Shown piece after piece: positions 1 to 64,000 of a stretch of 64,000 nucleotides of DNA. This DNA comes from Chloroflexota bacterium. GTDB taxonomy: Bacteria; Chloroflexota; Dehalococcoidia; Lucifugimonadales; Australimonadaceae. The stretch is from the NCBI GenBank assembly GCA_028874795.1, contig JAPPHT010000056.1, positions 1-64,000 of the forward strand, in the 5' to 3' direction. Under the pieces are notes generated by a model. That model saw only the letters and a program-made list of their open reading frames with translations. It did not search any database and was not told where the DNA came from. Position numbers and translations under genes: made by a program. The stretch's first letter is position 1; every line of letters starts with the position of its first letter.

Positions 1-300
1 CCGTCTTCCCTCTTCGACAGAGCTGATTCCTCTGTACACGTCCATGACACCACGGGAAGACCGCGGATCGCCACGCGCCATAACGGGTGTCATGCATGAC
101 ACTGCCCAGGAGTGGATGAGGTCCTGCCCAAGGGAAACCCGGCATCTTCGTCGAGCAGGTCCTCGGTGTCATGGCAATTGTTGGCGCCGGTTCGAAAACG
201 CACTGGTGCTGACAGCTAGCACGCGGACACGCAACCGCTACTGGCCACGCTCGCGTTGACAGAACAGGAGGGTGGGGATTGGCGTGGACGTGTTAGGTTC
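1..300. other. No supported gene at the left edge
   Basis: Short open frames exist here, but none has a convincing Shine-Dalgarno site, a domain or a recognisable composition. I see no repeat or RNA gene in this stretch. It may be the flank of a gene lying beyond the window. Confidence 0.5.
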
Positions 301-399
301 TGGCGGAGAGTAGCGGAGTCGAACCGCAACGCCGGGTTATCCCCCCCCGGCGCTCTGAGGGGTTTCATCCCTTGCCCTGTCCAACGGGTAACACTCTCC
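301..399 (-). tRNA. Class II tRNA-like gene, anticodon GAA, possible 8/4 acceptor/T-stem (allo-tRNA candidate)
   Basis: On the minus strand this 99-nt segment folds as a tRNA with an encoded 3' CCA. The acceptor strands are GGAGAGTG and TACTCTCC, 8 bp with a terminal G-T wobble. The T-arm is GCGG-TTCGACT-CCGC. The D-arm is CCC-GTTGGACA-GGG and keeps the loop GG. A long variable arm (CGCCGGG/CCCGGCG, 7 bp) marks class II. The anticodon loop is ATGAAAC, which gives U33, anticodon GAA and A37. The discriminator is G. The acceptor and G73 resemble tRNA-Ser, but GAA would read Phe codons and normal tRNA-Phe is class I. Counted as 7/5 instead, the T-stem would carry a T-T mismatch. Natural 8/4 'allo-tRNAs' with serine identity are known. 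This could be one, or a decayed tRNA-Ser. The top pair of the anticodon stem is A-C. Confidence 0.65.
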
Positions 400-506
400 T
401 CGCATCAGGCGACTCCGGTCCTCCCGGCCGGAGCTCATAGGGGTATGTAATGGGCGGATAGTAGGCGTGGGCGAGGAGCGGATGGGGCGGGTGTCGACTG
501 CGTTCG

Positions 507-1514
507 TCATTCCCGCAACGGCGGGAAGGTGAATTCACATTCGAAGTGCAACACCTGGTCTAGGACCTCGGCCGGAGTCCGATAGCCGAGGCACTTGCGC
601 GGCGTATTGTTGTAGGACTGCACGAGCTCTGCAAACTGCTCGTCCGTCACGGTGACCAGGTCAGTCTTCCGTGGCAGCATCCGGCGCATCCTTCCGATCG
701 CATTCTCCACACCTCCCTTCTGCCACGGAGCGTGGGTGTCACAGAAGAAGGTCTCCATCCCAAGCGCGTGCAACTCGTGGTGCCGCGCGAACTCCGTCCC
801 GTTGTCGAACGTCACCGTTCGGCGCAGTTGCGGCGGGAACCTCCCCAATGCCACCGACATCACACGGGCAATCGGCCCCGAGGCCTTTCCTGGAGGACGC
901 ACCGCAATCAGCACCCGCGAATGCCGCTCATGCAGCGTCAACACCGCCTGGCCGTAGGTACTGAACAGCATCAGGTCCGCCTCCCAGTGCCCGGGCTCTC
1001 GCCGGTCTGCTGCCGATGCAGGCCGCTCCGAGAGCGGTCGACGCAGGGTGATGAACGAAGCCGGACTGCCTCCCCCGCGCCCGCGCCGACCCCGCTTCGA
1101 CTTCCCTCGCGGCAGATAGTGGCGCCACGTGTAGTCCTTCGTCCGTCTGATCTGCCCGTAGATGAACCGGTAGATGCTCTCATGGGAGATGACGCGTCTG
1201 CCTTTCACCAAGGCGAGCCGGTTCACGACTTCCTCCGGCGACCACCCTCTCCCAAGGGCGGCAAGCACCTCTTCTCGCAGAGGACCATCACGCTCCAGCC
1301 GTGCTCCGCTCCAACGACGGGCTCGCGCCTGCTGTTCTGCATACCGTGGCTGATAGCCATCCCTCTTCGACCTGTTTCGCTTCAGTTCCCGAGCAACCGT
1401 CGATGGCGCGCGATCCAGAGCTGCAGCGATTTGCCGGACCGAGTGTCCCTCGGCCTGTAAACGGGCAATCTCGCACCGCTCTTCAATGGAGACCTGCTGA
1501 TAACGCTTTCCCAT
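507..1514 (-). CDS. IS30-family transposase
   Basis: A 335-aa DDE transposase that would cut and rejoin the element ends. The N-terminal helix-turn-helix contains EERCEIARLQAEGHSVRQIA and then APSTVAREL, typical of the IS30 family. The catalytic core includes HWEADLM, TFDNGTEF and GVENAIGRMRR, supplying the DD(E) residues. Length is normal for the family. The frame does not stop inside the element: it reads through the terminal inverted repeat and ends at 507-509 in the flanking palindromic repeat, so the last residues (about FPPLRE) come from target DNA. It may be active, since I see no frameshift. Confidence 0.93.
   Translation of the reverse strand: MGKRYQQVSIEERCEIARLQAEGHSVRQIAAALDRAPSTVARELKRNRSKRDGYQPRYAEQQARARRWSGARLERDGPLREEVLAALGRGWSPEEVVNRLALVKGRRVISHESIYRFIYGQIRRTKDYTWRHYLPRGKSKRGRRGRGGGSPASFITLRRPLSERPASAADRREPGHWEADLMLFSTYGQAVLTLHERHSRVLIAVRPPGKASGPIARVMSVALGRFPPQLRRTVTFDNGTEFARHHELHALGMETFFCDTHAPWQKGGVENAIGRMRRMLPRKTDLVTVTDEQFAELVQSYNNTPRKCLGYRTPAEVLDQVLHFECEFTFPPLRE
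531..555 (+). repeat. Left inverted repeat of the IS30 element
   Basis: Imperfect terminal inverted repeat partner of 1531-1555. It also encodes residues near the transposase C-terminus, because the coding frame runs out through this end. Confidence 0.85.
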
Positions 1515-1530
1515 GGCAACACCCTAATGA

Positions 1531-1555
1531 GGTGTTGCACTTCGTTTGTGAACTT
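1531..1555 (-). repeat. Right inverted repeat of the IS30 element
   Basis: Inverted copy of 531-555. It lies just upstream of the transposase start and probably overlaps its promoter region. Confidence 0.85.
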
Positions 1556-1765
1556 AGGGAATCTAGGGTGCGCGGGCAGCGCACGCGGTGGGGTATGGGA
1601 AGCGGGGGCGCCTTGTGTGCCGCTTCTGGATGCTCCCCTACGTACCCCTATCAGCCCGGCCGGAGCCGCTCTTTGTTTCGTCGCCAAGTGCGCGCAGCGC
1701 GTGTATCATACTTGGCCAACTAAAGCGCATCCGTCCCTACTCCCCCTAACGATGGGAGTTCTCTC

Positions 1766-4700
1766 ATGACTCACGCCCGTCCGCACCTGTTCCACGTCCT
1801 CTGGGTCGTCCCGCTGGCGCTCATAGGCGCCTTCGCGCTCATGTTTTCAGCGAGTGCGCAGGACGCGCCACCACCGCCTACGCCCACCCCTGCGCCATCA
1901 GGGTTGCCCGACCCCACTCCCACACCCCAACCAGGTGCCCCCGTCACTCCTGAACCTGACCATGCGGAAGGGGCTTCCGGTACGGTTCCCAGCCTGTCCA
2001 TCACCCCCTATGCCAGCGATGTAAACGAAGGAACGACGCTCTACTTCAGGATCGCAGCCAGTTCTGCGCCGACTTCCAACCTCCAGGTGCGTGTCCACGT
2101 ATGGCAGAGCGGCTCGTTCCTATCAGGCTCCGTTCCGCGGGAAGTCACCCTTGCAAGAGGCCAGACCACCGCATGGGTGATCCTGAGCACGTCCGACGAT
2201 GCGGTCGATGAGCCGGATGGCAGGGTCGCCGTATACCTGTTCAGCGGCACCGGCTACACCGTAGGCAGCCCTTCGGTTGCGTCTACGATAGTCAGAGACA
2301 ACGACGCGTCCGAAAAGCCCACCGTCACGATCGCTAAGTACGGGAGTGCTGTCACCGAAGGGCAGAGCGCCTACTTCCGGATCAACGCTGACAAGGCTCC
2401 TACCGCGAACCTCAGCATCAGGGTGAGCGTGCGGCAGAGCGGACGATTCCTGACGGGGACCATTCCCGCCTCGATTACTCTCCGCAGTGGGTCGAAGACA
2501 GCGTGGATCATCCTGCGGACGCACGACGATGCGGTCGACGAGCTCGATGGCTACGTCGTCGCTACCCTGCTGACGGGCAGCGGGTACACAGTAGGCTCCC
2601 CGCGCACGGATAGGATCGTCATCAGGGATAACGACGAGACCGCGACCCCTACTCCTACTCCCACCCCCACACCGACGCCTACTCCTACCCCCACACCCAG
2701 GCCCACAAATACGCCAACACCGACCCCGACATGGACTCCCACGCCCACGCCGACATGGACTCCGACCCCGACGCCGACGGGTGGTACCGATCCCACGAAT
2801 ACGCCGACCCCGACCCCCACTGCCACGCCCACGCCGACCGCGACTCCGATGCCAGTGGCCACCACGCCAACAGACCCCTGCGTCACCGCCCTCGAGGTAA
2901 CTGACGACGAGGTGGAACGGAGCGGGCGGTGGGCGGCTTCCTGTGGGTCGGCGAACAGAAATCAAGCCTATGCCCACTTCTACACCTTCTCCCTCCTTGC
3001 GGAAGGGTTCGTCCGCATAGACCTCACGTCCAACATAGACACCTACATGTACCTCCTGAAAGGCGCGGGGAAGGATGGCGTGGTCGAAACCAAGGATGAC
3101 GACGGCGGTACCGGCCGCAACTCCCGCATCGAACGGCTCCTGCCAGCCGGCGCGTATACCATCGAAGCGACGACGTTCGCTAGGGGAAAGGCTGGCGCAT
3201 TCAACCTCTCCGTCCAACCCTCTCCACCGCCTGAGGTGGCCATTGCCGCCGATAAGTCATCCCCCGCCAAGGGAGACGATGTTGTCCTCACTGCGGAGAT
3301 TAACAACCCGCTTCCGGGCCGAACGCCGACCTATAGATGGGAAGAGCAGAACGGAGATGCGTGGAAGACGATCACCACCGCCACCGGCAACACCTATGGC
3401 GTGAGTTCGGAGGTTGCTGCTGTCCGCACCTTCCGGGTCACAGTGGACTACTCTGCCCTTAAGATCATGGCCTCGGACACTGTGGTGGTCGTATGGGACG
3501 AGTGGCAGATATTCACTGGGCTGCTAGACACCCTCGTGTCCGGAGTGTTCGATCCCCCTGCAATGGACAGTGCCGTCATCGATGACACACCGACCCCAAG
3601 CGTCATGTATAAGACGGCTGAGTCGGCGCTGGTGAACTGCGTCAACACGGCCCTTGGGACGACCACTTACAAGACGCTAGCGGGTGTCATGGGCTCATAC
3701 ACGGGAGACAGGATAGCCACCGTGGACGGCTGCGGCCTCGACAAGCAGCTCAAGGCGATGCAGGAGGCGTTCAAGATGCAACTGACTCAGGCTGCTGGAG
3801 AGTCCACGACCCTCTCCAGCCAGCTCTTGGCAACCGAACGCGGCCAGTTGTTCAAGGAGAACGTGGCGGACCCTGCCTTTATCCAACTCATCACAGCCCT
3901 GATAGTCGCTCAGCCTCCAAGCAGTGGTGCCTCAGACTCTGTGGTGGGTGGAGATGTGGCCGTCCCGACTGGCCTGGGCTGCTTGAAGAACGCGGGGGAA
4001 GACAATAGGCAGTTGCGGTATGGTGCGCTCAACTGCATGCTCTTTGGGACTCCTCACGATTTCTGGGTGAAATTGGCGAAGAATGAAGGCACCTCCCGCA
4101 ATGACTATATGAAGGCCTTCTGCACGGCCAATCCGCAGTGGGCTAAGGAATGCGAGACGGGCAAGGAACAGTACTCGTGGATAGGGTACGGTGACCTGAT
4201 ATGTTCACCGTGGCAGTTGTGGCGCACGGGCGTTACGCCCAGGGAGTTCCTGCCCGCCTGCCTCAAACACGACCTGGCTTGGAACGGCCTACAGGGGATC
4301 GAGGGAGAGAAGGATAAAGAGCTCGATTCCGCATGGTCGCCGCGGAACAAGTTCCTCGCGGATGCGCAGTTCCTCATCGACAACCTGTGCCCCATGAAGG
4401 TCGGCGAGGAACGCAAGGAGTGCATCGCCAAGAACTCCGATTACTGGTCACTCGTGGGCAAGCTGCAATGGGGCATAACGTGGCTGGGGCCCAACTTGTT
4501 CATTCCATTCAGTTCTGCCTCGCTGGCAACGGCGGCCGTAGTCGCCAACAACGCTTGGCCTGTCACCACACAGGACATCGCACACGCGAGAGACGATCTG
4601 CGCTTCCTGCCGTGTGATGTCCCCAAGGTCAGCGGGGTTCGGGTGGTCGCGGACGGAGGCAGGCGCACAGTCCAGACGGATGAGTTGAAGTTGACGATGG

Positions 4701-4897
4701 GGTGCGTCGACGACATCGAGATCGAGCGGTACGTGTGGTGCTGGAGGTACGGGGGGCTCATATCGTGGCAGGCATGTGGGACGGAGCCTACCCGCAGTAG
4801 GTTCATCTTGACCACGCCCAAGCTTGAGAGCGTCCGCCTATTCCCTGCTGAAACCGTCTGGGCGTGGTTGAAGCAGTATTATGAGCAGAGGTTCTAA
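1766..4897 (+). CDS. Large secreted mosaic protein: Calx-beta-like repeats, Thr-Pro linker, PPC-like domain, phospholipase A2-like region
   Basis: 1043 aa, started by ATG with GGGAG 9 nt upstream. A signal peptide covers about residues 1-32 (hydrophobic core, then SASAQ). Two Calx-beta-like repeats follow (about 70-165 and 190-285; both carry E-G-..-YFRI and DDAVDE). A low-complexity Thr-Pro linker spans about 292-367. A pre-peptidase C-terminal-like beta domain (about 370-487, [15 protein letters not shown]) and an Ig-like segment come next. Around residues 745-900 a Cys-rich region contains CLKHDLAW, resembling the Cys-x-x-His-Asp core of prokaryotic phospholipase A2. Expected location is extracellular or cell-surface. 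The beta and linker domains are clear in style; enzymatic activity is inference. Confidence 0.8.
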
Positions 4898-5339
4898 AGG
4901 CATGGACTCCGCCATAGCTGTTCTGAGTTTAGTGCACTGCCTGCATACGGTGCTCTTGCTGCCTTTGACGGTGCTCTGGTCGCTGTGGCAGTTGGTTTCA
5001 ATGGACTCGGAGTCACTCCCCAACCCAGAGCGAATGGCAGTGGATGTGCATAGGGTTTGGGTGCTTTCACCCATGCTGGGTGCCACGCTCGCCGCAACGA
5101 TGGCATTCATTGGCGTGAGCGAGCATGGCGTGAACGAGGAGTTCGTTTACATACTCGCCTATACCTTGCTTCTCGTGCCGATCTCCGCGTCCTGGTTATG
5201 GTCGCGGCGCAGGAGCTCTCCCTTCACCGAGGCGAGCATCGATAAGGTGCGGGCTGCTCACTTCGGAGTGTCCCTATGGACGGTGTGCGTCCTGGGCCTG
5301 ACGCTCGTATGGTGGAGAAACGCGCTGACGGGATTCTGA
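4881..5339 (+). CDS. Small integral membrane protein, unknown function
   Basis: About 152 aa with three or four hydrophobic helices, near residues 12-38, 58-78, 90-108 and 128-148. It overlaps the 3' end of the preceding secreted-protein gene by 17 nt, so the two are probably cotranscribed. An alternative start at 4902 gives a slightly shorter protein. I recognise no family. Confidence 0.6.
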
Positions 5340-5367
5340 AAGCACAGGGAGTATTCCCGCGGAAATA

Positions 5368-5397
5368 AACGCTCTCCCTGGGAGAGGGGAGAGCGTT
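5368..5397. terminator. Hairpin between convergent genes
   Basis: A perfect 10-bp stem (AACGCTCTCC/GGAGAGCGTT) with a 10-nt loop lies between converging genes and touches the stop codon of the minus-strand lipoprotein. There is no clear T-tract, so it is a possible bidirectional terminator. The inner sequence resembles the window's 'gggagagg' repeat family. Confidence 0.5.
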
Positions 5398-5731
5398 ACC
5401 GCAATCCTCGGCACAGCGCAGCTGCGACGTCCAACGCTTCCATCGCGATCGTGGAACCGCCGACAGGCAGTTCGATGCCGCGCCGCGCGGAGCGGAGCGC
5501 GTCGGCGATCGGACCCGGGTAGACCTCCAGATCGGAATCGGAGAGCGTCTCAAGGAGTTCGCGAGCCTCGCGCAACGCCCTCTCCCCGTCGGTGTCTGCC
5601 CAGTCGTCAATCTCGATGATCTGGTCGCACAAGTCTGGTTCGGGAGTAGGCGTGGGCGTCGGTGCCCAAGAGCACGCTGCCAGCGCCATGATTGCCGTCA
5701 TCACCATGAGTACTGGGGTCGCCTGCTTCAT
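5396..5731 (-). CDS. Small lipoprotein, unknown function
   Basis: 111 aa. The N-terminus has a lipoprotein signal ending in ALAAC, so Cys20 would be lipidated, followed by a short Thr-Pro linker (PTPTPTPEP) typical of surface lipoproteins in this genome. The mature part is helical and charged with two Cys residues (CDQII and LCRGL) that could form a disulfide. GGAGG lies just upstream of the ATG. No family recognised. Confidence 0.65.
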   Translation of the reverse strand: MKQATPVLMVMTAIMALAACSWAPTPTPTPEPDLCDQIIEIDDWADTDGERALREARELLETLSDSDLEVYPGPIADALRSARRGIELPVGGSTIAMEALDVAAALCRGLR

Positions 5732-6215
5732 CAGTCCTCCAATGGTCCTTCGATGTGCGTCTCGATGCGGTGCCTTATACCGAGTAGGCGCCCCTTGTCA
5801 ATCAAGCGTGGTCTTTTGACCCACGATTGACACCCTCGACGGGTCAGAGCCTGACGGAGAGCACACATCATCGACGGCGAGAACTGGAGATGAATCCTGT
5901 AGGGAGGGAGATGCACGCGTTGCGCGCCCTCGTGGCGATGTCGTTCCTCGACGCGCTGGAGTTGGCATCCGTGTCGAGGATGGGCGCGCGAACGATACAC
6001 GTGCGGTAAGCGCCCTGAAGCGCACTGGGCTGGTCGACGCCGTTGACACCACCGGCCTGAAAACCTATCTTGAACAAAAGATCTCAAACCTCACCCCGAG
6101 AAGTGCTCTTCGATGGGGGATTCTGAAGGCAGGACTCCGGTAATGGAGGCCTAATAGCCTTCGATATAATCAGACAAGAGAGGCTGAAGACTTTGCTGCT
6201 GCAGGAGGCAGGTCA
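5732..6215. other. Intergenic region with a promoter-like -10
   Basis: About 480 bp without a convincing gene; the short frames lack good ribosome sites. A perfect TATAAT at 6165-6170 lies 46 bp before the next plus-strand start and may be its -10 element, but no good -35 is visible. Confidence 0.4.
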
Positions 6216-6728
6216 TTGAGAATAGTCGCACAACTCGGAAACGCCTTGCAGAATTGGCGCAAGAGTCGGCCAAGGTTGGAGATAGAAGAGAGCGCAACGT
6301 GGTTCCTTCTGCTCTTTGCCTATGCGCATGGTCTCACTGCGGAGGGACTAGGCTTCAAAATGGTCGGGATAATCCCACAAGCCACCGCTCCTCAGGTGAC
6401 TCTCATAATGACCTTGTTCTGTCTGATTGTCTCGATTGTGGTTCTTATTGAGCCACTCCTGCCTCGCAAAGTACGGACTTGCACAAAAGGGGCTAGATCT
6501 TCGCCATCCGGCCAGTGTTTTCGCGGCATGAGTGTCTTCTTTGCCTTTGCTCTGGGCATGGTGACTGGCCTTAATCTCCTTGTGGACAAAGTCCCCGCAA
6601 TGTCTTGGCTAATAGTATTGGTACTCTATGTGGGATTCTTGATCTTCGTCATACTAGGGATCAAACTTTTCGCGTTCGCAGTGATTGGATACTGGCAGAT
6701 AGTTCGATCTAACGAAGGTTCCAATTGA
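6216..6728 (+). CDS. Membrane protein, unknown function
   Basis: 170 aa with four hydrophobic segments (about 30-48, 60-82, 103-122, 128-160). The start is TTG, chosen because a strong AGGAGG (6203-6208) sits 7 nt upstream. Base composition is less GC-rich than the surrounding catabolic genes, which suggests acquired DNA next to the serine recombinase. No family recognised. Confidence 0.6.
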   Translation: MRIVAQLGNALQNWRKSRPRLEIEESATWFLLLFAYAHGLTAEGLGFKMVGIIPQATAPQVTLIMTLFCLIVSIVVLIEPLLPRKVRTCTKGARSSPSGQCFRGMSVFFAFALGMVTGLNLLVDKVPAMSWLIVLVLYVGFLIFVILGIKLFAFAVIGYWQIVRSNEGSN

Positions 6729-6974
6729 GGATGAATCTGTGCCATATATCGTGGATGATAGTCGAGCAACCGGAGGCCAAGGAGTTGCAGCGGATAGTAG
6801 TGTGGCGGCAGTCGGGTAGGATACCCCAAGTATCGCAGACCTCTATTCGACACTGACACATGGCTGTTGACGGCCTCGCCTCGAATGTCCCACAGTAGAC
6901 GTATGGCGGATAGGCCACGGCAGAACCGGATAGAAGCGAACAACATCGAAAGAACGCACAAGGAGGGAATGGCC

Positions 6975-8945
6975 ATGAACGGGAAGAGCATGCACACGCC
7001 CGCAGCCGTCTACGCGAGAGTCTCCAGCGAACGCCAGGACGTGGACCTCTCCGTCGCCGCCCAGTTGCGCGCCCTCCGGGAGTACGCTGAGCGCAACGGC
7101 TTCATCATCGTCCGCCAGTACGTCGACGAGGCCGAGAGCGGACGCGTCGCAGACCGGCCACAGTTCCGCCGCATGATCGACGAGGGCGGCAGGGCCAACT
7201 CGCCCTTCGAGGTCATCCTCGTCTGGAAGTTCAGCAGGTTCACGCGCAAGCGCGAGCACGCCGTCGCCTTCAAGTCGATGCTCCGCAAGAAGGGCATTCG
7301 CGTCGTCTCCATCACCGAGCACGCCGACGACACCCCTACCGGCAAGCTGATGGAGGCCATCATCGAGTCCGTCGACGAATTCTACAGCGAGAACTTGGCG
7401 CAGGAGGTCTTGCGGGGGATGCGTGAGTCGGCCTCACGCGGGTTCTGGATGCCCATGCTCGCCCCCTACGGCTACAAGAAGGTGCACGTCCAGGACGGGG
7501 CGAAGAAGCGGCCCAAGCTGGAGCTGGACCCGCCCGCCGATGCGGTGGTCCGCCGCATGTTCGACATGGCGCTGCACGGCTCCTCGACCCTCGACATCGC
7601 CAAGGCCCTCAACGCGGACGGCGTGCAGAGCCCGTTCGGGACCAAGTGGCTGAAGGCCACCATCTACCGGATGCTCTCCAACGAGGTGTACACGGGCACG
7701 CTCGTGTGGGGCAAGAAGGCGAAGGACAACGTGCCCCCGGTGCGTGTGGAGGACGCCTTTCCGGCCATCGTCACTGCGCAGGAGTTCAAGCGGACTGCGC
7801 GGCTGCTGGGCTCCCGCGCGCCTGGGAGCGTGCATCCGAGACGCATCGCCAGCCCGTACCTGCTGAGCGGGCTGCTGAAGTGCGAGGCGTGCGGGAGGGC
7901 GCTGTCGGCGTCCGAGTCGGGCCGGGGTAGGTACACCTACTACGTTTGCCACTCGCTGCTGAACCGGGGGAAGGGGACGTGCGCGACGCCGAGACTGAGC
8001 GCGAAGCGGTTCGAGCGCCTGATCGTGGAGCAGATACGCGAGCACATCCTGACCGAGAGCAACATGCGCGACCTCGTACGGATGGTGAACGAGGAGATGG
8101 ACAGTGTGATTGCGGGTGAGCGTGAGCGGTTGGAGGCAGCTGAGCTGGAGCTGCGGGAGGTCCGGCAGCGGATGGACCGGCTGTGGCAGCTGGTGGAGAA
8201 GACGGAGATGACTGTGGAGGACATCCTTCCGCGCATCCGTCACCACCAAAAGAACCAGGAGCGGTTGGAACGTGCTGCGGATGAGGCTCGGGTGGAGTTG
8301 GATGCGCGGCTGGCGGGGGTGCAGGACGCCGAGGTGGTCGCGGCGTATGCGCGCGAGATGGGTGAGTGGCTGCTGGAGAGTGGCCTTGCGGAGACGAAGG
8401 CCTTTCTGCGGACGTTCGTGAAGCAGATCGTCGTGAGGGCCGGCCGTGCGACGATCCACTACGCGGTGCCGACGCCGGAGGACAGTCCGATAGGGGGTGC
8501 GGACGTTGCGGAGGTCACGCTGGGGCTTCGATTTATGAAATCGGTATCGTCAGGGGAGCCTGTCGAACCACCTGACCCTGTCGAAGGGCCTGCGCCTGTT
8601 CCCTCCACCTCGCCCTCTGGGAGAGGTCGCCGCGCAGCGGCGGGTGAGGGTAGCCCTGGCGCCTCCTCCGGATATTGCAGAGCGGGCAGCGGCGCGACCC
8701 CGTACAGGTCGTGCTCATCGAGCACCTCCAGCCCTTCGCGCAGCGCGTTGAACTGCAACGTCAGCGGCTCGACGTCCTCCTCCAGCAGCCGCAACCCTGC
8801 TACCTTCGCCAACCCCCGACACTCATCCGGCGTGATGTCAGCCATCGCTCAGCTCCTTCGCTATTCCGTCGTTCCTGCGAAGGCAGGAACCTCGCCCCCC
8901 AGTCCCGTCATTCCCGCACAGGCGGGAATCCTAGGCGACCGCTAG
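6975..8945 (+). CDS. Large serine recombinase (resolvase/integrase), C-terminus extended through repeats
   Basis: Site-specific recombinase of the large serine class. The ATG at 6975 is preferred over earlier starts because AGGAGGG at 6961-6967 is 7 nt upstream. The N-terminal resolvase domain has AVYARVSSERQ, containing the catalytic serine. The recombinase domain (about 150-260) has APYGYKKVHV, and a zinc ribbon follows (CEACGRALS ... YYVCHS ... GTCATPR, about 295-335), then a long coiled coil (about 345-430). The family-like part ends near 8540 (TLGLRFMKSV). The remaining 130 or so residues are translated repeat sequence plus antisense of the GatC-like gene, so the natural stop was probably lost. 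No att sites identified. Confidence 0.9.
   Translation: MNGKSMHTPAAVYARVSSERQDVDLSVAAQLRALREYAERNGFIIVRQYVDEAESGRVADRPQFRRMIDEGGRANSPFEVILVWKFSRFTRKREHAVAFKSMLRKKGIRVVSITEHADDTPTGKLMEAIIESVDEFYSENLAQEVLRGMRESASRGFWMPMLAPYGYKKVHVQDGAKKRPKLELDPPADAVVRRMFDMALHGSSTLDIAKALNADGVQSPFGTKWLKATIYRMLSNEVYTGTLVWGKKAKDNVPPVRVEDAFPAIVTAQEFKRTARLLGSRAPGSVHPRRIASPYLLSGLLKCEACGRALSASESGRGRYTYYVCHSLLNRGKGTCATPRLSAKRFERLIVEQIREHILTESNMRDLVRMVNEEMDSVIAGERERLEAAELELREVRQRMDRLWQLVEKTEMTVEDILPRIRHHQKNQERLERAADEARVELDARLAGVQDAEVVAAYAREMGEWLLESGLAETKAFLRTFVKQIVVRAGRATIHYAVPTPEDSPIGGADVAEVTLGLRFMKSVSSGEPVEPPDPVEGPAPVPSTSPSGRGRRAAAGEGSPGASSGYCRAGSGATPYRSCSSSTSSPSRSALNCNVSGSTSSSSSRNPATFANPRHSSGVMSAIAQLLRYSVVPAKAGTSPPSPVIPAQAGILGDR
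8459..8845 (-). CDS. GatC/AtzG-like small protein with repeat-derived C-terminus
   Basis: 128 aa. The first 63 or so residues (LAKVAGLRLLEEDVEPL ... FNALREGLEVLDEHDL) resemble the helical GatC/AtzG-type accessory subunits that support amidase partners. A typical site (AAGGAG) precedes the ATG. From about residue 64 the frame enters translated repeat DNA (PAAARRPLPEGEVEGT) and then the antisense of the recombinase 3' end, so the original C-terminus seems replaced. No amidase gene is adjacent. It may be a truncated relic. Confidence 0.5.
   Translation of the reverse strand: MADITPDECRGLAKVAGLRLLEEDVEPLTLQFNALREGLEVLDEHDLYGVAPLPALQYPEEAPGLPSPAAARRPLPEGEVEGTGAGPSTGSGGSTGSPDDTDFINRSPSVTSATSAPPIGLSSGVGTA
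8560..8660. repeat. Repeat family B ('cctcgccctctgggagaggt...gggtgaggg')
   Basis: A composite short repeat with the GGGAGAGG motif shared by many sites in the window (for example 10150-10280, 15470-15500, 26640-26680, 57080-57115). It underlies the translated tails of both the recombinase and the antisense GatC-like gene. Confidence 0.7.
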
Positions 8946-9281
8946 GTCGCACGTGCGCCCGGGCAGCGCACGCAGAGCGGGGTGGAACCCCGCCTCCACT
9001 TCTCCTGAGGGAGAGGTCGACGCGCTTGCGCGGCGGGTGAGGGATCTTCCGTCGTTCCTGCAGAGGCAGGGACCTCGTCCCCAAGTTCCCTGGATTCCCG
9101 CCTGTGCGGGAATCCAGGGTGCGCGGGCAGCGCATGAGGGGGCGGGGATGGGGGAGGTTTGTCATGTTGAGCGCAGCCGGAGGCGGAGCCGAAACATCTC
9201 TCGGGAAGCATCCGCGGACAAACGGGCGTCCCCTGAGAGATTCCTCGACTCCGCTGCGCTCTGCTCGGAATGACAAGGTCG
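8870..9281. repeat. Cluster of dispersed palindromic and composite repeats
   Basis: This gap carries no gene but at least five repeat copies: palindromes of the 'TTCCCGC...GCGGGAA' type near 8870, 8905 and 9090, a 'gagggagaggtcgacgcg...gggtgaggg' copy near 9005-9045, and a pair of 'catgttgagcg...gccggaggcggag...' and 'gagagattcctcgactccg...ggaatgaca' copies at 9160-9275. The same families recur in most intergenic gaps. Confidence 0.75.
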
Positions 9282-10043
9282 TCACCACACTTCCCTGCCC
9301 CCGTTCACCAGGATCATCTGCCCGGAGATGAACCGCGCGTCGTCCGTGAACAGGAACGCCATCACCCCAGCGAGGTCGTCCGGCACCCCCCGGCGCAGCA
9401 GCGACGCCTCCGGCTCCGGGTACGCTTCATCCGCCGACAGCGCCTCTTCCGTGTCCGAGGTCGTCGACCCCGGCGCGACGGTCACGACGTTGATGTTGTA
9501 CTGCCCCAGTTCGCGCGCCACCGCCCGCGTGATGCCCGTGATCGCGGACTTCGACGCCACGTACTGCGCGTTGATCGCGTCCGGTGCCCGGCTGATGCGG
9601 AGCGTGCTCCCGGAGCTCACGTTGACGATGGTGCCGGAGCCCTGCTCGCGCATATACGGGTACACCGCGCGGATGCCGAGGAACGTGCCCCGCGTGTTCA
9701 CTGCGAACACCCGGTCCCACATACCCATGTCGACGTCCATCAGCGACTTCGCCTCGAGCCCGTGCCGCGTCGTGATGCCCGCGTTGTTCAGCAGGCCGTC
9801 GATCCGCCCGAAGCGTTCGTGCGTCTGGCGCGCCATCGCGAGCGTATCCTCCTCCGACGACACGTCGACGCGCAGCGGCAGCACCTCCGCCCCCTCCGTC
9901 TCGCACAGCGACGTCGTCTTCGCGAGGTCGGCCACGTCCGCAAGCGTCAGCTTCGCGCCTTCGCTCGCCAGGCGCCTCGCATACGTGCGCCCCAGCCCCA
10001 ACGCCGCCCCCGTCACGATGATCACCCGGCCCTCCAACAGCAT
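9282..10043 (-). CDS. Short-chain dehydrogenase/reductase
   Basis: 253 aa when started at the ATG preceded by GAGGAGGG. A cytosolic NAD(P)-dependent oxidoreductase of the classical SDR fold. The cofactor site is TGAALGLGRTYA (TGxxxGxG) near the N-terminus, then NNAGIT, the catalytic Ser in NVSSGST, and YVASK (Tyr-x-x-x-Lys). The C-terminus has FISGQMILVNGG. The family acts on alcohols or ketones; the substrate cannot be predicted. It stands alone between repeat clusters. Confidence 0.93.
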   Translation of the reverse strand: MLLEGRVIIVTGAALGLGRTYARRLASEGAKLTLADVADLAKTTSLCETEGAEVLPLRVDVSSEEDTLAMARQTHERFGRIDGLLNNAGITTRHGLEAKSLMDVDMGMWDRVFAVNTRGTFLGIRAVYPYMREQGSGTIVNVSSGSTLRISRAPDAINAQYVASKSAITGITRAVARELGQYNINVVTVAPGSTTSDTEEALSADEAYPEPEASLLRRGVPDDLAGVMAFLFTDDARFISGQMILVNGGREVW

Positions 10044-10099
10044 GCGCACCCTCCTCGCGCCCTCCGGCGCGCCGCCATCCTACACCCAGCCGTCGGCAG

Positions 10100-10360
10100 G
10101 GTTGTCATTCTGAGCGGAGCGCAGCGGAGTCGATGAATCTCTCGGGGTTCTGTCCCCTCGCCCCCTGGGAGAGGGAAACGCGCTTCAGCGGCGGGTGAGG
10201 GTACTGGGGGGAGGTGCGGGCGGGGTCTCCTCCCCTCGTCCTCTGGGAGAGGGAAACGCGCTTCAGCGCGCGGGTGAGGGTGAACCGGGGGGCAGGGGTG
10301 CGGCGCTGTCATGCTGAGCGTAGCCGGAGGCGAAGTCGAAGCATCTCTCACTGGAGGGGT
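10100..10360. repeat. Repeat cluster upstream of an amidohydrolase gene
   Basis: Copies of family C ('tgagcggagcgcagcggagtcgatg' and 'catgctgagcgtagccggaggcgaagtcgaag') and family B ('ctgggagagggaaacgcgcttcagcg...gggtgaggg', twice in close tandem near 10160 and 10240). No gene seen. Confidence 0.7.
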
Positions 10361-10445
10361 TGCCCCCTGTCTCCCGTCTCCCCTCTTGTGCTAACGTGCA
10401 GCCGTCAAGCCGCCGGAACGGCAACGGAGCACAAGGAGGCCCGTC

Positions 10446-11558
10446 ATGGCAGTCATCGATTCCGACGCCCACGTCGTTGAAACGGAACGCACCTGGGACT
10501 TCATCCCACCGTCCGACCAGTACCTCAGGCCCGTCATGATCACGAAGCCGGACGGCTCCGGGAACGACGTGCGCTACTGGGAGATCGACGGCGTCATACG
10601 GGGCACGGTCCGCCAGCCCGTTGGCAAGCGCGAGGAGTGGGACCCCACCCGTGTCTCGGCGGACATGGCCGCGCAGCAGGCAAGGGCCGGAAGGGCGATG
10701 GCGACGCCGGACGCCTCCAAGCACATGGAGGACGTCGGCGCGAGGCTGCGCCACATGGACGAGCTCGGCATCGACTACCAGATGCTCTACCCCACCATCT
10801 TCCTCCGCAAGCTCGCTGACCGCGACGAGACCCGCGTCGCCCTCGCGAGGGGATACAACCGCTGGCTCGCCGACATCTGGACGCAGTCCGAGGGACGCCT
10901 GCGCTGGGCCGCCATCCTCCCGCTCTCCGTCATGGACGAATCGATCAAGGAGCTGCACTGGGCGGCCGAGCACGGCGCGAACGGCGTTTTCATGCGCGGC
11001 GTCGAGGAGGAGGGCGTCCTGCAGGACGAGTACTTCTTCCCGCTCTACGAGGAGATGGCCAAACTGGACCTGGCCGTCACCGTCCACATCGGCAACGGCA
11101 ACCCGCTCATGGAGGGCCTGCTGAACCACGGCGCGGGCGGCTCGCCGTTCTCCTCCATGCGCATCTTCTCCGTCGCCGCCTGCCACTCGTGGATACTCGC
11201 GCGCATCCCGCAGCAGTTCCCCGGGCTGCGCATCGCCTTCGTGGAGGCCGCCGCGCAGTGGGCGCCCTACGTGGTCAACGACCTCCGGCGCCGATTCCCC
11301 GGACGCCACGGCATGCCCGCCCCCGACGAGATCTTCGCCGAGAACCGCATCTGGGTGACCTGCCAGACCGACGACGACATCGGCTACCTGGTCGACTACG
11401 CCGGCGAGGACAATCTGCTCATCGGCACCGACTACGGCCACACCGACCAGTCGTCCGAGATCGAGGCGATGCGCATCTTCCAGGAGCAGGGCACCGTCGC
11501 GCCGGACATCGTCAGCAAGATCCTGGACGCCAATCCCCGCGCCGTCTACGGCTTCTAG
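10446..11558 (+). CDS. Amidohydrolase_2-family metal-dependent hydrolase/decarboxylase
   Basis: 370 aa, with AAGGAGG before the ATG. It belongs to the TIM-barrel amidohydrolase family that includes ACMSD-type decarboxylases. Visible signatures are IDSDAHVVE at the N-terminus (the first metal-ligand region), TVHIGNG near residue 216 (metal His), FVEAAAQWAPYVV and, near the C-terminus, IGTDYGHTDQSSE with the catalytic Asp. The first strand has D-x-H where classical members have H-x-H. It is closely similar in layout to the gene at 59610-60653 (both have ACQTDDD/TCQTDDD-like and GTDYGH motifs). The substrate is unknown, perhaps a carboxylated ring or lactone. Confidence 0.9.
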   Translation: MAVIDSDAHVVETERTWDFIPPSDQYLRPVMITKPDGSGNDVRYWEIDGVIRGTVRQPVGKREEWDPTRVSADMAAQQARAGRAMATPDASKHMEDVGARLRHMDELGIDYQMLYPTIFLRKLADRDETRVALARGYNRWLADIWTQSEGRLRWAAILPLSVMDESIKELHWAAEHGANGVFMRGVEEEGVLQDEYFFPLYEEMAKLDLAVTVHIGNGNPLMEGLLNHGAGGSPFSSMRIFSVAACHSWILARIPQQFPGLRIAFVEAAAQWAPYVVNDLRRRFPGRHGMPAPDEIFAENRIWVTCQTDDDIGYLVDYAGEDNLLIGTDYGHTDQSSEIEAMRIFQEQGTVAPDIVSKILDANPRAVYGF

Positions 11559-11579
11559 CTAGCCTCAGTCCCGCCCGCT

Positions 11580-11706
11580 CCCGTCTTTCCCGCGAAAGCG
11601 GGAACCCAGGCGACCGCCAGGTCGCGTCATCTCTTCCCCCTCGACGGGGGAAGGCTGGGATGGGGGTGAACCAAGGGCGGCGTGGGCCGCCTCATCCCCC
11701 CTCCCT
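11580..11706. repeat. Palindromic repeat and GGGGGAAGG repeat
   Basis: A 'ccgtctttcccgcgaaagcgggaaccc' palindrome (about 11583-11610) and a 'cctcgacgggggaaggctgggatgggggtg' copy lie between convergent genes. The palindrome could act as a transcription-ending hairpin. Confidence 0.55.
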
Positions 11707-12687
11707 CTACCCCGCCATCGGGTCCAGGACCACCTTCCCCGTGACCGTGTTGCCGGAGACGAGCCGGAACGCCTCCGCAGCCTGCGACAGCGGCATGATG
11801 CGGTCGATCAGCACCCGGTAGCGGCCCTCGGCGGCGCCCCGGAGCGCCTCGTCGATGAACGTATCGCCCCGCGAGCCCGCACCCAGCCCGCCGATGATCC
11901 GCAGGCGGTTCCGGTAGAGCCGTCGCACATCCACGGGCAAGACGCCGTCCCCCGCGTGCGTCCCCACCGTCAGGAGACGTCCGCCGACCGCCATGCTCTC
12001 GATCGCCTTCGGCCACAGGACCGGGTCTCCGACGTTCTCGAACACCACGTCCACACCCCTGCCGTCCGTCGCCGCGAGGACTCCTTCCACGAGGTCGCCC
12101 TGCCGGTAGTCGATGCCATAGTCGGCGCCCATACCCACTGCCGCCGCGACGCGCCCGGCGCTCCCAGCGCCCGCGATGACCGTCGCCCCCATCTCCTTGG
12201 CCAGCTGGACGATGCAGACGGCCAGCGCGCCCGCGGCCCCCATCACCAGCACGCTCTCGCCCGCGCGCAGCCCGGACTCGGCCACCATCGAGTGCGCCAT
12301 GCCGAAGTGCCGCCGCACCACGGTCGCCGTCGGGAAGTCGACGCCGTCCGGGACGACGTTCGCCCGCGATTCACGGACGACGGCCAACTCCGCGTAGCCT
12401 CCGAACGTGGCGAGCTCGGTGATGGCCGCAACCCGGTCCCCGGCCTTCAGCCCCTTGACGCCCTCCCCCACCGCTTCGACGACGCCGGACGGGTCGACGC
12501 CGGGCGTGAACGGCAGCGCCGGGTCCATGCCCGAGGCGCCCGCCACGAGGTGCACGTCCAGCGTTGTGTTCACCGAGACCGCGTGCACGCGCACGAGCAC
12601 CTCGCCCGGCCCCGGGACCGGGTCCGGCACTTCCTCCAGCCGCAGCTGCTCCGGCCCCCCGAACGCTCTGACGACGATCGCTTTCAT
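11707..12687 (-). CDS. MDR-superfamily quinone/alcohol oxidoreductase
   Basis: 326 aa NAD(P)H-dependent medium-chain dehydrogenase of the quinone-oxidoreductase type. The N-terminal GroES-like domain has PGPGEVLVRVHAVSVN and GVDPSGVV. The Rossmann domain contains GAAGALAVCIVQLAKEMGA and DVVFENVG. Structural zinc cysteines are absent, consistent with zinc-independent members. The ATG overlaps the stop of the upstream membrane-protein gene by 4 nt (12684-12687), so it is translationally coupled and last in a three-gene minus-strand operon with an amidohydrolase. Confidence 0.9.
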   Translation of the reverse strand: MKAIVVRAFGGPEQLRLEEVPDPVPGPGEVLVRVHAVSVNTTLDVHLVAGASGMDPALPFTPGVDPSGVVEAVGEGVKGLKAGDRVAAITELATFGGYAELAVVRESRANVVPDGVDFPTATVVRRHFGMAHSMVAESGLRAGESVLVMGAAGALAVCIVQLAKEMGATVIAGAGSAGRVAAAVGMGADYGIDYRQGDLVEGVLAATDGRGVDVVFENVGDPVLWPKAIESMAVGGRLLTVGTHAGDGVLPVDVRRLYRNRLRIIGGLGAGSRGDTFIDEALRGAAEGRYRVLIDRIMPLSQAAEAFRLVSGNTVTGKVVLDPMAG

Positions 12688-13001
12688 CTATCCTCGTCGC
12701 CCTCGTTCTGCGACCCCTCGTCGTCCGGACCACGGGGGACATTCTCGTCGTCCAGGCGGTACGCATAGGCTCTGCCGCCACCGCTGCTGGTTGGACGAAG
12801 GATGGACTCCCGGTTCCAGGACCACGCCACCACTATGAGTGCGGGAACGACCACCAGTATGGCGGTCAACGTGGAGCCGGTCAGCGATTCCATAGCCAGG
12901 TGTGCGACCCCGGCGATCACGGCGAGCGCCACCGCGTACGGCCACTTCCAGTAGAAGATCCTCCACAGCACCCAGGCGGTTATGACGTGCATCAGGAACA
13001 T
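12684..13001 (-). CDS. Small membrane protein, unknown function
   Basis: 105 aa: two or three hydrophobic helices in the first 62 residues, then a polar, acidic tail. It starts 3 nt after the upstream amidohydrolase stop and overlaps the downstream MDR gene by 4 nt, so it is sandwiched in an operon. No family recognised. Confidence 0.6.
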   Translation of the reverse strand: MFLMHVITAWVLWRIFYWKWPYAVALAVIAGVAHLAMESLTGSTLTAILVVVPALIVVAWSWNRESILRPTSSGGGRAYAYRLDDENVPRGPDDEGSQNEGDEDR

Positions 13002-13004
13002 GAA

Positions 13005-14108
13005 CTAGAACCCGTAGAAGCGCGCTGCGTTGCCGGCGAGCACCGCCTGCTTCTGGTCGTCGGTGAGGGCGTCGGTCTCCACAGTTTCGCGTATCTCGTG
13101 CTGCACCGCGGGAAGGTCCGCCTCGTGGGGATAGTCCGACGAGTAAGCGAACGGCTCGATGCCGATGCGCGAGGCGATGTACGGCAGGCTCACGTCGTTC
13201 CCCTCGCAGCCGATCAGGACGTTCCCGCTCGTGACGTACTCGTGGAACGGGCGCTTCGCCACCCTTCCGAAGAACTGGTCGTCGCGCTCCCCGCGGTCGA
13301 GTATCGGCACGAGCCAGCCGGCCCCGCCCTCCAGGAACGCGAGCTTGAGCCCGGGGAACCGGTCCAGCACGCCGTGATAGACGAGCGCGACGAGCGCGTA
13401 CATGAGCGACACGGGGTGGTGGAGGACGTGCGAGCCTACGAAGTCGGTGAACGAGTCCAGCCCCATGCCGTGGTGCGACGCGCCGTGGAACGCCAGGACG
13501 CAGCCCAGGTTGGCCGCCTCCTCGTAGACCGGCAGGTAGAACTCGTGCGCGACGTGCAGCGGCAGGCCCGCGGCGGGGAGCATCGCGCCCGGCATGCCGA
13601 GTTCATTCACGACACGGCGAAGCTCCGCGACCGCAAGCTCCGGGCTCTGCATCGGTATGAGCCCTATGGGACGGATGCGCTCGTCGGCCTTCCGGTAGCG
13701 GTCGTGGACGTAGTCGTTGTAGATGCGGCAGAGGCCGTCGGCGTACTCGGGCGTACGGATCATACCGACAGCGAGCCCCCGCGTGGGGAAGATGACCGTT
13801 CGTTCGATGCCGGTCTTGTCGAGCAGCGCGGTCCAGTCTTCGGCTGAGCCCGTGCGCTCCTCGCTGGCCATCTGGCGCGGCCAGCTGAACCGCCCTCCCC
13901 ACCCCTTTGCGTAGTTGTGGATGCCGTCCAGCGAGGGGAACGGCCCGTCCTGCGTGATCATGCGACCGGCGGTCGCAACCTTGACCATCTTGCTGGAGAG
14001 CGGCGCCCGGAGCGAGTCGTCGGCGTACTCGCCGAGCTCCTCGTTGGACTCCATCAGGTGTCCGTCGCAGTCGATCACTCGATACGGTTGGTCGGTCATG
14101 GCGCACAT
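13005..14108 (-). CDS. Amidohydrolase_2-family metal-dependent hydrolase
   Basis: About 367 aa from the ATG that follows GAAGGG; an internal Met four codons later is also possible. Motifs are VIDCDGHLME (metal-ligand region), LAFHGASHHG near residue 200, KLAFLEGGAGWLVPILDR and YSSDYPHEAD near the C-terminus. YSSDYPH is the common amidohydro_2 Asp motif. First gene of an operon with a membrane protein and an MDR oxidoreductase. Divergent from the small gene at 14192. Confidence 0.9.
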   Translation of the reverse strand: MCAMTDQPYRVIDCDGHLMESNEELGEYADDSLRAPLSSKMVKVATAGRMITQDGPFPSLDGIHNYAKGWGGRFSWPRQMASEERTGSAEDWTALLDKTGIERTVIFPTRGLAVGMIRTPEYADGLCRIYNDYVHDRYRKADERIRPIGLIPMQSPELAVAELRRVVNELGMPGAMLPAAGLPLHVAHEFYLPVYEEAANLGCVLAFHGASHHGMGLDSFTDFVGSHVLHHPVSLMYALVALVYHGVLDRFPGLKLAFLEGGAGWLVPILDRGERDDQFFGRVAKRPFHEYVTSGNVLIGCEGNDVSLPYIASRIGIEPFAYSSDYPHEADLPAVQHEIRETVETDALTDDQKQAVLAGNAARFYGF

Positions 14109-14191
14109 GATAAACCCTTCGCCCGCCCCCACCGGCTTGTAGTCTCCGCCCGCATCCTGATATACGCTGTCGCGAACCTGGAGGACACCCG

Positions 14192-14500
14192 ATGACGACG
14201 ACCACCGCGGTTGGCGACCCTTTCGACGATGCCGAGCGAGGCCTTGAATGGCTGGAGAAGCTCGAGGCGCTGCAGGCCCGCTCCGCCTCCGACCGCGCCG
14301 CCTACGAGGTTGCCGAGTACGTCATGCAGCTCCGCGCAGCCGTGACCGCGCTGGCCGGAGAGCGCACCGCCGCCGAGCTGACCGAGGCCGTCGGCTCCGA
14401 GACGACGCAACTCGTGGAGCAGCTGCGCGAGGTCGGCGACAGGGACTACTGGAACACCCGGGTCCTCCCCGCCCTCCTGAAGTCGGACCCCGGACGATAG
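14192..14500 (+). CDS. Hypothetical helical protein
   Basis: 102 aa, helical, acidic, with GGAGG 7 nt before the ATG. Divergently placed from the amidohydrolase at 13005-14108. The C-terminus contains DRDYWNTRVLPALLK. No domain recognised; cytosolic by composition. Confidence 0.6.
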   Translation: MTTTTAVGDPFDDAERGLEWLEKLEALQARSASDRAAYEVAEYVMQLRAAVTALAGERTAAELTEAVGSETTQLVEQLREVGDRDYWNTRVLPALLKSDPGR

Positions 14501-14509
14501 GGGCGACCC

Positions 14510-16330
14510 TCACACCCACACTCCCAATCTGTTCGCGCCCGCGTCGCCGTCATCGGCGGCGGACGCAGGCTCCGGGTACGCTGGCGGGTCGTCGTCGCGA
14601 AGGAACGGCTCCGCGCCCGTCCAGATGCCGAACGACGGCGGGACGAGGAACGCCAGCGCCAGCGCGTCCGCCTTGTCCGGCGACGGCATGCCGCGCTTCC
14701 GCATCTCCCGCTTGCCCTCCAGCCGCACCTGCCCGGAGCTCGAGACGTCGTAGCGCAATGCCAGCAGCTGCCCCGCGAGCTCCTCGTCGCGCGGTATCGC
14801 GATGAGCCGCTGGTCGAACAGCCGGCGCAACTCCCAGAAGATCTCCGAGCGCCGGTTGAAGAAGCGGGTCTGACGCTGCGCCGCGCCGCCGAAGTGGACC
14901 CCGTACACCGGAGCGCCCAGCTCCCGCAACCGGTCCACGACTCCTCCTCCCACGCCGCCCTCGTCGACGAACACCGCCTCCGCGCCTGACTCGCGCACCG
15001 TGTTCAGCACCTCGTGGACCAGCCGCATCGTGTCCATGCGGCCGAACGAGCGCATCGAAAGCACGCGCTGCCCCTGCCGCACGCACACCGCCGACTTGTC
15101 GAAGCCGAACCGCGCCACGTCCACGCCCACGTACACGGGAGCGTTGGGGTCCGGCGGCGCCGTCGTTCCTGCGGAGGCAGGAACCTCGCCTGCCGTGTAC
15201 CTTGTCATGTCGAGCGAAGCCGAGGAATGGCTATGTGATGTGTCATGTTGAGCGGAGCTGAAGGCGGAGCCTGAAGCGGAGTCCCGCGCTTTAGCGCGCA
15301 ACATCCCCTCGGGGGAACGTTCGTCTTCGGCGGGATGCGCCCCGAGAGATTCCTCGGCTCCGCCCTCGGCTGGCGCCGACGGCTCCGCTCGGAATGACAC
15401 ACTCCCCTCACCCGCCGCGCTGTCGTGCACCGACCTCTCCCCAGGGGAGAGGTGTGTTTGGCTCCCCTCGCCCTCTGGGAGAGGGGCTGGGGGTGAGGGT
15501 TGCTCCCACCGCTCCATGGCGGACTCGACCGCCTCCCGCCCCACGAGCGAGTCCTCGAGCGCGTCGGGGAACTGCGCGAGGACCGACGCGGCATAGAGCG
15601 GGTGGTCCTCTCCGTAGTCGAGCGCGTACTCCTCCACGTCCTCGGGCGTGATCATGCCGCGCCGCCCCCCGTCCTCACCGGTGAAGTTCGGCGTATCGAA
15701 CGCGGAGATGGCGATGCGGTGGTAGAGGTTGCGCTTGGAGTGATGGGAGGCGTAGAACTCGCCGTCGCGTGACAGAGCGTTGCCGACCAGCAGCAGCCGG
15801 TCGGGCTGCAGCCGCTTGATCGCGTCCACGTGCGACTGCGGCATCGCGTGCGCCTCGGTGACGACCACGAGCAGCTGCTCCGAGTGGAAGCCCTGGATGT
15901 TGAGCGCGTTGTTCGTGGAGAAGCCGAGGGCGAACCGCTGCTCGTCGACGCGGTACGCGGACCTGAACATCCTGCCGCTGAGACGCCCTTCCGACGCTGC
16001 GTACGCCTCGCGCATCTCCTGCCAGACGACCTCCTCCACCTGGCGCTGCGTCGGGCCGAGGGTGAGCGCCTTGCTCTCCGGACGCGTCTCCAGCCACCAA
16101 AGCACGGCGCGCCCCGCCGCCCAGTCCTTGCCGGAACCGTTCGCCCCGACGACCGAGACGCGCCGGTGGTCGACAAGCGCTTCGAGCATCTCCGCCTGCT
16201 TCGAGTACGGCGCTCCCGCGTCGCCCAGCACGTCCGTGACGAACCCGACAGGATCGTCTGCGTATCGCGTGAAGTCCCCGGCCACGACCTCTATCGGACC
16301 GTTCGCGCTGATTGTGAGCTCTTCCGCCAC
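14510..16330 (-). CDS. Phage terminase large subunit (TerL-like) with repeat-derived insert
   Basis: 606 aa from a GTG preceded by GGAGAAGG. The ATPase half has a Walker A-like VVGANGSGKDWAA (about 75-87) and a Walker B-like LLVVVTEAHA (about 155-165). The nuclease half begins near VYVGVDVARFGFDKSA and contains VFVDEGGVGGGVVDRL and PDKADALALAF, the acidic RNase H-like residues of TerL. Between the halves about 113 codons are translated repeat DNA (for example PAPLPEGEGSQ, AEESLGAHPAEDE, VPASAGTT) with no stop or frameshift. It would package DNA in a phage or gene-transfer agent. No portal or capsid gene is adjacent. Confidence 0.85.
   Translation of the reverse strand: MAEELTISANGPIEVVAGDFTRYADDPVGFVTDVLGDAGAPYSKQAEMLEALVDHRRVSVVGANGSGKDWAAGRAVLWWLETRPESKALTLGPTQRQVEEVVWQEMREAYAASEGRLSGRMFRSAYRVDEQRFALGFSTNNALNIQGFHSEQLLVVVTEAHAMPQSHVDAIKRLQPDRLLLVGNALSRDGEFYASHHSKRNLYHRIAISAFDTPNFTGEDGGRRGMITPEDVEEYALDYGEDHPLYAASVLAQFPDALEDSLVGREAVESAMERWEQPSPPAPLPEGEGSQTHLSPGERSVHDSAAGEGSVSFRAEPSAPAEGGAEESLGAHPAEDERSPEGMLRAKARDSASGSAFSSAQHDTSHSHSSASLDMTRYTAGEVPASAGTTAPPDPNAPVYVGVDVARFGFDKSAVCVRQGQRVLSMRSFGRMDTMRLVHEVLNTVRESGAEAVFVDEGGVGGGVVDRLRELGAPVYGVHFGGAAQRQTRFFNRRSEIFWELRRLFDQRLIAIPRDEELAGQLLALRYDVSSSGQVRLEGKREMRKRGMPSPDKADALALAFLVPPSFGIWTGAEPFLRDDDPPAYPEPASAADDGDAGANRLGVWV
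15163..15505. repeat. Repeat array inserted in frame inside the terminase gene
   Basis: About 340 bp comprising a 'TTCCTGCGGAGGCAGGAA' palindrome, a family C pair ('catgttgagcggagctgaaggcggag' and 'gagagattcctcggctccg...ggaatgaca') and family B copies ('ccctcgccctctgggagaggggctgggggtgaggg'). These are the same families seen in intergenic gaps, here located between the two terminase domains and read in frame. Confidence 0.8.
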
Positions 16331-16412
16331 GGTGACACCTTCTCCACCCGGATAACCCTCAAGGCCCTGGATCCCCCGCGAAGGCGGGAATAACCGATCG
16401 AGGGTTAACATG

Positions 16413-16442
16413 AAAAGCCCCCTCGCTCTTCGCTGAGGGGGC
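16413..16442 (-). terminator. Intrinsic terminator between BrnTA and the terminase gene
   Basis: Minus-strand hairpin with an 8-bp perfect stem (GCCCCCTC/GAGGGGGC), a 10-nt loop, and TTTT directly after the stem. It would end transcripts coming from the BrnT-BrnA operon before the terminase start at 16330. Confidence 0.65.
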
Positions 16443-16559
16443 AGCGTTCTTCCCGCGGCTTGTCCGCAAGGGTCAGGTGCGCGTTCGACGTCGCGCTCTA
16501 CCATCATGCGGCAGAGGCGTCACATCGCGCAATAGGCCGGTGTCACAGTTCTGACAATC

Positions 16560-16760
16560 CTCTTCCGTCATTCCCGCGAAAGCGGGAATCCAGAGTGCGC
16601 GACAGCGGAGCGCACACAGCGGCGCGCCGCGCTGCTCGTCTTTCCCGCCACCACCCGTCTTTCCCGCGAAAGCGGGAATCCGGAGTGCCCGGCTGGGGAC
16701 GTTCCATTCGCCCTCACCCGCACTTCCAGTGCGCCCTCTCCCACGGGGAGAGGCATGCAT
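16560..16760. repeat. Two palindromic repeats plus family B copy
   Basis: Two near-identical palindromes of the type CATTCCCGCGAAAGCGGGAATC begin near 16567 and 16663, each followed by 'cagagtgcgc' or 'cggagtgccc', then a 'cactttccagtgcgccctctcccacggggagagg'-like copy. No gene in this stretch. Confidence 0.75.
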
Positions 16761-16786
16761 GGCTTCTCATACCCCACCGGTTCACC

Positions 16787-17074
16787 TTATCCCGCGGACC
16801 CACGCCGCTGGACGTGCTCACGGAGTGCCCGGTTGATGTCTGTCTGGTAGCCACGGCCGTGGCGCGCATGCGCCTTGAACCAGGTCAACACGTCCGCGTC
16901 CAGCCGAAGCGTCACCTGCCGTTTCACAGGCCGGTAGAACACCCCACGCCTCGCGTCGGACCAGTCGAGCATTTCAGGAATGTCTGTCGTGTTGATCCGA
17001 TCGTCCGGCAACCTCTCCAGCGCCTCGATCTCCGCCCTCTGTTCGTTGGTCAATTCAGCACGTTCCTTCTTCAT
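16787..17074 (-). CDS. brnA: BrnA-family antitoxin
   Basis: 95 aa from an internal ATG. The C-terminal half carries the BrnA signature (KRQVTLRLDADVLTWFKAHA then GYQTDINRALREHV), a ribbon-helix-helix-like DNA-binding region. BrnA neutralises BrnT and represses the operon. The start overlaps the BrnT coding end by 20 nt (17055-17074), the usual toxin-first arrangement. Confidence 0.93.
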   Translation of the reverse strand: MKKERAELTNEQRAEIEALERLPDDRINTTDIPEMLDWSDARRGVFYRPVKRQVTLRLDADVLTWFKAHARHGRGYQTDINRALREHVQRRGSAG

Positions 17075-17360
17075 AAACGTTCCCCTCACGGTTGGTCGCC
17101 TTCCGTGCGCTGATGATGCGCCCCATTTCATTGCCTGTGTCTGCGTCGTGCTCTGGCCAGGTGTGGACAACCATCAGAACGACCGCGCCAACCATTCCCA
17201 CCGTCCGCCATCGCTGTTCATAGGGGTACGGGTCCTCGACTGTGACGGCGAGCGGGTCATCGAACACCAGCATGGCGGTTTCGAAACCGAGGCCGTGGTC
17301 GCGCCGGTTCGTCGCATCCTTGGCAGGGTCCCATACCCAGAGCGGTATGCCATCTGTCAT
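17055..17360 (-). CDS. brnT: BrnT-family toxin (RelE-like ribonuclease)
   Basis: 101 aa from ATG at 17360. Typical BrnT features: WDPAKDATNRRDHGLGFE at the N-terminus, a central RWRTVGMVGAVVLMVVHT, and RIISARKATNREGNVY near the end. In this family the toxin is a ribonuclease that inhibits translation. It lies upstream of and overlaps brnA. A palindrome just before the start is a candidate BrnA operator. Confidence 0.93.
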   Translation of the reverse strand: MTDGIPLWVWDPAKDATNRRDHGLGFETAMLVFDDPLAVTVEDPYPYEQRWRTVGMVGAVVLMVVHTWPEHDADTGNEMGRIISARKATNREGNVYEEGTC

Positions 17361-17367
17361 TACAGGA

Positions 17368-17379
17368 TTGTAGTTACAA
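17368..17379 (-). promoter_or_regulatory. Candidate BrnA operator
   Basis: TTGTA-GT-TACAA, perfect 5-bp arms with a 2-nt spacer, 8 nt upstream of the brnT start codon. BrnA-family antitoxins autoregulate, so this palindrome is a natural operator candidate. Confidence 0.5.
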
Positions 17380-17453
17380 GACAAGCCCTGCGCAAGGTCT
17401 CGACTTCAACCTCTCCCGTCTTTCCCGCGAAAGCGGGAATCCAGAGTGCCCCC

Positions 17454-19928
17454 CTACCCCGCGTCCTCCTCCTGCTCGTGGCGGTGGTAGATCTCCTCGA
17501 TCGCAACGTCCAGCTCGGCCCACTGCCGCTCCGTCGCCGACCGCAGCCGCATGTTCTGGAACGCGCCCCACACCGTCATCGCGGGCGGCACCAGCAGGAC
17601 GGAGAAGAGGAGCGAGTACGCGATGGTGATCGCCGCGGTGATGCCGAACTGCTGCATCGCGGCGAGCGGCGAGAACGCCATCACGCCGATGCCGAGCGCC
17701 GTGGTCAGCGCGGACCCGAGCAGCGCCGAGCCGGTGATCGAGAGCGTCCGGACCGCTGCCCGCTCCGGGCTGCGCAGGCGCGCGAACTCCTCCCGGTAGC
17801 GATGGATCATGTGGATGGTGTAGTCGACCCCGATGCCGATGGAGAGCGCCGTGATGATGGACGTGGTGATGGTGTACGGGATGCCAAGCAGCGCCATCGT
17901 GCCCAGCACGGATATGAGCACGAGCACCGTCGGCACGACGGCGATGACCGCCAGCGCAGGCTGGCGCACCGTCAGCCAGAAGAAGAGCGTAAGGACAACG
18001 AGGGCCGCCGCGATGGTCGTGCCGATCGATTCCGTCTGCCGGTCCCTGATCGCATCCGTAACCGCGAACGAGATGATGCTGTCGGACGTGGCCGTGAGGG
18101 CGCCGTCGTCGCCGGGCCAGACCGCCTCGACGTCCTCCTGCAAACGCTTCGACGCCCCGGGATCGCCGGTGGAGGCCGGGAACTGGAGCAGTATCGTGTC
18201 GACGCCGTCCGGGTCGTTGACCAGGTTGTGCCGCAGTGCGGGGTCGCTCGCTCCGATCCGGTCGAGGAGCTCCTGCATCAGGACGGGGTCGAGGCGCACT
18301 CCGGAGGTCGCCTCCATGAAGAGCGCCTCCAGCGCCGGGTCGTACTTGTCGCCGGGCGCTCCGCTGGCGTGGGTCCAGTCCTCCACGAGCAGTTCGTACG
18401 ATATCTGGAGAGGTCCGGCAGCCGCCGCCGGCCTGCGGCCCTCGTCCTCGAAGACGTCCCTGAGCTCGTGCAGGTTGAGGAGTGTGCGTGTCTCCGTGGC
18501 CTCCGCTCTCAGCAGCACGCTGGTGTTCTCGGTCGAGCCGCCTACGGCAGCGTCGAGCGTTGCGATGTCCTCCAGCACGGTCCCGTCGCCGGGCAGCAGG
18601 TCCCGGATGCTGAACTCCGAATGGAGGTCCCTGGCCGCGAACCCGAGCACGAGCGTCACCGCCAGCACGGCGGCGATGTAGGGTGCGGGCCTGCGGGTGA
18701 TCTGTCTCCCAAGGAACCCGGCCGTCCGGTCGATGCCGGGGAGCGCGGTCGATATGGGGCGGGCCGGCCCCAGCCTGCCGCGCGCCTCGCGCCGCCGGTC
18801 GATGATCGTCCGGCCTGCCGGGATCAGCGTCAGCATCACGATGAGGCTCATCCCAACACCCAACCCGCCGATGATGCCGAAGTCGCCGACGATCTCGACC
18901 GGAGAGAACAGGCCCACCATGAGGCTCACGATGGTGGTCACCGCCGCCAGCATCAGCGGAACGGTGACGTTCCGCAGCCCCACGCGAGCGGCGCTCGCAA
19001 CGGCCTCGCCTGCGACGCGCTGCTCCCGGTAATGCGAGACCGCCTGTATCGCGTAGTCGACCGTCAAGCCGATCACGACGATCGGCACCATCGCCGTGAG
19101 GGTGTTCGGAGGTCCGACGAGCCCCAGCCCCTTCGGTCCGAGCCAGCCCTCTATCCCCACGATCCACATGATGGAGACGAAGAGCCCCAGCAGGGTGAGC
19201 AGCAGGTCCGAGATCGAGCGCATGAAGAGCACGATCAGTCCCGCGATGAGCAGCAGCGCCAGCCCGATCAGCGGCCCCATCCCCTCGGTGCCTCTCCTGA
19301 CCTCATCCTCGATCACCACGAACGAGATGCTGCTGACGCGGAGCGGCCCATCGGACCCGGTCACCAGCTCGCTGATCCTCCGCTCAGCCTCCACCACGCG
19401 TTGGTCGGCGGTGTCGTGGAGGCGGATGCTGCCGACCGCGACCGGGGTGCCGTCAGCGTCGGTCCCCGTGAACGAGGCGAGCGTCTCCCCGATCCCGGGA
19501 ACGCCGTGTGTGGAGTCGATCTGCTCCTGTGTGACCGATTCGAAGCTGTCCACCTGGAGCGCGGACTTGACCAGCAGCGTGGGGGCGAAGAACGGAAAGC
19601 CCGGCGCCAGAATCTCCGCGACCTCCGGGTCGACGGCGACGTCGTTGAGCAGGGCGTCCATCTGGGAGAGCCCGGCGGGCGTAAGCGCATCGCCGCGGAA
19701 GAGGAGAGTCACCACCCGGACCTCGCCGGAGTCCCCGAAGAGCTCGTCGATCTCGGCCATCGCCCTGGCGACGGCGCTGTCCCTGGGAAGCGTCCCCTCA
19801 GTGTCCAGGGGAGGCTCGCGCAGGTCCGACCCCATCATCATCAGAATGGTCACGAGCAGCAGAGCGAGGAGCGTGAGCCACGGACGCGCCGTGACCAGCC
19901 GGCTCAGCCACCCGAGTACGTTGTGCAT
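17454..19928 (-). CDS. RND-superfamily (MMPL-type) membrane transporter
   Basis: 824 aa; the second possible ATG (19928) is preferred because it begins directly before the first membrane helix. Two homologous halves each contain one helix, a large extracytoplasmic domain and a five-helix block. The first block includes IGLALLLIAGLIVLFMRS and VVIGLTVDYAIQAVSHYREQ; the second includes SIGIGVDYTIHMIHRYREE. The paired G-x-D-Y motifs are typical MMPL/RND proton-relay regions. No adaptor or outer-membrane partner is nearby. Possible role is lipid or hydrophobic compound export. It sits between terminase-like genes, away from the catabolic clusters. Confidence 0.9.
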   Translation of the reverse strand: MHNVLGWLSRLVTARPWLTLLALLLVTILMMMGSDLREPPLDTEGTLPRDSAVARAMAEIDELFGDSGEVRVVTLLFRGDALTPAGLSQMDALLNDVAVDPEVAEILAPGFPFFAPTLLVKSALQVDSFESVTQEQIDSTHGVPGIGETLASFTGTDADGTPVAVGSIRLHDTADQRVVEAERRISELVTGSDGPLRVSSISFVVIEDEVRRGTEGMGPLIGLALLLIAGLIVLFMRSISDLLLTLLGLFVSIMWIVGIEGWLGPKGLGLVGPPNTLTAMVPIVVIGLTVDYAIQAVSHYREQRVAGEAVASAARVGLRNVTVPLMLAAVTTIVSLMVGLFSPVEIVGDFGIIGGLGVGMSLIVMLTLIPAGRTIIDRRREARGRLGPARPISTALPGIDRTAGFLGRQITRRPAPYIAAVLAVTLVLGFAARDLHSEFSIRDLLPGDGTVLEDIATLDAAVGGSTENTSVLLRAEATETRTLLNLHELRDVFEDEGRRPAAAAGPLQISYELLVEDWTHASGAPGDKYDPALEALFMEATSGVRLDPVLMQELLDRIGASDPALRHNLVNDPDGVDTILLQFPASTGDPGASKRLQEDVEAVWPGDDGALTATSDSIISFAVTDAIRDRQTESIGTTIAAALVVLTLFFWLTVRQPALAVIAVVPTVLVLISVLGTMALLGIPYTITTSIITALSIGIGVDYTIHMIHRYREEFARLRSPERAAVRTLSITGSALLGSALTTALGIGVMAFSPLAAMQQFGITAAITIAYSLLFSVLLVPPAMTVWGAFQNMRLRSATERQWAELDVAIEEIYHRHEQEEDAG

Positions 19929-20106
19929 ACCTACGCACCACCTCCACAGCACGCGCTCGTGCGCCGCCATGAGGCGCGGACAAGCTCAGAGGATTCTACT
20001 AGGCGATGCGCAGAGGCGTCTGCCGCCCCTCGACCGTCACCGGCAATACGCCCCACGATCAGCGGGAATGCCGTACAAGGACCTCCGCCAGATCAGGGAA
20101 ATCGTG

Positions 20107-20334
20107 TCATCTGGCCAGCAACTCGCCAACCCGGTGGTTCTTCTCCACGCTCGACCGGAAGTGCGCCATGACCGAGGGCCGGGGCTTCTGCTCCAGGCGC
20201 GCCGCGATGTAGTCGCGCATGGCGTCTTCGAGCACGGCGTTGAAGCGACGCCCCTCACTCCTCGCAAGTTCGCGCAGGGCGGCCAGAAGCTCGGGGTCGG
20301 CCCTGCTGGAGAATCTCTCGCGCTGAATCGTCAT
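20107..20334 (-). CDS. Ribbon-helix-helix protein, possible orphan antitoxin
   Basis: 75 aa from an ATG with GAGGAG upstream. The N-terminus (QRERFSSRADPELLAALREL then FNAVLEDAMRDYI) fits a ribbon-helix-helix DNA-binding fold. No toxin gene is adjacent on either side; the upstream gap is repeat DNA. It may be an orphan antitoxin or a small repressor. Confidence 0.65.
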   Translation of the reverse strand: MTIQRERFSSRADPELLAALRELARSEGRRFNAVLEDAMRDYIAARLEQKPRPSVMAHFRSSVEKNHRVGELLAR

Positions 20335-20429
20335 CACTGTCTCCTCGTGTCCCAATCGTAGCGGGCGGTCGCATGTGAGGCAATTCCGCGCGCTCGTCGG
20401 CAGCCCCACTCCATCCATCCTCAACCCGG

Positions 20430-20714
20430 TTCGCCTCACCCGCCGCGCTGCCGCGTGCCGACCCTTCGGCAGGCTCAGGACAGGCTCTCTCCCAGAGGGA
20501 GAGGTGCGTCACGGAGGGCGCCCACAAGGGACGCCCCTACACCAGGCGGCACTCCACGCCCTACCCCGCAGTCCCCGCTCCGGCCCGCACACCAGCTCCG
20601 CCCACACACAACACTCGGCTGGCTCACCCTCACCCGCCGCGCTACCGCGCGCCGACCCATTCGACAAGCTCAGGGCAGGCTCTCTCCCAGAGGGAGAGGT
20701 GATCAGACTGCACA
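20430..20714. repeat. Repeat cluster (families B and D)
   Basis: Two copies of 'ggcaggctcaggacaggctctctcccagagggagaggtg'-like sequence (near 20465 and 20660) and one 'gggcgcccacaagggacgcccctacaccaggcg' copy near 20517. No gene recognised. Its right edge is read as the C-terminal tail of the gene at 20715-21113. Confidence 0.7.
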
Positions 20715-21113
20715 CTAGTCCTCCCCCAAGGCTGCGAGATTCCCGCTTTCTCGGGAATGACGGAGAGGGGGTTGGAAGAGGGGGCGGCGCGCGGGGCAGC
20801 GGCAGGTCTTGCCAAGGTTCATGAGGTCGCCTTCGGCCCAGGCGTGGGCGATGGCCAGGACGATGCGGTCGGCATCGGGGACGCGTCCGGTCCTCGCGCA
20901 CTGGCGAAGGTAGGCGTGGACGGGGACCGGGCTCAGGACGGGGACGCTGACGGCTCCGGCGGCCTCGAAGAGATCGGCGACGTCGGGCGGGTAGTCGCCG
21001 CGCTCCGTGGCGTCGGCCCAGCGGTCGACGTAGTCCTCGGCGATGGGCCGGAGCCTGGCCTGCATCGCCAGACAGCCAAGGTAGCGCTCAATGGCCCTGA
21101 CGTTGCTTCTCAT
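20715..21113 (-). CDS. Hypothetical protein in terminase operon, repeat-derived tail
   Basis: 132 aa. The start ATG overlaps the stop of the TerS-like gene by 4 nt (ATGA at 21110-21113), so it is translationally coupled. The first 105 or so residues are helical (ARLRPIAEDYVDRWADATER, VPVLSPVPVHAYLRQCARTG) and unrecognised. The last 20 or so residues (HSRESGNLAALGED) come from a palindromic repeat, so the true C-terminus may have been lost. Confidence 0.65.
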   Translation of the reverse strand: MRSNVRAIERYLGCLAMQARLRPIAEDYVDRWADATERGDYPPDVADLFEAAGAVSVPVLSPVPVHAYLRQCARTGRVPDADRIVLAIAHAWAEGDLMNLGKTCRCPARRPLFQPPLRHSRESGNLAALGED

Positions 21114-21511
21114 CGCTGCTGCCTTATGAGGGTGATGGCGTTCTCCAGCGTGTCCATCCGGCGCCTCGTTTCGCGCTGGTCGCGGACGCTGAGCGACAGG
21201 GAGAGTGCGGTCTTCGACGCGCGATGGGCCACGTTGGGGTTGTCGCTGTCCATCAATTGCTCGATGCGGACGGCTCCCTTGAGGGCGAGGCCCTCCAACT
21301 GGGAGAACGCGAAGTCTGCGATGTTGTTGCGGATGCGCTCCAGCTCGGCGCGGAAGGCGGGCTCGTTCATCCAGCGTGTGAGGGTGCGCCTGGTTATCTG
21401 CGCGGCCTGCGCCCCACGCGTGATGTTGGGCTCGGACGCGACGTACGGAAGGGCGGCAGCCTGCCGCGGCGAAAGGGCGGTGATCCTCTCAGGTGAGACA
21501 TTGTGAGACAT
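21110..21511 (-). CDS. Terminase small-subunit-like helix-turn-helix protein
   Basis: 133 aa from ATG at 21511, with GGAGGAGG 10 nt upstream. An N-terminal helix-turn-helix is visible (ITRGAQAAQITRRTLTRWMN), followed by a helical body (FSQLEGLALKGAVRIEQLMD, VAHRASKTALSLSLSV). This layout matches phage small terminases that bind DNA and partner TerL. A TerL-like gene lies 4.8 kb downstream on the same strand, with unrelated genes between. The assignment is by style, not by an invariant motif. Confidence 0.6.
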   Translation of the reverse strand: MSHNVSPERITALSPRQAAALPYVASEPNITRGAQAAQITRRTLTRWMNEPAFRAELERIRNNIADFAFSQLEGLALKGAVRIEQLMDSDNPNVAHRASKTALSLSLSVRDQRETRRRMDTLENAITLIRQQR

Positions 21512-21736
21512 CTTGGGACATACCTCCTCCAGGGTTCGGCCCCGCGTCCGGGTGGATGCCAGGCTGTCCGGGACAGGGTACGGAGGGGAGGTTCGTTCGG
21601 GCAATGGGCGGATGTCACAGGTGCGACGAGAAGGAGGGATGGGGGGGGAGGATGAGGGGGGGAGGGGGGACAAGGAGGTCAAACGCCTATACAATGGCCA
21701 TGCCACCTTCCCGTGCTTGACGGAGGACAGGTGGCG

Positions 21737-22597
21737 ATGATCTACGCAGTATCAAAGATGAGACTGACCCTGCTCTTGAGCATCCTCTGGTTGGCCGCCA
21801 TCGGTTGCAGCGCTTCAGAGGAGGCGACACCCACGCCAACGCTGTCTCCTGCGGACGTCCAAGCAGCGTGGGAAAGCAGCGCGCCCGGTATCCCCATACC
21901 CAGCAGAGAGAGCGTCGAGTGCATGATGGAGCGCGCCAGTTTGCCGGGTGCCGCTCTCCAAGACGTGCTGGATTTGCCCTCTCGGGACACCGTGCTCCAG
22001 AGATCCGCGTCCCTCTACTACAGCTGCCTGACCGACGAGGAAGCCGGCGAGTTCTATGGCCACCTGGACCCCAGGCGCCGACCGATCTACCCGCCGTCTT
22101 TCCAAAGATGCGCAGAGGAGCGGGTGGGCTTCGAGGAGTTCTTCGAGAGCATCTCAGGGGATGAACCGGAAGGTGGGGTCTTCCCACAATGGTTCACTGA
22201 CTGCATCCCGCAGGCCGAAGGGGCGCCGCCGTATGCTGACGCACCATCGACTCTCAGCGTGATGGACCAAGAGACCATGGCATGTATGAATGAGCGCACC
22301 AATTTGCTGGGCGCCGCACCCCAAGACGTCCTGGAACTACCTGGGCAGCATCCCATGCGCCAGAGGCTCGCGGCCCTTCTGTACGCCTGCTATACGGACG
22401 AGTATGCCAGCGAGCTCTACAGTCACTTTGACCCCAGCCTCCGACCGGGCTACCCACCGTCTTTCCAGCGATGTGCGGAGGAGCAGGTCGGCTTCGAGGA
22501 GTTCCTCCGGTTCATGACCATGAGCGACCAAGAAGCGGCCAAGCTGGAAGACCTCCCTAGTTGGTTCTACGACTGCGAACACCTCATCCCTCCCTAG
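21737..22597 (+). CDS. Lipoprotein with an internal duplication
   Basis: 286 aa, preceded by GGAGG. The signal ends in LAAIGC (lipobox), then a short PTPT linker. The mature protein holds two copies of a roughly 110-residue module. Each has C-M-.-E-R, GAA-QDVL-LP, an aromatic and Cys-containing helix (YYSCLTDE / LYACYTDE), RP-YPPSFQRCAEE-VGFEEF and a terminal W-F-.-D-C. Four Cys per module are conserved, suggesting disulfides. Probably surface-exposed; function unknown. Confidence 0.75.
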   Translation: MIYAVSKMRLTLLLSILWLAAIGCSASEEATPTPTLSPADVQAAWESSAPGIPIPSRESVECMMERASLPGAALQDVLDLPSRDTVLQRSASLYYSCLTDEEAGEFYGHLDPRRRPIYPPSFQRCAEERVGFEEFFESISGDEPEGGVFPQWFTDCIPQAEGAPPYADAPSTLSVMDQETMACMNERTNLLGAAPQDVLELPGQHPMRQRLAALLYACYTDEYASELYSHFDPSLRPGYPPSFQRCAEEQVGFEEFLRFMTMSDQEAAKLEDLPSWFYDCEHLIPP

Positions 22598-22752
22598 CCT
22601 TGTTGAATGCCTGCGGAGAGGGGCAAGACGCCGGGTGTGCGCAGGCTGTCAATGACATGACAGGCATCGGAGGTTCGGTCCCATGCCACGGGCAGATGTC
22701 GCAAGCAGACCATCCACAGGGATGGACAGGATGGAAACATGACACGAGGCTC

Positions 22753-22783
22753 TTGACAGGGCGGAAGACGGAACTCCTATACT
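22753..22783 (+). promoter_or_regulatory. Sigma-70-like promoter
   Basis: TTGACA (22753-22758) and TATACT (22778-22783) with a 19-nt spacer, slightly long. It would drive the small genes at 22855 and 23176. Confidence 0.5.
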
Positions 22784-22854
22784 TGAACTGCGCCTACGTG
22801 ACGACAAGCCGATTACGTACGACAAGGGCGTGAAACGAAGGATTGGGGGTCGTG

Positions 22855-23118
22855 ATGAAGACCAACTCTGCTATTGGACGTGTCCACATTTTCCAGCCCG
22901 GCCCGTTCGGTTGGTGCTGCTATGACTGTAACGAGGGAGATGCGTTTGCGCTCCCCTCCCGTTCCCCAACAAAGATTGACCCCGATGGCCCCAACGCATT
23001 GCCCTCCCAAAGGGATTCGGCGAACCTGCCATCGCTGGGCCACACGCGGCTGCTTCCCCGCGCAGCGATAGCTTCTGGCTTACAGATGCCGGAAGGTTCG
23101 CTTCCCATGGCCGGGTAG
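22855..23118 (+). CDS. Possible small hypothetical protein
   Basis: 87 aa from ATG, with a Cys cluster (WCCYDCNE) near the N-terminus and a Pro/Ser-rich remainder. The ribosome site is weak and the composition is poor evidence for coding. It is listed because a promoter-like sequence lies upstream and the next gene follows closely. It may be spurious. Confidence 0.3.
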   Translation: MKTNSAIGRVHIFQPGPFGWCCYDCNEGDAFALPSRSPTKIDPDGPNALPSQRDSANLPSLGHTRLLPRAAIASGLQMPEGSLPMAG

Positions 23119-23175
23119 CAGCGTTAATTCGCAGGCGGTCTGGCTACAGACGCCTGGGTATGCAAGGAGAGAGAC

Positions 23176-23682
23176 GTGAAGCTTGGAAACTACCACATCA
23201 TCCCCATTCTGAATCAGTATTCGGTACGCCAGGTGCCATGCTATGAGACCGGGCGTTACCACCGACACAAGACCCATGAAGAGGAGTACACCACCGCACT
23301 CTGCGGCAAGGAAGTCGTAAGAGGGCGGGACGAGTCCTGTTCGGTAGGAATTGCGAATCCAAATTGGGACAAGGACTGGTGCCCTGCGTGTCTATCCGAA
23401 GCCCCTTGGGGAGACGGAGCCGCCACGATCCTCAAAGAACGCGGATTGCTCCCACTAGAGTGGACGAGGGAACACCTGACCTTGCGGCATGTGGGATGTC
23501 GCCACTGCGGGTTCTATGCCGGAGTAGTTCCCAGCATGCTCTATGTGGCCTCCTATGGGGACGACGGCACCAAACTGTCGGGGGAGTTCTTGTCTGCCGA
23601 TGGGTGGCCCGGGAACGATATCCGCACTGCTGTCGCATGGGTTCGCAATACGGTTCGCCAACACGAATTGGCAGCGCATTAG
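23176..23682 (+). CDS. Hypothetical protein with two CxxC pairs
   Basis: 168 aa from GTG, chosen because AAGGAG (23164-23169) sits 6 nt upstream. Two Cys pairs, DWCPACLSE (about 73-81) and GCRHCGFY (about 107-114), could form a zinc-binding treble or ribbon. Composition is less GC-biased than the catabolic genes. No family recognised. Confidence 0.6.
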   Translation: MKLGNYHIIPILNQYSVRQVPCYETGRYHRHKTHEEEYTTALCGKEVVRGRDESCSVGIANPNWDKDWCPACLSEAPWGDGAATILKERGLLPLEWTREHLTLRHVGCRHCGFYAGVVPSMLYVASYGDDGTKLSGEFLSADGWPGNDIRTAVAWVRNTVRQHELAAH

Positions 23683-23699
23683 GACTTGCGACTGGGTGA

Positions 23700-23985
23700 G
23701 CAGGCAACCTGAGGATTCCTCGACTGCGCTGCGCCCCGTTGGGAATGACACGGGCAAGGGCGCCCGCAAGGGACGCCCCTACACCAGGCGACAGGGCTGC
23801 GGGGTTTCTGCCTTCGTAGGAACGACGGCGGGGCATCCCCATCCTAACCTTCCCCCATCAAGGGGGAAGGGAACCAAACAGGGCGCCCACGAGGGACGCC
23901 CCTACACCGAACACGTCATCCCTACCCGCCACCACCGCGTGACCTACGGGCACTCTGGATTCCAGCTTTCGCTGGAATGACAGCC
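23700..23985. repeat. Repeat-filled intergenic gap
   Basis: It contains 'gaggattcctcgactgcgctgcg...gggaatgaca' (family C), two 'gggcgccc(g/a)c(a/g)agggacgcccctaca' copies (family D, about 23758 and 23882), a 'cccccatcaagggggaaggg' hairpin and a 'ggattccagctttcgctggaatgac' palindrome at 23957-23982. No gene seen. Confidence 0.75.
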
Positions 23986-23991
23986 GCTGCC

Positions 23992-24663
23992 CTACCCTGC
24001 CCCTTGGACGCCCGTGACGGCGGCGCGGCAGCACTGCTCATCCTGTTCGGGCGTGCCGCCCGCGACGCCGATCGCGCCGACGATGTAGGGCCTGCCGATG
24101 GGGATGGCGCCCGCCCCGGCGACGAGCCGCGCGGGGTCCAGCGATCCGGGGGCCCGCTCGAGGGAGCGCTCGTTGACCTGCGACGTGGGGAGGACGAAGC
24201 CGGCGGCGGTGTACGCTCGTTTGGCGGCGGTCTCGGCCTTGGCGGGTTCGTCGGAGGCCGCAGGGGAGGAGGCGACTGGCTCGCCGCGCTCGTCCACCAC
24301 GACGACGCTCACGTCGAGGCCGATCTCGCCCGCGCGGGCCAGGGCCGCCCGGATGAGCTGCTCGGCCCACTCGACGGAGACGGCAGGCGTGTCCTTCTTG
24401 GCCTCGAGGAAGAAGACGCGGTTGCGCTCGATCGAGGCCTTCCACTCCGCCGGCACCTCGTGTTCGAGATAGATGGCGTCGACAGGACAGACAAGCACGC
24501 ACTGCTCGCAGGCGATGCAGAGGGCGGGGTCGATGAAGAACTGGGGCTCGTCGTCGGTGGAGGCGATGCAGTCGACGGGACAGACCTCGACGCAGGTGCC
24601 GTCCTTCACACCGATGCACGGGTCGGTGATGACGTAGCTGGAGAAGGGGGCGTCAGAGGTCAT
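23992..24663 (-). CDS. Two-cluster ferredoxin fused to a GlcG/HbpS-like domain
   Basis: 223 aa, ATG at 24663 with GGAGG 8 nt upstream. Residues 1-75 are a 4Fe-4S ferredoxin module with two cysteine clusters (CIGVKDGTCVEVCPVDC and CIACEQCVLVCPVD). After a linker, residues about 95-220 resemble the GlcG/HbpS (DUF336) fold: AEQLIRAALARAGEIGLDVS, VVVVDERGEPVA, AKRAYTAAGF, IVGAIGVAGGTPEQDEQC. HbpS-type domains bind haem or cobalamin in some proteins. Third gene of a minus-strand operon behind two RdhA-like genes, so it could deliver electrons to a corrinoid partner. The fusion is unusual. Confidence 0.85.
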   Translation of the reverse strand: MTSDAPFSSYVITDPCIGVKDGTCVEVCPVDCIASTDDEPQFFIDPALCIACEQCVLVCPVDAIYLEHEVPAEWKASIERNRVFFLEAKKDTPAVSVEWAEQLIRAALARAGEIGLDVSVVVVDERGEPVASSPAASDEPAKAETAAKRAYTAAGFVLPTSQVNERSLERAPGSLDPARLVAGAGAIPIGRPYIVGAIGVAGGTPEQDEQCCRAAVTGVQGAG

Positions 24664-24678
24664 GCACGGGTCCTCCGG

Positions 24679-25248
24679 TCACGCCCCGGGACGGCCGGTG
24701 GGCAGCGGGAGGTCGGTCAGCACCGCATCGCCCACGTACTCGCCGCGCCCTGGTTCGAGGCCGGCTGCCTTCGCAGCGGCCGCCGAGTCCACCGGCCGTA
24801 CCGTCGCGCGGTAGCCGAGTTCCCGGATGTAGGCCGCGATGCTGAAGTTGACCGACGCCGACTCGTGCAGGACGTGCTGACCGGCCATGCCCTTCGCCTT
24901 GTCCGGGTGGTGCTCGGCGTGCACGGCGATCACGACGGTGAAGGGGAGGTCCTCGGCCAGCTCTGCCGGGTCAGGCGACGCCCCCGAGTCATCGCCCGGA
25001 CGGAGGAACGCGGTCTCCGTCCTCGCTACGCCGATGGCGCTCCCGCCCAGGAACGCGACCAGCTGGTCGAGGTCGTTCAACAGCCGGGCCGGTTCGGGCA
25101 GTTCGCTGCGCGCCGGGAAGATGCGTCCCTCCGGCGCGTGGCGTATCGCCTCGGTGATGACGTTCGCCGGGTCGGCGAGCGGCCGGTTGACAAAGGCGTC
25201 CCAGTAGGGGTCGCGCGAGCGGCGCAGCGGCCAGCGGAGGAGTCCCAT
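24679..25248 (-). CDS. RdhA-like protein lacking iron-sulfur clusters (corrinoid-domain remnant or partner)
   Basis: 189 aa, starting 3 nt after the RdhA-like stop and ending 15 nt before the ferredoxin-fusion start. Its C-terminal half parallels the nitroreductase-like corrinoid region of the upstream protein: AAYIRELGYRATV matches AGYIRELGYGVAT, AAGLEPGRGEYVGDAVLTDLPL parallels AAGLGEVGRHGML and PILTDLPL. It stops where the upstream protein continues into its 4Fe-4S motifs. Either a truncated paralogue or a separate subunit completed by the ferredoxin encoded next. Confidence 0.65.
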   Translation of the reverse strand: MGLLRWPLRRSRDPYWDAFVNRPLADPANVITEAIRHAPEGRIFPARSELPEPARLLNDLDQLVAFLGGSAIGVARTETAFLRPGDDSGASPDPAELAEDLPFTVVIAVHAEHHPDKAKGMAGQHVLHESASVNFSIAAYIRELGYRATVRPVDSAAAAKAAGLEPGRGEYVGDAVLTDLPLPTGRPGA

Positions 25249-25251
25249 CCC

Positions 25252-26535
25252 CTACGCCTTGCCCTTCAGCTTCTCTTTCAGGATGTCGAAGCGCCGCGTG
25301 TTCTCCTTGAGCGGGTAGTAGTAGCCGCGCTCCGGCTCCTCGGGCATGACCGTGCCGTCGGGCAGCTTCAGGCGTCCCGAGTCGTGGCTCATCCACTGCA
25401 CGCGCTTGCGGCCGAGCTTGCCCCAGAAGCGGTCGTCGATCCACTTCATGGGACGGGTCACGAGCCCTCGCAGCGGGATGGGCGTCCACTTGATGGTCCT
25501 CACGGCCACCGTGCGCCACCAGACATCCGGCTTGGTGTAGGGGCAGACGGCCACGCACGTCATGCAGATGTCCCAGTACTCCATGACGTGGGGCCGCAGC
25601 CGGTAACAGGTCTCCCAGTTGATCTTGTACTTCTCGACGCCGTTGACGACCTTCTTGCCCTCGGTGGAGATGCTGTTGGTGGGACAGGTGTTCGCGCACT
25701 TGCGGCAGACCTTGCAGAAGTCCTCGACGCCGATGTCGATGGGCTCGTCGGGCACGAGCGGCAGGTCGGTCAGGATAGGGTCGCCGAGGTGCACGCGCGC
25801 GCCGAACTTCTCGGTGATGAGCATGCCGTGCCGGCCCACCTCGCCGAGCCCCGCAGCGAGCGCCACGGGCATCGGGGTCGCGACGCGGGTCGCCACGCCG
25901 TAGCCCAGCTCCCGGATGTAGCCCGCGAGGTTGGCGTAGGTCGAGCGGAGCGCCTCCGCGCCGAAGTGGTAGGCGGCGTCGCCGATGCGGTGCCGGTGCG
26001 CGCGGCCCATCTCGTAGTCCCACGCGTAGACGCAGGCGATGGCGTAGGGGAAGCGCTTCGCGGTCTCTTCCGCGCTCACCATCCTCCCGCCGGGACCGCC
26101 CACGCCCGAGCCGTCGTCGGGGTAGCGTCCCTCCTTGTAGAGGAACGACGGGTGGACGCGCATGATGCCGACGTCCGACGCGCCCAGGTACTTCGCGACA
26201 CGCTTGATGTGCTCGGTCATGACCTTGGGGTCCACGACCTCGGTGCGCTCCGGGTTGATCTTCCCGCGAGGGGCCCCTGCGATGTGGGTCTCGATGGCGT
26301 TGCGCCGGTCGGCCGACGCGTTGGCGGTCGCGATGCGGCCGAGCGGGTCGCGGGAGGTGCGGTTGAAGTACCAGTTGTGCAGGGGCTTGCCGAGCTCGCC
26401 GCGCTTGTTCTTCTCGTGGGGCGTCTCCGAGGCGTCCACCGACTGCCAGTCGCCCACGACCCGGACGCTGCGGCCCAGGTACGGGATCGGCTCCCACGTG
26501 GTCTCTTCCTTGCGCTCTTCCTCTTTCGTGACCAT
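25252..26535 (-). CDS. Reductive-dehalogenase-like (RdhA-type) corrinoid/iron-sulfur protein
   Basis: 427 aa from an ATG with GGGAGG 6 nt upstream; longer upstream reading only adds repeat DNA. The N-terminal region is followed by the corrinoid-binding nitroreductase-like domain (IRELGYGVATRVATPMP, GEVGRHGMLITEKFG). Two iron-sulfur motifs follow, FCKVCRKCANTCP (about residue 270) and C-Y-...-CMTCVAVCPYTKP (about 320-345). No twin-arginine signal or membrane anchor (RdhB) is seen, so it is probably cytosolic, like catabolic or QueG-like relatives. It may reduce halogenated or other substrates; the reaction is inference. Confidence 0.85.
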   Translation of the reverse strand: MVTKEEERKEETTWEPIPYLGRSVRVVGDWQSVDASETPHEKNKRGELGKPLHNWYFNRTSRDPLGRIATANASADRRNAIETHIAGAPRGKINPERTEVVDPKVMTEHIKRVAKYLGASDVGIMRVHPSFLYKEGRYPDDGSGVGGPGGRMVSAEETAKRFPYAIACVYAWDYEMGRAHRHRIGDAAYHFGAEALRSTYANLAGYIRELGYGVATRVATPMPVALAAGLGEVGRHGMLITEKFGARVHLGDPILTDLPLVPDEPIDIGVEDFCKVCRKCANTCPTNSISTEGKKVVNGVEKYKINWETCYRLRPHVMEYWDICMTCVAVCPYTKPDVWWRTVAVRTIKWTPIPLRGLVTRPMKWIDDRFWGKLGRKRVQWMSHDSGRLKLPDGTVMPEEPERGYYYPLKENTRRFDILKEKLKGKA

Positions 26536-26572
26536 CGGCAGCCTCCCAGTCACGCGCGGGTTACGGGCGATA

Positions 26573-26690
26573 CTATACGCCCTCCGGGCAACCCTCACCC
26601 ACTTCCAACGCACTCCCTCCCAGGGGGAGAGGCGTGTATGGCTCCCCTCGCCCTCTGGGAGAGGGGCTGGGGGTGAGGGTTGCGGGGTTG
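26573..26690. repeat. Family B repeats upstream of the RdhA-like gene
   Basis: Two copies with the signature 'ccctcaccc...ctcccagggggagagg' and 'cccctcgccctctgggagaggggctgggggtgaggg'. They lie between divergent genes and may affect promoter spacing. Confidence 0.7.
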
Positions 26691-26788
26691 CGCGCTGAAG
26701 CGAGGTGCGTCCGGCCTGGCACGGTCCAGGCTTGACAGGGGAGCCAGGCTTCCATGAGCGTAGGCGGGACACGGGAGAGAGGTGAAGC

Positions 26789-27967
26789 ATGACCAGGTCC
26801 TATCGGTTCATCTCGGCGGACGGACACTTCGAGTCCCCACCGGAGATATGGACTCACCGGGTCCCCGCTGAGTATCGGGACCGCGCGCCGCGTCGCATCA
26901 AGCTGGCGGACGGGCGCGATGCGATCGTGAATGAGGGCCAGCCCCTCACGTACGGCGGTACGAGCTGGTACGGCGGGGGGCCTCCCGAACGGTTCGACCC
27001 TACCCGCGTCCTCTACGAGAACACTCCGGGAACGGGCGGGCCGGAGCAGCGGTTGCGCGAGATGGACGAGGACGGCCTCGACGCGGAAGTCCTGTTCGCA
27101 CTTGGGGTCCGGAACAGGGCCATCCGGGACAGGAAGGCTTTCCTCGCCGTCATCAAGGGCTTCAATGACTACCTCGCAGAAGAGTACTGCGCCGTAGACC
27201 CGGAGCGGCTCATCGGTGTCGCGGTCCTTCCGGGCGCCGGCGCAGACGAAGACATCGCGGAGATGGAACGATGCACACGGATGGGGTTGAAGGCTGTATG
27301 GCTGTCCACCTACCCGAGCGGACAGGGTTACCCCAGCGATGAGGACGACCGGTTCTGGGCAGCGGCAGTCGACATGGGCGTGCCGGTCATCGTGCACACG
27401 TCCTTCCCGTCCAGGGTCGGAGCGCGCGACGTGGCGCTGCTCAAGTATCCACGCCAGCCGGAGGGCGAGGACAAGCCGCCAACGGACCTGGTGCAGCGGC
27501 TCGCTCGGCAAGGCCCCTATCACTCGGGAGCCCTGGAAGCCGCCCAGATGGTGATCTCCGGGTTGTTCGAGCGGTTCCCCAAGCTCCAGATCTACTGGGC
27601 GGAGAATAACGTCGGCTGGCTCCCCTACTACTACGAACAGATCGACCACGAATACGAGGTCAACCGGTACTGGGCGGAGCGGCACCTCGGGCTCAAGCGA
27701 CTGAAGAACAGGCCGAGCGAATACCTGCGGGAGCACGCCTACTGGGGGTTCTTCGAGGACCGTGCGGGGATCAGGCAACGGTACGAGATCGGCGTAGACC
27801 GCATGCTCTGGTCAACCGATTTCCCACACCTGGTCACTCGCTGGCCGCATTCCCGCGAGTACTTCGACATGCAGACCGAAGGCGTGCCGGAAGACGAGAA
27901 ATCCCTGCTGGCAGCCGGCAATGCTGTCCGGTTCTTCGGACTCGACCAGGCCGGGGTCCCCCGGTAG
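26789..27967 (+). CDS. Amidohydrolase_2-family metal-dependent hydrolase
   Basis: 392 aa with GGAGAGAGG upstream. ISADGHFESP is the first metal-ligand region. VIVHTSFPS (about 205-213) supplies a His. The C-terminal LWSTDFPHLVTRWP is the characteristic TDFPH-type Asp motif. The long DYLAEEYCAVDPERLIGVA region is typical of the family. Divergent from the RdhA-like operon and followed on the opposite strand by an SDR gene. Substrate unknown. Confidence 0.9.
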   Translation: MTRSYRFISADGHFESPPEIWTHRVPAEYRDRAPRRIKLADGRDAIVNEGQPLTYGGTSWYGGGPPERFDPTRVLYENTPGTGGPEQRLREMDEDGLDAEVLFALGVRNRAIRDRKAFLAVIKGFNDYLAEEYCAVDPERLIGVAVLPGAGADEDIAEMERCTRMGLKAVWLSTYPSGQGYPSDEDDRFWAAAVDMGVPVIVHTSFPSRVGARDVALLKYPRQPEGEDKPPTDLVQRLARQGPYHSGALEAAQMVISGLFERFPKLQIYWAENNVGWLPYYYEQIDHEYEVNRYWAERHLGLKRLKNRPSEYLREHAYWGFFEDRAGIRQRYEIGVDRMLWSTDFPHLVTRWPHSREYFDMQTEGVPEDEKSLLAAGNAVRFFGLDQAGVPR

Positions 27968-27985
27968 CCGCAGGAACGACGAGGC

Positions 27986-28783
27986 CTAGCGCCTCGCGCC
28001 GCCGTTGGCGTCGATGACCTCGCCGGTGATGTAGCCCGCGTAGTCCGAGGCGAGCCAGACGACGGTGCCGGCGTGCTCCTCCGGCTTGCCGAGGCGGCCC
28101 ATCGCCGAGACGCCGCCGGGGCCGTACGCCGCGGCGGAGTCCTCGCGCCAGCGCGGGCGGTGCGGCGTCTCGATGCCGCCGACGGCGATGGCGTTCACGC
28201 GCACCTCCGGCCCCCACGCCTGCGCCATGGAGAGCGTCATGTTTATGACGCCCGCCTTCGCCGCGCCGTACGCCGGGGAGTCCGGGCTGGGGGAACGTCC
28301 GGCCACTGAGGCGATGTTGACGATGGAGCCCTTCCCCTGTTGCTTCATCGCGGGGACCACCGCGACGCTGCACTGGAACATGGTCACGACGTTCACGCGG
28401 TACGCCTCGACGAGGTCGTGTTCGGTCAGCTCCATGAGCGGCCCGGCCTTGAACGTCTCGCCCCAGCTGCCGCCCACGACGTTCACGAGGACGTCGATGC
28501 GGCCGCACTCGGCGAGCACCTGCTCGACCATGGCGTCGACCTGCGCCTTGTCGCGCACGTCGGCCGTGATGCCGAGGGCGCGGCGTCCGAGCGCCTCGAC
28601 CGCTGCGACGCCGTCGCTGACTGGCGCGTGGGGTCGGGCGCGTCCGCCGGTCACGTCCTCCGGCTCGCGGGCCACGACCACGATGTCGGCGCCGTGCTTC
28701 GCAAGCTCGGTGCAGCAGGCGAAGCCGAGTCCCTGCGCTCCGCCAGTGACGATGGCCACTCTGCCGGTGAGATCGAAGTCCAT
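27986..28783 (-). CDS. Short-chain dehydrogenase/reductase
   Basis: 265 aa with AAGGAG upstream. TGGAQGLGFACC is the cofactor loop, followed by NVVGGS in place of the usual NNAG, the catalytic Ser in NIASVAGRS, and YGAAKAG (Tyr-x-x-x-Lys). The C-terminus has YITGEVIDANGG. An insert after AREPEDVTGG (about 20 residues) is longer than average. An NAD(P)-dependent cytosolic oxidoreductase; its substrate is not deducible. Confidence 0.92.
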   Translation of the reverse strand: MDFDLTGRVAIVTGGAQGLGFACCTELAKHGADIVVVAREPEDVTGGRARPHAPVSDGVAAVEALGRRALGITADVRDKAQVDAMVEQVLAECGRIDVLVNVVGGSWGETFKAGPLMELTEHDLVEAYRVNVVTMFQCSVAVVPAMKQQGKGSIVNIASVAGRSPSPDSPAYGAAKAGVINMTLSMAQAWGPEVRVNAIAVGGIETPHRPRWREDSAAAYGPGGVSAMGRLGKPEEHAGTVVWLASDYAGYITGEVIDANGGARR

Positions 28784-28914
28784 GGTGTGTTCTCCTTGTT
28801 CGCTCTGGCGGGCGAGTTCCTCATCTCAGGCTATCCGCCCCGGCGATGAACTCGATCTGCAAGCCTGATATGCCTATTCTGGTCGCCATAGCTGTCCCAT
28901 GCCGTCCACGGCCA

Positions 28915-29343
28915 TCAGCGCCCGCTGCCCTGCATCGATCCTTCCATGAAGAAGTTTTCGAGGTCGAAGAGCGAGCAAACGACTTCCCGGTCGTCCAGGT
29001 CTTCCCACGATTCCCGCGTTGGCGCGAGGATGGAGATGTCCAGAAGCGACTCGGGGTAGGGACGCGCCACGAACTCTTCGAAGCGGTCCAAGCAAAGCTG
29101 GAATCCCACATCGCCTACGCGAGTAGATCCGGGGAACGGTCGTCCGAGAGGTTCCGCGATCGAGAGAACCGCGTACACCTCGTATTCATGCGGGTCGTCG
29201 CACGACACGATGTCTACGTCAGACACCTCGTCCGACTCCTCCTGGTTGAAGCAGTCTCCTTCCTCAAGCTCGAACACATTCCCTTCTCCACATCCCACCG
29301 CAAGGGCTATCACGAAACCGATGACCGCAACTGTTCTCAACAT
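28915..29343 (-). CDS. Lipoprotein with septum-formation-like domain
   Basis: 142 aa from the internal ATG that directly precedes a signal peptide (IGFVIALAVGC lipobox). The mature part has the pattern of the Septum_form domain family: LEEGDCFN, VDIVSCDDPHEYEVYAVL, FQLCLDRFEEFV and DREVVCSLF, with four conserved Cys. Such proteins are cell-envelope lipoproteins of poorly defined role. Earlier upstream starts lack a signal. Confidence 0.7.
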   Translation of the reverse strand: MLRTVAVIGFVIALAVGCGEGNVFELEEGDCFNQEESDEVSDVDIVSCDDPHEYEVYAVLSIAEPLGRPFPGSTRVGDVGFQLCLDRFEEFVARPYPESLLDISILAPTRESWEDLDDREVVCSLFDLENFFMEGSMQGSGR

Positions 29344-29429
29344 AGTCTCTTTCCTCAACCCTTCGTGCTCCGCTGGAACCTTCTCATCATGCGCAACCAT
29401 ACGCCAGCCGCGGAGCGGGTGCACTCAGG

Positions 29430-29545
29430 GCCAAGCACGGGTACTCACAAGGGATGCCCCTGCATCAGGCAGGCAGCGCGGCACCGTGAGCGACTCTGTG
29501 CGCTGCTCTCTGGATTCCCGCTTTCGCGGGAATGACGAGTCTTCT
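29430..29545. repeat. Family D copy and palindromic repeat
   Basis: A 'gtactcacaagggatgcccctgcatcaggc' copy near 29440-29470 and the palindrome 'tctggattcccgctttcgcgggaatgacg' near 29509-29538, upstream of the cupin gene. Confidence 0.65.
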
Positions 29546-29610
29546 GCACGCTTGACTGCGCCTCGAACGCGAGCGCACACTGCCAGCAGCAGCAAGAAGG
29601 AGGGGCCGCC

Positions 29611-30231
29611 ATGGTCGTGGAGACGAGGACACAGAACGCGCTGGACCGGTTCATCAGCAAGACCCGTGAGCTGTTCGCGAGCGAGCCCGACCTCGACAAG
29701 CGCTGGCAGGCGCTCACCCCCATCCTGGCGGAGTTGCTCGCCGACCCCACGGTGCTCGACGCGTCGAAGAACTGGCCGGACTGCGTGGCGCAGGAAGGCC
29801 GCGGCGAGAACCTCATCTTCTACGAGGACCCGGACTTCGGGTTCGCCGTCAACGGCCTCATCAAGGGCGAGGCGCGGCAGGGCCGCCTCTCGCGCATCCA
29901 CGACCACGGGTACATCTACACGCTCTACGGCGTGCTCGACGGCCACGAGAACATCGAGCGGTACGACCGGCTCGACGACGGCTCACGCTCCGACTACGCC
30001 GAGATCGCGCTGGCGTCGAACAAGTACTGCGGCCCCGGAGAGATCGACCTCGTGGGGCCGTACGAGATACACCGGGAGAACACGGTGGGCGAGCGCACGG
30101 TCGCGGTCATCATCCGCAGCAACAAGGCGGGCAACCACCTGCAGGGCCGCTACGACGCCGAAACAGGCGTGTACTTCCAGGGCTACGGTCCGCGCCAGAC
30201 GCCCATCGAGATGTTCGGCAGCGCGGGGTAG
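29611..30231 (+). CDS. Cupin protein, thiol-dioxygenase (cysteine dioxygenase)-like
   Basis: 206 aa with AAGGAGG before the start. The central cupin has RIHDHGYIYTLYGVLDGHE (about 95-113), where His-x-His would bind ferrous iron, then a second His in YEIHRENTVGERTVAVII. The arrangement resembles cysteine dioxygenase-type proteins, which oxidise thiols to sulfinates. This is family-style evidence; a substrate-binding Arg or Tyr-Cys pair was not established. Confidence 0.65.
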   Translation: MVVETRTQNALDRFISKTRELFASEPDLDKRWQALTPILAELLADPTVLDASKNWPDCVAQEGRGENLIFYEDPDFGFAVNGLIKGEARQGRLSRIHDHGYIYTLYGVLDGHENIERYDRLDDGSRSDYAEIALASNKYCGPGEIDLVGPYEIHRENTVGERTVAVIIRSNKAGNHLQGRYDAETGVYFQGYGPRQTPIEMFGSAG

Positions 30232-30287
30232 ACTAAAGTGGAATGAGGGGGCTCAAACAGCCTCCCCCGCTTACCGGGCAGGAGACG

Positions 30288-30479
30288 ATGGCGAACACGC
30301 GCAAGAAGGTCAGGCTGACGCCGGAAGGTGAGGCGCTGCGCCGCGAGGCGTTGAGCAGGGCTGACGACATCCGGACGCAGTATGAAGAGTCCAAGCGGCT
30401 GGACCCAACCGGAGAGAAGAGGCTCTACATCCGCCACGGAAGCTCTAAGGAGATCCGACGGCAACTCTGTGGAGGCTGA
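30288..30479 (+). CDS. Small antitoxin-like protein (PLTGEAL-type relative)
   Basis: 63 aa from an ATG after AGGAGA. It looks like a diverged member of the antitoxin family found in the next gene and at 34824: LTPEGEALRREALSRAD aligns in pattern with PLTGEALVRAMVADE, and EKRLYIRHGSSKEI with PAIYVRAGSIGAW. It ends 2 nt before the next start, so the genes form one operon. Confidence 0.6.
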   Translation: MANTRKKVRLTPEGEALRREALSRADDIRTQYEESKRLDPTGEKRLYIRHGSSKEIRRQLCGG

Positions 30480-30481
30480 CC

Positions 30482-30661
30482 ATGGCAACGCAACGCAAGC
30501 AAGAGAGAGAACCAGAGCCTCTGACCGGCGAGGCACTGGCGCGTGCCATGGTCGCCGACGAGGAACTCGTCGCTGCTTCCAATGCAGCGAAGCAGCGCGC
30601 CGATGCAGGTGAACCCGGTATCCCTTGGGAAGATGTCAAGCGGGAACTCAACGCCCGTTGA
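30482..30661 (+). CDS. Small antitoxin-like protein, PLTGEAL family
   Basis: 59 aa with GGAGG a few nt upstream. PEPLTGEALARAMVADEELV is nearly the same as the repeat unit in the protein at 34824-35297 (PLTGEALVRAMVADEKLV). It precedes and overlaps the RelE-type toxin gene by 29 nt (30633-30661), the same overlap length as in the other cassette. Presumed to neutralise that toxin. I know no named family with this motif. Confidence 0.7.
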   Translation: MATQRKQEREPEPLTGEALARAMVADEELVAASNAAKQRADAGEPGIPWEDVKRELNAR

Positions 30662-30920
30662 CGTATTCTGGGATCGGGTGGCCCGCGACTTCTTCCGGAG
30701 GCTCCCTCCAGAGGAGCAAGAGGTGGTGCAGGCAGCCGTTGACCACCTGATGGACCATCCCTATGCGGATGAAGTCGCTAAGATCCGGCTCCCCTTCCCC
30801 TTCCTCTACGGCACGATCGGGTATCGCGTGGGTGGGTTCTTCATTACGTACGGCTTCGATAACGCTGTCACGATACGCATCTATACCGTCTCGCGCGACA
30901 CCGGTCAGTACTGGGGCTAG
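30633..30920 (+). CDS. RelE/ParE-like toxin
   Basis: 95 aa from ATG at 30633. It shares length and motif order with the protein at 34565-34852: RLPFPFLYGTIGYRVGGFFITYGFDN and DTGQYWG here, versus MPFPFPFGTLGYKANGFFITYRIEN and DNPDYWG there. The hydrophobic beta pattern after an N-terminal helical hairpin suits a RelE/ParE fold. Toxicity is inferred. It ends with a 4-nt overlap of the convergent molybdoenzyme gene. Confidence 0.7.
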   Translation: MSSGNSTPVDVFWDRVARDFFRRLPPEEQEVVQAAVDHLMDHPYADEVAKIRLPFPFLYGTIGYRVGGFFITYGFDNAVTIRIYTVSRDTGQYWG

Positions 30921-33163
30921 CCGGAAGCCTGACCGGCCTCGTGGAGGGCGCGCCAGACGCGCTCGGGGGTGAGGGGGAGCGTCGAGATGCGGACGCCGGT
31001 CGCGTTAAAGACGGCGTTCGCCACAGCGGGTGCTACACAGACGATACCGCCCTCGCCGACGCCCTTCGCCCCGTACGGGCCGGGGCCGTTGCCGCTCTCG
31101 ATCAGCACGGTCTCGAACTCGTCCGGCAGATCGGTGAAGACGGGCACACGGTAGTCGACGAGGTTCGGGTTCAGGAGCTGGCCGTCCTCGTAGAGCATCT
31201 CCTCGAAGAGGGTGTGGCCGATGGCCTGCATCGCGGCGCCTTCGTCCTGACCCTCGACCTGCTTGGGGTTGATCGCCTTGCCGGGGTCCGAGATGGAGTA
31301 GTAGCGGAGCAGGCGAACCTCGCCCGTGGCCGTGTCGACCTCGACCTCGGCGGCGCCGATGCTCACCTCCCAGAAGACGGGGTCCTGGCGCAGCTTGCCG
31401 CTCGGGTGCTTCGGGGTCACGTAGCCCCTGCCCATCAGCTCGCCGCCGGAGCCGCCGAACAGGTTGCGCACGAGCGCTGCGAAGGCGACCGACTCGCCCT
31501 TGAACGACGCTCGCCCGTCCTCCGCCTCGATCTCCTCCGGGAACGCCTCGAAGTGCTCGGCCGCGAGGTCGAGCAGCTGCTGGCGGATGTCGATGGCGGC
31601 GTCGTGGACCGCGAGGCCCATGAGCGTGGTCGAGCGGCTGGAGCCGGTCGAGCGGTCCCATGGCACGGCAGACGTGTCCGACGCGACGACGCGCACCTTC
31701 TCGTACGGGATGCGCAGTTCTTCCGCGGCGATCTGCGCCATCACCGAGCGGGAGCCCTGCCCCATCTCCGCGCTGCCGATGTAGACGGTGGCGCTGCCGT
31801 CCGCATGAAAGCGCACGAGCGACGTCGACGTAGGGCTGGCGCCGGAGTTGGTGACGCCGCACGCGAAGCCGATGCCGCGCTTCACGCCGGGCGGTGTGGG
31901 TTCCGGTGTCCAACCATCCCAGCCGAACTCGTCCGCGACACGCCGCAGCGCGTACTCGAGGTCGCCCTCGATGGGACGCCTGCCGCGGCGCACCTCCTCG
32001 CCCTCGCGAACGAGGTTCTTCACGCGGAACTCGAACGGGTCCATGCCCAGCGCGTGAGCGATCATGTCTATCTGCGACTCGCACACCCAGATGGCCTGCG
32101 GCCCGCCGATGGAGCGGTACGAGCCCGCGGGGGTCGAGTTGGTGAACAGGCCGTACGTCTTCACGCGCAGGTTCGGCATCGCGTACGGGCCGGGCATCCG
32201 GTCGCCGAAGCGCTCCGTCACACGGACGCCGTTGTCCGTGTAGCCGCCTGTGTCGACGTAGCCGACGCAATCGCGGGCGACGATGGTGCCGTCGTTCATC
32301 ACGCCGGTGCGGATCGTCCCCCGGGCAGCGTGGCGGCGCACGGTTCGCATCGCCTCGTCGACGCTCAGCGCCAGACGGACCGGCCTGCCCGCCTCGCGGC
32401 TCAGCGCCGTCACCAGCGGTTCTATCTTTGTGTACGATTTGCTCCCGTAGCCCCCGCCAACAAACGGGACGACGACCTGCACCTGGTCCAGTTGCCGCCC
32501 GAAGAGACGGGCTATCTCCGCCTGCACGAGGAAGGGGTGCTGCGCCGACGTCCAAAGACGGATACGGTCCGGTTCGTAGCTCGCGATGCAGGTGTGCGGC
32601 TCCATCGCGTAGTGGTAGACCATCGGGAACTCGAACGTGTCCTCGAAGACGTGGTCGCACTCGCGGAACGCCGCGTCGACGTCGCCCCACCCGATGCTGT
32701 ACTCGTGGCACACGTTCGACTCGTGGACCGGCTCGCCCGCGGGGTCGAGGGCTTCGTCGATGCCGGTGACCGTCGGCAACTCCTCGTACTCGACCTCGAC
32801 GAGCTCAACCGCGGCCTCGGCGGTTGCGAGGTCGACGGCGGCTACCGCCGCGACGGGTTCGCCCTGGAAGCGCACCTTGTCGATCGCGACGACCGGGCGG
32901 TCCTTCTTGTCGGAGCCGTAGTGCGTCTCCATGTTGACGAGCTCCGCAGCCGTGAGCACGGCGTAGACGCCGGGAAGCGCTCGGGCCCTGCTGGCGTCGA
33001 GCCGCGTGATACGGGCGTGCGGCAGCGGGCTGGTGACCAGTTTGCAGAACGCCATGCCGGGGACCTCGAGGTCGCCCGTGAACTGCGCGCGGCCAGACAG
33101 CTTCTCGTCGGCGTCCAGCCTGCGCACCTGGGTGCCGACCGTTTTGAACTCCCGCGTCGTCAT
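30917..33163 (-). CDS. Molybdenum hydroxylase large subunit (xanthine/CO dehydrogenase family)
   Basis: 748 aa from ATG at 33163, which overlaps the stop of the 2Fe-2S subunit by 4 nt. It binds the molybdopterin-cytosine dinucleotide cofactor. Visible motifs are VPFVGGGYGSKSY, GSYRSIGGPQAI in place of the CO dehydrogenase AYRCSFR loop, IGSAEMGQGSRS, and GAKGVGEGGIV with the conserved catalytic Glu near the C-terminus. It lacks the CoxL active-site loop, so it is probably not a CO dehydrogenase but a hydroxylase of N-heterocycles, aldehydes or similar. Third subunit gene in the FAD, 2Fe-2S, Mo order. Confidence 0.93.
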   Translation of the reverse strand: MTTREFKTVGTQVRRLDADEKLSGRAQFTGDLEVPGMAFCKLVTSPLPHARITRLDASRARALPGVYAVLTAAELVNMETHYGSDKKDRPVVAIDKVRFQGEPVAAVAAVDLATAEAAVELVEVEYEELPTVTGIDEALDPAGEPVHESNVCHEYSIGWGDVDAAFRECDHVFEDTFEFPMVYHYAMEPHTCIASYEPDRIRLWTSAQHPFLVQAEIARLFGRQLDQVQVVVPFVGGGYGSKSYTKIEPLVTALSREAGRPVRLALSVDEAMRTVRRHAARGTIRTGVMNDGTIVARDCVGYVDTGGYTDNGVRVTERFGDRMPGPYAMPNLRVKTYGLFTNSTPAGSYRSIGGPQAIWVCESQIDMIAHALGMDPFEFRVKNLVREGEEVRRGRRPIEGDLEYALRRVADEFGWDGWTPEPTPPGVKRGIGFACGVTNSGASPTSTSLVRFHADGSATVYIGSAEMGQGSRSVMAQIAAEELRIPYEKVRVVASDTSAVPWDRSTGSSRSTTLMGLAVHDAAIDIRQQLLDLAAEHFEAFPEEIEAEDGRASFKGESVAFAALVRNLFGGSGGELMGRGYVTPKHPSGKLRQDPVFWEVSIGAAEVEVDTATGEVRLLRYYSISDPGKAINPKQVEGQDEGAAMQAIGHTLFEEMLYEDGQLLNPNLVDYRVPVFTDLPDEFETVLIESGNGPGPYGAKGVGEGGIVCVAPAVANAVFNATGVRISTLPLTPERVWRALHEAGQASG

Positions 33164-33642
33164 CGGCTCGCCTCCGCCGCTTCGTGGACGGCCTCCACGA
33201 TCTTCTTGTACCCGGTGCACCGGCAGACGTTCCCGCGCATGTAGTCCTTGATCGTCTCCTCTGACGGAGCGGGGTCGGCGTCGAGCAATGACTTCGCCGC
33301 CAGCAGCATGCCCGGCGTGCAGAAGCCGCACTGGAACGCCGCGTTGTTGACGAACGCCTCGATGAGGGGGGAGGCGTCCTCGCCGGCCGCGAAGCCTTCC
33401 ACCGTGAGCACCTCCCTGCCCCGCGCCTCGAACGCGGGCACGGTGCACGAACTGACGGGGGCGCCGTCCAACAGCACCGTGCAGGCGCCGCACACCTGCA
33501 CGTCGCACGAGCGTTTCGTACCCGTCAGGCCGAACCGCTCCCGCAGCAGATCGATGAGCGGCGTCTGCGGCTCGACCGTGGCCGCGACCGGCGCGCCGTT
33601 CAACTCGAATGTCATCTCCACAAGGGACTGCGCCTCAGACAT
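33160..33642 (-). CDS. Molybdenum hydroxylase 2Fe-2S subunit
   Basis: 160 aa. Both 2Fe-2S cluster motifs are intact: CDVQVCGACTVLLDG (plant-ferredoxin type) and CGFCTPGM ... CRCTGY. It passes electrons from the Mo centre to FAD. It overlaps the upstream FAD subunit by 8 nt and the downstream large subunit by 4 nt. Confidence 0.95.
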   Translation of the reverse strand: MSEAQSLVEMTFELNGAPVAATVEPQTPLIDLLRERFGLTGTKRSCDVQVCGACTVLLDGAPVSSCTVPAFEARGREVLTVEGFAAGEDASPLIEAFVNNAAFQCGFCTPGMLLAAKSLLDADPAPSEETIKDYMRGNVCRCTGYKKIVEAVHEAAEASR

Positions 33643-34513
33643 CGCCGCCTCCGTTCCGCGCCAGTGCGCGCAGCACCGTCCGCTCCAGGAAGACGCGCAC
33701 GAGATGCTCCTTGTAGTCGACGCCGCCGTGCATGTCCTCGACCGCGTCGGCATCCTCCGACGCGAGCCGCGCTGCCTCGCGCAGCACCGACGCTCCTTCG
33801 GCCAGGGCGTCGACGCGCTCCCCGCGCAGCACGTCCTCCGAGCGCGACAGTCTCCGCGCGACAGGCGAGACGCAGCCGAGCGCGAGGCGCGCGTCCGCGA
33901 CGACGCCGTCTTCCACCGCGAGCGCAGCCGCGATGCCGAGCGTCGGGCGGTGGTGGTAACCGAACTTGGAGTAGGCGGCGCGTACGCCCGCAGGGAACAC
34001 GGGGACGCGCACGGCGGTAAGCAATTCATCCGGCCCCAACGACGTCTCGTAGGAGCCGGTCTGGAGGTCGCCGGCGGCGATGCGCCGCGCGCCGGACGGT
34101 CCCGCGATGTCCAGTTCCGCTTCGTAAACGAGCAAGAGCGTCGCGGGGTCGGAGTGGGGTTCAGCGAAGCAGAGGTTGCCCGCGAGCGTGCCGACGTTGC
34201 GCACGCGCAGGTTGGCGACGCCGTGCTCGACCTCGGACAGCAGGGGCAGCCGCTCACGCACGAGCGGGTCGTGCTCGACGGCGCTGTGGGTGGCGCTCGC
34301 GCCGATAACGACGCCGTCGCCGTCTGCGGACACGCTGTCGAGGCCGGGGATGCTCTTTACGTTGATGAGGGTGTCGTAGGCGAGCAGGCCGGATTTCATG
34401 GCGAGCAGGAGCTCGGTGCCGCCCGCGTAGAGCGCGGCGCCGCCGCCAGCGTCGGCGAGGGCGGACGCGGCCTCCTGCACGGTCGTGGGTTCGTGCAAGC
34501 GGAAGGGCTTCAT
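33635..34513 (-). CDS. Molybdenum hydroxylase FAD-binding subunit
   Basis: 292 aa. The FAD_binding_5 fold shows ALYAGGTELLLAMK and VRNVGTLAGNLCFAEPHSD (variant of the TIGGNL loop). The C-terminal CO_deh_flav_C-like part has ALGCVSPVARR. First gene of the three-subunit operon; the ATG lies 52 nt from the convergent-side TA cassette stop. Confidence 0.93.
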   Translation of the reverse strand: MKPFRLHEPTTVQEAASALADAGGGAALYAGGTELLLAMKSGLLAYDTLINVKSIPGLDSVSADGDGVVIGASATHSAVEHDPLVRERLPLLSEVEHGVANLRVRNVGTLAGNLCFAEPHSDPATLLLVYEAELDIAGPSGARRIAAGDLQTGSYETSLGPDELLTAVRVPVFPAGVRAAYSKFGYHHRPTLGIAAALAVEDGVVADARLALGCVSPVARRLSRSEDVLRGERVDALAEGASVLREAARLASEDADAVEDMHGGVDYKEHLVRVFLERTVLRALARNGGGDV

Positions 34514-34564
34514 CTCGCAGGCGATGCTATCCGCACGAGCGGCAACGGGGCAAGCGGGAGGGCG

Positions 34565-34852
34565 TCAGCCCCAGTAGTCGGGGTTGTCCCAAGTGATGTT
34601 CAGAACGCGTATCGTTCTGACGTTCTCTATACGGTAAGTGATGAAGAAGCCGTTGGCCTTGTAACCGAGTGTGCCGAACGGGAAAGGAAACGGCATGGGA
34701 ATACGGGTCTCATCGTCGGGATGGGGATCGTCTACAAGGTCGTGGACGGTTGCCATGACACGACCGTAAGACCTCGGAGAGAGGCTGGCAAGGAAACTCC
34801 TGGCACGCGGTCCGAGAACAACGCTAAATGGGGCGTGGTCGGGATGGGTCAT
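34565..34852 (-). CDS. RelE/ParE-like toxin (paralogue of 30633-30920)
   Basis: 95 aa, identical in length to the plus-strand paralogue. The N-terminal half (FLASLSPRSYGRVMATVHDL) would form the helical hairpin and the C-terminal half (GTLGYKANGFFITYRIEN, WDNPDYWG) the beta sheet. Overlaps the antitoxin gene by 29 nt. The final TyrTrpGly is shared by both toxins. Confidence 0.7.
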   Translation of the reverse strand: MTHPDHAPFSVVLGPRARSFLASLSPRSYGRVMATVHDLVDDPHPDDETRIPMPFPFPFGTLGYKANGFFITYRIENVRTIRVLNITWDNPDYWG

Positions 34853-35297
34853 TCAACCAGGCCTTGATAGCAACAGGGGTAACGACATACGCAGGCTCGC
34901 CTGCCTCGGCGCGGTTCCAGGCATCGATCGTCCCGGCTATGAGTTCCTCATCCGCAAGCATGGCCTGACGCAACGCATCGCCAGTGAGTTTCGGTGGTTT
35001 CCTGCCCTGCTTCTCCGCCATGTCCTGCCGTTCTTCCATCCGACGCGAGTAAGCAGGGTCTACTTCTTCCTCAGGAGAGAGAGGCGGTATCTTCAAGGGG
35101 TCTGGGCGCGACGGGTCGTCCAACCAAGCCCCGATACTCCCTGCACGTACATAGATGGCGGGCGGACCGTCACCCTCTCTGAGTTGCCGCATGGCCTCGT
35201 TGGTCTCCCGCACGAGCTTCTCGTCGGCCACCATGGCGCGCACAAGCGCCTCGCCGGTGAGGGGCTGCGGTGTCTTCTTCCTGCGCTTCGATGCCAC
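34824..35297 (-). CDS. Two-module PLTGEAL-family antitoxin-like protein
   Basis: 157 aa from a GTG preceded by GGAAGGAG. Two tandem modules: PLTGEALVRAMVADEKLV ... IYVRAGSIGAWLDDPSRPDP (about 12-70) and KLTGDALRQAMLADEELI ... VVTPVAIKAWLNDPSRPRP (about 100-156). The module resembles the single-copy antitoxin at 30482. A TATACT-like -10 (minus strand, about 35335-35330) lies roughly 30 bp upstream. Presumed to neutralise the downstream toxin. Confidence 0.65.
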   Translation of the reverse strand: MASKRRKKTPQPLTGEALVRAMVADEKLVRETNEAMRQLREGDGPPAIYVRAGSIGAWLDDPSRPDPLKIPPLSPEEEVDPAYSRRMEERQDMAEKQGRKPPKLTGDALRQAMLADEELIAGTIDAWNRAEAGEPAYVVTPVAIKAWLNDPSRPRPI

Positions 35298-35429
35298 GGC
35301 GTTCGCTCCTTCCGGCGTTGTGGCGCTCAGTATAACATGCGTGCGTCACAACGGGCTTACCTATATGGTGCTACGCCTGCATCATTATTCGAGAGCGGCA
35401 GGAGCGCCGTTCACCGAAGCACGACAGCG

Positions 35430-35633
35430 ATGAGCACACCGGGCATGACCGTCGAGGAGATGACGCGGCAGATGTACGCCGACCTGTACACCAACACGCC
35501 GAGCATCAAGTCCACGCTAGTGAAGCTGGAGGCCGACGTCGCGTGGATCAAACGATTGATGGTTGGGCTTGGTGTGCCGCTAGTCATCTCGGTTGTCGCG
35601 GCGACGGTCAAGTTCATCTTCTTCGGGGCGTAA
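35430..35633 (+). CDS. Small membrane-anchored protein
   Basis: 67 aa. A polar helical N-terminus (VEEMTRQMYADLY, then STLVKLEADVAWIKRLM) is followed by one C-terminal membrane helix (VPLVISVVAATVKFIFF). The layout resembles phage or plasmid small tail-anchored proteins. Ribosome site is weak. Confidence 0.5.
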   Translation: MSTPGMTVEEMTRQMYADLYTNTPSIKSTLVKLEADVAWIKRLMVGLGVPLVISVVAATVKFIFFGA

Positions 35634-35711
35634 GGAGCGGACCGTCGGGGCGCACGGCCGCAGAGCACGGCAACCGTTCTCCAAACCGGGCGTCAACCCG
35701 TTCCACAGGGA

Positions 35712-35742
35712 TTGACACGCCATGCATCGCATCGTCTATGGT
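35712..35742 (+). promoter_or_regulatory. Candidate promoter for the sulfite-oxidase-like operon leader
   Basis: TTGACA at 35712-35717 is followed after 17 nt by TCTATG (35735-35740), or after 19 nt by TATGGT (35737-35742). It would start transcription near 35748, giving a leader of roughly 195 nt before the coding sequence at 35944. Confidence 0.45.
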
Positions 35743-35783
35743 TCCGCCAGACGACCAGTCCCGAATGGTCAGAGGTGTCCAGG

Positions 35784-35927
35784 GTGACCTCCGCTTGCTT
35801 CTGTTGCAGCTGTTGTGCCGGTCAAGCCGGGATGTGTTGTTGTTGCACGCACTCCTCCGGCATGGACACCCCTGCCCCGCACCACACCCCAGGTTGCGGG
35901 GCTTTTTCATGCCCCCGCGACGGATGA
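35784..35927 (+). CDS. Cysteine-rich leader peptide (putative attenuator uORF)
   Basis: 47 codons from GTG with AGAGG 8 nt upstream, ending just before the AGGAGG of the next gene. Ten of the first 21 codons or so are Cys, or lie in clusters: Cys codons at 35796, 35802, 35805, 35811, 35814 and a run of four at 35835-35846. This is far above chance for any protein and resembles leader peptides that sense charged tRNA-Cys. Other frames read Leu-rich, so the Cys frame is chosen because of the downstream gene and start context. Confidence 0.5.
   Translation: MTSACFCCSCCAGQAGMCCCCTHSSGMDTPAPHHTPGCGAFSCPRDG
35864..35907 (+). terminator. Intrinsic terminator inside the leader of the sulfite-oxidase-like gene
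   Basis: GCCCCGCA (35874-35881) pairs with TGCGGGGC (35895-35902) as an 8-bp perfect stem with a 13-nt loop, followed by TTTTT (35903-35907). Just upstream, GGACACC (35864-35870) can pair perfectly with GGTGTCC (35774-35780), a possible long-range stem that encloses the Cys codons. The terminator lies before the coding start, the hallmark of attenuation. Confidence 0.65.
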
Positions 35928-35943
35928 CACAGGAGGACGCCCC

Positions 35944-37026
35944 ATGGACTCGAAACCCACACCCGAAGGCACCCACGTCAAGCCGACGCCGAGCGAGCTG
36001 TTCTTCCATCACGACGTCTGCGTAGAGACGCGCTGGGAGAACCTGTACGGACGCGGCTACCTGACCCCCGCGTCGCTCTTCTACATCCGGAACCACGGGC
36101 CGACACCCATCATCGATGAGAAGACGTGGCGGCTCAGCGTGGAGGGGCCGGGTGTGGAGAGCCCCCTGAGCATCAGCTACGACGAACTGCTGCGCATGCC
36201 GTCGGTGACGGTGACCCGCTTTATCGAGTGCGCGGGCAACGGGCGCGTCTTCTTCAAGGAGTACCAGGGGGAGATGCCCAAAGGCCGTCCCTGGCGCTAC
36301 GGCTCCTACGCCGTCGCAGAGTGGACGGGCGTGCCGCTGCGCGAGATCCTCGAACGCGCGCGCATCAAGCCGACCGCCGTTGACGTGATGCCGACGGGGC
36401 TGGACGAGGCTGCAGTTGAGCGGCCCATGCCCGTTGCCAAGGCGATGGAGCCGGACACCATCGTCGCCTACGCCATGAACGGCGACCTCATCCCTCCGGA
36501 CCACGGCTTCCCGGCGCGGGTCGTCGTGCCCGGCTGGGTCGGCGTCAACAGCATCAAGTGGGTCGGGAAGATCCTCGTGTGCGAGGAGCCGGTCCACGTG
36601 ATGCGGAACACCGAGGAGTACGTGCTGGAGGGGCCGGACTTCCCGCCCGAGCCTCCCGCCTGGGGACCCGTGCTCACCACGACACCGGTCCGCTCCGGCA
36701 TCGCGATGGCGTGGCCGGGAACGCTGCGGGCAGGCACGCAGGCCATCCGAGGCTTCGCCTGGTCAGGCCACGGGAGCATCAGCCGGGTCGAGTACAGCCT
36801 CGACGATGGCAAGACGTGGGCGGACGCCACTATCCAGGAGCCGAACATCTGGAAGGGCGGCTGCCGGTGGGAGTTCATATGGGACGCCCCCGCCGGCGAG
36901 CACACCATCACGATGCGGGCGACGGACAGCGCCGGGAACACGCAGCCGGAACCGGACACGATGAAGTGGAACGAGCGCGGCTACGACTTCTGGGCCGCGG
37001 TGCCGCACCCGGTCACGGTGGTGTGA
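35944..37026 (+). CDS. Sulfite-oxidase-family molybdopterin protein
   Basis: 360 aa from ATG with AGGAGG 7 nt upstream. The Oxidored_molyb domain (about 60-230) contains FIECAGNGR, whose Cys would ligate molybdenum, and GFPARVVVPGWVGVNSIKWVGK, a SUOX-family signature. The C-terminal Mo-co dimerisation domain (about 260-350) has GFAWSGHGSISRVEYSLDDGKTW. No signal peptide or haem domain, so it is a cytosolic SoxC/YedY-unlike variant. It may oxidise sulfite or another sulfur compound. The leader upstream suggests attenuation. Confidence 0.9.
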   Translation: MDSKPTPEGTHVKPTPSELFFHHDVCVETRWENLYGRGYLTPASLFYIRNHGPTPIIDEKTWRLSVEGPGVESPLSISYDELLRMPSVTVTRFIECAGNGRVFFKEYQGEMPKGRPWRYGSYAVAEWTGVPLREILERARIKPTAVDVMPTGLDEAAVERPMPVAKAMEPDTIVAYAMNGDLIPPDHGFPARVVVPGWVGVNSIKWVGKILVCEEPVHVMRNTEEYVLEGPDFPPEPPAWGPVLTTTPVRSGIAMAWPGTLRAGTQAIRGFAWSGHGSISRVEYSLDDGKTWADATIQEPNIWKGGCRWEFIWDAPAGEHTITMRATDSAGNTQPEPDTMKWNERGYDFWAAVPHPVTVV

Positions 37027-37271
37027 GGGGCGCCTCCCGCGGTGTAGCCCTTCCCTCCCACCCGCCCGGAGCGCTTGTGGGGGACACCCCCACACCCCCG
37101 GCAGAGGGGAATCTCCCTCTGCACTTCCCCCCAGGCGCCCATCCGGGAAGCTTCCAAGAGGCAAGGAGCGTTTCCTCACGGTAAGAGGAACCGGACAGAT
37201 GCACGGTTGACGCCACGCCCCGCGCCTCCCTACCCTCACGCGCGCCGACAACTTCGCACCGGAGCGACGCC

Positions 37272-38084
37272 ATGACCACGTCCGCGACCGAACACACCGT
37301 GAACGCCCACGGGCTCGACCTGCACTACCTGGACTGGGGGAACGCAGATGCCCCGCCTGTGCTGCTGCTGCACGGGCTGCAGGACTCAGCCGCGCTCTGG
37401 TCGACGTTCGCAGAGTCGATGCGCGACGACTTCCACGTGATGGCGCTCGATCATCGAGGCCACGGCGACAGCCCGCGAGCGGAGACGTACGCGCTCGCCG
37501 ACTACATCGCGGAGACGCGCGACGTGATACGCAACCTGGGGCTCGACGCGCCGGTCCTCATCGGGCACTCGGCCGGCAGCAAGAACGCGTGGATGTGCAT
37601 CGCGGACAACCCCGGCATCGCCTCGAAGCTGGTCATCACGGATATGGACCCGGACTCCTACAACCCCGGCTCCGTCGCGATGATTTCCCGCTACAAGGAC
37701 GAGACCGACTTCTACGCGGACCGTTCGGCGGTCGTGGAGCGGCTGCGCTCGCGGCAGCCGAACGCGTCGGACGAAGAGCTGGAGCGCGACGTGGACGCGC
37801 TCGCGGTGCAGCTGGACGACGGCCGCTACACCTGGAAGCGCAGCCGGGACGTGGTGACGAAGTACGACAGGCCGGACGTTTGGGAGCGTCTGCCGGAGGT
37901 GAGCGCGCCGACGCTCGTCGTGCGCGGGGCGGAGAGCACGCTGCTGCGTCACGACGTCGCCGTGCGGATGGAAGCGGCGATACCGGACTGCCGGCTCATC
38001 GAGCTGCCGGGGGGCGGTCACTGGGTGCACCTCGAGCAGCCCGACGCCTACGCGGCAGCGGTGCGGTCGTTCCTGCTGGGGTGA
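37272..38084 (+). CDS. Alpha/beta-hydrolase
   Basis: 270 aa. HGLQDSAALW forms the oxyanion-hole region, GHSAGSKN carries the nucleophile Ser, and the catalytic His is in GGGHWVHLEQP near the C-terminus. A lid region lies around residues 130-200. Substrate unknown (esters, lactones, or ring-cleavage products). Follows a 245-bp gap after the sulfite-oxidase-like gene; not obviously in its operon. Confidence 0.9.
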   Translation: MTTSATEHTVNAHGLDLHYLDWGNADAPPVLLLHGLQDSAALWSTFAESMRDDFHVMALDHRGHGDSPRAETYALADYIAETRDVIRNLGLDAPVLIGHSAGSKNAWMCIADNPGIASKLVITDMDPDSYNPGSVAMISRYKDETDFYADRSAVVERLRSRQPNASDEELERDVDALAVQLDDGRYTWKRSRDVVTKYDRPDVWERLPEVSAPTLVVRGAESTLLRHDVAVRMEAAIPDCRLIELPGGGHWVHLEQPDAYAAAVRSFLLG

Positions 38085-38148
38085 GGGTGATTGCATGGTG
38101 CTGGCATTGCTGGCATTATGCATGCACTACGGTTGAGGGAGATGCGAC

Positions 38149-38397
38149 ATGGCCGTGCAGATCACCATCAGGAACGTGAGCGAGGAGGTCCGCAACCAGC
38201 TGGCTTCTCGTGCCGCGCTGAAGCACCAGTCCATGCAGCAGTTCCTGCTCGAAGAGCTGGAGCGCATCGCATCGGAGCCCTCTCAAGAGGCGCTGTTCGA
38301 CCGGATCCGCGCGCGCGTGGATGCGTCAGGCAGGGGCGTCTCCAGGGAGACCATCCTGGCAGCGCTGGATGCCGACAAGAGATATGATCGTCGTTGA
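38149..38397 (+). CDS. FitA-type ribbon-helix-helix antitoxin
   Basis: 82 aa. VQITIRNVSEEVRNQLASRA is the RHH DNA-binding start seen in FitA-like antitoxins of VapC toxins, followed by SMQQFLLEELERIA. The C-terminal tail (about 50-82) would bind the toxin. Overlaps the VapC start by 14 nt. Confidence 0.88.
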   Translation: MAVQITIRNVSEEVRNQLASRAALKHQSMQQFLLEELERIASEPSQEALFDRIRARVDASGRGVSRETILAALDADKRYDRR

Positions 38398-38782
38398 CGC
38401 CTCTGCAGTAGTAGCGTTCGTTACCGGCCAACGGCCTGACGGAGCCTGGGTACGCGAGCAACTTTGGGATCAGCGACTCCTCAGCACCCATGTGATGCCC
38501 GCTGAAGTCCATAACGCCCTCAGGCGCATGGAACTCAGTGGGGATTTCTCAACGGCGGACACTAGGGACGCGCGCGCGGAGTTCCTGGGCATCCGTTTTG
38601 AGCTTGCCCCTTTCCGCCCATACGCCAACCGGGTGTGGGAGCTGCGCCGGAACCTCAGTGGCTACGACGCGTGGTACGTCGCTCTGGCGGAGGCGCTCGA
38701 CTGTCCGCTCGTGACCATAGACCACCGGCTCAGCCGGGCTGTCGGGCCGGAGTGCACGTTCGTGACTCCGCCGGACGCGTGA
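38384..38782 (+). CDS. vapC: VapC-like PIN-domain toxin
   Basis: 132 aa from ATG at 38384. IVVDASAVVAFV has the first PIN Asp, PAEVHNALRR the Glu, YDAWYVALAEAL the third acidic residue and TIDHRLSRA the fourth. PIN toxins cleave RNA in a Mg-dependent manner. Paired with the overlapping upstream antitoxin. Confidence 0.92.
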   Translation: MIVVDASAVVAFVTGQRPDGAWVREQLWDQRLLSTHVMPAEVHNALRRMELSGDFSTADTRDARAEFLGIRFELAPFRPYANRVWELRRNLSGYDAWYVALAEALDCPLVTIDHRLSRAVGPECTFVTPPDA

Positions 38783-38858
38783 GGGGCATATCGCGTCTCC
38801 CCATGCGGGCGTGCGGTCTGATAGGCTCTCTTACCAATCCCAACCGACGGAACGTTCC

Positions 38859-39854
38859 ATGGAATTCGGCCTGTACCTGCGCTCCTTCCTCACCGACCGC
38901 ACGCGCCCGCTCTACGAGCAGATCGACGAGCTGGTCGAGATATGCCACGTCGCGCGCGACAGCGGCTTCTCAGCCGTCACGATGCCACAGCACTGGGTTT
39001 CGCACCCCACCATCTGGCCGCAGCCGTTCCAGATACTGGCGCGCCTCGCGCCGGAGACCGGCGACATGCGGCTGCTCACCGGCATCGTCCTGCTGCCCCT
39101 GCACAACCCCGTGCAGGTGGCCGAGGACGTGGCGACGCTCGACCACCTCTGCCGGGGACGCTTCACGTTCGGCGTCGGCATCGGTTATCGCGAGACGGAG
39201 CTCGGGGCCGTCGGGGCGACGCGGCGCGACCGCGTACCGCGCCTCACCGAGTCGATCGAGATCATGAAGCAGCTGTGGAGCGGCGAGGAGGTCACCTACG
39301 AGGGCCGCTACTGGACGGTAAGCGAGGCGAAGATGGGTTTCACCCCGATGCAGCAGCCGCACCCGCCGATATGGATAGCGTGCCAGAGCGACGGCGCGGT
39401 GCGGCGCTCCGCGCGCATCGCCGACGCGTGCTACATCGCCCCGCAGGTCGGCTTCTCGGACCTCGGTGCGGTCGCGGACGCCTACCGCGAGGAGCGCGCC
39501 GCTTCCGGCAACGGTCCGGGGCGGCTCACGCTCACGCGCGGCGTCGCCTACGCGAAGGACCGCGCGACGGCGGCGGCTGAGGCGCAGGAGGCGGCGGCAT
39601 CCTCGTACAGGATGTACAGCACGTGGAACATGCAGGAAGACACGATGCTGAAGATCAACATCGACTCGGACTCGAAGGTCGAGGACTGGGCGGTGACCGG
39701 CAACGGCGACGACTGCCTGGAGCAGTTCGCGGCCATAGCGGAGCACGGGATCGACTACGTGGGCATGACGTTCTACAACCTGCCGAAGACGCTGGAAGCA
39801 CGCAGGGAGTACCTGCAGAGCTTCGCTGAGAACGTGATACGGCGCTCGCCGTAA
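38859..39854 (+). CDS. LLM-class flavin-dependent oxidoreductase (luciferase-like)
   Basis: 331 aa from ATG at 38859. TIM-barrel of the bacterial luciferase/F420 family: MEFGLYLRSF at the start, TGIVLLPLHNPVQVAEDVATLDHL near residues 85-105, GRFTFGVGIGYRETE, and LWSGEEVTYEGRYW. It would use FMNH2 or F420 to oxidise a substrate. It ends 2 nt before the FAD subunit ATG, so it is the first gene of the molybdenum hydroxylase operon. Confidence 0.93.
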   Translation: MEFGLYLRSFLTDRTRPLYEQIDELVEICHVARDSGFSAVTMPQHWVSHPTIWPQPFQILARLAPETGDMRLLTGIVLLPLHNPVQVAEDVATLDHLCRGRFTFGVGIGYRETELGAVGATRRDRVPRLTESIEIMKQLWSGEEVTYEGRYWTVSEAKMGFTPMQQPHPPIWIACQSDGAVRRSARIADACYIAPQVGFSDLGAVADAYREERAASGNGPGRLTLTRGVAYAKDRATAAAEAQEAAASSYRMYSTWNMQEDTMLKINIDSDSKVEDWAVTGNGDDCLEQFAAIAEHGIDYVGMTFYNLPKTLEARREYLQSFAENVIRRSP

Positions 39855-39856
39855 TC

Positions 39857-40720
39857 ATGCGCCCGTTCGAGTACATACGGCCTGCGAGCGTCGCCGAGGC
39901 GGTCGGTGTCATTTCCGAACGCGGCGAGGACGCGTTCGTGCTCGGCGGCGGCAGCGCGGCCGTCGTCATGCTGCGGCTCGGCGTCGTGCGCCCGGAGCTG
40001 GTGGTCGACCTCGGCGGCATCGAGGAGATGCGCGGCCTGAGCCGCAACGGCGGCTTGCGTATCGGCGCGCTCGTGAGCATCCGCAGCCTCGAACTCGACG
40101 ACGGCGTCCGCGGCGCGTACCCGCTGCTCGCGGAGGCGGCGTCGCAGGTAGCGAACGTGCGCGTGCGGAACGTCGCCACCGTCGGCGGAGCGGTCGCCTA
40201 CGGCGAGCCGCAGACCGACACGCCGACGGCGCTCACGGCGTCCGGCGCGGTCGTGCGCGTCGCGGGCGTCTCCGGCGAGCGCAGCGTGCCGATCAGCGAG
40301 TTCTACGTGGGGCCGTACGAGACCGTCCTGGAACAGGGCGAGATCGTGTCCGGGATCGACGTGCCGGAGGAGCCGCCGCACACGGGCGGCTGCCACGTCA
40401 AGTTCACGGTAGGGTCGCCGGAGAACAAGCCGGTGGCGAACGCGTCCGCGCTCGTCACGGTCGACCCGCCATCGGGCACGTGCGTATCGGCTCGCGTGGT
40501 GATGGGCGCCGCGGGGCCCGTGCCGGTCGTCGCGAACGCGGCAGGCGCGCTGGTGGGCATCGAGGCGACGCCGGAGCGCATCGCGGACGTCGCGGCTGAG
40601 GCCGCGGAAGAAGCCGACCCGATGGAAGACCTGCGCGGGCCGGAGTGGTACAAGCGCCGGATACTCAGGATAGTGGTGGAGCGAGCGTTGACATGTGCGC
40701 TGCAACGGGCCCGAACGTAA
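39857..40720 (+). CDS. Molybdenum hydroxylase FAD-binding subunit
   Basis: 287 aa. FVLGGGSAAVVMLR and VRNVATVGGAVAYGEPQTD are the FAD_binding_5 loops (GG pair conserved). Its last 28 nt overlap the start of the large subunit gene (40693). Partner of the large and 2Fe-2S subunits in this operon; sequence differs clearly from the FAD subunit at 33635-34513, so the two systems are distinct. Confidence 0.93.
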   Translation: MRPFEYIRPASVAEAVGVISERGEDAFVLGGGSAAVVMLRLGVVRPELVVDLGGIEEMRGLSRNGGLRIGALVSIRSLELDDGVRGAYPLLAEAASQVANVRVRNVATVGGAVAYGEPQTDTPTALTASGAVVRVAGVSGERSVPISEFYVGPYETVLEQGEIVSGIDVPEEPPHTGGCHVKFTVGSPENKPVANASALVTVDPPSGTCVSARVVMGAAGPVPVVANAAGALVGIEATPERIADVAAEAAEEADPMEDLRGPEWYKRRILRIVVERALTCALQRART

Positions 40721-43020
40721 CCCGCCTCGTCGGTCAGTCGATGCCGTCGCTCGAAGCGCCGGACAAGGCCGCGGGCCGCATCGAGTACATGGCCGACCTG
40801 ACCGTCCCCGGCATGGCGCACGCTAAGGTCGTGCGCAGTCCCCTGCCCCACGCGCGCATCGTCTCGATCGACGCGTCGGAGGCGCGAGCGATGCCCGGCG
40901 TCGTCTGCGTACTGACCCGGGACGAGGTGCACGCCGACCCGGACATGGAGGAGGTGTACGGCTTCGTCTACCGCGACGCTCCGCTCGTGGCGATGGACAA
41001 GGTGCGGCACCAGGGCGACATCGTCGCGGTCGTCGTCGCCGACGACGTCGACACCGCGGAGGCAGCAGCCGAGCTCGTGGACGTCGAGTACGAGGAGCTG
41101 CCCGCGGTGATGAACGTGCCGCAGGCGCTGGCGGAGGGCGCCGTGCAGGTGCACGAGGAGTTCTTCCCCATCGCGCCGGAGCTGCGACCCATCGAAGGCA
41201 CGAACGTCTGCCACCACGCGACCATCGGCTGCGGCGACGTCGACCAGGGCTTCGCGGAAGCGGACTTCGTGTACGAGGACGAGTTCACCGCGCCGCCGGT
41301 GCAGCACTGCGCGCTGGACCTGCACGCCGTCATCTCGCAGATAGAGGACGGGAAGATCACGGTGTGGACGAACTGCCAGTCGCCCTTCCCGCTCGGGCGC
41401 GAACTGGAGCGCATCTTCAAGATGCCCGCGCGCGTCATCATCCCCTACGTGGGCGGCGGGTTCGGCAGCAAGAGCCGCGACCGCATCGAGTGCGTCATCA
41501 CGGCCGCAGCGAAACTCGCCGGGCGTCCGGTGCGCTACGTGCTCACGCAGGAGGAGACGTTCATGACGTTCATCCGCCCAGCGTATCGGAACCGGATGCG
41601 GACAGGCGTGAAGAAAGACGGCACGATCGTCGCGCGGCACAACGAGTTCTGGGTGGACGTGGGCGGCTACGCCATCAGCGGCGCCCGGAGCGCCAACAAC
41701 ACGCTCAAGGTGGCGACGGGCCCGTACCGCATCCCCAACGCCCGCGTCGACTGTTACGCCGTCTACACGAACAAGCCGCCGTCCTCGCCGTACCGCGGGC
41801 TGCCGACGACCCAGCACACGATGTCGTACGAGGCTCAGTTCGACCGCATCGCGCGCGACCTCGGCATCGACCGGCTGGAGATACGCCGCAGGAACCTGGT
41901 GCGCGACGGCGACATCCACGTCACCGGCGACTACCTGCGCTCCGCGCACTCGCACGAGTGCCTGGAGCAGGCGGCCGAGGCCATCGGTTGGGACGAGCCG
42001 CTGCCCGTCGACCCGGAGGGGAAGAAGCTGCGCGGCAGGGGCGTCTCCTGCACCATCAAGTACACGCTGACCCCGGCGCGCGAGATGTCCGAGAACAGCG
42101 CCGAGGTCGCGCTCGTCGAGGAGGGCGTCTTCGAGGTGCGCATCGGCACGGTGAACATCGGCCAGGGCTCGGACACGGTGATGGCGCAGATCGCGGGCGA
42201 CGCCCTCGGTGTCGGGCTCGACGCGATACGCATCGTGCACAGCGACACCTACCGCGTGCCGGTGGACAGCTCGACGACGGCGAGCCGCTCCACGTACCAC
42301 ATGGGCCGCGCGGTCGTCGAGGCGACGGACAACCTGAAGCCGCAGATGCTCGAAGCCGCCTCGCAGCTCCTCGAGCGAGAGGCGGCCAGCCTCGTGTTCA
42401 CACCGGACGGGATTGCGCAGGCGGACGGAGCGTCCGAGGACGACGGCGCAGCTGTGACCTACGGCGAGCTCGTGGAGCGCGTCGGGGCGCCGCTCGCCGC
42501 GACCGGCGACTGCGTGGTCGGCGGCATGTACGCGGGGCCGGACGGGAGGTCGTACCCCATTGCGTCGACGTTCTGGACGTTCGCGTCGTGCGCCGCCGAA
42601 GTCGAGGTCGACACGGAGACGGGCACGGTGCGCGTCGTGAAGGCCGCAGCGTCGGCGACGACCGGCACGGCGGTCAACCCGCACTCCATCGAGACGCAAC
42701 TGGAGGGCGGCATCGGCCAGGAGATCGGGCCCACGCTCTTTGAGCAACTGGTGTGGGACGACGGCGGGCAACTCATCAACGCGGCGCTGCTCGACTACCC
42801 GCTGCCGACGATGGAGACGATGCCCGACTACGCCCCGCGCTACGTCGACCACCCGTTCGAGGGCGGGCCGTTCGGCGCGAAGGGCATGGGCGAGATCGGC
42901 TCGGTGGTCCTGCCCGGCGCGGTCGTTAATGCCGTCTACGACGCCACGGGCGTCCTCTTCCATGAGGTGCCGCTGCTGCCGCACAAGGTCATCGAGGGGC
43001 TGGAGGCAAGGGCGGAGTGA
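40693..43020 (+). CDS. Molybdenum hydroxylase large subunit
   Basis: 775 aa from ATG at 40693. Motifs are IPYVGGGFGSKSRDR, SPYRGLPTTQH in the position of the CO dehydrogenase active-site loop, IGTVNIGQGSDTVMAQ and GAKGMGEIGSVVLPGA with the conserved Glu. As in the other locus, the CoxL AYRCSFR loop is absent, so it is not a classical CO dehydrogenase. The substrate may be an aldehyde, heterocycle or aromatic; adjacent LLM and SRPBCC genes do not settle this. Confidence 0.92.
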   Translation: MCAATGPNVTRLVGQSMPSLEAPDKAAGRIEYMADLTVPGMAHAKVVRSPLPHARIVSIDASEARAMPGVVCVLTRDEVHADPDMEEVYGFVYRDAPLVAMDKVRHQGDIVAVVVADDVDTAEAAAELVDVEYEELPAVMNVPQALAEGAVQVHEEFFPIAPELRPIEGTNVCHHATIGCGDVDQGFAEADFVYEDEFTAPPVQHCALDLHAVISQIEDGKITVWTNCQSPFPLGRELERIFKMPARVIIPYVGGGFGSKSRDRIECVITAAAKLAGRPVRYVLTQEETFMTFIRPAYRNRMRTGVKKDGTIVARHNEFWVDVGGYAISGARSANNTLKVATGPYRIPNARVDCYAVYTNKPPSSPYRGLPTTQHTMSYEAQFDRIARDLGIDRLEIRRRNLVRDGDIHVTGDYLRSAHSHECLEQAAEAIGWDEPLPVDPEGKKLRGRGVSCTIKYTLTPAREMSENSAEVALVEEGVFEVRIGTVNIGQGSDTVMAQIAGDALGVGLDAIRIVHSDTYRVPVDSSTTASRSTYHMGRAVVEATDNLKPQMLEAASQLLEREAASLVFTPDGIAQADGASEDDGAAVTYGELVERVGAPLAATGDCVVGGMYAGPDGRSYPIASTFWTFASCAAEVEVDTETGTVRVVKAAASATTGTAVNPHSIETQLEGGIGQEIGPTLFEQLVWDDGGQLINAALLDYPLPTMETMPDYAPRYVDHPFEGGPFGAKGMGEIGSVVLPGAVVNAVYDATGVLFHEVPLLPHKVIEGLEARAE

Positions 43021-43676
43021 GGTGGCTGATCGCGATAGTGCTTGTGGCGCTCCTCGTGATCGGCTATCTCTACTACGATGAGTTCGGCCTGCCGACCCGG
43101 GTCGAGGAGTTCCTGGAGAACCTGACGCCGGATGAGGAGGACGCGCCGGCCCCGACGCACACGCCCGCTCGTCAAGCGCCCGCCGACGCTCCAACGCCAC
43201 GCGACTCAGACGCCGCAGCACCACCGACTGCAACCCCACTCCTTATCGGCACGAGCGCCCCGCCGACTCCAACGCTTCGCGCCGGCATGCCTACGCCTAC
43301 GCCAACCACGGTCCCGATCCCCCTGCCACCAACTCCCACCCCGGAGCCGACCGCCGATCCGGCGATGGAGGTGCGGTGTTCGCAGGCAGACGACCGCGAC
43401 GACATACGCGGCGAAAGCCAGTGGTACACCACGCTGGAGGAGTGCCTGCAGTTCGGAAACTGGTACACATACCGCGGGGAAGGCATCTGGAAATCCACCG
43501 CGCCAACACTGACGCCCACTCCGCTGGAGATAAGGCCGGAGAAGTCCGAGTTGGGGCTGAACCCGGATGGGAAAGCGGTATGGACGTTCGTGGTTAACGA
43601 CGTAACGATCTACTGCCATATCGGTGAGTTGGCCGCCCCCTGCGCCCAACGACTAGGCTTGAGCGGGATATACTAG
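43017..43676 (+). CDS. Membrane-anchored Thr/Pro-rich protein inserted in the molybdoenzyme operon
   Basis: 219 aa from GTG overlapping the large-subunit stop by 4 nt. An N-terminal membrane helix (LIAIVLVALLVIGYLYY) leads to an acidic stretch, then about 80 residues of Pro/Thr repeats, then a small domain with four Cys (RCSQADDRDD, EECLQFGNWYTY, IYCHIGELAAPC). It is probably exported or surface-facing. Such a protein between large and 2Fe-2S subunit genes is unusual. No family recognised. Confidence 0.7.
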   Translation: MRWLIAIVLVALLVIGYLYYDEFGLPTRVEEFLENLTPDEEDAPAPTHTPARQAPADAPTPRDSDAAAPPTATPLLIGTSAPPTPTLRAGMPTPTPTTVPIPLPPTPTPEPTADPAMEVRCSQADDRDDIRGESQWYTTLEECLQFGNWYTYRGEGIWKSTAPTLTPTPLEIRPEKSELGLNPDGKAVWTFVVNDVTIYCHIGELAAPCAQRLGLSGIY

Positions 43677-43683
43677 CGCGGCC

Positions 43684-44154
43684 ATGAATGTCACCCTGAC
43701 CGTGAACGGCGAGACGCTCTCGCTCGACGTGCCCCCATCCACCACGCTCCTCGACCTGCTGCGCGACCGGCTCGGGCTCCACGGCACGAAGGAGTACTGC
43801 CACAGCGGCGTCTGCGGCGCGTGCACCGTGCTCGCCAACGGCAGGGCGGTCAGCTCGTGCAGCATGCTCGCGGGCCAGGTGGACGGCGCGGACGTGCTCA
43901 CCATAGAAGGGCTGACGCCGGACGAGGGGCTGCACCCCATCCAGCAGGCGTTCGTGGACAACTTCGGACTCCAGTGCGGCTACTGCACCCCGGGCATGAT
44001 CTTGCTCGCGAAGGCGCTGCTGGACGAGAACCCGTCCCCGACGCGCGAGGAGATCATCCGCTACATGGGCGGCAACATCTGCCGCTGCACCGGCTACGCG
44101 GGCATCCTGCGGTCGGTCGAGGCCGCCGTGAAGGAGCGGCGCTCGTGGAGCTGA
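43684..44154 (+). CDS. Molybdenum hydroxylase 2Fe-2S subunit
   Basis: 156 aa. CHSGVCGACTVLANG and CGYCTPGM ... CRCTGY are the two intact cluster motifs. It begins 7 nt after the Thr/Pro-rich protein and overlaps the downstream SRPBCC gene by 10 nt. Confidence 0.95.
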   Translation: MNVTLTVNGETLSLDVPPSTTLLDLLRDRLGLHGTKEYCHSGVCGACTVLANGRAVSSCSMLAGQVDGADVLTIEGLTPDEGLHPIQQAFVDNFGLQCGYCTPGMILLAKALLDENPSPTREEIIRYMGGNICRCTGYAGILRSVEAAVKERRSWS

Positions 44155-44591
44155 CGGACCGCTTCGACGTCGGCGCTTCGCCCGCCGAGGCGTGGGCGTT
44201 CTTCTGGGACCTGCCCCGCGTCGCGAAGTGCCTGCCCGGCTGCGAAAGCATCGAGGACGCTGGCGAGGGCGCGTACCGCGCGCGCATGACGCAACGCGTC
44301 GGGCCGTTCAAGGTAACGCTGGACATGGAGATGCGCATCGACGAGGCGGAGGAGGGGCAGCGGGTGGTCGTGAGCGGCAACGGCAGGGACCGTATGGGAA
44401 ACCGGCTCCACGTCAACCGGCTGGCGCTCGAGCTGAGCGAGCCGTCGCCGGGCCGGACCGAAGTGAACTATGCGATGGACTTCAACCTGTACGGTCGCCT
44501 GGCGACGCTCGGCAATACGGCGGTGAAGCGCAAGTCGGAGGAGATACGCACCGAGTTCAGCCGCCGCATCGCGGAGGAACTGGGCGGCTAG
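44145..44591 (+). CDS. CoxG-like SRPBCC-domain protein
   Basis: 148 aa from GTG at 44145. LTDRFDVGASPAEAWAFFWD and AKCLPGCESIEDAGEG are typical CoxG/SRPBCC openings; MTQRVGPFKVTLDMEM follows. CoxG-type proteins are membrane-associated and often encoded beside CO-dehydrogenase-like operons, perhaps to recruit the enzyme. Last gene of the operon; a tRNA gene lies 16 nt downstream on the opposite strand. Confidence 0.9.
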   Translation: MELTDRFDVGASPAEAWAFFWDLPRVAKCLPGCESIEDAGEGAYRARMTQRVGPFKVTLDMEMRIDEAEEGQRVVVSGNGRDRMGNRLHVNRLALELSEPSPGRTEVNYAMDFNLYGRLATLGNTAVKRKSEEIRTEFSRRIAEELGG

Positions 44592-44606
44592 CGCATTGGC
44601 GCGTTA

Positions 44607-44683
44607 TGGTGGGACGAGCAGGACTCGAACCTGCGACCTGGCGATTATGAGTCGCCTGCTCTAACCGACTAAGCTATCGTCCC
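44607..44683 (-). tRNA. trnI: tRNA-Ile(CAU), lysidine type
   Basis: 77 nt including CCA. The acceptor is GGGACGA/TCGTCCC, the D-loop has GG, the T-loop is TTCGAGT. The anticodon arm GGCGA-CTCATAA-TCGCC matches the tRNA-Ile2 pattern (CAU modified to lysidine-AU) rather than initiator or elongator Met. Recognition is by the anticodon arm only, so elongator tRNA-Met remains possible. Confidence 0.9.
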
Positions 44684-44730
44684 TTATGCGCACTTGCCGC
44701 TGACGCGCTGTCTGCACTGGTGGCTCAAGC

Positions 44731-45084
44731 CTAGCGCATTGGCAGGTAGCGGACCTGGTTCTCCCATTCGTTGTCGAGGCTCGCTCCGGCCAGCAATTCG
44801 AGTTCGTCTATCGCTTGACCCATGGGGTACCGCCAACGGACGAACACAACGCCCGGCATAGGCAACCCTGCAGCGACCCGTTCGTACGCAGCGATGCCCA
44901 TCGTTCTCAAGTCGTGCGTCAACAGCACCCGTTCTTCACTGGCGGCCCACTCCAGAACGACGGAGTCGGGTGCGGTTCGCAGTCCGCGTTCCTGCACTGT
45001 CGCGATATCCAGCCGGGGATCCCTGCGGCGCAAGCCTTGGACGATGTCCCTGCGGAAGTTCTCATCCGCCGCGAACCGGAGCAT
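44731..45084 (-). CDS. DUF5615-family PIN-like toxin
   Basis: 117 aa. RFAADENFRRDIVQGLRRR has the early PIN-like Asp-Glu, then TAPDSVVLEWAASEERVLLTHD with another Asp. Small PIN-like DUF5615 proteins often pair with DUF433 antitoxins. The ATG follows the upstream stop with no gap (TAG-ATG), so the pair is translationally coupled. Confidence 0.85.
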   Translation of the reverse strand: MLRFAADENFRRDIVQGLRRRDPRLDIATVQERGLRTAPDSVVLEWAASEERVLLTHDLRTMGIAAYERVAAGLPMPGVVFVRWRYPMGQAIDELELLAGASLDNEWENQVRYLPMR

Positions 45085-45447
45085 CTAGGATGCCCGTTGC
45101 TCCCGCTTCGCAGCGTCGCGGCGTGCCTGCAAACGTTCCAGGATGGACGCGTTGTCGGGGTGGCGAGCATCGATCTCGGCGATGGCTCTCTCTTCCGCCC
45201 GTTCCACATCCCGCAGGTACGCCTCAACGTCCTCCGTGTTGCGGAGGTAGTAGGCAATGACGGCGTAGATGTCCGCGAGTTCGAGTGCAGGGAGCGCTTC
45301 CTTGATCTGCTCGGGCGTCTCCCCTGCCTTGTGCGACCAGACGACGAATTCGAGGTTGACGCGCGCCTGCGGGTTGGACACGCGTATCGCGCCGCCCGGC
45401 TCAACCCGCAGTGGGACCGTCATGCTGGGGAAGCTCTCGGTCGTCAT
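45085..45447 (-). CDS. DUF433-family antitoxin
   Basis: 120 aa from ATG at 45447 with GGAGGAGG upstream. The core (VNLEFVVWSHKAGETPEQIKEALPAL, ADIYAVIAYYLRN) is the DUF433 winged-helix-like pattern, followed by a coiled C-terminus. Probably represses the operon and blocks the DUF5615 toxin. Confidence 0.85.
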   Translation of the reverse strand: MTTESFPSMTVPLRVEPGGAIRVSNPQARVNLEFVVWSHKAGETPEQIKEALPALELADIYAVIAYYLRNTEDVEAYLRDVERAEERAIAEIDARHPDNASILERLQARRDAAKREQRAS

Positions 45448-45580
45448 CTCCCTCCTCCTGACGCCTGCTGTGCCCGTCCGTACCAGTATACCCGCGCCAT
45501 CAACGGGACGGTCCGGCATTGACCGGTCCGCGGGACCCTGACTATGATGCCGCCACCGTCGGCCCGGATGGAGCGCCCCT

Positions 45581-46699
45581 GTGAGCCAGGCTGAACTAGA
45601 CCGCCGCATCCACCAGGTGCTCTCCGAGTTCGAACTGGTGGGCCCGTTCTCCGCCGGCTACCCCGTCAACCAGGACTTCGACTACTCCGCGCTCAATCCC
45701 CTGCTGCGCTTCGCCGCGAACAACGTGGGCGACCCGTTCGGCCACTCGCGCTACCAGGCGAACACGCACGAGACAGAGCGCGAGGTGGTGCGAACGGTCG
45801 CGGAGCTGATGCGGCTGCCGCCGGAGAAGGCCTGGGGGTATGTGACGTCGGGCGGCACCGAGGGCAACATGTACGGCATCTACGTGGGACGCGAGATGCT
45901 GCGCAACCCGATCGCCTACTTCTCGCAGGACACGCACTACTCGGTGGTCAAGATCCTCCACATCCTGAACATACGCAACATCATGATCCGAAGCCAGGAG
46001 AACGGAGAGATCGACTACGACGACCTGCGCGAGTCCATCCGGATCAACCGCGACGCACCCGCGTTGATCGTGGCGAACATCGGCACCACGATGAAGGGCG
46101 CGGTCGACGACCTCGAACGCATCCGGGGCATCGTCGAGGACCTGGCGCTGACGCGATACTACATCCACGCCGACGCGGCGCTGAGCGGCATGATCCTGCC
46201 GTTCGTGGACGACCCCCAGCCGTTCGGCTTCGACAGCGGGATAGACAGCATCGCGGTATCCGGGCACAAGATGTTCGGGTCGCCGCTGCCCTGCGGCGTT
46301 GTCGTGACGAAACGGGAGTACACCGCGCAGATCGGCCGCGCCATCGAGTACGTTGGCGTGATGGACACGACGCTGCTCGGCTCGCGCAACGCCATCACCC
46401 CGATGATCATCTGGTACTCGCTGACCAAACACGGGCAGGACGGCTTCCGGAAGATCGTTGCGGAGATGCTCGACACAGCGGAATACGCGGTGCAGCGGTT
46501 CAACGCGAACGGCATGCCGGCCTGGCGCACCAGGAACAGCCCCATCGTCGTCATCCCCCGCCCCTCTCCGCACGTGCTCTTCCAGTGGCAGCTCGCGCCC
46601 CTGGGCGACATCGCCCACCTCATCACCATGCCTCACGTGACCCGCGAGATGGTCGACGAGGTCATCGCCGACTGCTTGTGGCCGCCAACAGCAACATGA
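45581..46699 (+). CDS. PLP-dependent decarboxylase, probable histidine decarboxylase
   Basis: 372 aa from GTG. Group II decarboxylase fold; length (about 375) and motifs match bacterial PLP histidine decarboxylases: NPLLRFAANNVGDPFGHSRY near the start, TSGGTEGNMYGIY, HADAALSGMILPF, and SGHKMFGSPLPCGVV with the PLP Lys. It would decarboxylate histidine (or a related amino acid) to the amine. The product partner overlaps: an ACT protein starts at the last codon. Confidence 0.8.
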   Translation: MSQAELDRRIHQVLSEFELVGPFSAGYPVNQDFDYSALNPLLRFAANNVGDPFGHSRYQANTHETEREVVRTVAELMRLPPEKAWGYVTSGGTEGNMYGIYVGREMLRNPIAYFSQDTHYSVVKILHILNIRNIMIRSQENGEIDYDDLRESIRINRDAPALIVANIGTTMKGAVDDLERIRGIVEDLALTRYYIHADAALSGMILPFVDDPQPFGFDSGIDSIAVSGHKMFGSPLPCGVVVTKREYTAQIGRAIEYVGVMDTTLLGSRNAITPMIIWYSLTKHGQDGFRKIVAEMLDTAEYAVQRFNANGMPAWRTRNSPIVVIPRPSPHVLFQWQLAPLGDIAHLITMPHVTREMVDEVIADCLWPPTAT

Positions 46700-47121
46700 A
46701 CCAGCACCCCGCCGACCAACCGGCGCCCAGCCGCCGCATCATCGTCATCGTGCCCGACAGGCCGGGAGGGCTCGCACAGGTCACCGCGGCGCTCGCGGAA
46801 GAGGAGATCAACATAGAAGCGATCGACGGGCGGCGGGCCTGGGAATTGGGGGTCATCACACTCAGCACCAACGACGACGACGCTGCGCTGCGTGCGCTGC
46901 TCAAGGCCGGGCTGCGCGCGGTCACGTCGGACGTCATCGTCTTCCACCTGCCCGACCGCCCCGGGGCGCTTGCCGGAGTCGCGCAGCTCTTCAGCGAGCA
47001 CCACGTCAACGCGCGCACCATCCACATCGTGCACCGCCTGGAGGGGCACGCCATCGTCGCGGTCACGACCGACGATGACGACCTTGCGCGCACGCTGATC
47101 GGCAGCGAGTCGCTGCTGTAG
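46696..47121 (+). CDS. Tandem ACT-domain protein
   Basis: 141 aa, ATG overlapping the decarboxylase stop by 4 nt. Two ACT motifs: IIVIVPDRPGGLAQVTAALA and VIVFHLPDRPGALAGVAQLF. ACT domains bind small ligands, commonly amino acids, suggesting allosteric sensing coupled to the decarboxylase. No catalytic domain is attached. Confidence 0.85.
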   Translation: MNQHPADQPAPSRRIIVIVPDRPGGLAQVTAALAEEEINIEAIDGRRAWELGVITLSTNDDDAALRALLKAGLRAVTSDVIVFHLPDRPGALAGVAQLFSEHHVNARTIHIVHRLEGHAIVAVTTDDDDLARTLIGSESLL

Positions 47122-47149
47122 CCCGGCGCAGGGCCGGGAAGCTGGGGGG

Positions 47150-47467
47150 CTAGCGCGTGGCGTGCACTTCGAGTTGCACACCCTCATGCTGCTGCATACG
47201 ACTGATGACCTCGAACAGGTTGCGAGCGTGCGGGTTGCCCATCGGACCGAACATGCGCATGAGGCTCTTGGACGGTTTGTTCGTCAACACTCCGAGCTCT
47301 TCAAACCCGATGGTGGCATTGACGTAATCGCGCAGCAGCACCTTACCGGAATCGACATCGCCGGAGAGCAGGCATTCCACTCCTTCCTTCAGCAACCCCT
47401 CGCGAAAGGCCTGGTCACGCCGCGCACGGGCCTGCACCGTCTCCTTGAAGTCACGTGTGAGCGCCAT
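47150..47467 (-). CDS. HigA-type addiction antidote
   Basis: 105 aa from an internal ATG. The central region has LRDYVNATIGFEELGVLTN and KPSKSLMRMFGPMGNPHARNL, the pattern of the COG3636 probable addiction-module antidote with a helix-turn-helix. It follows the toxin by 2 nt, the toxin-first order typical of HigBA. Confidence 0.88.
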   Translation of the reverse strand: MALTRDFKETVQARARRDQAFREGLLKEGVECLLSGDVDSGKVLLRDYVNATIGFEELGVLTNKPSKSLMRMFGPMGNPHARNLFEVISRMQQHEGVQLEVHATR

Positions 47468-47469
47468 AG

Positions 47470-47799
47470 CTACGCCTCCTGCCTCTTGCGACGCCTGTAC
47501 TCTTCCCACAGCCGGCGGGCATCCTCAATGTCGATTCGCTGCCTTCGCTTGGTGCCGCCACCCAGCAGGATGATGAGCCTGTCTCCATCCCTGCCGAAGT
47601 AAACCCGATATCCGGGTCCGAAGTTGATGCGATACTCCAGTAAGCCCGCACCTACGCTTCTGACGTTGGACAGGTTGCCTGCTTCCATGCGGGCTATGGC
47701 TGTCCTCACTCTGACCGCAGCGATCGCGTCGAGGTCATCGAACCAGCGGCCGAACGGGCTGATGCCGCGTCCGTCGACGTACTCCCTGACCTCGACCAT
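47470..47799 (-). CDS. HigB/RelE-type addiction killer (COG3657-like)
   Basis: 109 aa. RRWFDDLDAIAAVRVRTAIARME near the start and GAGLLEYRINFGPGYRVYFGRDG, then LLGGGTKRRQRIDIEDARRLW. This is the standard pattern of phage-derived Gp49-like/HigB proteins. Preceded by a palindromic operator-like sequence. Two TA genes lie downstream of an unrelated decarboxylase operon on the opposite strand. Confidence 0.92.
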   Translation of the reverse strand: MVEVREYVDGRGISPFGRWFDDLDAIAAVRVRTAIARMEAGNLSNVRSVGAGLLEYRINFGPGYRVYFGRDGDRLIILLGGGTKRRQRIDIEDARRLWEEYRRRKRQEA

Positions 47800-47808
47800 G
47801 CGAATATA

Positions 47809-47824
47809 GTAACGTATCTGTTAC
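47809..47824 (-). promoter_or_regulatory. Operator-like inverted repeat upstream of HigBA
   Basis: GTAAC-GTATCT-GTTAC, perfect 5-bp arms with a 6-nt spacer, 10 nt upstream of the toxin start. Similar in style to TA autoregulation sites. Confidence 0.5.
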
Positions 47825-47890
47825 CGCAAGGCAAAGCCCGCCGCGCGCCCTGGATTCCCGCTTCCGTGGGAATGGCGGGAACTCCTCTCC

Positions 47891-49330
47891 TCAGGGCAGG
47901 CCGAACTCCTCCCAGCGGGCGACGACGCCGTCCATGATGTGACGGCTCACCTTGTTCACCGGCCGGAAGTTCTCCCCCTTGAACTTCATCGTCGCGTCGA
48001 TGCCCATGCCCCGCGCCGGTTGAATGAAGTCGACCTCTCCGCGCAGCCGCGGGGTCGGCGGGAAGACCCTTCCGGGGAATACGTCTTCGTCGACGTCCGC
48101 CGCCGAGACGACGCGCCACATCACCTCCTCCCAATCGCGCACGTTGCAGTCGTCGTCCACCACGATGATCCAGCGCCACGCCTCGGCGTCCCATATCGCT
48201 TCCATGATCTCGCGCGGCTCTTCCCTGCTCTTGATGTCCGCCGACACGATGAGCATCCCGTGGCGGCCCACCTCCGGGAAGTACACCTCGCTGATGTTCG
48301 TCTTGCCCGTTCGCTGGACCAGCCGCGACTGCATGGAGCCGGAGCGCAGCAGCTGCCGGGGGTAGTCCTCGACGCGCTGGCAGATGAGGCCGTACGTCAA
48401 CGGGTCCTTCCGGTGCGTGATCGTCTTGACCTTGATGACGAACGCGGCCTTGTTCTGGCCGTAGAAGCCAGTGGACTCGCCGTGCGGTCCCTCCTCGGTG
48501 CGCTCGTACGGCAGCACCTCGCCCTCGATGACGACCTCGGCGTCGGCCGGCACGAGCAGGTCGCTCGTCTCGCACTTCACCAGCTTCGTCGCCTCGCCCC
48601 GCCAGCCGCCCGCGGCCTCGTACTCCATGGAGCCTTCCAACTCGCCGCTGTTGGGCCGCACCGGGCTGCCGGCCGAGAGCGTCACGAGAGGGTCCGTGCC
48701 CATCACGATGGCGATCGGTGTCGGTCGCCCCTCGGCCTCGTTGCTCAGGATGTGGTCCCCGCCGCCCGGGCCGGTGGACGACTCGCGTCCCCGGATGCCG
48801 CCGGAGAGGCCGAGCGTCTGCTTGTCCTTGATCATGGCCCGGTACAGGCCGATGTTCAGGATGCCGGTGATCGGGTCGCGGGTCACGACGCCGGCGGTCG
48901 TCGCGAGGTACTGCCCGCCGTCGTGTTCATGCCAGAGGGGCGTGGGGATGAAGTCGAGGTCGACGTCGTCGCCGCTGACGATGACGTCCTTGCACGGCCC
49001 GGAGTCCACCTCGACCGACGGCAGGCGGTGGTTCATCCCGTCGACGACGCGCTCGTGGATCTTCGCCTCGTCCGGCTCGGTGCCGAACGCGAGCGCGACC
49101 TGCTCGATGGTCGAGAGCAGGTTGACGACCATCGGCTTGTCCGGGTACCCCTTCACGTTGTCGAAGATGATGGCCGGGCCCTGGCGCTCCAGCGAGCGCG
49201 CGGCGACGGCGCCGAGCTCGAGGACGGGGTCCACCTCCGCCGTGACGTGGTGCACGAGCCCCTTCTCGTCCAGCAGCCGTATGAAGTCCCGCATGTCGGT
49301 GTAGGCGACGCGTTTCCGCTCGAGGGTCAT
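47891..49330 (-). CDS. UbiD-family prenyl-FMN decarboxylase
   Basis: 479 aa from ATG at 49330 with GGAGG upstream; longer reading adds only a repeat. The UbiD signature EEGPHGESTGFYG (about 255-267) contains the acidic residues used in catalysis, and the N-terminus (YTDMRDFIRLLDEKGLVHH) is typical. These enzymes decarboxylate or carboxylate unsaturated or aromatic acids with prenylated FMN. No UbiX-like gene lies in the window. Divergent from a Rieske oxygenase gene. Confidence 0.93.
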   Translation of the reverse strand: MTLERKRVAYTDMRDFIRLLDEKGLVHHVTAEVDPVLELGAVAARSLERQGPAIIFDNVKGYPDKPMVVNLLSTIEQVALAFGTEPDEAKIHERVVDGMNHRLPSVEVDSGPCKDVIVSGDDVDLDFIPTPLWHEHDGGQYLATTAGVVTRDPITGILNIGLYRAMIKDKQTLGLSGGIRGRESSTGPGGGDHILSNEAEGRPTPIAIVMGTDPLVTLSAGSPVRPNSGELEGSMEYEAAGGWRGEATKLVKCETSDLLVPADAEVVIEGEVLPYERTEEGPHGESTGFYGQNKAAFVIKVKTITHRKDPLTYGLICQRVEDYPRQLLRSGSMQSRLVQRTGKTNISEVYFPEVGRHGMLIVSADIKSREEPREIMEAIWDAEAWRWIIVVDDDCNVRDWEEVMWRVVSAADVDEDVFPGRVFPPTPRLRGEVDFIQPARGMGIDATMKFKGENFRPVNKVSRHIMDGVVARWEEFGLP

Positions 49331-49404
49331 CGTGCACCTCCGTGCCATCGTTGGTTCGCGGCGGAGCGTATCGCCGCGGGGCGGACGGGTCAACGCGGGC
49401 CGGG

Positions 49405-49445
49405 CAATCCTCACCCCCAGCCCCTCTCCCAGCGGGAGAGGGGAG
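49405..49445. repeat. Family B repeat between the UbiD and Rieske genes
   Basis: A 'cctcacccccagcccctctcccagcgggagaggg' copy, in the divergent promoter region of the two catabolic genes. Confidence 0.65.
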
Positions 49446-49535
49446 TCAGGCTGGTTCGCCGCGAGCGCGCGGCGCGGTATACTGCGCGCATCCGAGGCAA
49501 CAGGCACGTGCAAGGACCACACAGGGAGGCCGTTC

Positions 49536-50858
49536 ATGCTGAGCGTGCAGGACAACGAACTGCTGACCGACATCTCGCAGGGAACGCCGATGGGGGACCT
49601 CGTCCGCCGCTACTGGGTCCCCGTCATGCTCTCCGAGGAGCTGCCCGAGCCGGACGGCGACCCCATGCGGGTGCGCCTCCTGTGCGAGGACCTCGTCATC
49701 TTCCGCGACTCTTCGGGACGCGTGGGCCTGCTGCCGGAACGCTGCCCGCACCGGCGCGCGTCGCTCTACCTCGGCAGGAACGAGCAGGACGGCCTGCGCT
49801 GCATCTACCATGGTTGGAAGTTCGACGTCACGGGCCGCTGCGTCGACATGCCCAACGAGCCGCCCACCAGCACCTTCAAGGAGAAGATCAGGACACCCGG
49901 CTACCCATGCACGGAGGCGGCCGGCATGATCTGGACGTACATGGGCCCGCGGGCCGAGCCGCCGCCGCTCCCCCACTTCGAGTGGATGGACGTGCCGCCG
50001 GAGCAGCGCCAGATGTCGTCCTTCCTCCGCGAGTGCAACTGGGTGCAGGCGCTGGAAGGCGACATCGACACGACCCACTCCGGCTTCCTGCACGGCATGC
50101 TCGAACGCGGCGCCGACGCCGTGAACACCTGGCGCCGGGAGCACCCTCCCCGGCTGGACGTCGTCTCCACCCGCTACGGCTTGATGTACGGCGGGCGCTA
50201 CGGCGACATCGAGGCGGAGCGGTCGAATGCCGATGCGCCGATGACCTACTGGCGCGTGAGCAACTTCCTCTTCCCGTTCTACACGTTCTTCCCCACCCGT
50301 CCGACCGGGCTGGTCCCCGGCCACATCTGGGTGCCGCTGGACAACCACAACACGATGGTCTGGGCGCTGGGGTGGAACCCCGTGCGGCCACTCGAGCAGA
50401 GCGGGACGTGGCGCGGCGCCAGCGGCGCGATGGTCGGCGAGTTCGAACCGCCAACGGCGGACGGCATGGGGCGGTGGCGCCCCAAGGCCAAGTGGAGCAA
50501 CGACTACATGCAGGACCGGTCCCTGCAGCGGACGGTGAGCTTCTCGGGCATCGCCACAGTCCCGCTGCAGGACCAGGCCGTCACGGAGACGATGGGCTCA
50601 ATCACCGACCGCTCCCACGAGCACCTCGGCACGTCTGACGGCGCCATCATCCGCATGCGCAAGCATCTGCTCGACGCGGCCAGGGCGCTCCGCGACGACG
50701 ACGTGGAGCCGCCGTGCGTCGACACGCCCGAGTGGTACCACATCCGCTCGGCGTCGGGGACGATGCCCGCGGACGCGGACTGGATCGAGGAGCTCGGGCC
50801 CTGGATGGACGCCCGTACGCTGGAGATCCCCGGCGTGGGGCTGCCAAGCCCGGCGTAA
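49536..50858 (+). CDS. Rieske non-haem iron ring-hydroxylating oxygenase, alpha-like subunit
   Basis: 440 aa from ATG with AGGGAGG upstream. The Rieske cluster CPHRRASLYLGRNEQDGLRCIYHGW-type motif is at about 69-93 (two Cys, two His; only the ends are quoted here as CPHR and CIYHGW). The catalytic mononuclear iron site is in LEGDIDTTHSGFLHG (about 177-191). The C-terminal part resembles phthalate-type oxygenases (PF19112-like). It would dihydroxylate or demethylate an aromatic acid. No reductase or ferredoxin gene is adjacent, so electrons must come from elsewhere. Confidence 0.93.
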   Translation: MLSVQDNELLTDISQGTPMGDLVRRYWVPVMLSEELPEPDGDPMRVRLLCEDLVIFRDSSGRVGLLPERCPHRRASLYLGRNEQDGLRCIYHGWKFDVTGRCVDMPNEPPTSTFKEKIRTPGYPCTEAAGMIWTYMGPRAEPPPLPHFEWMDVPPEQRQMSSFLRECNWVQALEGDIDTTHSGFLHGMLERGADAVNTWRREHPPRLDVVSTRYGLMYGGRYGDIEAERSNADAPMTYWRVSNFLFPFYTFFPTRPTGLVPGHIWVPLDNHNTMVWALGWNPVRPLEQSGTWRGASGAMVGEFEPPTADGMGRWRPKAKWSNDYMQDRSLQRTVSFSGIATVPLQDQAVTETMGSITDRSHEHLGTSDGAIIRMRKHLLDAARALRDDDVEPPCVDTPEWYHIRSASGTMPADADWIEELGPWMDARTLEIPGVGLPSPA

Positions 50859-50889
50859 GAGGGGCCACCGGGCTACCGAGACGTCCACC

Positions 50890-51504
50890 CTACTCCCCAT
50901 CCGCACGCCGGCGCAGGAGCCACACGAGCACGCACCCGGTGATGGCGCCGTACACAGCCCCCAGCACGGCCCACCCCGCCGCGCTGTCCGTGACCCCCGC
51001 CGACAAGCCGCTCACGACCCAGCCCACGGAGCAGGCAAGCATCCACCAGCCTGCCCCGGCCACCTGTCGCTGCAGCACCAGCCACTGCACGACGCCGACC
51101 GCCGCCCCGAACAGGACGGCTGCGGCAACGCCCGCCGCATCCACTCCGGTGGCGAAGCCAGCCCTTGCGCCATCACCAACGCCTGCCCTGAAACTCTCCA
51201 CGACGCCCGCGCCGAAGCCCACGGCTGCGCCCAGAACGAGGCCCGCTGCGCCGGTGACCACGCCGCCCGCGATGCCGGTCGCCACCCACCAACCTGCATG
51301 GGCGATGTGCCTCCGCAGCGCCAGCCATTGAAGGGCAGCCGCCGCGGTACCGCCCACGGAGACGTAGACGACCACAAGCATGCCGCTGGAGCGCCCCAGC
51401 ACCGACTCTATGGGTCCGCCAACGGCGAACCCGGCGGCGGTGGCCAGCATCCACCAGGGCAACAGGAGCCAGCTCGCCGAAGCAAGTCGCCGCGCATCGT
51501 TCAT
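50890..51504 (-). CDS. Membrane protein with internal duplication
   Basis: 204 aa, about five or six membrane helices. Two related segments, ALQWLALRRHIAHAGWW (about 58-74) and VVQWLVLQRQVAGAGWW (about 137-153), show internal duplication. Ala/Gly/Val-rich. No family recognised; separates the Rieske gene from the second UbiD gene. Confidence 0.65.
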   Translation of the reverse strand: MNDARRLASASWLLLPWWMLATAAGFAVGGPIESVLGRSSGMLVVVYVSVGGTAAAALQWLALRRHIAHAGWWVATGIAGGVVTGAAGLVLGAAVGFGAGVVESFRAGVGDGARAGFATGVDAAGVAAAVLFGAAVGVVQWLVLQRQVAGAGWWMLACSVGWVVSGLSAGVTDSAAGWAVLGAVYGAITGCVLVWLLRRRADGE

Positions 51505-51810
51505 CTCTCGACTCCCCGGCGGGGAATGCTAGCAGAGGGCGCCCGGGACGCTCTCTCATGTCAGCGTACGCGAGAGGACCCTTTCCCTGACCCTCGTTTC
51601 CTTGTAGAGACCACTGCCTAACCCGTCCACCCCACCGAGGGCCCTCACCCCAGCCCTCTCCCTCTGGAGAGGGAACCAGACATCCTAGCTCGTCTGATCG
51701 CGCTTCCACCCACTTGCACAAAGGTCTCCTTCCAGGGAGAGGGGATGAGCCACCCTGTGCCTCGATGTCCGTCCTTCGGGTACAATCGCGGGCACGTAAA
51801 GGAGGGCGAC

Positions 51811-53292
51811 ATGCCAGTGCAGGACCTGCGTGAGTGGATCGAGCGCGTCGAGGAGATGGGCGAGCTGACCCGCATCGAGGGCGCCGACCCCCACCTCGAG
51901 ATCGGCGGTCTCACCGACCTCTACCAGTGGGACATGGAGAACCCCGCCCTCCTGTTCGACAAGGTCAAGGGCCACCCGGACGGCTACCGCCTGCTCACGA
52001 ACATCCTCGCCTCGCTGCCGCGCATCTGCCTCAGCCTGGACCTTCCCACGCACCTCACGCGCCAGGAGTTCGTCCGCGCGTGGCGCGACCGCCTCAAGGA
52101 GCTCGCGCCTATCCCGCCGAGGCAGGTGGAGGACGGGCCCATCCTGGACAACCGCCAGGTGGACGGCGAGGTGGACGTCACGCAGTTCCCCGCGCCGCTC
52201 TGGCACGCCGAGGACGGCGGCAACTACCTCGGCACCGGCAACATCGTCATCATGCGCGACCCGGACACCGGCTGGGTGAACGCCGGCACCTACCGCGTGC
52301 AGGTGCACGACAGGAACACGCTCGGCATCATGATCTCCCCCGGCAAGCACGGGCGCATGATCCGCGAGAAGTACTGGGCGAAGGGCGAGGCGTGCCCGGT
52401 CGCGGTCTCGTTCGCGCAGGACCCACTGTTGCTGCTGCTCGGCGGGCTCGAGGTCGACTACGGCGAGGACGAGTTCGCGGTTGCGGGCGGCATCCGCAAC
52501 GAGCCGCTGGAGGTCGTCGCCGCGCCGCTCACCGGCCTCCCGGTCCCTGCAACGTCCGAGATTATCATCGAGGGCGAGATACCCCCGGACGAGTTCCACC
52601 AGGAGGGGCCGTTCGGCGAGTGGACGGGCTACTACGCCAGCGGCGAGCGCGACATGCCCATCATCAAGGTGAAGTCGGTCAACTGGCGGAACAACCCCAT
52701 CGTCATGGGCTGCCTGCCGGGGAAGCCCCCGAATGACAACACGTACTTCCGCAGCCCCATGCGCTCCGCGATGCTCTGGGACGAGCTGGAGCGCGCGGGC
52801 GTGCCCGGCATCGTCGGCACGTGGTCGCACGAAGCCGGCGGCGGGCGCTTCCTCAACGTCATCTCCATCAAGCAGATGTACCCCGGCCACGCGAAGCAGG
52901 TGGGCCACGCGACCACCGCCGTGCACGCGGGCGCCTACGCCAACCGCTTCGTCATCGTGGTCGACGACGACATCGACCCCACGGACACGAACGAGGTACT
53001 GTGGGCGCTCTGCACGCGCACCGAGGTGACGGAAGACGTCGACGTCGTGAAGCGGATGTGGAGCACGTCGCTCGACCCGATGGCGTACGCGGGCGACGAG
53101 GGGCCGCGCTACTACAACAACCGCATGATCATCGACGCGTGCCGCCCGTACGACCGCCTCGCGACCTTCCCGCCCGTCGCCCGCGCGACCCAGGAGCAGG
53201 CCGCCGCGCTCCGCGCCCAGTGGCCGCAGCTCTTCACCGCCGACGGCAAGGTCCGCAAGGACGTACGCCGAGCGTCAAGGAATGGGGGGTAG
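51811..53292 (+). CDS. UbiD-family prenyl-FMN decarboxylase
   Basis: 493 aa from ATG at 51811 with AAAGGAGGG upstream. Signature HQEGPFGEWTGYYASGE (about 262-278) contains the paired Glu of the UbiD active site. It also has RTYFRSPMRSAMLWDEL-like downstream features (quoted only partly: YFRSPMRSAMLW). It is distinct from the UbiD at 47891-49330, so two substrates or a two-step decarboxylation are possible. The Rieske gene between them suggests an aromatic-acid pathway; the pathway itself is inference. Confidence 0.93.
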   Translation: MPVQDLREWIERVEEMGELTRIEGADPHLEIGGLTDLYQWDMENPALLFDKVKGHPDGYRLLTNILASLPRICLSLDLPTHLTRQEFVRAWRDRLKELAPIPPRQVEDGPILDNRQVDGEVDVTQFPAPLWHAEDGGNYLGTGNIVIMRDPDTGWVNAGTYRVQVHDRNTLGIMISPGKHGRMIREKYWAKGEACPVAVSFAQDPLLLLLGGLEVDYGEDEFAVAGGIRNEPLEVVAAPLTGLPVPATSEIIIEGEIPPDEFHQEGPFGEWTGYYASGERDMPIIKVKSVNWRNNPIVMGCLPGKPPNDNTYFRSPMRSAMLWDELERAGVPGIVGTWSHEAGGGRFLNVISIKQMYPGHAKQVGHATTAVHAGAYANRFVIVVDDDIDPTDTNEVLWALCTRTEVTEDVDVVKRMWSTSLDPMAYAGDEGPRYYNNRMIIDACRPYDRLATFPPVARATQEQAAALRAQWPQLFTADGKVRKDVRRASRNGG

Positions 53293-53446
53293 GGCGGCCT
53301 CACCCTGACTCTCTCCCAGAGGGACAGGGGAGCAGAGCCCACGTACACCACTCACCTCAACCTAGTGGGTCCACCAGAGCTAGGAGAACACCTCAACCGG
53401 GATACCGTCATCACCAAGGTATCTAGCCAACCGGAGCATACATACA

Positions 53447-55090
53447 GTGAGAGTCCAATCCATTCATCTGAAGAACTTCAAACGGTTCACGGATCTTTCG
53501 ATTCAAGACATACCCGACTCAGCTAAACTGGTTGTCATCGTTGGGCCTAACGGATGTGGCAAATCATCTCTGTTTGACGCATTGATTACATGGTACCGAA
53601 CCCATGTGATACGAGGAAGTCACGGTGATACTCTGTATTTTAGAAAAGACATGGATTTAGATTTCAATGAACGAGATAGCGTCACTGTAAACTTACATGG
53701 GGATAGCATGCCGCGACAAGGATGCCTACATGTACGCACTGCCTATCGTAATGAATCAGATTTCTCAGTATCTGCGTTCCGAGCACTGTCGGACCCTAGT
53801 CGTCAAACCGTGCTGGAGAGTCGGCGGTTGATAGATGATGACAAGAGCGTGTCGGAGAACTACACTCGACTAGTCCAGGAAACATACTTGGCAATGTATA
53901 ACAAGGATAATGATGATCGTAATGTCAAAGAAGTTCGAGAGCAACTGATAGGAGAGGCACAAGCGTCCACACAGAGGGTCTTCAGCGATCTATTCTTGAA
54001 TAGCATTTCGGACCCACTTGGTGAGGGCAGTTTCTATTTCGAGAAGGGTACAGCAAAGTCGTATCACTACAAGAATTTGTCTGGAGGAGAGAAGGCAGCT
54101 TTTGACTTGCTGATAGATCTTCATATGAAGAAGAAGTATTTCGCTGATGCAATATACTGCATCGACGAGATTGACACCCATCTTCATACGCGTGTTCAAG
54201 GTTCCTTGCTAAAGGAAATGACCTCAATTGTTCCCGACAATGCACAACTCTGGGTAACGACTCATTCACTTGGCGTTCTACGCGCAGCGCAAGAGATTGA
54301 AGTAGACTCTCCTGGCTCGGTGTGCATAATTGATTTTGACGGAGTTAACCCTGACGAGGCATCTGAACTCTCACCATCGACCCTAGGTAGAGTAGCATGG
54401 GAAAAGATGTTGTCTATCGCCTTAGACGATCTGTCTACTCGCATCGCACCAGAGATCATAGTGGTATGTGAAGGATCCTCTGCCGGCACTCATCGCAAAG
54501 ATTTTGATGCAACAATATACAATCGAATACTTGGAGAACACACACCTGGGATAGTCTTCATCTCTGGAGGGTTATCGGGGTCTGATGGTGGCTCTGAGGA
54601 CGTGCAGCGTACCGCGAATTTACTTCGCAGTGTATCGCATGCCATGCTTCCAAACACGACGGTGGTTTCCCTTGTGGATAGAGACGATAGGTCGGCTGAG
54701 GAGATAACGGAATTTGAAAGTGACAATAGCGGCATTGTTCTATCCGAGCGGAACTTGGAGTCGTTCTTATTCTCAGATGATGTCTTGCAGGCTCTAGTCC
54801 AAAGACAAGGGTACCCTGAGCTCTACGAGGATGCTTTGGCAGTAAGGGTTGACGCGCTTAGTCGTAGCAATACGCGAGGTCACGCACCTGATGACCTGAA
54901 ATCTGCTGCCGGCGAGATATACAATGGCTTGAAGCAACTGCTTAACCTTCAGGGTGCAGGCAGAAACGCTAATGCATTCATGCGTGATACTCTAGCCCCG
55001 TTGATTGTTCCAGGCACGGAGACCTACGAGAAACTAAGGGCCACCGTTGTGGATAGAGCGAAAGAAATTGCCAAGAGCAGCCCTTCATAG
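53447..55090 (+). CDS. AAA ATPase fused to a TOPRIM/DUF4435-like domain (candidate defence gene)
   Basis: 547 aa from GTG. GPNGCGKSS (Walker A, about 33-41), LSGGEKAAF (ABC signature, about 211), AIYCIDEIDTHLH (Walker B, about 235-247) and VTTHSLG (H-loop) define an RecF/OLD/AAA_21-type ATPase. From about residue 338, IIVVCEGSSAGTHRKDF and VVSLVDRDDRSAEEI resemble a TOPRIM or DUF4435 domain, as in the PARIS AriA/AriB pair but fused. The gene is visibly AT-richer than its flanks and stands alone, a sign of transfer. Anti-phage role is inference. Confidence 0.75.
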   Translation: MRVQSIHLKNFKRFTDLSIQDIPDSAKLVVIVGPNGCGKSSLFDALITWYRTHVIRGSHGDTLYFRKDMDLDFNERDSVTVNLHGDSMPRQGCLHVRTAYRNESDFSVSAFRALSDPSRQTVLESRRLIDDDKSVSENYTRLVQETYLAMYNKDNDDRNVKEVREQLIGEAQASTQRVFSDLFLNSISDPLGEGSFYFEKGTAKSYHYKNLSGGEKAAFDLLIDLHMKKKYFADAIYCIDEIDTHLHTRVQGSLLKEMTSIVPDNAQLWVTTHSLGVLRAAQEIEVDSPGSVCIIDFDGVNPDEASELSPSTLGRVAWEKMLSIALDDLSTRIAPEIIVVCEGSSAGTHRKDFDATIYNRILGEHTPGIVFISGGLSGSDGGSEDVQRTANLLRSVSHAMLPNTTVVSLVDRDDRSAEEITEFESDNSGIVLSERNLESFLFSDDVLQALVQRQGYPELYEDALAVRVDALSRSNTRGHAPDDLKSAAGEIYNGLKQLLNLQGAGRNANAFMRDTLAPLIVPGTETYEKLRATVVDRAKEIAKSSPS

Positions 55091-55192
55091 TAGATTCGCT
55101 CCCTTGGCCATCCATACTTTCCACCTCGTAGACCTCACACCACGCTAGATTCCTGCCTTCGCGGGAATGACTGGGTTGGGAAGGCATCCCCC

Positions 55193-55936
55193 CTAGATAT
55201 CCGCTGACCGGGGCCTGAGCGATTCCGGGTTGGCGTCGACCCACTTCCAGTAGTGCTCCCACGCCTCCGAGACCTCGCCGCGCGAGCGGCGGGCCAGCGC
55301 CGGCTCCAGCACGAGCGACGACATCGCCTCCGGCGTGCCGATCAGCTTCGCATGCCACGTCATCTCCGCCAGGTGCTCGGTCGCGATGGCGTCTATCGTC
55401 GCGGTCTCGACGTTCGGGCCGGTGAAGACCATGCCGTGGTTCTGCAGATGGCAGGCGTTCGCGCCCTGCATCCGCTCGGCGACCTCCCTGCCCTGCTCCA
55501 CGCTGCGGATCAGCGCCTTGTCGTCGTCGTACATGACAGGCTCATGGGCGACGGCGGTCGCGAGCTCGGGGTCGAGGAGCGGGAGGATGGTCGCGCCCGC
55601 GAGGCCCATCATCGTCGCCCACTTCTGGTGCGTGTGGATGATGGAGCCGACGTCGTCGTGCGTGCGGTAGATCTCGGCGTGGATCGGCCACTCGCTCACC
55701 TTCGTGATCTGCCGGTCGCCGGCGCCGACGATGTTGCCGTCCAGGTCCATGACGATGAGGTCCTCGGCGCGGACGCGGTGCATCTGGATGTGGGGCCACG
55801 GCTTAATGATGAAGGTGTCGGTGTCCGGGATGCGCGCGCTGGTGTGGCCCCGCGTCGTGCCGAGGCCCGTGAGGTAGAGGAGGCGATGGGATATGGCCAC
55901 CGTCTCGCGCAGGGCTGCGAGTCCATCGTCGTTCAT
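55193..55936 (-). CDS. Class II aldolase/adducin-family protein
   Basis: 247 aa. HTHQKWATM carries the Zn-binding His pair and HLQNHGMVFTGP the third His; the acidic residue is in HAEIYRTHDDV. The fold performs retro-aldol cleavage or a related reaction on a phosphorylated or acidic sugar. Starts 2 nt after its upstream paralogue ends, so the two genes are one operon. Its C-terminus lies in a gap of repeats. Confidence 0.9.
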   Translation of the reverse strand: MNDDGLAALRETVAISHRLLYLTGLGTTRGHTSARIPDTDTFIIKPWPHIQMHRVRAEDLIVMDLDGNIVGAGDRQITKVSEWPIHAEIYRTHDDVGSIIHTHQKWATMMGLAGATILPLLDPELATAVAHEPVMYDDDKALIRSVEQGREVAERMQGANACHLQNHGMVFTGPNVETATIDAIATEHLAEMTWHAKLIGTPEAMSSLVLEPALARRSRGEVSEAWEHYWKWVDANPESLRPRSADI

Positions 55937-55938
55937 GG

Positions 55939-56706
55939 CTACAACCCCGTGTGGCGGACGTAGGCCGCGTCGCGGTGCGCGTCCAGCCACTCCTGGTTGC
56001 CCCACTCGCCGCGGGCGACGCCATCGCGCACGTCGGGTTTGGGCGGCTCCCACCGCTTCGCCACGTCGTCGGCCAGGTACTCCTCCTCGATCCACTCCGG
56101 CGTGCCAATGAGCATCGCGCGCCACGTCAGCTCGGCCTGCTCCTCCGCGTCGGCGGCGGCGAGCATCGACTTCGAGACCGTCGTGCCGACGAACACCATG
56201 CCGTGGCCGCGCAGGTGGCAGGCGACGTTCCCGCCGAGCCACGAGGCGACCGCCGCGCCCTTCTCCGGCGAGTCGATCGCGTCCGGCGGCCCGGTGTAGA
56301 CCGGCCAGCGGTCCGCCGCGACGGACGCTGTCGGCGGGTGGATGACGGGCAGCACGTCGCGCCCGGCGAGGCCGAACACGGTGCACCACTTCTGGTGCGT
56401 GTGCGTGACGGCGTTCACCTCGGGCCGCGCCTTGTAGATCTCGGTATGCAGCGCCCACGAGCCGACCCGGCCCGGGTAGGCGTCGCTCGCCTGCACCACG
56501 TTGCCGTCGAGGTCGATGACCATGAGGTCGTCGGCCTCCACGCGCTCGAGGCTGACGCTTGGCGTCGCACGGATGAGGACGAGCTCGGAGTCCGGCACGC
56601 GCGCGCTCACGTGTCCCTGATACGCGCCGAGGCCATAGTGGTGCAGCAGCCGGTTGGCGAGCGCCACCTGCTCCCGCAGCGCCTGCATCTGTGCGTCGTC
56701 CGCCAT
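55939..56706 (-). CDS. Class II aldolase/adducin-family protein
   Basis: 255 aa paralogue of the next gene, sharing HTEIYKARPEV, HTHQKWCTVFGLAG and HLRGHGMVFVG. It is unusual for two class II aldolases to be tandem, suggesting a heteromer or duplication with divergence. The start is 522 bp from the symporter on the opposite strand, across repeats. Confidence 0.9.
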   Translation of the reverse strand: MADDAQMQALREQVALANRLLHHYGLGAYQGHVSARVPDSELVLIRATPSVSLERVEADDLMVIDLDGNVVQASDAYPGRVGSWALHTEIYKARPEVNAVTHTHQKWCTVFGLAGRDVLPVIHPPTASVAADRWPVYTGPPDAIDSPEKGAAVASWLGGNVACHLRGHGMVFVGTTVSKSMLAAADAEEQAELTWRAMLIGTPEWIEEEYLADDVAKRWEPPKPDVRDGVARGEWGNQEWLDAHRDAAYVRHTGL

Positions 56707-56756
56707 GGCGCGGATGCTACCACAGGCGAGCCGTCATGCTGCGCCACGCGGGCGCC

Positions 56757-57115
56757 TGTCATGTTGAGCGAAGCCGGAGGCGGAGTCCCGCGCTTTAGCG
56801 CGCAACATCCTCTCAGGAGCGTATGACAGGGCACGGCGTTCTCCCCGAGAGATTCCTCGACTCCGCTCGGAATGACAACGTCCAGGGGGTTGTCATGTTG
56901 AGCGAAGCCGGAGGCGGAGTCCCGCGCTTTAGCGCGCAACATCCTCTCAGGAGCGTATGACAGGGCACGGCGTTCTCCCCGAGAGATTCCTCGACTCCGC
57001 TCGGAATGACAACGTCCAGGGGGTTGTCATGTTGAGCGGAGCCGGAGGCGTAGTCGAAACATCTCTCGGGTCTGCCTGCTCCCTCTCCCCCTGGGAGAGG
57101 GCTGGGTGAGGGTTG
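56757..57115. repeat. 134-bp tandem repeat and flanking family copies
   Basis: The segment beginning 'atgttgagcgaagccgg' at 56761 recurs at 56895 and begins again at 57029 (period 134). Each unit holds family C ('gccggaggcggagtcccgcg', 'gagagattcctcgactccgctcggaatgaca'). It ends with a family B copy ('ccctctccccctgggagagggctgggtgagggt') near 57080-57115. No gene in this gap. Confidence 0.85.
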
Positions 57116-57228
57116 AAACTAAGGGCGCAGCCCGCCGAACTGAGACCGTAACGATACGAGAAGCGGTTCACGGAGCGCCCCCGCGCTTGGTACGGTGAGA
57201 GCCCGCGCCGTAGCGCGCACTGAGACGC

Positions 57229-58746
57229 ATGGCCATCGAACCCGTCATCGTCGCCGTCTTCGCAGCGTACTTCGCCGCGCTGATCGCCATCGCCATAGTC
57301 GGCGCGGTGAGGATGCGCGAGATGGCCGACTACGTGCTCGCCGGCAGGCGGATGAGCAGCTTCGTGTCGGCGCTCAGCGCCAGCTCGTCCACGACCAGCG
57401 GCTGGACGATGCTCGTCTTCCCCGCGCTCGCGTTCTCCGAAGGCACCGTGCACCTGTGGACGCTCGTCTCCATCGTGCTGGGCGCGTGGTTCAACTGGAC
57501 GTTCGTGGCAAAGCGGCTGCGGCGCTACACGATAGCGGTGGAGTCGCTCACGCTCCCGGACTTCTTCGAGAAGCGGTTCGCGGACCGGACAGGCTTGCTG
57601 CGGACGGTGTCGGCGATGCTGACGCTCCTCTTCATCATGTTCTACGTCAACTCCGGGCTGATCGGCGGCACGAAACTGCTGGGAACGATCTTCGGCCTGG
57701 AGCACAACGTCGGCGTGCTGTTGGCTCTCGCCGCGGTCACGTCGTACACGTTCATCAGCGGCTTCATGGCCGTCTCCCGTACGGACGTCTTCCAGTCGAT
57801 GGTGATGCTCCTGTGCTTCATCATCCTGCCGCTCACGCTCATCTTCACCACTGCCTCGCCGTTCAGCGGGGAAGGACAGCCGGCGGGGTTCCTCAACCCG
57901 TTCACGGGCGCCGGCAACGAGACCATCACCGCCGTCTTCATCCTCTCGACCGCGGGCTGGGGACTGGGCGCCTTCGGCTCGCAGCGCGTGCTGCAGCGCT
58001 TCATGGCCATAGAGAACGAGGAGAGGGTCACCCAGAGCCGCAACTTCGCCCTGACCTGGATCGTCCTCATCTTCTCGTTCGGGTTCCTGTTCGGCATCGT
58101 GGCGCGCCCCGCCCTCATGGAGATGGGCCTGCTCGGCGGCGAGAGCCTCTTCGACCCGGAGCGCGTCTACTTCGTGGTCTCGGAGGCGTTCTTCATCCCT
58201 ATCTTCACCGGCCTGCTGCTCACGGGCGTGGTCGCCGCCATCATGAGCACGGCGGACTCGCAGCTGCTGCTCGGCTCCGCCATCGCCACGGACGACGTTC
58301 CGCTCGTCAGGAGGCTCGGGCGCCGGCTGGAGCACGTGCGCGTGCTGTGGGCGTCCGGCAGGGTATGGCTGGGGCGCGCGCTGCTGCTGGTGATCGGCGG
58401 TATCGCGGGAGTGCTGGCCGTGCTCTGGCCGGACTCGATAGCGAGCCTCGTCGCCTACGCGTGGGGCGGCATGGGGGCCTCGTTCGGGCCGGTGACCATC
58501 CTCGCGATCTGCTGGCGCAGGTTCAACTTCCAGGGGGCGCTCGCCTCCATCGTTGCAGGCGCGACGACGGTCAGCGTGTTCCAGTTCGCCTCGGGTGGCC
58601 CATGGGGGATGTTCGACATGGCCATCGCGTCAGCGCCCGGCTACATCGTGGCGTTCCCCGTCGCCATCGTCGTTACGCTGCTCACTTCGCCGCCCCCTGC
58701 CGAGGTCACCGGGCAGTTCGACCGCGTCAACGCGGCCGCGGCGTAG
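57229..58746 (+). CDS. Sodium:solute symporter (PutP/SSS family)
   Basis: 505 aa with about 12-13 membrane helices. Family features are YVLAGRRMSSFVSALSASSS near the start, TLPDFFEKRF (about 105-115), IGGTKLLGTIFG, QRVLQRFMAIENEERVTQSR and IMSTADSQLLLGSAIATDD. It would import an organic acid, amino acid or sugar acid with sodium. Divergent from the tandem aldolases, so it may supply their substrate. Confidence 0.93.
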   Translation: MAIEPVIVAVFAAYFAALIAIAIVGAVRMREMADYVLAGRRMSSFVSALSASSSTTSGWTMLVFPALAFSEGTVHLWTLVSIVLGAWFNWTFVAKRLRRYTIAVESLTLPDFFEKRFADRTGLLRTVSAMLTLLFIMFYVNSGLIGGTKLLGTIFGLEHNVGVLLALAAVTSYTFISGFMAVSRTDVFQSMVMLLCFIILPLTLIFTTASPFSGEGQPAGFLNPFTGAGNETITAVFILSTAGWGLGAFGSQRVLQRFMAIENEERVTQSRNFALTWIVLIFSFGFLFGIVARPALMEMGLLGGESLFDPERVYFVVSEAFFIPIFTGLLLTGVVAAIMSTADSQLLLGSAIATDDVPLVRRLGRRLEHVRVLWASGRVWLGRALLLVIGGIAGVLAVLWPDSIASLVAYAWGGMGASFGPVTILAICWRRFNFQGALASIVAGATTVSVFQFASGGPWGMFDMAIASAPGYIVAFPVAIVVTLLTSPPPAEVTGQFDRVNAAAA

Positions 58747-58810
58747 CGGGCATTCCCGAAGAGTAGGACTCCAGCCTCGCGGCTGCGCCACGCGAGGAGG
58801 CGCGGGCGGT

Positions 58811-59203
58811 TCACACCGACACGATCTGCAGGCCTTGCAGCCGCGCGAAGTGCCGCCGATTGTTGGTGAGCAGCGTAAGGCCGTGACGGATAGCGGTTGC
58901 GCCTATCAGCAGGTCGAAATCGCTAATCAGCGTGCCTGTCATCCTGAGCCTCCGGCGTTCCTCCGCAAATATCCTGCACACTGCAACGTCAACCGCCAGG
59001 ACGTCGATATCGGCAAGGAAATCCAGCAATGCGCCTTCATTGGCCTGAGGGTCGTCAGCTCCCAGGACTCCCTCGTACAGTTCGGCGAGCGACACAATGC
59101 TCAGGCCGATGCCTTGCGGCCTCAACTCGTCGAAGCGCTGTACCACTGTCTGGATGCCGTTCAGATAGTCGATGACCCAGTCCGTGTCCACCAGGAACTG
59201 CAA
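58811..59203 (-). CDS. vapC: VapC-like PIN-domain toxin
   Basis: 130 aa from TTG. FLVDTDWVIDYL has the first PIN acidic residues, SLAELYEGV the second, and SDFDLLIGATAI with TNNRRHF the rest. The start directly follows the antitoxin stop (TAG-TTG). The encoded RNase would need the upstream antitoxin. Confidence 0.9.
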   Translation of the reverse strand: MQFLVDTDWVIDYLNGIQTVVQRFDELRPQGIGLSIVSLAELYEGVLGADDPQANEGALLDFLADIDVLAVDVAVCRIFAEERRRLRMTGTLISDFDLLIGATAIRHGLTLLTNNRRHFARLQGLQIVSV

Positions 59204-59446
59204 CTAGGACAGCTCCTGGCGGTCCCGCGAGCCGGCTACGCGCGCCTCCTGGAGCACGCGCTTCAGCCGTTCTCCGTCGTCCGGATTGCCCCACGCACCG
59301 GCGGATGCCTTCGAACGCCGCCGCCTCTGCTCCCCGGTCTCAGCCGCCCCGATGTCGAGCGTAATGAGCACCTCTGTGCCTTCTTTGAGGTCGAGACGTT
59401 CCAATGGCTTGAGCACGCCCTTTGAAAACCTGGCCTTGAGCTGCAT
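59204..59446 (-). CDS. AF2212/DUF104-like antitoxin
   Basis: 80 aa from ATG at 59446, GAAGGG upstream. MQLKARFSKGVLKPLERLDL matches the AF2212-like beta-strand start of small VapB-type antitoxins. The rest is Arg-rich and charged. Paired with the PIN toxin. Confidence 0.82.
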   Translation of the reverse strand: MQLKARFSKGVLKPLERLDLKEGTEVLITLDIGAAETGEQRRRRSKASAGAWGNPDDGERLKRVLQEARVAGSRDRQELS

Positions 59447-59609
59447 GACTGCGCCCTTCCCTTCCGCCTCAATCCGTAACCAGTTTGCCGGACGACGGCG
59501 GGCCGACGCAAGCAGAACGCCCGCCGCGTAGCGGCCTCGCCTGCGCTTGACTCTCCTGCGACCCCGGTTTACGTTAGCCGGAACCCCATGCCCTTCCGGG
59601 AGGCCCGCC

Positions 59610-60653
59610 ATGGCGACGATCGATGCCGACAGCCACGTCATCGAAACGGACGCCACGTGGGCTTGGATGGACGGTGCGGACGCGAAGCACCGCCCTCTCG
59701 CCATCCAGACGCCGACCGATCCGCCGCGGGAGTTCTGGATGATAGAAGGAAGGCTGCGGGGAAGACGCGGCAACGCCGGGAAGGACACCCCGAGGGAGTC
59801 CCAGGAGCTGACGGACATCGAGGCCCGGTTGCGGCACATGGACGAGCTGGGCACCGACATCCAGGTCCTGTACCCGTCGCTCTGGACGAGCGTCACGTTC
59901 AGCGCTCCCGAGGTGGAACTCGCCATCTGCAGGAGCTACAACCGCTGGCTGGGCGACGCGTGGCAGCAGAGCAACGGCCGGTTGCCCTGGATCGCCGTCA
60001 TGCCGCTCATGAGCCTCGACCGCGCGGTCGTGGAGGCGGACTGGGCACGGAACCACGGGGCGTGCGGCGTGCTCTCCCGCGGTTTCGAGCGGATGAGGCA
60101 CGCCTCAGACCCCTACTACTACCCGCTGTACGCGGCCGCGAGCGAGCTCGATATGCCCGTCTGCTTTCACGCGGGCATCGGGTCGAGCGAACTGTTCGAT
60201 ATCTTCTCCACGGCGCCGGACCAGGGGAACTTCATGAAGTTCAAGTTCCCGGTGATCAGTTCGTTCCACAGCCTCGTCTTCGGCGGCGTGCCTGAGCGGT
60301 TCCCGGACCTGCGGTTCGGTTTCATCGAGGTGTCGTCTCAATGGACGCCCTACGTCGTGCACGACATCGTGCGCCGGATGGGCTGGAAGGGCGACGCCGA
60401 GAAGGCGCGGCACATGACGACGCAGATGCTCAAGGACTACCGGTTCTACGTTGCGTGCCAGACCGACGACGATCTCCCAGAGGTGCTGCGGTACACGGGC
60501 GAGGACAACGTCGTCATGGGAACGGACTACGGCCATGCCGACACGTCCTCGGAGCTCCTGGCACTCCAGACCCTGCGCGAGACGAGCCCGGTGTCGCCTG
60601 AGATCGTCGAGAAGATCCTGGACACGAATGCAAGGGCGCTCTACGCGCTCTGA
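59610..60653 (+). CDS. Amidohydrolase_2-family metal-dependent hydrolase
   Basis: 347 aa from ATG at 59610 with GGGAGG upstream. IDADSHVIETD, CFHAGIGSSE (metal His), FIEVSSQWTPYVVHD and MGTDYGHADTSSE match the paralogue at 10446-11558. Same D-x-H start. Probably a hydrolase or decarboxylase in the same subfamily, though substrate unknown. An SDR follows 81 nt downstream, perhaps cotranscribed. Confidence 0.9.
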   Translation: MATIDADSHVIETDATWAWMDGADAKHRPLAIQTPTDPPREFWMIEGRLRGRRGNAGKDTPRESQELTDIEARLRHMDELGTDIQVLYPSLWTSVTFSAPEVELAICRSYNRWLGDAWQQSNGRLPWIAVMPLMSLDRAVVEADWARNHGACGVLSRGFERMRHASDPYYYPLYAAASELDMPVCFHAGIGSSELFDIFSTAPDQGNFMKFKFPVISSFHSLVFGGVPERFPDLRFGFIEVSSQWTPYVVHDIVRRMGWKGDAEKARHMTTQMLKDYRFYVACQTDDDLPEVLRYTGEDNVVMGTDYGHADTSSELLALQTLRETSPVSPEIVEKILDTNARALYAL

Positions 60654-60734
60654 ACGCCCCACGCCTCATACCGACGGCGATTCGTCCGTCGACGTGACGA
60701 GCAGGAGACCATCTCACAACAGGAGCAGCCGGTC

Positions 60735-61460
60735 ATGATGGACGGCAAAGTCGTCGTGATAACAGGAAGCGGCAGGGGGATCGGAAGGTACGTCGCGAAG
60801 ACGTTCGCCGAAGCCGGAGCCGACGTCGTCGTCGCCGACATCGTCCCCCTCGACACGGTCGAGCGGGAGCTCAACGAGCTGGGCGCTCAGACGCTCGCCG
60901 TGCCGACCGACGTCCGGTCCGAGGAGCAGGTGCGGGCCCTCGTCGACGCGGCGATGGAGCGGTTCGGGCGGATCGACGTCCTGGTCAACAACGCCGCGAT
61001 CGTCACCCACTTCCTCTGGGGCCTCCCCCAGTGGCCTCGCATCCGGGACATGGAGAAGGCATTCTGGGACAACGTCATCGGGACCAACCTCGGCGGTACG
61101 TTCCTGTGCACCAAGTACGTCCTGCCCCACATGGAGGCGCGACGCTCGGGCCACGTCGTCAGCACCATGGGAGGCGCCAACCCCGCCACGTTCGGTGGTT
61201 CTCCCTACGCCGTTTCCAAGGACGCCATCCGGACCTTCACCCGTTTCGTGGCAGAGGAGGAACGCGAGTTCAACGTCTGCGTCGTGGCGATCGCTCCCGG
61301 CACGCAGATCGCCACCGAGGAGGCCCCACCGGAGGCCCGCGAACGGATGGCAGGCCCGGAGTTCGTCGGCGACCGGTTCGTCCGGGCGGCGCAGGCAGGC
61401 ATGGACCTGTCCGGCCATCTCCTCGAGATTAGGGACGGCGAGCTGGCCATCCGCGCCTGA
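60735..61460 (+). CDS. Short-chain dehydrogenase/reductase
   Basis: 241 aa with AGGAGCAGCC upstream. TGSGRGIGRYVA cofactor loop, NNAAIV, catalytic Ser in VVSTMGGAN, then SPYAVSKDA (Tyr-x-x-x-Lys). Lacks the usual C-terminal sequence ITGQ and ends with GHLLEIRDGELAIRA, a slight variation. Follows an amidohydrolase. Confidence 0.92.
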   Translation: MMDGKVVVITGSGRGIGRYVAKTFAEAGADVVVADIVPLDTVERELNELGAQTLAVPTDVRSEEQVRALVDAAMERFGRIDVLVNNAAIVTHFLWGLPQWPRIRDMEKAFWDNVIGTNLGGTFLCTKYVLPHMEARRSGHVVSTMGGANPATFGGSPYAVSKDAIRTFTRFVAEEEREFNVCVVAIAPGTQIATEEAPPEARERMAGPEFVGDRFVRAAQAGMDLSGHLLEIRDGELAIRA

Positions 61461-61846
61461 CGAGGTTTGTGACATCCGCCCCTTACGCGGTTGCCCCTGC
61501 CCGCCCTACCATGGTCTTCCGGCGGACCTCCTCGGTCTCGCGAGACCTGTGGCCCGCGACGCCCCGGAATGTCTCACGCTGACCGATGCTTCGAGCGGGG
61601 CTAAGGGGTGAAGTGTTGCGGAATGTTGCGGAATGTTACAGCTGCCTTCATGCACGCACGCCCGGCATACCTGTCCGCACGGGTGAACCGGTGCGAACAT
61701 TCCGCGATCGCCGGCGCACACGGGCTGGCGAGCCCCGCCCTTAACCGGTTGTCCGGCTGAACATCCGTGGCGCATCGGCCTGCTGCTACACTCACGACGG
61801 ACATGGGCCGTCAGGCCCGCTCCCCGGCGCATCAGGAGGACTCGAC
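61461..61846. other. Intergenic gap with phage-leader-like fragments
   Basis: No convincing gene in 386 bp. TGTGACATCCGCCC at 61468-61481 is the same as the sequence upstream of the TerS-like gene (21619-21606), and ATGTCTCAC at 61569-61577 matches that gene's start codons. A short direct repeat (GTTGCGGAAT twice) lies near 61616-61640. Possibly a decayed copy of the terminase leader. Confidence 0.35.
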
Positions 61847-62923
61847 ATGGGGATCCTCGAACGGACCTACGCTCCCGAGACCGGCCCTCCGGTCGATGAG
61901 GTGCTCATCTCTTCGGACTCGCACGTGATCGAGCCCGCGGGGCTCTGGAAGGAGAACCTTCCCGGGACGCTCAGGGACCGCGCCCCGGACCTCGGCGGCG
62001 CCCGCAGGACCGACGCCCCCGGCGGCATGGACAAGTACGAACGCGTCAACGAGATGGCCCGCGACGGCGTCAGCGCGGAGGTGCTCTACCCCACCCACGG
62101 CCTGAAGACGCTCGTGCTCGGCGACCGCGACCTCGAGGAGGCGTGCGCCAGGGTCTACAACGACTGGCTGATCGACTACTGCTCCGCAGCCCCGGACCGG
62201 CTCATCGGGCTCGCGCTGCTCTCCACGTACCGCATCGAGGCCGCCGTCCGGGAGATGGAGCGCTGCCGCAGGGCGGGGATGGCGGGGGTGGTGGTCTGGC
62301 AGGTGCCCGACCCCGCGCTGCCCTTCACGTCCCGCCACTACGACCCGCTCTGGGCCCGCGCCCAGGAGCTGGAGATGCCGGTCTCCCTGCACATCCTCAG
62401 CGGCCACGGCTACAACCTGCGGCGGGACTTCGGCCAGGGGGAGCGGGGCATCGAGCAGGAGCGCACCAGCGTGAACCTGAAGCTCGTCTACGCGATGGAC
62501 GCCCTCTACGATTTCATCTTCTCCGGCGTGCTGGAGCGCTTCCCCCGGCTCAGGCTGGTGCTCGTCGAGAACGAGATCGGCTGGCTCCCCTTCATCCTGG
62601 AGCAGTGGGACTACTACTTCCAGCGCCACGGCGCGGACCGGGCGGCGCTGGGCCTCACGATGCTCCCCAGCGAGTACTTCGATCGGCAGGTCTACGCGAC
62701 GTTCTTCAACGACGCCGTGGGAGGCAGGCTCCTCTCCTGGTGGGGCGCAGGCAACTGCATGTGGTCCAGCGACTACCCGCACGGCAACTCCACGTGGCCG
62801 AACTCGCGGGAGATCGTCGCGCGCGACATGGGCAGCCTGCCCGCGGACGTACGCGCCGGGCTGCTGCGCGGCAACGTTTCGGAACTGTACGGGATCGAGG
62901 TCCCGGCCCTCGAGCAAGCATAG
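61847..62923 (+). CDS. Amidohydrolase_2-family metal-dependent hydrolase
   Basis: 358 aa. LISSDSHVIEPAGLW is the metal-ligand start, VSLHILSGHG near residue 180 has metal His, RLVLVENEIGWLPF follows, and MWSSDYPHGNSTWPNS holds the Asp. GGAGGA lies upstream. Immediately followed by an aldo/keto reductase (13-nt gap), a likely operon in which the product could be reduced. Confidence 0.9.
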   Translation: MGILERTYAPETGPPVDEVLISSDSHVIEPAGLWKENLPGTLRDRAPDLGGARRTDAPGGMDKYERVNEMARDGVSAEVLYPTHGLKTLVLGDRDLEEACARVYNDWLIDYCSAAPDRLIGLALLSTYRIEAAVREMERCRRAGMAGVVVWQVPDPALPFTSRHYDPLWARAQELEMPVSLHILSGHGYNLRRDFGQGERGIEQERTSVNLKLVYAMDALYDFIFSGVLERFPRLRLVLVENEIGWLPFILEQWDYYFQRHGADRAALGLTMLPSEYFDRQVYATFFNDAVGGRLLSWWGAGNCMWSSDYPHGNSTWPNSREIVARDMGSLPADVRAGLLRGNVSELYGIEVPALEQA

Positions 62924-62936
62924 AAGGAGAACGGCA

Positions 62937-63986
62937 TTGGAATACCGAGAGGTTGGCAACACCGGAGTCGAGGTCTCTGAGATAGGTTTCGGCGGAGGCG
63001 GCAACGCCGGGCTGATGGTGCGCGGCACGCCCGAACAGCAGCGCGAGGCCGTCGCGCGCGCCGTCGAGCTGGGCATCAACTACTTCGACCAGGCGCCCGA
63101 CTACGGCGACGGCGTCTCCGAGACGAACCTCGGCCGGCTGATGAGGGAGCTCGGCTTCCGGCCGTACATCACCACGAAGATCGAGGTGCGCGCCGAGAAC
63201 CTGGACGATATCGCCGGCCACGTGACCCGCTCGCTCGACGCCAGCCTGCAGCGGCTCGGCGTCGACTACGTCGACTTCCTCCAGGTCCACAACGGCCCGC
63301 TCATGGAGCGGCCTGAGCTGTCCGGCCGAGGCTACGCCCGGCTCTGGATCGAGGACTACCTGCGGCCGGGGGGCGCCCTGGAGGGTCTCCAGGAGGCGCA
63401 GCGGAGCGGGAAGGCGCGCTTCATCGGGTTCATCAGCCGCGGCGGCGACGGCGAGGCCGCCCGGAAGCTGATCGATACCGGCGCCTTCAACCTCATCAAC
63501 GTCTCGGTACACCTGCTCAATCCGTCGGCCGGTATGAAGCCCTACGGCATGAGCGTCGACGCCGACTGGGACGGGATACTGCACTACGCCGCCGCGCACG
63601 GCGTCGGGGCCGCCATCTACTCCCCGCTGGCTGGCGGCTTCCTGACCGACAACGCGGTGGAGGGAGGAGAGGCGCACCCGCTTGCGCGGGGCGCGCGCAG
63701 CCCGGAGGCAGGCGAGGTGGGGCTCCAGCAGGCGCGGGCGCTGCGGTTCCTGTCGCGGGACCTCAACCCCCACACCCAGGAAGACGACCACAACCTGGCC
63801 GAGGCCGCTATCCGCTTCATCCTCTCGCTCAACGGCGTGTCGACGGTGCTCGGCGGCTTCTCGGACGCCGCGCAGGTGGAGGAGAACGCCGCCTTCTCCG
63901 GCAGGGGCCCGCTCTCCGTGCGGAACATGAAGCGCATCGAGATGGCCTGGCGCGCCAACTTCGGCCTCGACGCAGCGGTCGGCTAG
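62937..63986 (+). CDS. Aldo/keto reductase
   Basis: 349 aa from TTG; AAGGAG lies 8-13 nt upstream. Start YREVGNTGVEVSEIGFGGGG, the catalytic Tyr and Asp in NYFDQAPDYGDG, the Lys in ITTKIEV, and VDFLQVHNGPL for the His. The TIM-barrel NADPH-dependent family. SPLAGGFLTDNAV and GVSTVLGGFSDAAQVEEN are typical C-terminal parts. Possibly reduces an aldehyde produced upstream. Confidence 0.93.
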   Translation: MEYREVGNTGVEVSEIGFGGGGNAGLMVRGTPEQQREAVARAVELGINYFDQAPDYGDGVSETNLGRLMRELGFRPYITTKIEVRAENLDDIAGHVTRSLDASLQRLGVDYVDFLQVHNGPLMERPELSGRGYARLWIEDYLRPGGALEGLQEAQRSGKARFIGFISRGGDGEAARKLIDTGAFNLINVSVHLLNPSAGMKPYGMSVDADWDGILHYAAAHGVGAAIYSPLAGGFLTDNAVEGGEAHPLARGARSPEAGEVGLQQARALRFLSRDLNPHTQEDDHNLAEAAIRFILSLNGVSTVLGGFSDAAQVEENAAFSGRGPLSVRNMKRIEMAWRANFGLDAAVG

Positions 63987-64000
63987 GGAGACGAGAGCAG

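Follow-up and report, generated by a model that had tools for sequence, protein, structure and literature searches.

The textbook amino-acid attenuator senses starvation and switches biosynthesis on in response. Attenuators of the trp/phe/his type combine a short open reading frame (ORF) carrying a run of one codon with an intrinsic terminator, two parts that they share with the leader described here. In E. coli, a terminator is repressed almost completely when it comes a few bp after the stop codon, but not when the two are more than 27-30 nt apart; once a stop had been shifted from 28 to 5 bp, termination of about 90% became less than 10% (PMC4824070). Further, without a pause of the RNA polymerase, a ribosome seldom catches up with it in a stretch of about 100 bp (PMC4824070). 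For cysteine, uORFC-8-2 before cysS in Rhodobacterales is a proposed Cys-codon attenuator with a terminator, to which classical logic was ascribed (PMC8632094), and the cys operons of actinobacteria have Cys-run leaders without obvious terminators (PMC1262725). Mycobacterial polycysteine leaderless short ORFs (Canestrari 2020, cited in PMC13236596) are, as far as the citing text recounts them, translational and Cys-responsive, and a stall turns their genes on.

Here, we analysed a stretch of 64,000 nucleotides from a Chloroflexota bacterium (the window), in which a Cys-codon leader precedes a sulfite oxidase family gene. Conserved tandem Cys codons in an upstream ORF and an intrinsic terminator are common to this leader and uORFC-8-2, which differs in its classical logic, its tRNA synthetase gene and its phylum (PMC8632094). 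A first-pass annotation of this DNA had cited the mycobacterial leaders as a precedent, and the likeness holds in that both are poly-Cys short ORFs before sulfur genes, but the mechanism differs. As cited, the mycobacterial ORFs are translational, leaderless and free of obvious terminators, whereas the oxidase leader has a terminator, a Shine-Dalgarno sequence and a predicted response of opposite direction; if the putative promoter is right, its transcript would begin about 30 nt ahead of the GTG. With the E. coli pyrBI leader (pyrL) it shares an ORF that crosses the terminator and ends just before the next gene, and a terminator blocked only by a ribosome close behind RNA polymerase, which for the oxidase leader is a modelled property. 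However, pyrL senses UTP via polymerase pausing, while the speed control of the oxidase leader would be its Cys codons, which suggest a sensor other than UTP-dependent pausing. In the literature searched, with partial coverage, we found no report of translation through a terminator that has amino-acid codons as speed control and a catabolic target.

Organization of the leader and the sulfite oxidase family gene

The features of the locus are as follows.

35712-35742 (+), putative promoter: -35 TTGACA at 35712-35717, -10 TATGGT at 35737-35742, 19-nt spacer
35771-35775 (+), Shine-Dalgarno sequence AGAGG of the leader ORF, partly within the P1 5′ arm and 8 nt upstream of the GTG
35774-35780 (+), 5′ arm of helix P1, GGTGTCC, identical in 5/5 genomes
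35784-35927 (+), leader ORF: GTG start, 47 aa, peptide VTSACFCCSCCAGQAGMCCCCTHSSGMDTPAPHHTPGCGAFSCPRDG, stop TGA at 35925-35927, past the terminator
35796-35816 (+), Cys cluster 1: codons 5, 7, 8, 10 and 11 (at 35796, 35802, 35805, 35811 and 35814)
35835-35846 (+), Cys cluster 2: TGT TGT TGT TGC, codons 18-21
35864-35870 (+), 3′ arm of helix P1, GGACACC, identical in 5/5 genomes and immediately upstream of the terminator
35874-35907 (+), intrinsic terminator within the leader ORF: arms GCCCCGCA (35874-35881) and TGCGGGGC (35895-35902), then TTTTT (35903-35907)
35931-35936 (+), Shine-Dalgarno sequence AGGAGG of the sulfite oxidase family gene
35944-37026 (+), sulfite oxidase family gene, 360 aa: Pfam Oxidored_molyb 1.1e-52, Mo-co_dimer 1.2e-13

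The promoter, frame, Cys codons, pairing arms, terminator and AGGAGG named in the first-pass annotation were each found where it had placed them. The promoter sequence ATTGACAC is the same in five aligned genomes of the genus and its -10 element matches TAnGnT; an alternative -10 element, TCTATG, lies at 17 nt, and the transcript is expected to start near 35750. The TTGACA is invariant in five relatives, although an automatic scan reported no sigma-70 promoter; the same scan missed the terminator because its loop exceeds the length allowed. In all five genomes of the genus, a Shine-Dalgarno sequence (AGAGG or AGGGG) stands 7-8 nt from the GTG.

Nine Cys codons fall within the first 21 codons of the ORF. 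When open 20-codon stretches were compared in six frames across the whole window, the leader stretch held 9 Cys codons and the runner-up 6, so the Cys richness of the leader is more than chance. Among the Cys codons of the leader 6/11 are TGT, in comparison with 3 TGT to 33 TGC (3/36) in seven genes of the window. A search for (TGY)4 in the window's genome gave 32 matches versus 50 in the reversed control, showing no enrichment and yielding no second leader of this kind. No Rfam family (riboswitch, T-box or other) matched the leader at the gathering score, and no protein family matched its peptide. The best Rfam match, the Rhizobiales sRNA Atu_C7 at 35756-35907 (+), scored 20.4 bits where 45 are needed and is probably due to chance. 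With a predicted translated ORF that has a Shine-Dalgarno sequence, a conserved codon run and a terminator, the leader would belong to the ribosome-mediated attenuators in the broad sense.

The downstream gene encodes a molybdopterin domain with the Mo-ligand Cys and a dimerisation domain, and sulfite oxidase family activity is predicted for its product. The closest solved structures are sulfite oxidases, and the Cys of RFIECAGN aligns with that of their QCAGN, while the product scored below the NCBIfam cut-offs for SoxC, SorT and SorA. The gene occurs at 93-94% identity in metagenome-assembled genomes labelled SAR202 cluster, Dehalococcoidia and Chloroflexi bacterium, which makes a SAR202-type Chloroflexota the very probable source of the window.

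Conservation of the Cys codons within the genus and in a sister genus

The leader and the same downstream gene are present in 4/5 other genomes of the genus (five with the window), and the remaining congener, G001, is without both. The leaders are 84-87% identical to that of the window. Cys codons 5, 7, 10, 11, 18, 19 and 20 are invariant in 5/5 genomes (codon table), with codons 18-20 reading TGT TGT TGT in each; codon 8 is Cys in two and Ser in three, and codon 21 varies or is absent through a 3-nt indel that preserves the frame, so that the Cys frame is open in all five. Variable columns number 1/21 in the seven invariant Cys codons and 24/66 in the other codons (Fisher p = 0.005). Outside the Cys codons, changes fell on the three codon positions as 11/8/6 without third-position bias, indicating that the Cys codons are conserved and the peptide as such is not strongly so. 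The terminator stem (helix 6) was kept in 5/5 genomes with 100% of cells paired, and its energy was -18.9 kcal/mol in the window and -17.5 to -18.9 kcal/mol across the genus. A covariance-model search with the leader family returned the five known loci only, the remainder (E 0.04-0.3) being taken as noise.

The first-pass annotation had named a Leu attenuator in another frame as its alternative, and that frame indeed reads LLLLQLL in two genomes. However, it contains two stop codons in 3/5 genomes, where the Cys frame stays open, which removes the Leu alternative; to this reading, or to chance, against which the recurrence in a sister genus speaks, we give next to no credence.

Two genomes of a sister genus in the same family (G006 and G012) carry the orthologous gene at about 72% identity. 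A similarity search with the window leader found no match in the sister-genus leader DNA. The sister-genus promoter reads TTGACA-17-TAGGAT or TTGACA-17-TAGCAT, and the ATG-initiated leader peptides, each read to its stop codon, are MRSQPANCPERAPGSCTCTCCCRFWTIG and MRNQPTNGPEYAPEACDPCACCCRFWTIE, both with Cys runs. In 2/2 genomes the TAA abuts the stem of the terminator GACGGCG...CGCCGTCTTTTT (gap -1), and the gene comes next. The peptides of the two genera have Cys-richness alone in common, while an intrinsic terminator between leader start and gene is retained in 7/7 genomes. In the comparison with relatives that the first-pass annotation had suggested, the Cys runs therefore stayed while the stems changed, the opposite of the outcome that it had set against itself. 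Taken together, we regard it as highly probable that the oxidase leader is a real Cys-codon attenuator of some kind.

Another reading takes the frame as coding for a small, stable protein that binds metal or resembles metallothionein, followed by an ordinary terminator, since the sequence within the window's genus is rich in Cys and His. We consider this very improbable: there is no family match, the peptide is not conserved between the genera, and the frame crosses the terminator stem, where RNA constraint explains the conserved C-terminus.

Of the 30 loci fetched, 23 were more distant sulfite oxidase orthologs, and none of these 23 had a Cys leader with a terminator. Upstream of a sulfite oxidase-like gene in two genomes (L065 in G044 and L067 in G118), a Cys-rich stretch reading IPCACCPAPII or IACACLLPCACCPALII up to the stop codon lies behind a shared TTGACA promoter. 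The two stretches differ by 18 nt in frame, have no common ATG, GTG or TTG start, and are not followed by a terminator.

Ribosome position and the terminator

The first-pass annotation had pointed to pairing of GGTGTCC with GGACACC around the Cys codons. This helix, P1, is indeed predicted and invariant; the predicted pairing is strong in four of the five genomes and reaches about 0.45 in G002, and its closure pairs the Shine-Dalgarno sequence of the leader itself. However, P1 coexists with the terminator in the folding models, and it was rejected as an antiterminator. Another candidate antiterminator, in which the poly-Cys tract GUGUGUUGUUGU pairs with the terminator loop CACCACAC, gained no support from the ensemble calculation, wherever the ribosome was placed. 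The five close sequences of the genus show no compensatory changes, their pairs vary on one side only, and the P1 arms are invariant.

We then modelled ribosome masking, in which a ribosome footprint was placed at each codon and the terminator probability was computed in the full leader. A second measure was the pairing of the terminator 5′ arm with upstream RNA while the 3′ arm was still unmade. This truncated-RNA measure and E. coli controls were added because the equilibrium terminator probability alone misses trpL and hisL; all folding was computed at equilibrium or on one truncated state and is not kinetic. In the controls, the 5′ arm was sequestered at 0.68 on the Trp codons versus 0.06 at the stop in trpL, and at 0.83 on the regulatory codons versus 0.26 at the stop in pheL, while hisL was weaker (0.73 versus 0.54). 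The pyrL terminator was blocked only by ribosome cover, as in the oxidase leader.

For the oxidase leader, the modelled terminator probability was about 0.9-1 without a ribosome or with a ribosome stalled on the Cys codons. In the window's genus it fell to about 0 once the ribosome passed codon 26-29, and in the sister genus, where values were noisy, the terminator was blocked only at the last codons and the stop. The modelled ribosome at the blocking positions covers most or all of the terminator 5′ arm, which the ORF overlaps in the window's genus and abuts in the sister genus. Therefore, in the model, transcription is rescued only by a ribosome that has moved beyond the Cys codons. A stall on these codons did not sequester the terminator arm in any of the five leaders of the genus, using three footprints and two pairing rules. 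With the E. coli controls behaving as expected in silico, the oxidase leader thus differs from the trp/phe/his type in having no stall-dependent antiterminator; its stop is also not at the usual distance upstream of the terminator, and an inverted response is predicted. The distance from start codon to terminator is similar in these systems, being 87-90 nt in the leaders (90 in the window), 87 in trpL and 88 in pyrL.

The position of the stop codon is a key feature. The first-pass annotation had listed a leader stop past the terminator as a caveat; this was correct, and together with the masking results and the published effect of stop position (PMC4824070) it points to inverted logic. The stop lies past the terminator stem in 5/5 genomes of the genus. 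By composition, the probability of 26 codons without a stop is about 0.53, and an open frame through the terminator is therefore weak evidence alone; much of the weight of the stop-position argument, as read from the leader sequences, is carried by the sister genus (gap -1, two genomes).

In 4/5 genomes of the genus the stop falls just before the Shine-Dalgarno sequence of the oxidase gene (in the window, 16 nt upstream of the ATG), as would be expected if the leader mainly governed how ribosomes reach the oxidase start or re-initiate there, rather than termination. We hold such translational control to be quite improbable, because the stop falls at the U-run in G004 and, in the sister genus, well upstream at the base of the terminator, and a good terminator is retained everywhere.

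The claim of the first-pass annotation that ribosome pausing for Cys-tRNA controls sulfur oxidation gains from the conserved Cys leader and its recurrence in the sister genus, while the classical trp-type design that it implied does not fit well. In that design, Cys shortage would stall the ribosome, the antiterminator would form and the oxidase gene would be switched on. The Cys run, terminator and sulfur gene that it calls for are all present. However, with no stop before the terminator in the window's genus and a gap of -1 in the sister genus, a non-starved ribosome would cover the terminator, and the missing stall-dependent sequestration argues in the same direction. Moreover, a cell short of Cys would have little physiological reason to oxidise more sulfite. 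We therefore regard the trp-type reading as unlikely for the oxidase leader.

Cys leaders of sulfur assimilation genes

A pattern search for Cys leaders was conducted in 250 genomes of the order, with follow-up. Reading each peptide to its stop codon, we identified MSINYSFNCCCSL before a nitrite/sulfite reductase family gene in G034, MDICKTYTYKATCCCLCTPL before a cysteine synthase family gene in G130, and Cys leaders before a YeeE-type sulfur transport gene in five genomes (for example, MKNIINSNCCCCTPLNGVI). Further Cys leaders precede a DUF4395 gene and an alkanesulfonate monooxygenase-like gene. In these leaders the stop lies 17-30 nt before the stem (17-35 nt over the Cys leaders of assimilation genes as a whole), a classical build, and most of them show stall-dependent sequestration, with little in G034 and G019. 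These terminator-bearing Cys leaders from other families of the order (L101, L126, L106-L109, L111-L114, L121-L123) form an apparent cysteine-tRNA regulon.

The occurrence of the same design before sulfite reductase-like, cysteine synthase, sulfur transport and sulfonate monooxygenase genes in the order counts in favour of the trp-type reading. It counts against another proposal, in which the nascent Cys-rich peptide itself would respond to copper, another metal or sulfite/persulfide by arresting the ribosome. The leader peptides are very Cys-rich and Cys is chemically apt for such sensing, for which copper-responsive upstream ORF peptides are a published precedent (PMC9973294, PMC9426467). 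However, the assimilation genes are preceded by the same plain Cys runs, non-Cys codon positions drift freely, and the peptides of the two genera are alike in Cys-richness alone, which makes a peptide sensor improbable.

The window's own genome carries one of the assimilation leaders outside the window.

About 936-980, ORF of the reductase leader (L150, G000:C16), peptide MNIAVTMCACCCRP read to its stop codon

This leader precedes a NirA/sulfite reductase family gene; three congeners keep it, and so, in altered sequence, do three other genera of the family. It shares with the oxidase leader a Cys run, a hairpin and a sulfite-linked gene. In contrast to the oxidase leader, its stop lies 30 nt before the hairpin and overlaps the 5′ strand of an antiterminator (UAGGGCC...GCGCCCU), a classical-looking build that would switch the gene on at Cys shortage. 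Family scores do not separate sulfite from nitrite as substrate of the reductase, and the Cys leader favours sulfite. In the reductase leaders of the genus (L150, L153, L158 and L159) the hairpin is kept, with a U-tract of TTTCTT or TTTGCT, or none in G005. Because the U-tract is poor, termination is less certain for these leaders, and its weakening or loss may mean that the reductase leader moved from termination to other control.

A proposed response to charged tRNA-Cys

The reading that we favour, with some reserve, is that the oxidase leader is an inverted, translate-to-express transcription attenuator that reads charged tRNA-Cys, the gene being on when cysteine is sufficient. The ORF, its conserved Cys codons, the terminator, the stop position, the recurrence in the sister genus and the reductase leader can be read directly from the genomes, while the ribosome positions that block the terminator come from the model. 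We infer the direction of the response from the position of the stop codon and from the modelling.

In the proposed mechanism, RNA polymerase would initiate near 35750 and a ribosome would start at GTG 35784, with a pause of the polymerase assumed that lets the ribosome catch up. With ample Cys-tRNA, the ribosome would clear both Cys clusters and enter the terminator 5′ arm or, in the sister genus, reach the stop codon abutting the terminator. Its footprint would prevent the hairpin from folding, and RNA polymerase would continue into the sulfite oxidase gene. At Cys-tRNA shortage, the ribosome would stall on the Cys codons, the terminator would fold freely and the oxidase gene would be off, so that sulfite would be spared for reduction to cysteine. 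In the window's genus, P1 could close over the leader Shine-Dalgarno sequence in the stalled state and hold the off state.

Given that the oxidase and reductase leaders are of opposite build, they would steer sulfite oppositely from one signal, which we infer to be charged tRNA-Cys: shortage would direct it to reduction towards cysteine, and sufficiency to oxidation to sulfate. That one genome carries Cys attenuators of opposite sign on two enzymes competing for sulfite, with the sign set by the position of the stop relative to the terminator, is a proposition for which we see the balance as even.

If the favoured reading is true, an amino-acid-codon attenuator would turn its gene on when the amino acid is sufficient, with no arrest peptide involved. 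The leader suggests that moving the stop codon up to or beyond the terminator makes the same parts into a sensor of sufficiency that serves a catabolic gene, and the pair of leaders suggests that both signs are in use in one bacterium at a single metabolic branch point, sulfite. The oxidase leader would thereby offer a clean and portable way to test how an attenuator's sign depends on where its stop codon lies. SAR202-type Chloroflexota are a widespread, mostly uncultured marine group, and the leader makes cysteine-tRNA a candidate sulfur signal in them.

Neighbourhood of the sulfite oxidase family gene

Gene sets of the xanthine dehydrogenase/CO dehydrogenase type flank the sulfite oxidase family gene at 30917-34513 (-) and 39857-43020 (+). 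Like the sulfite oxidase, they encode molybdopterin enzymes, with Pfam matches for part of them. Between the oxidase gene and the downstream set, two small overlapping ORFs at 38149-38397 (+) and 38378-38782 (+) resemble, by eye, a VapB/FitA-type antitoxin and a PIN-domain toxin of the VapC type.
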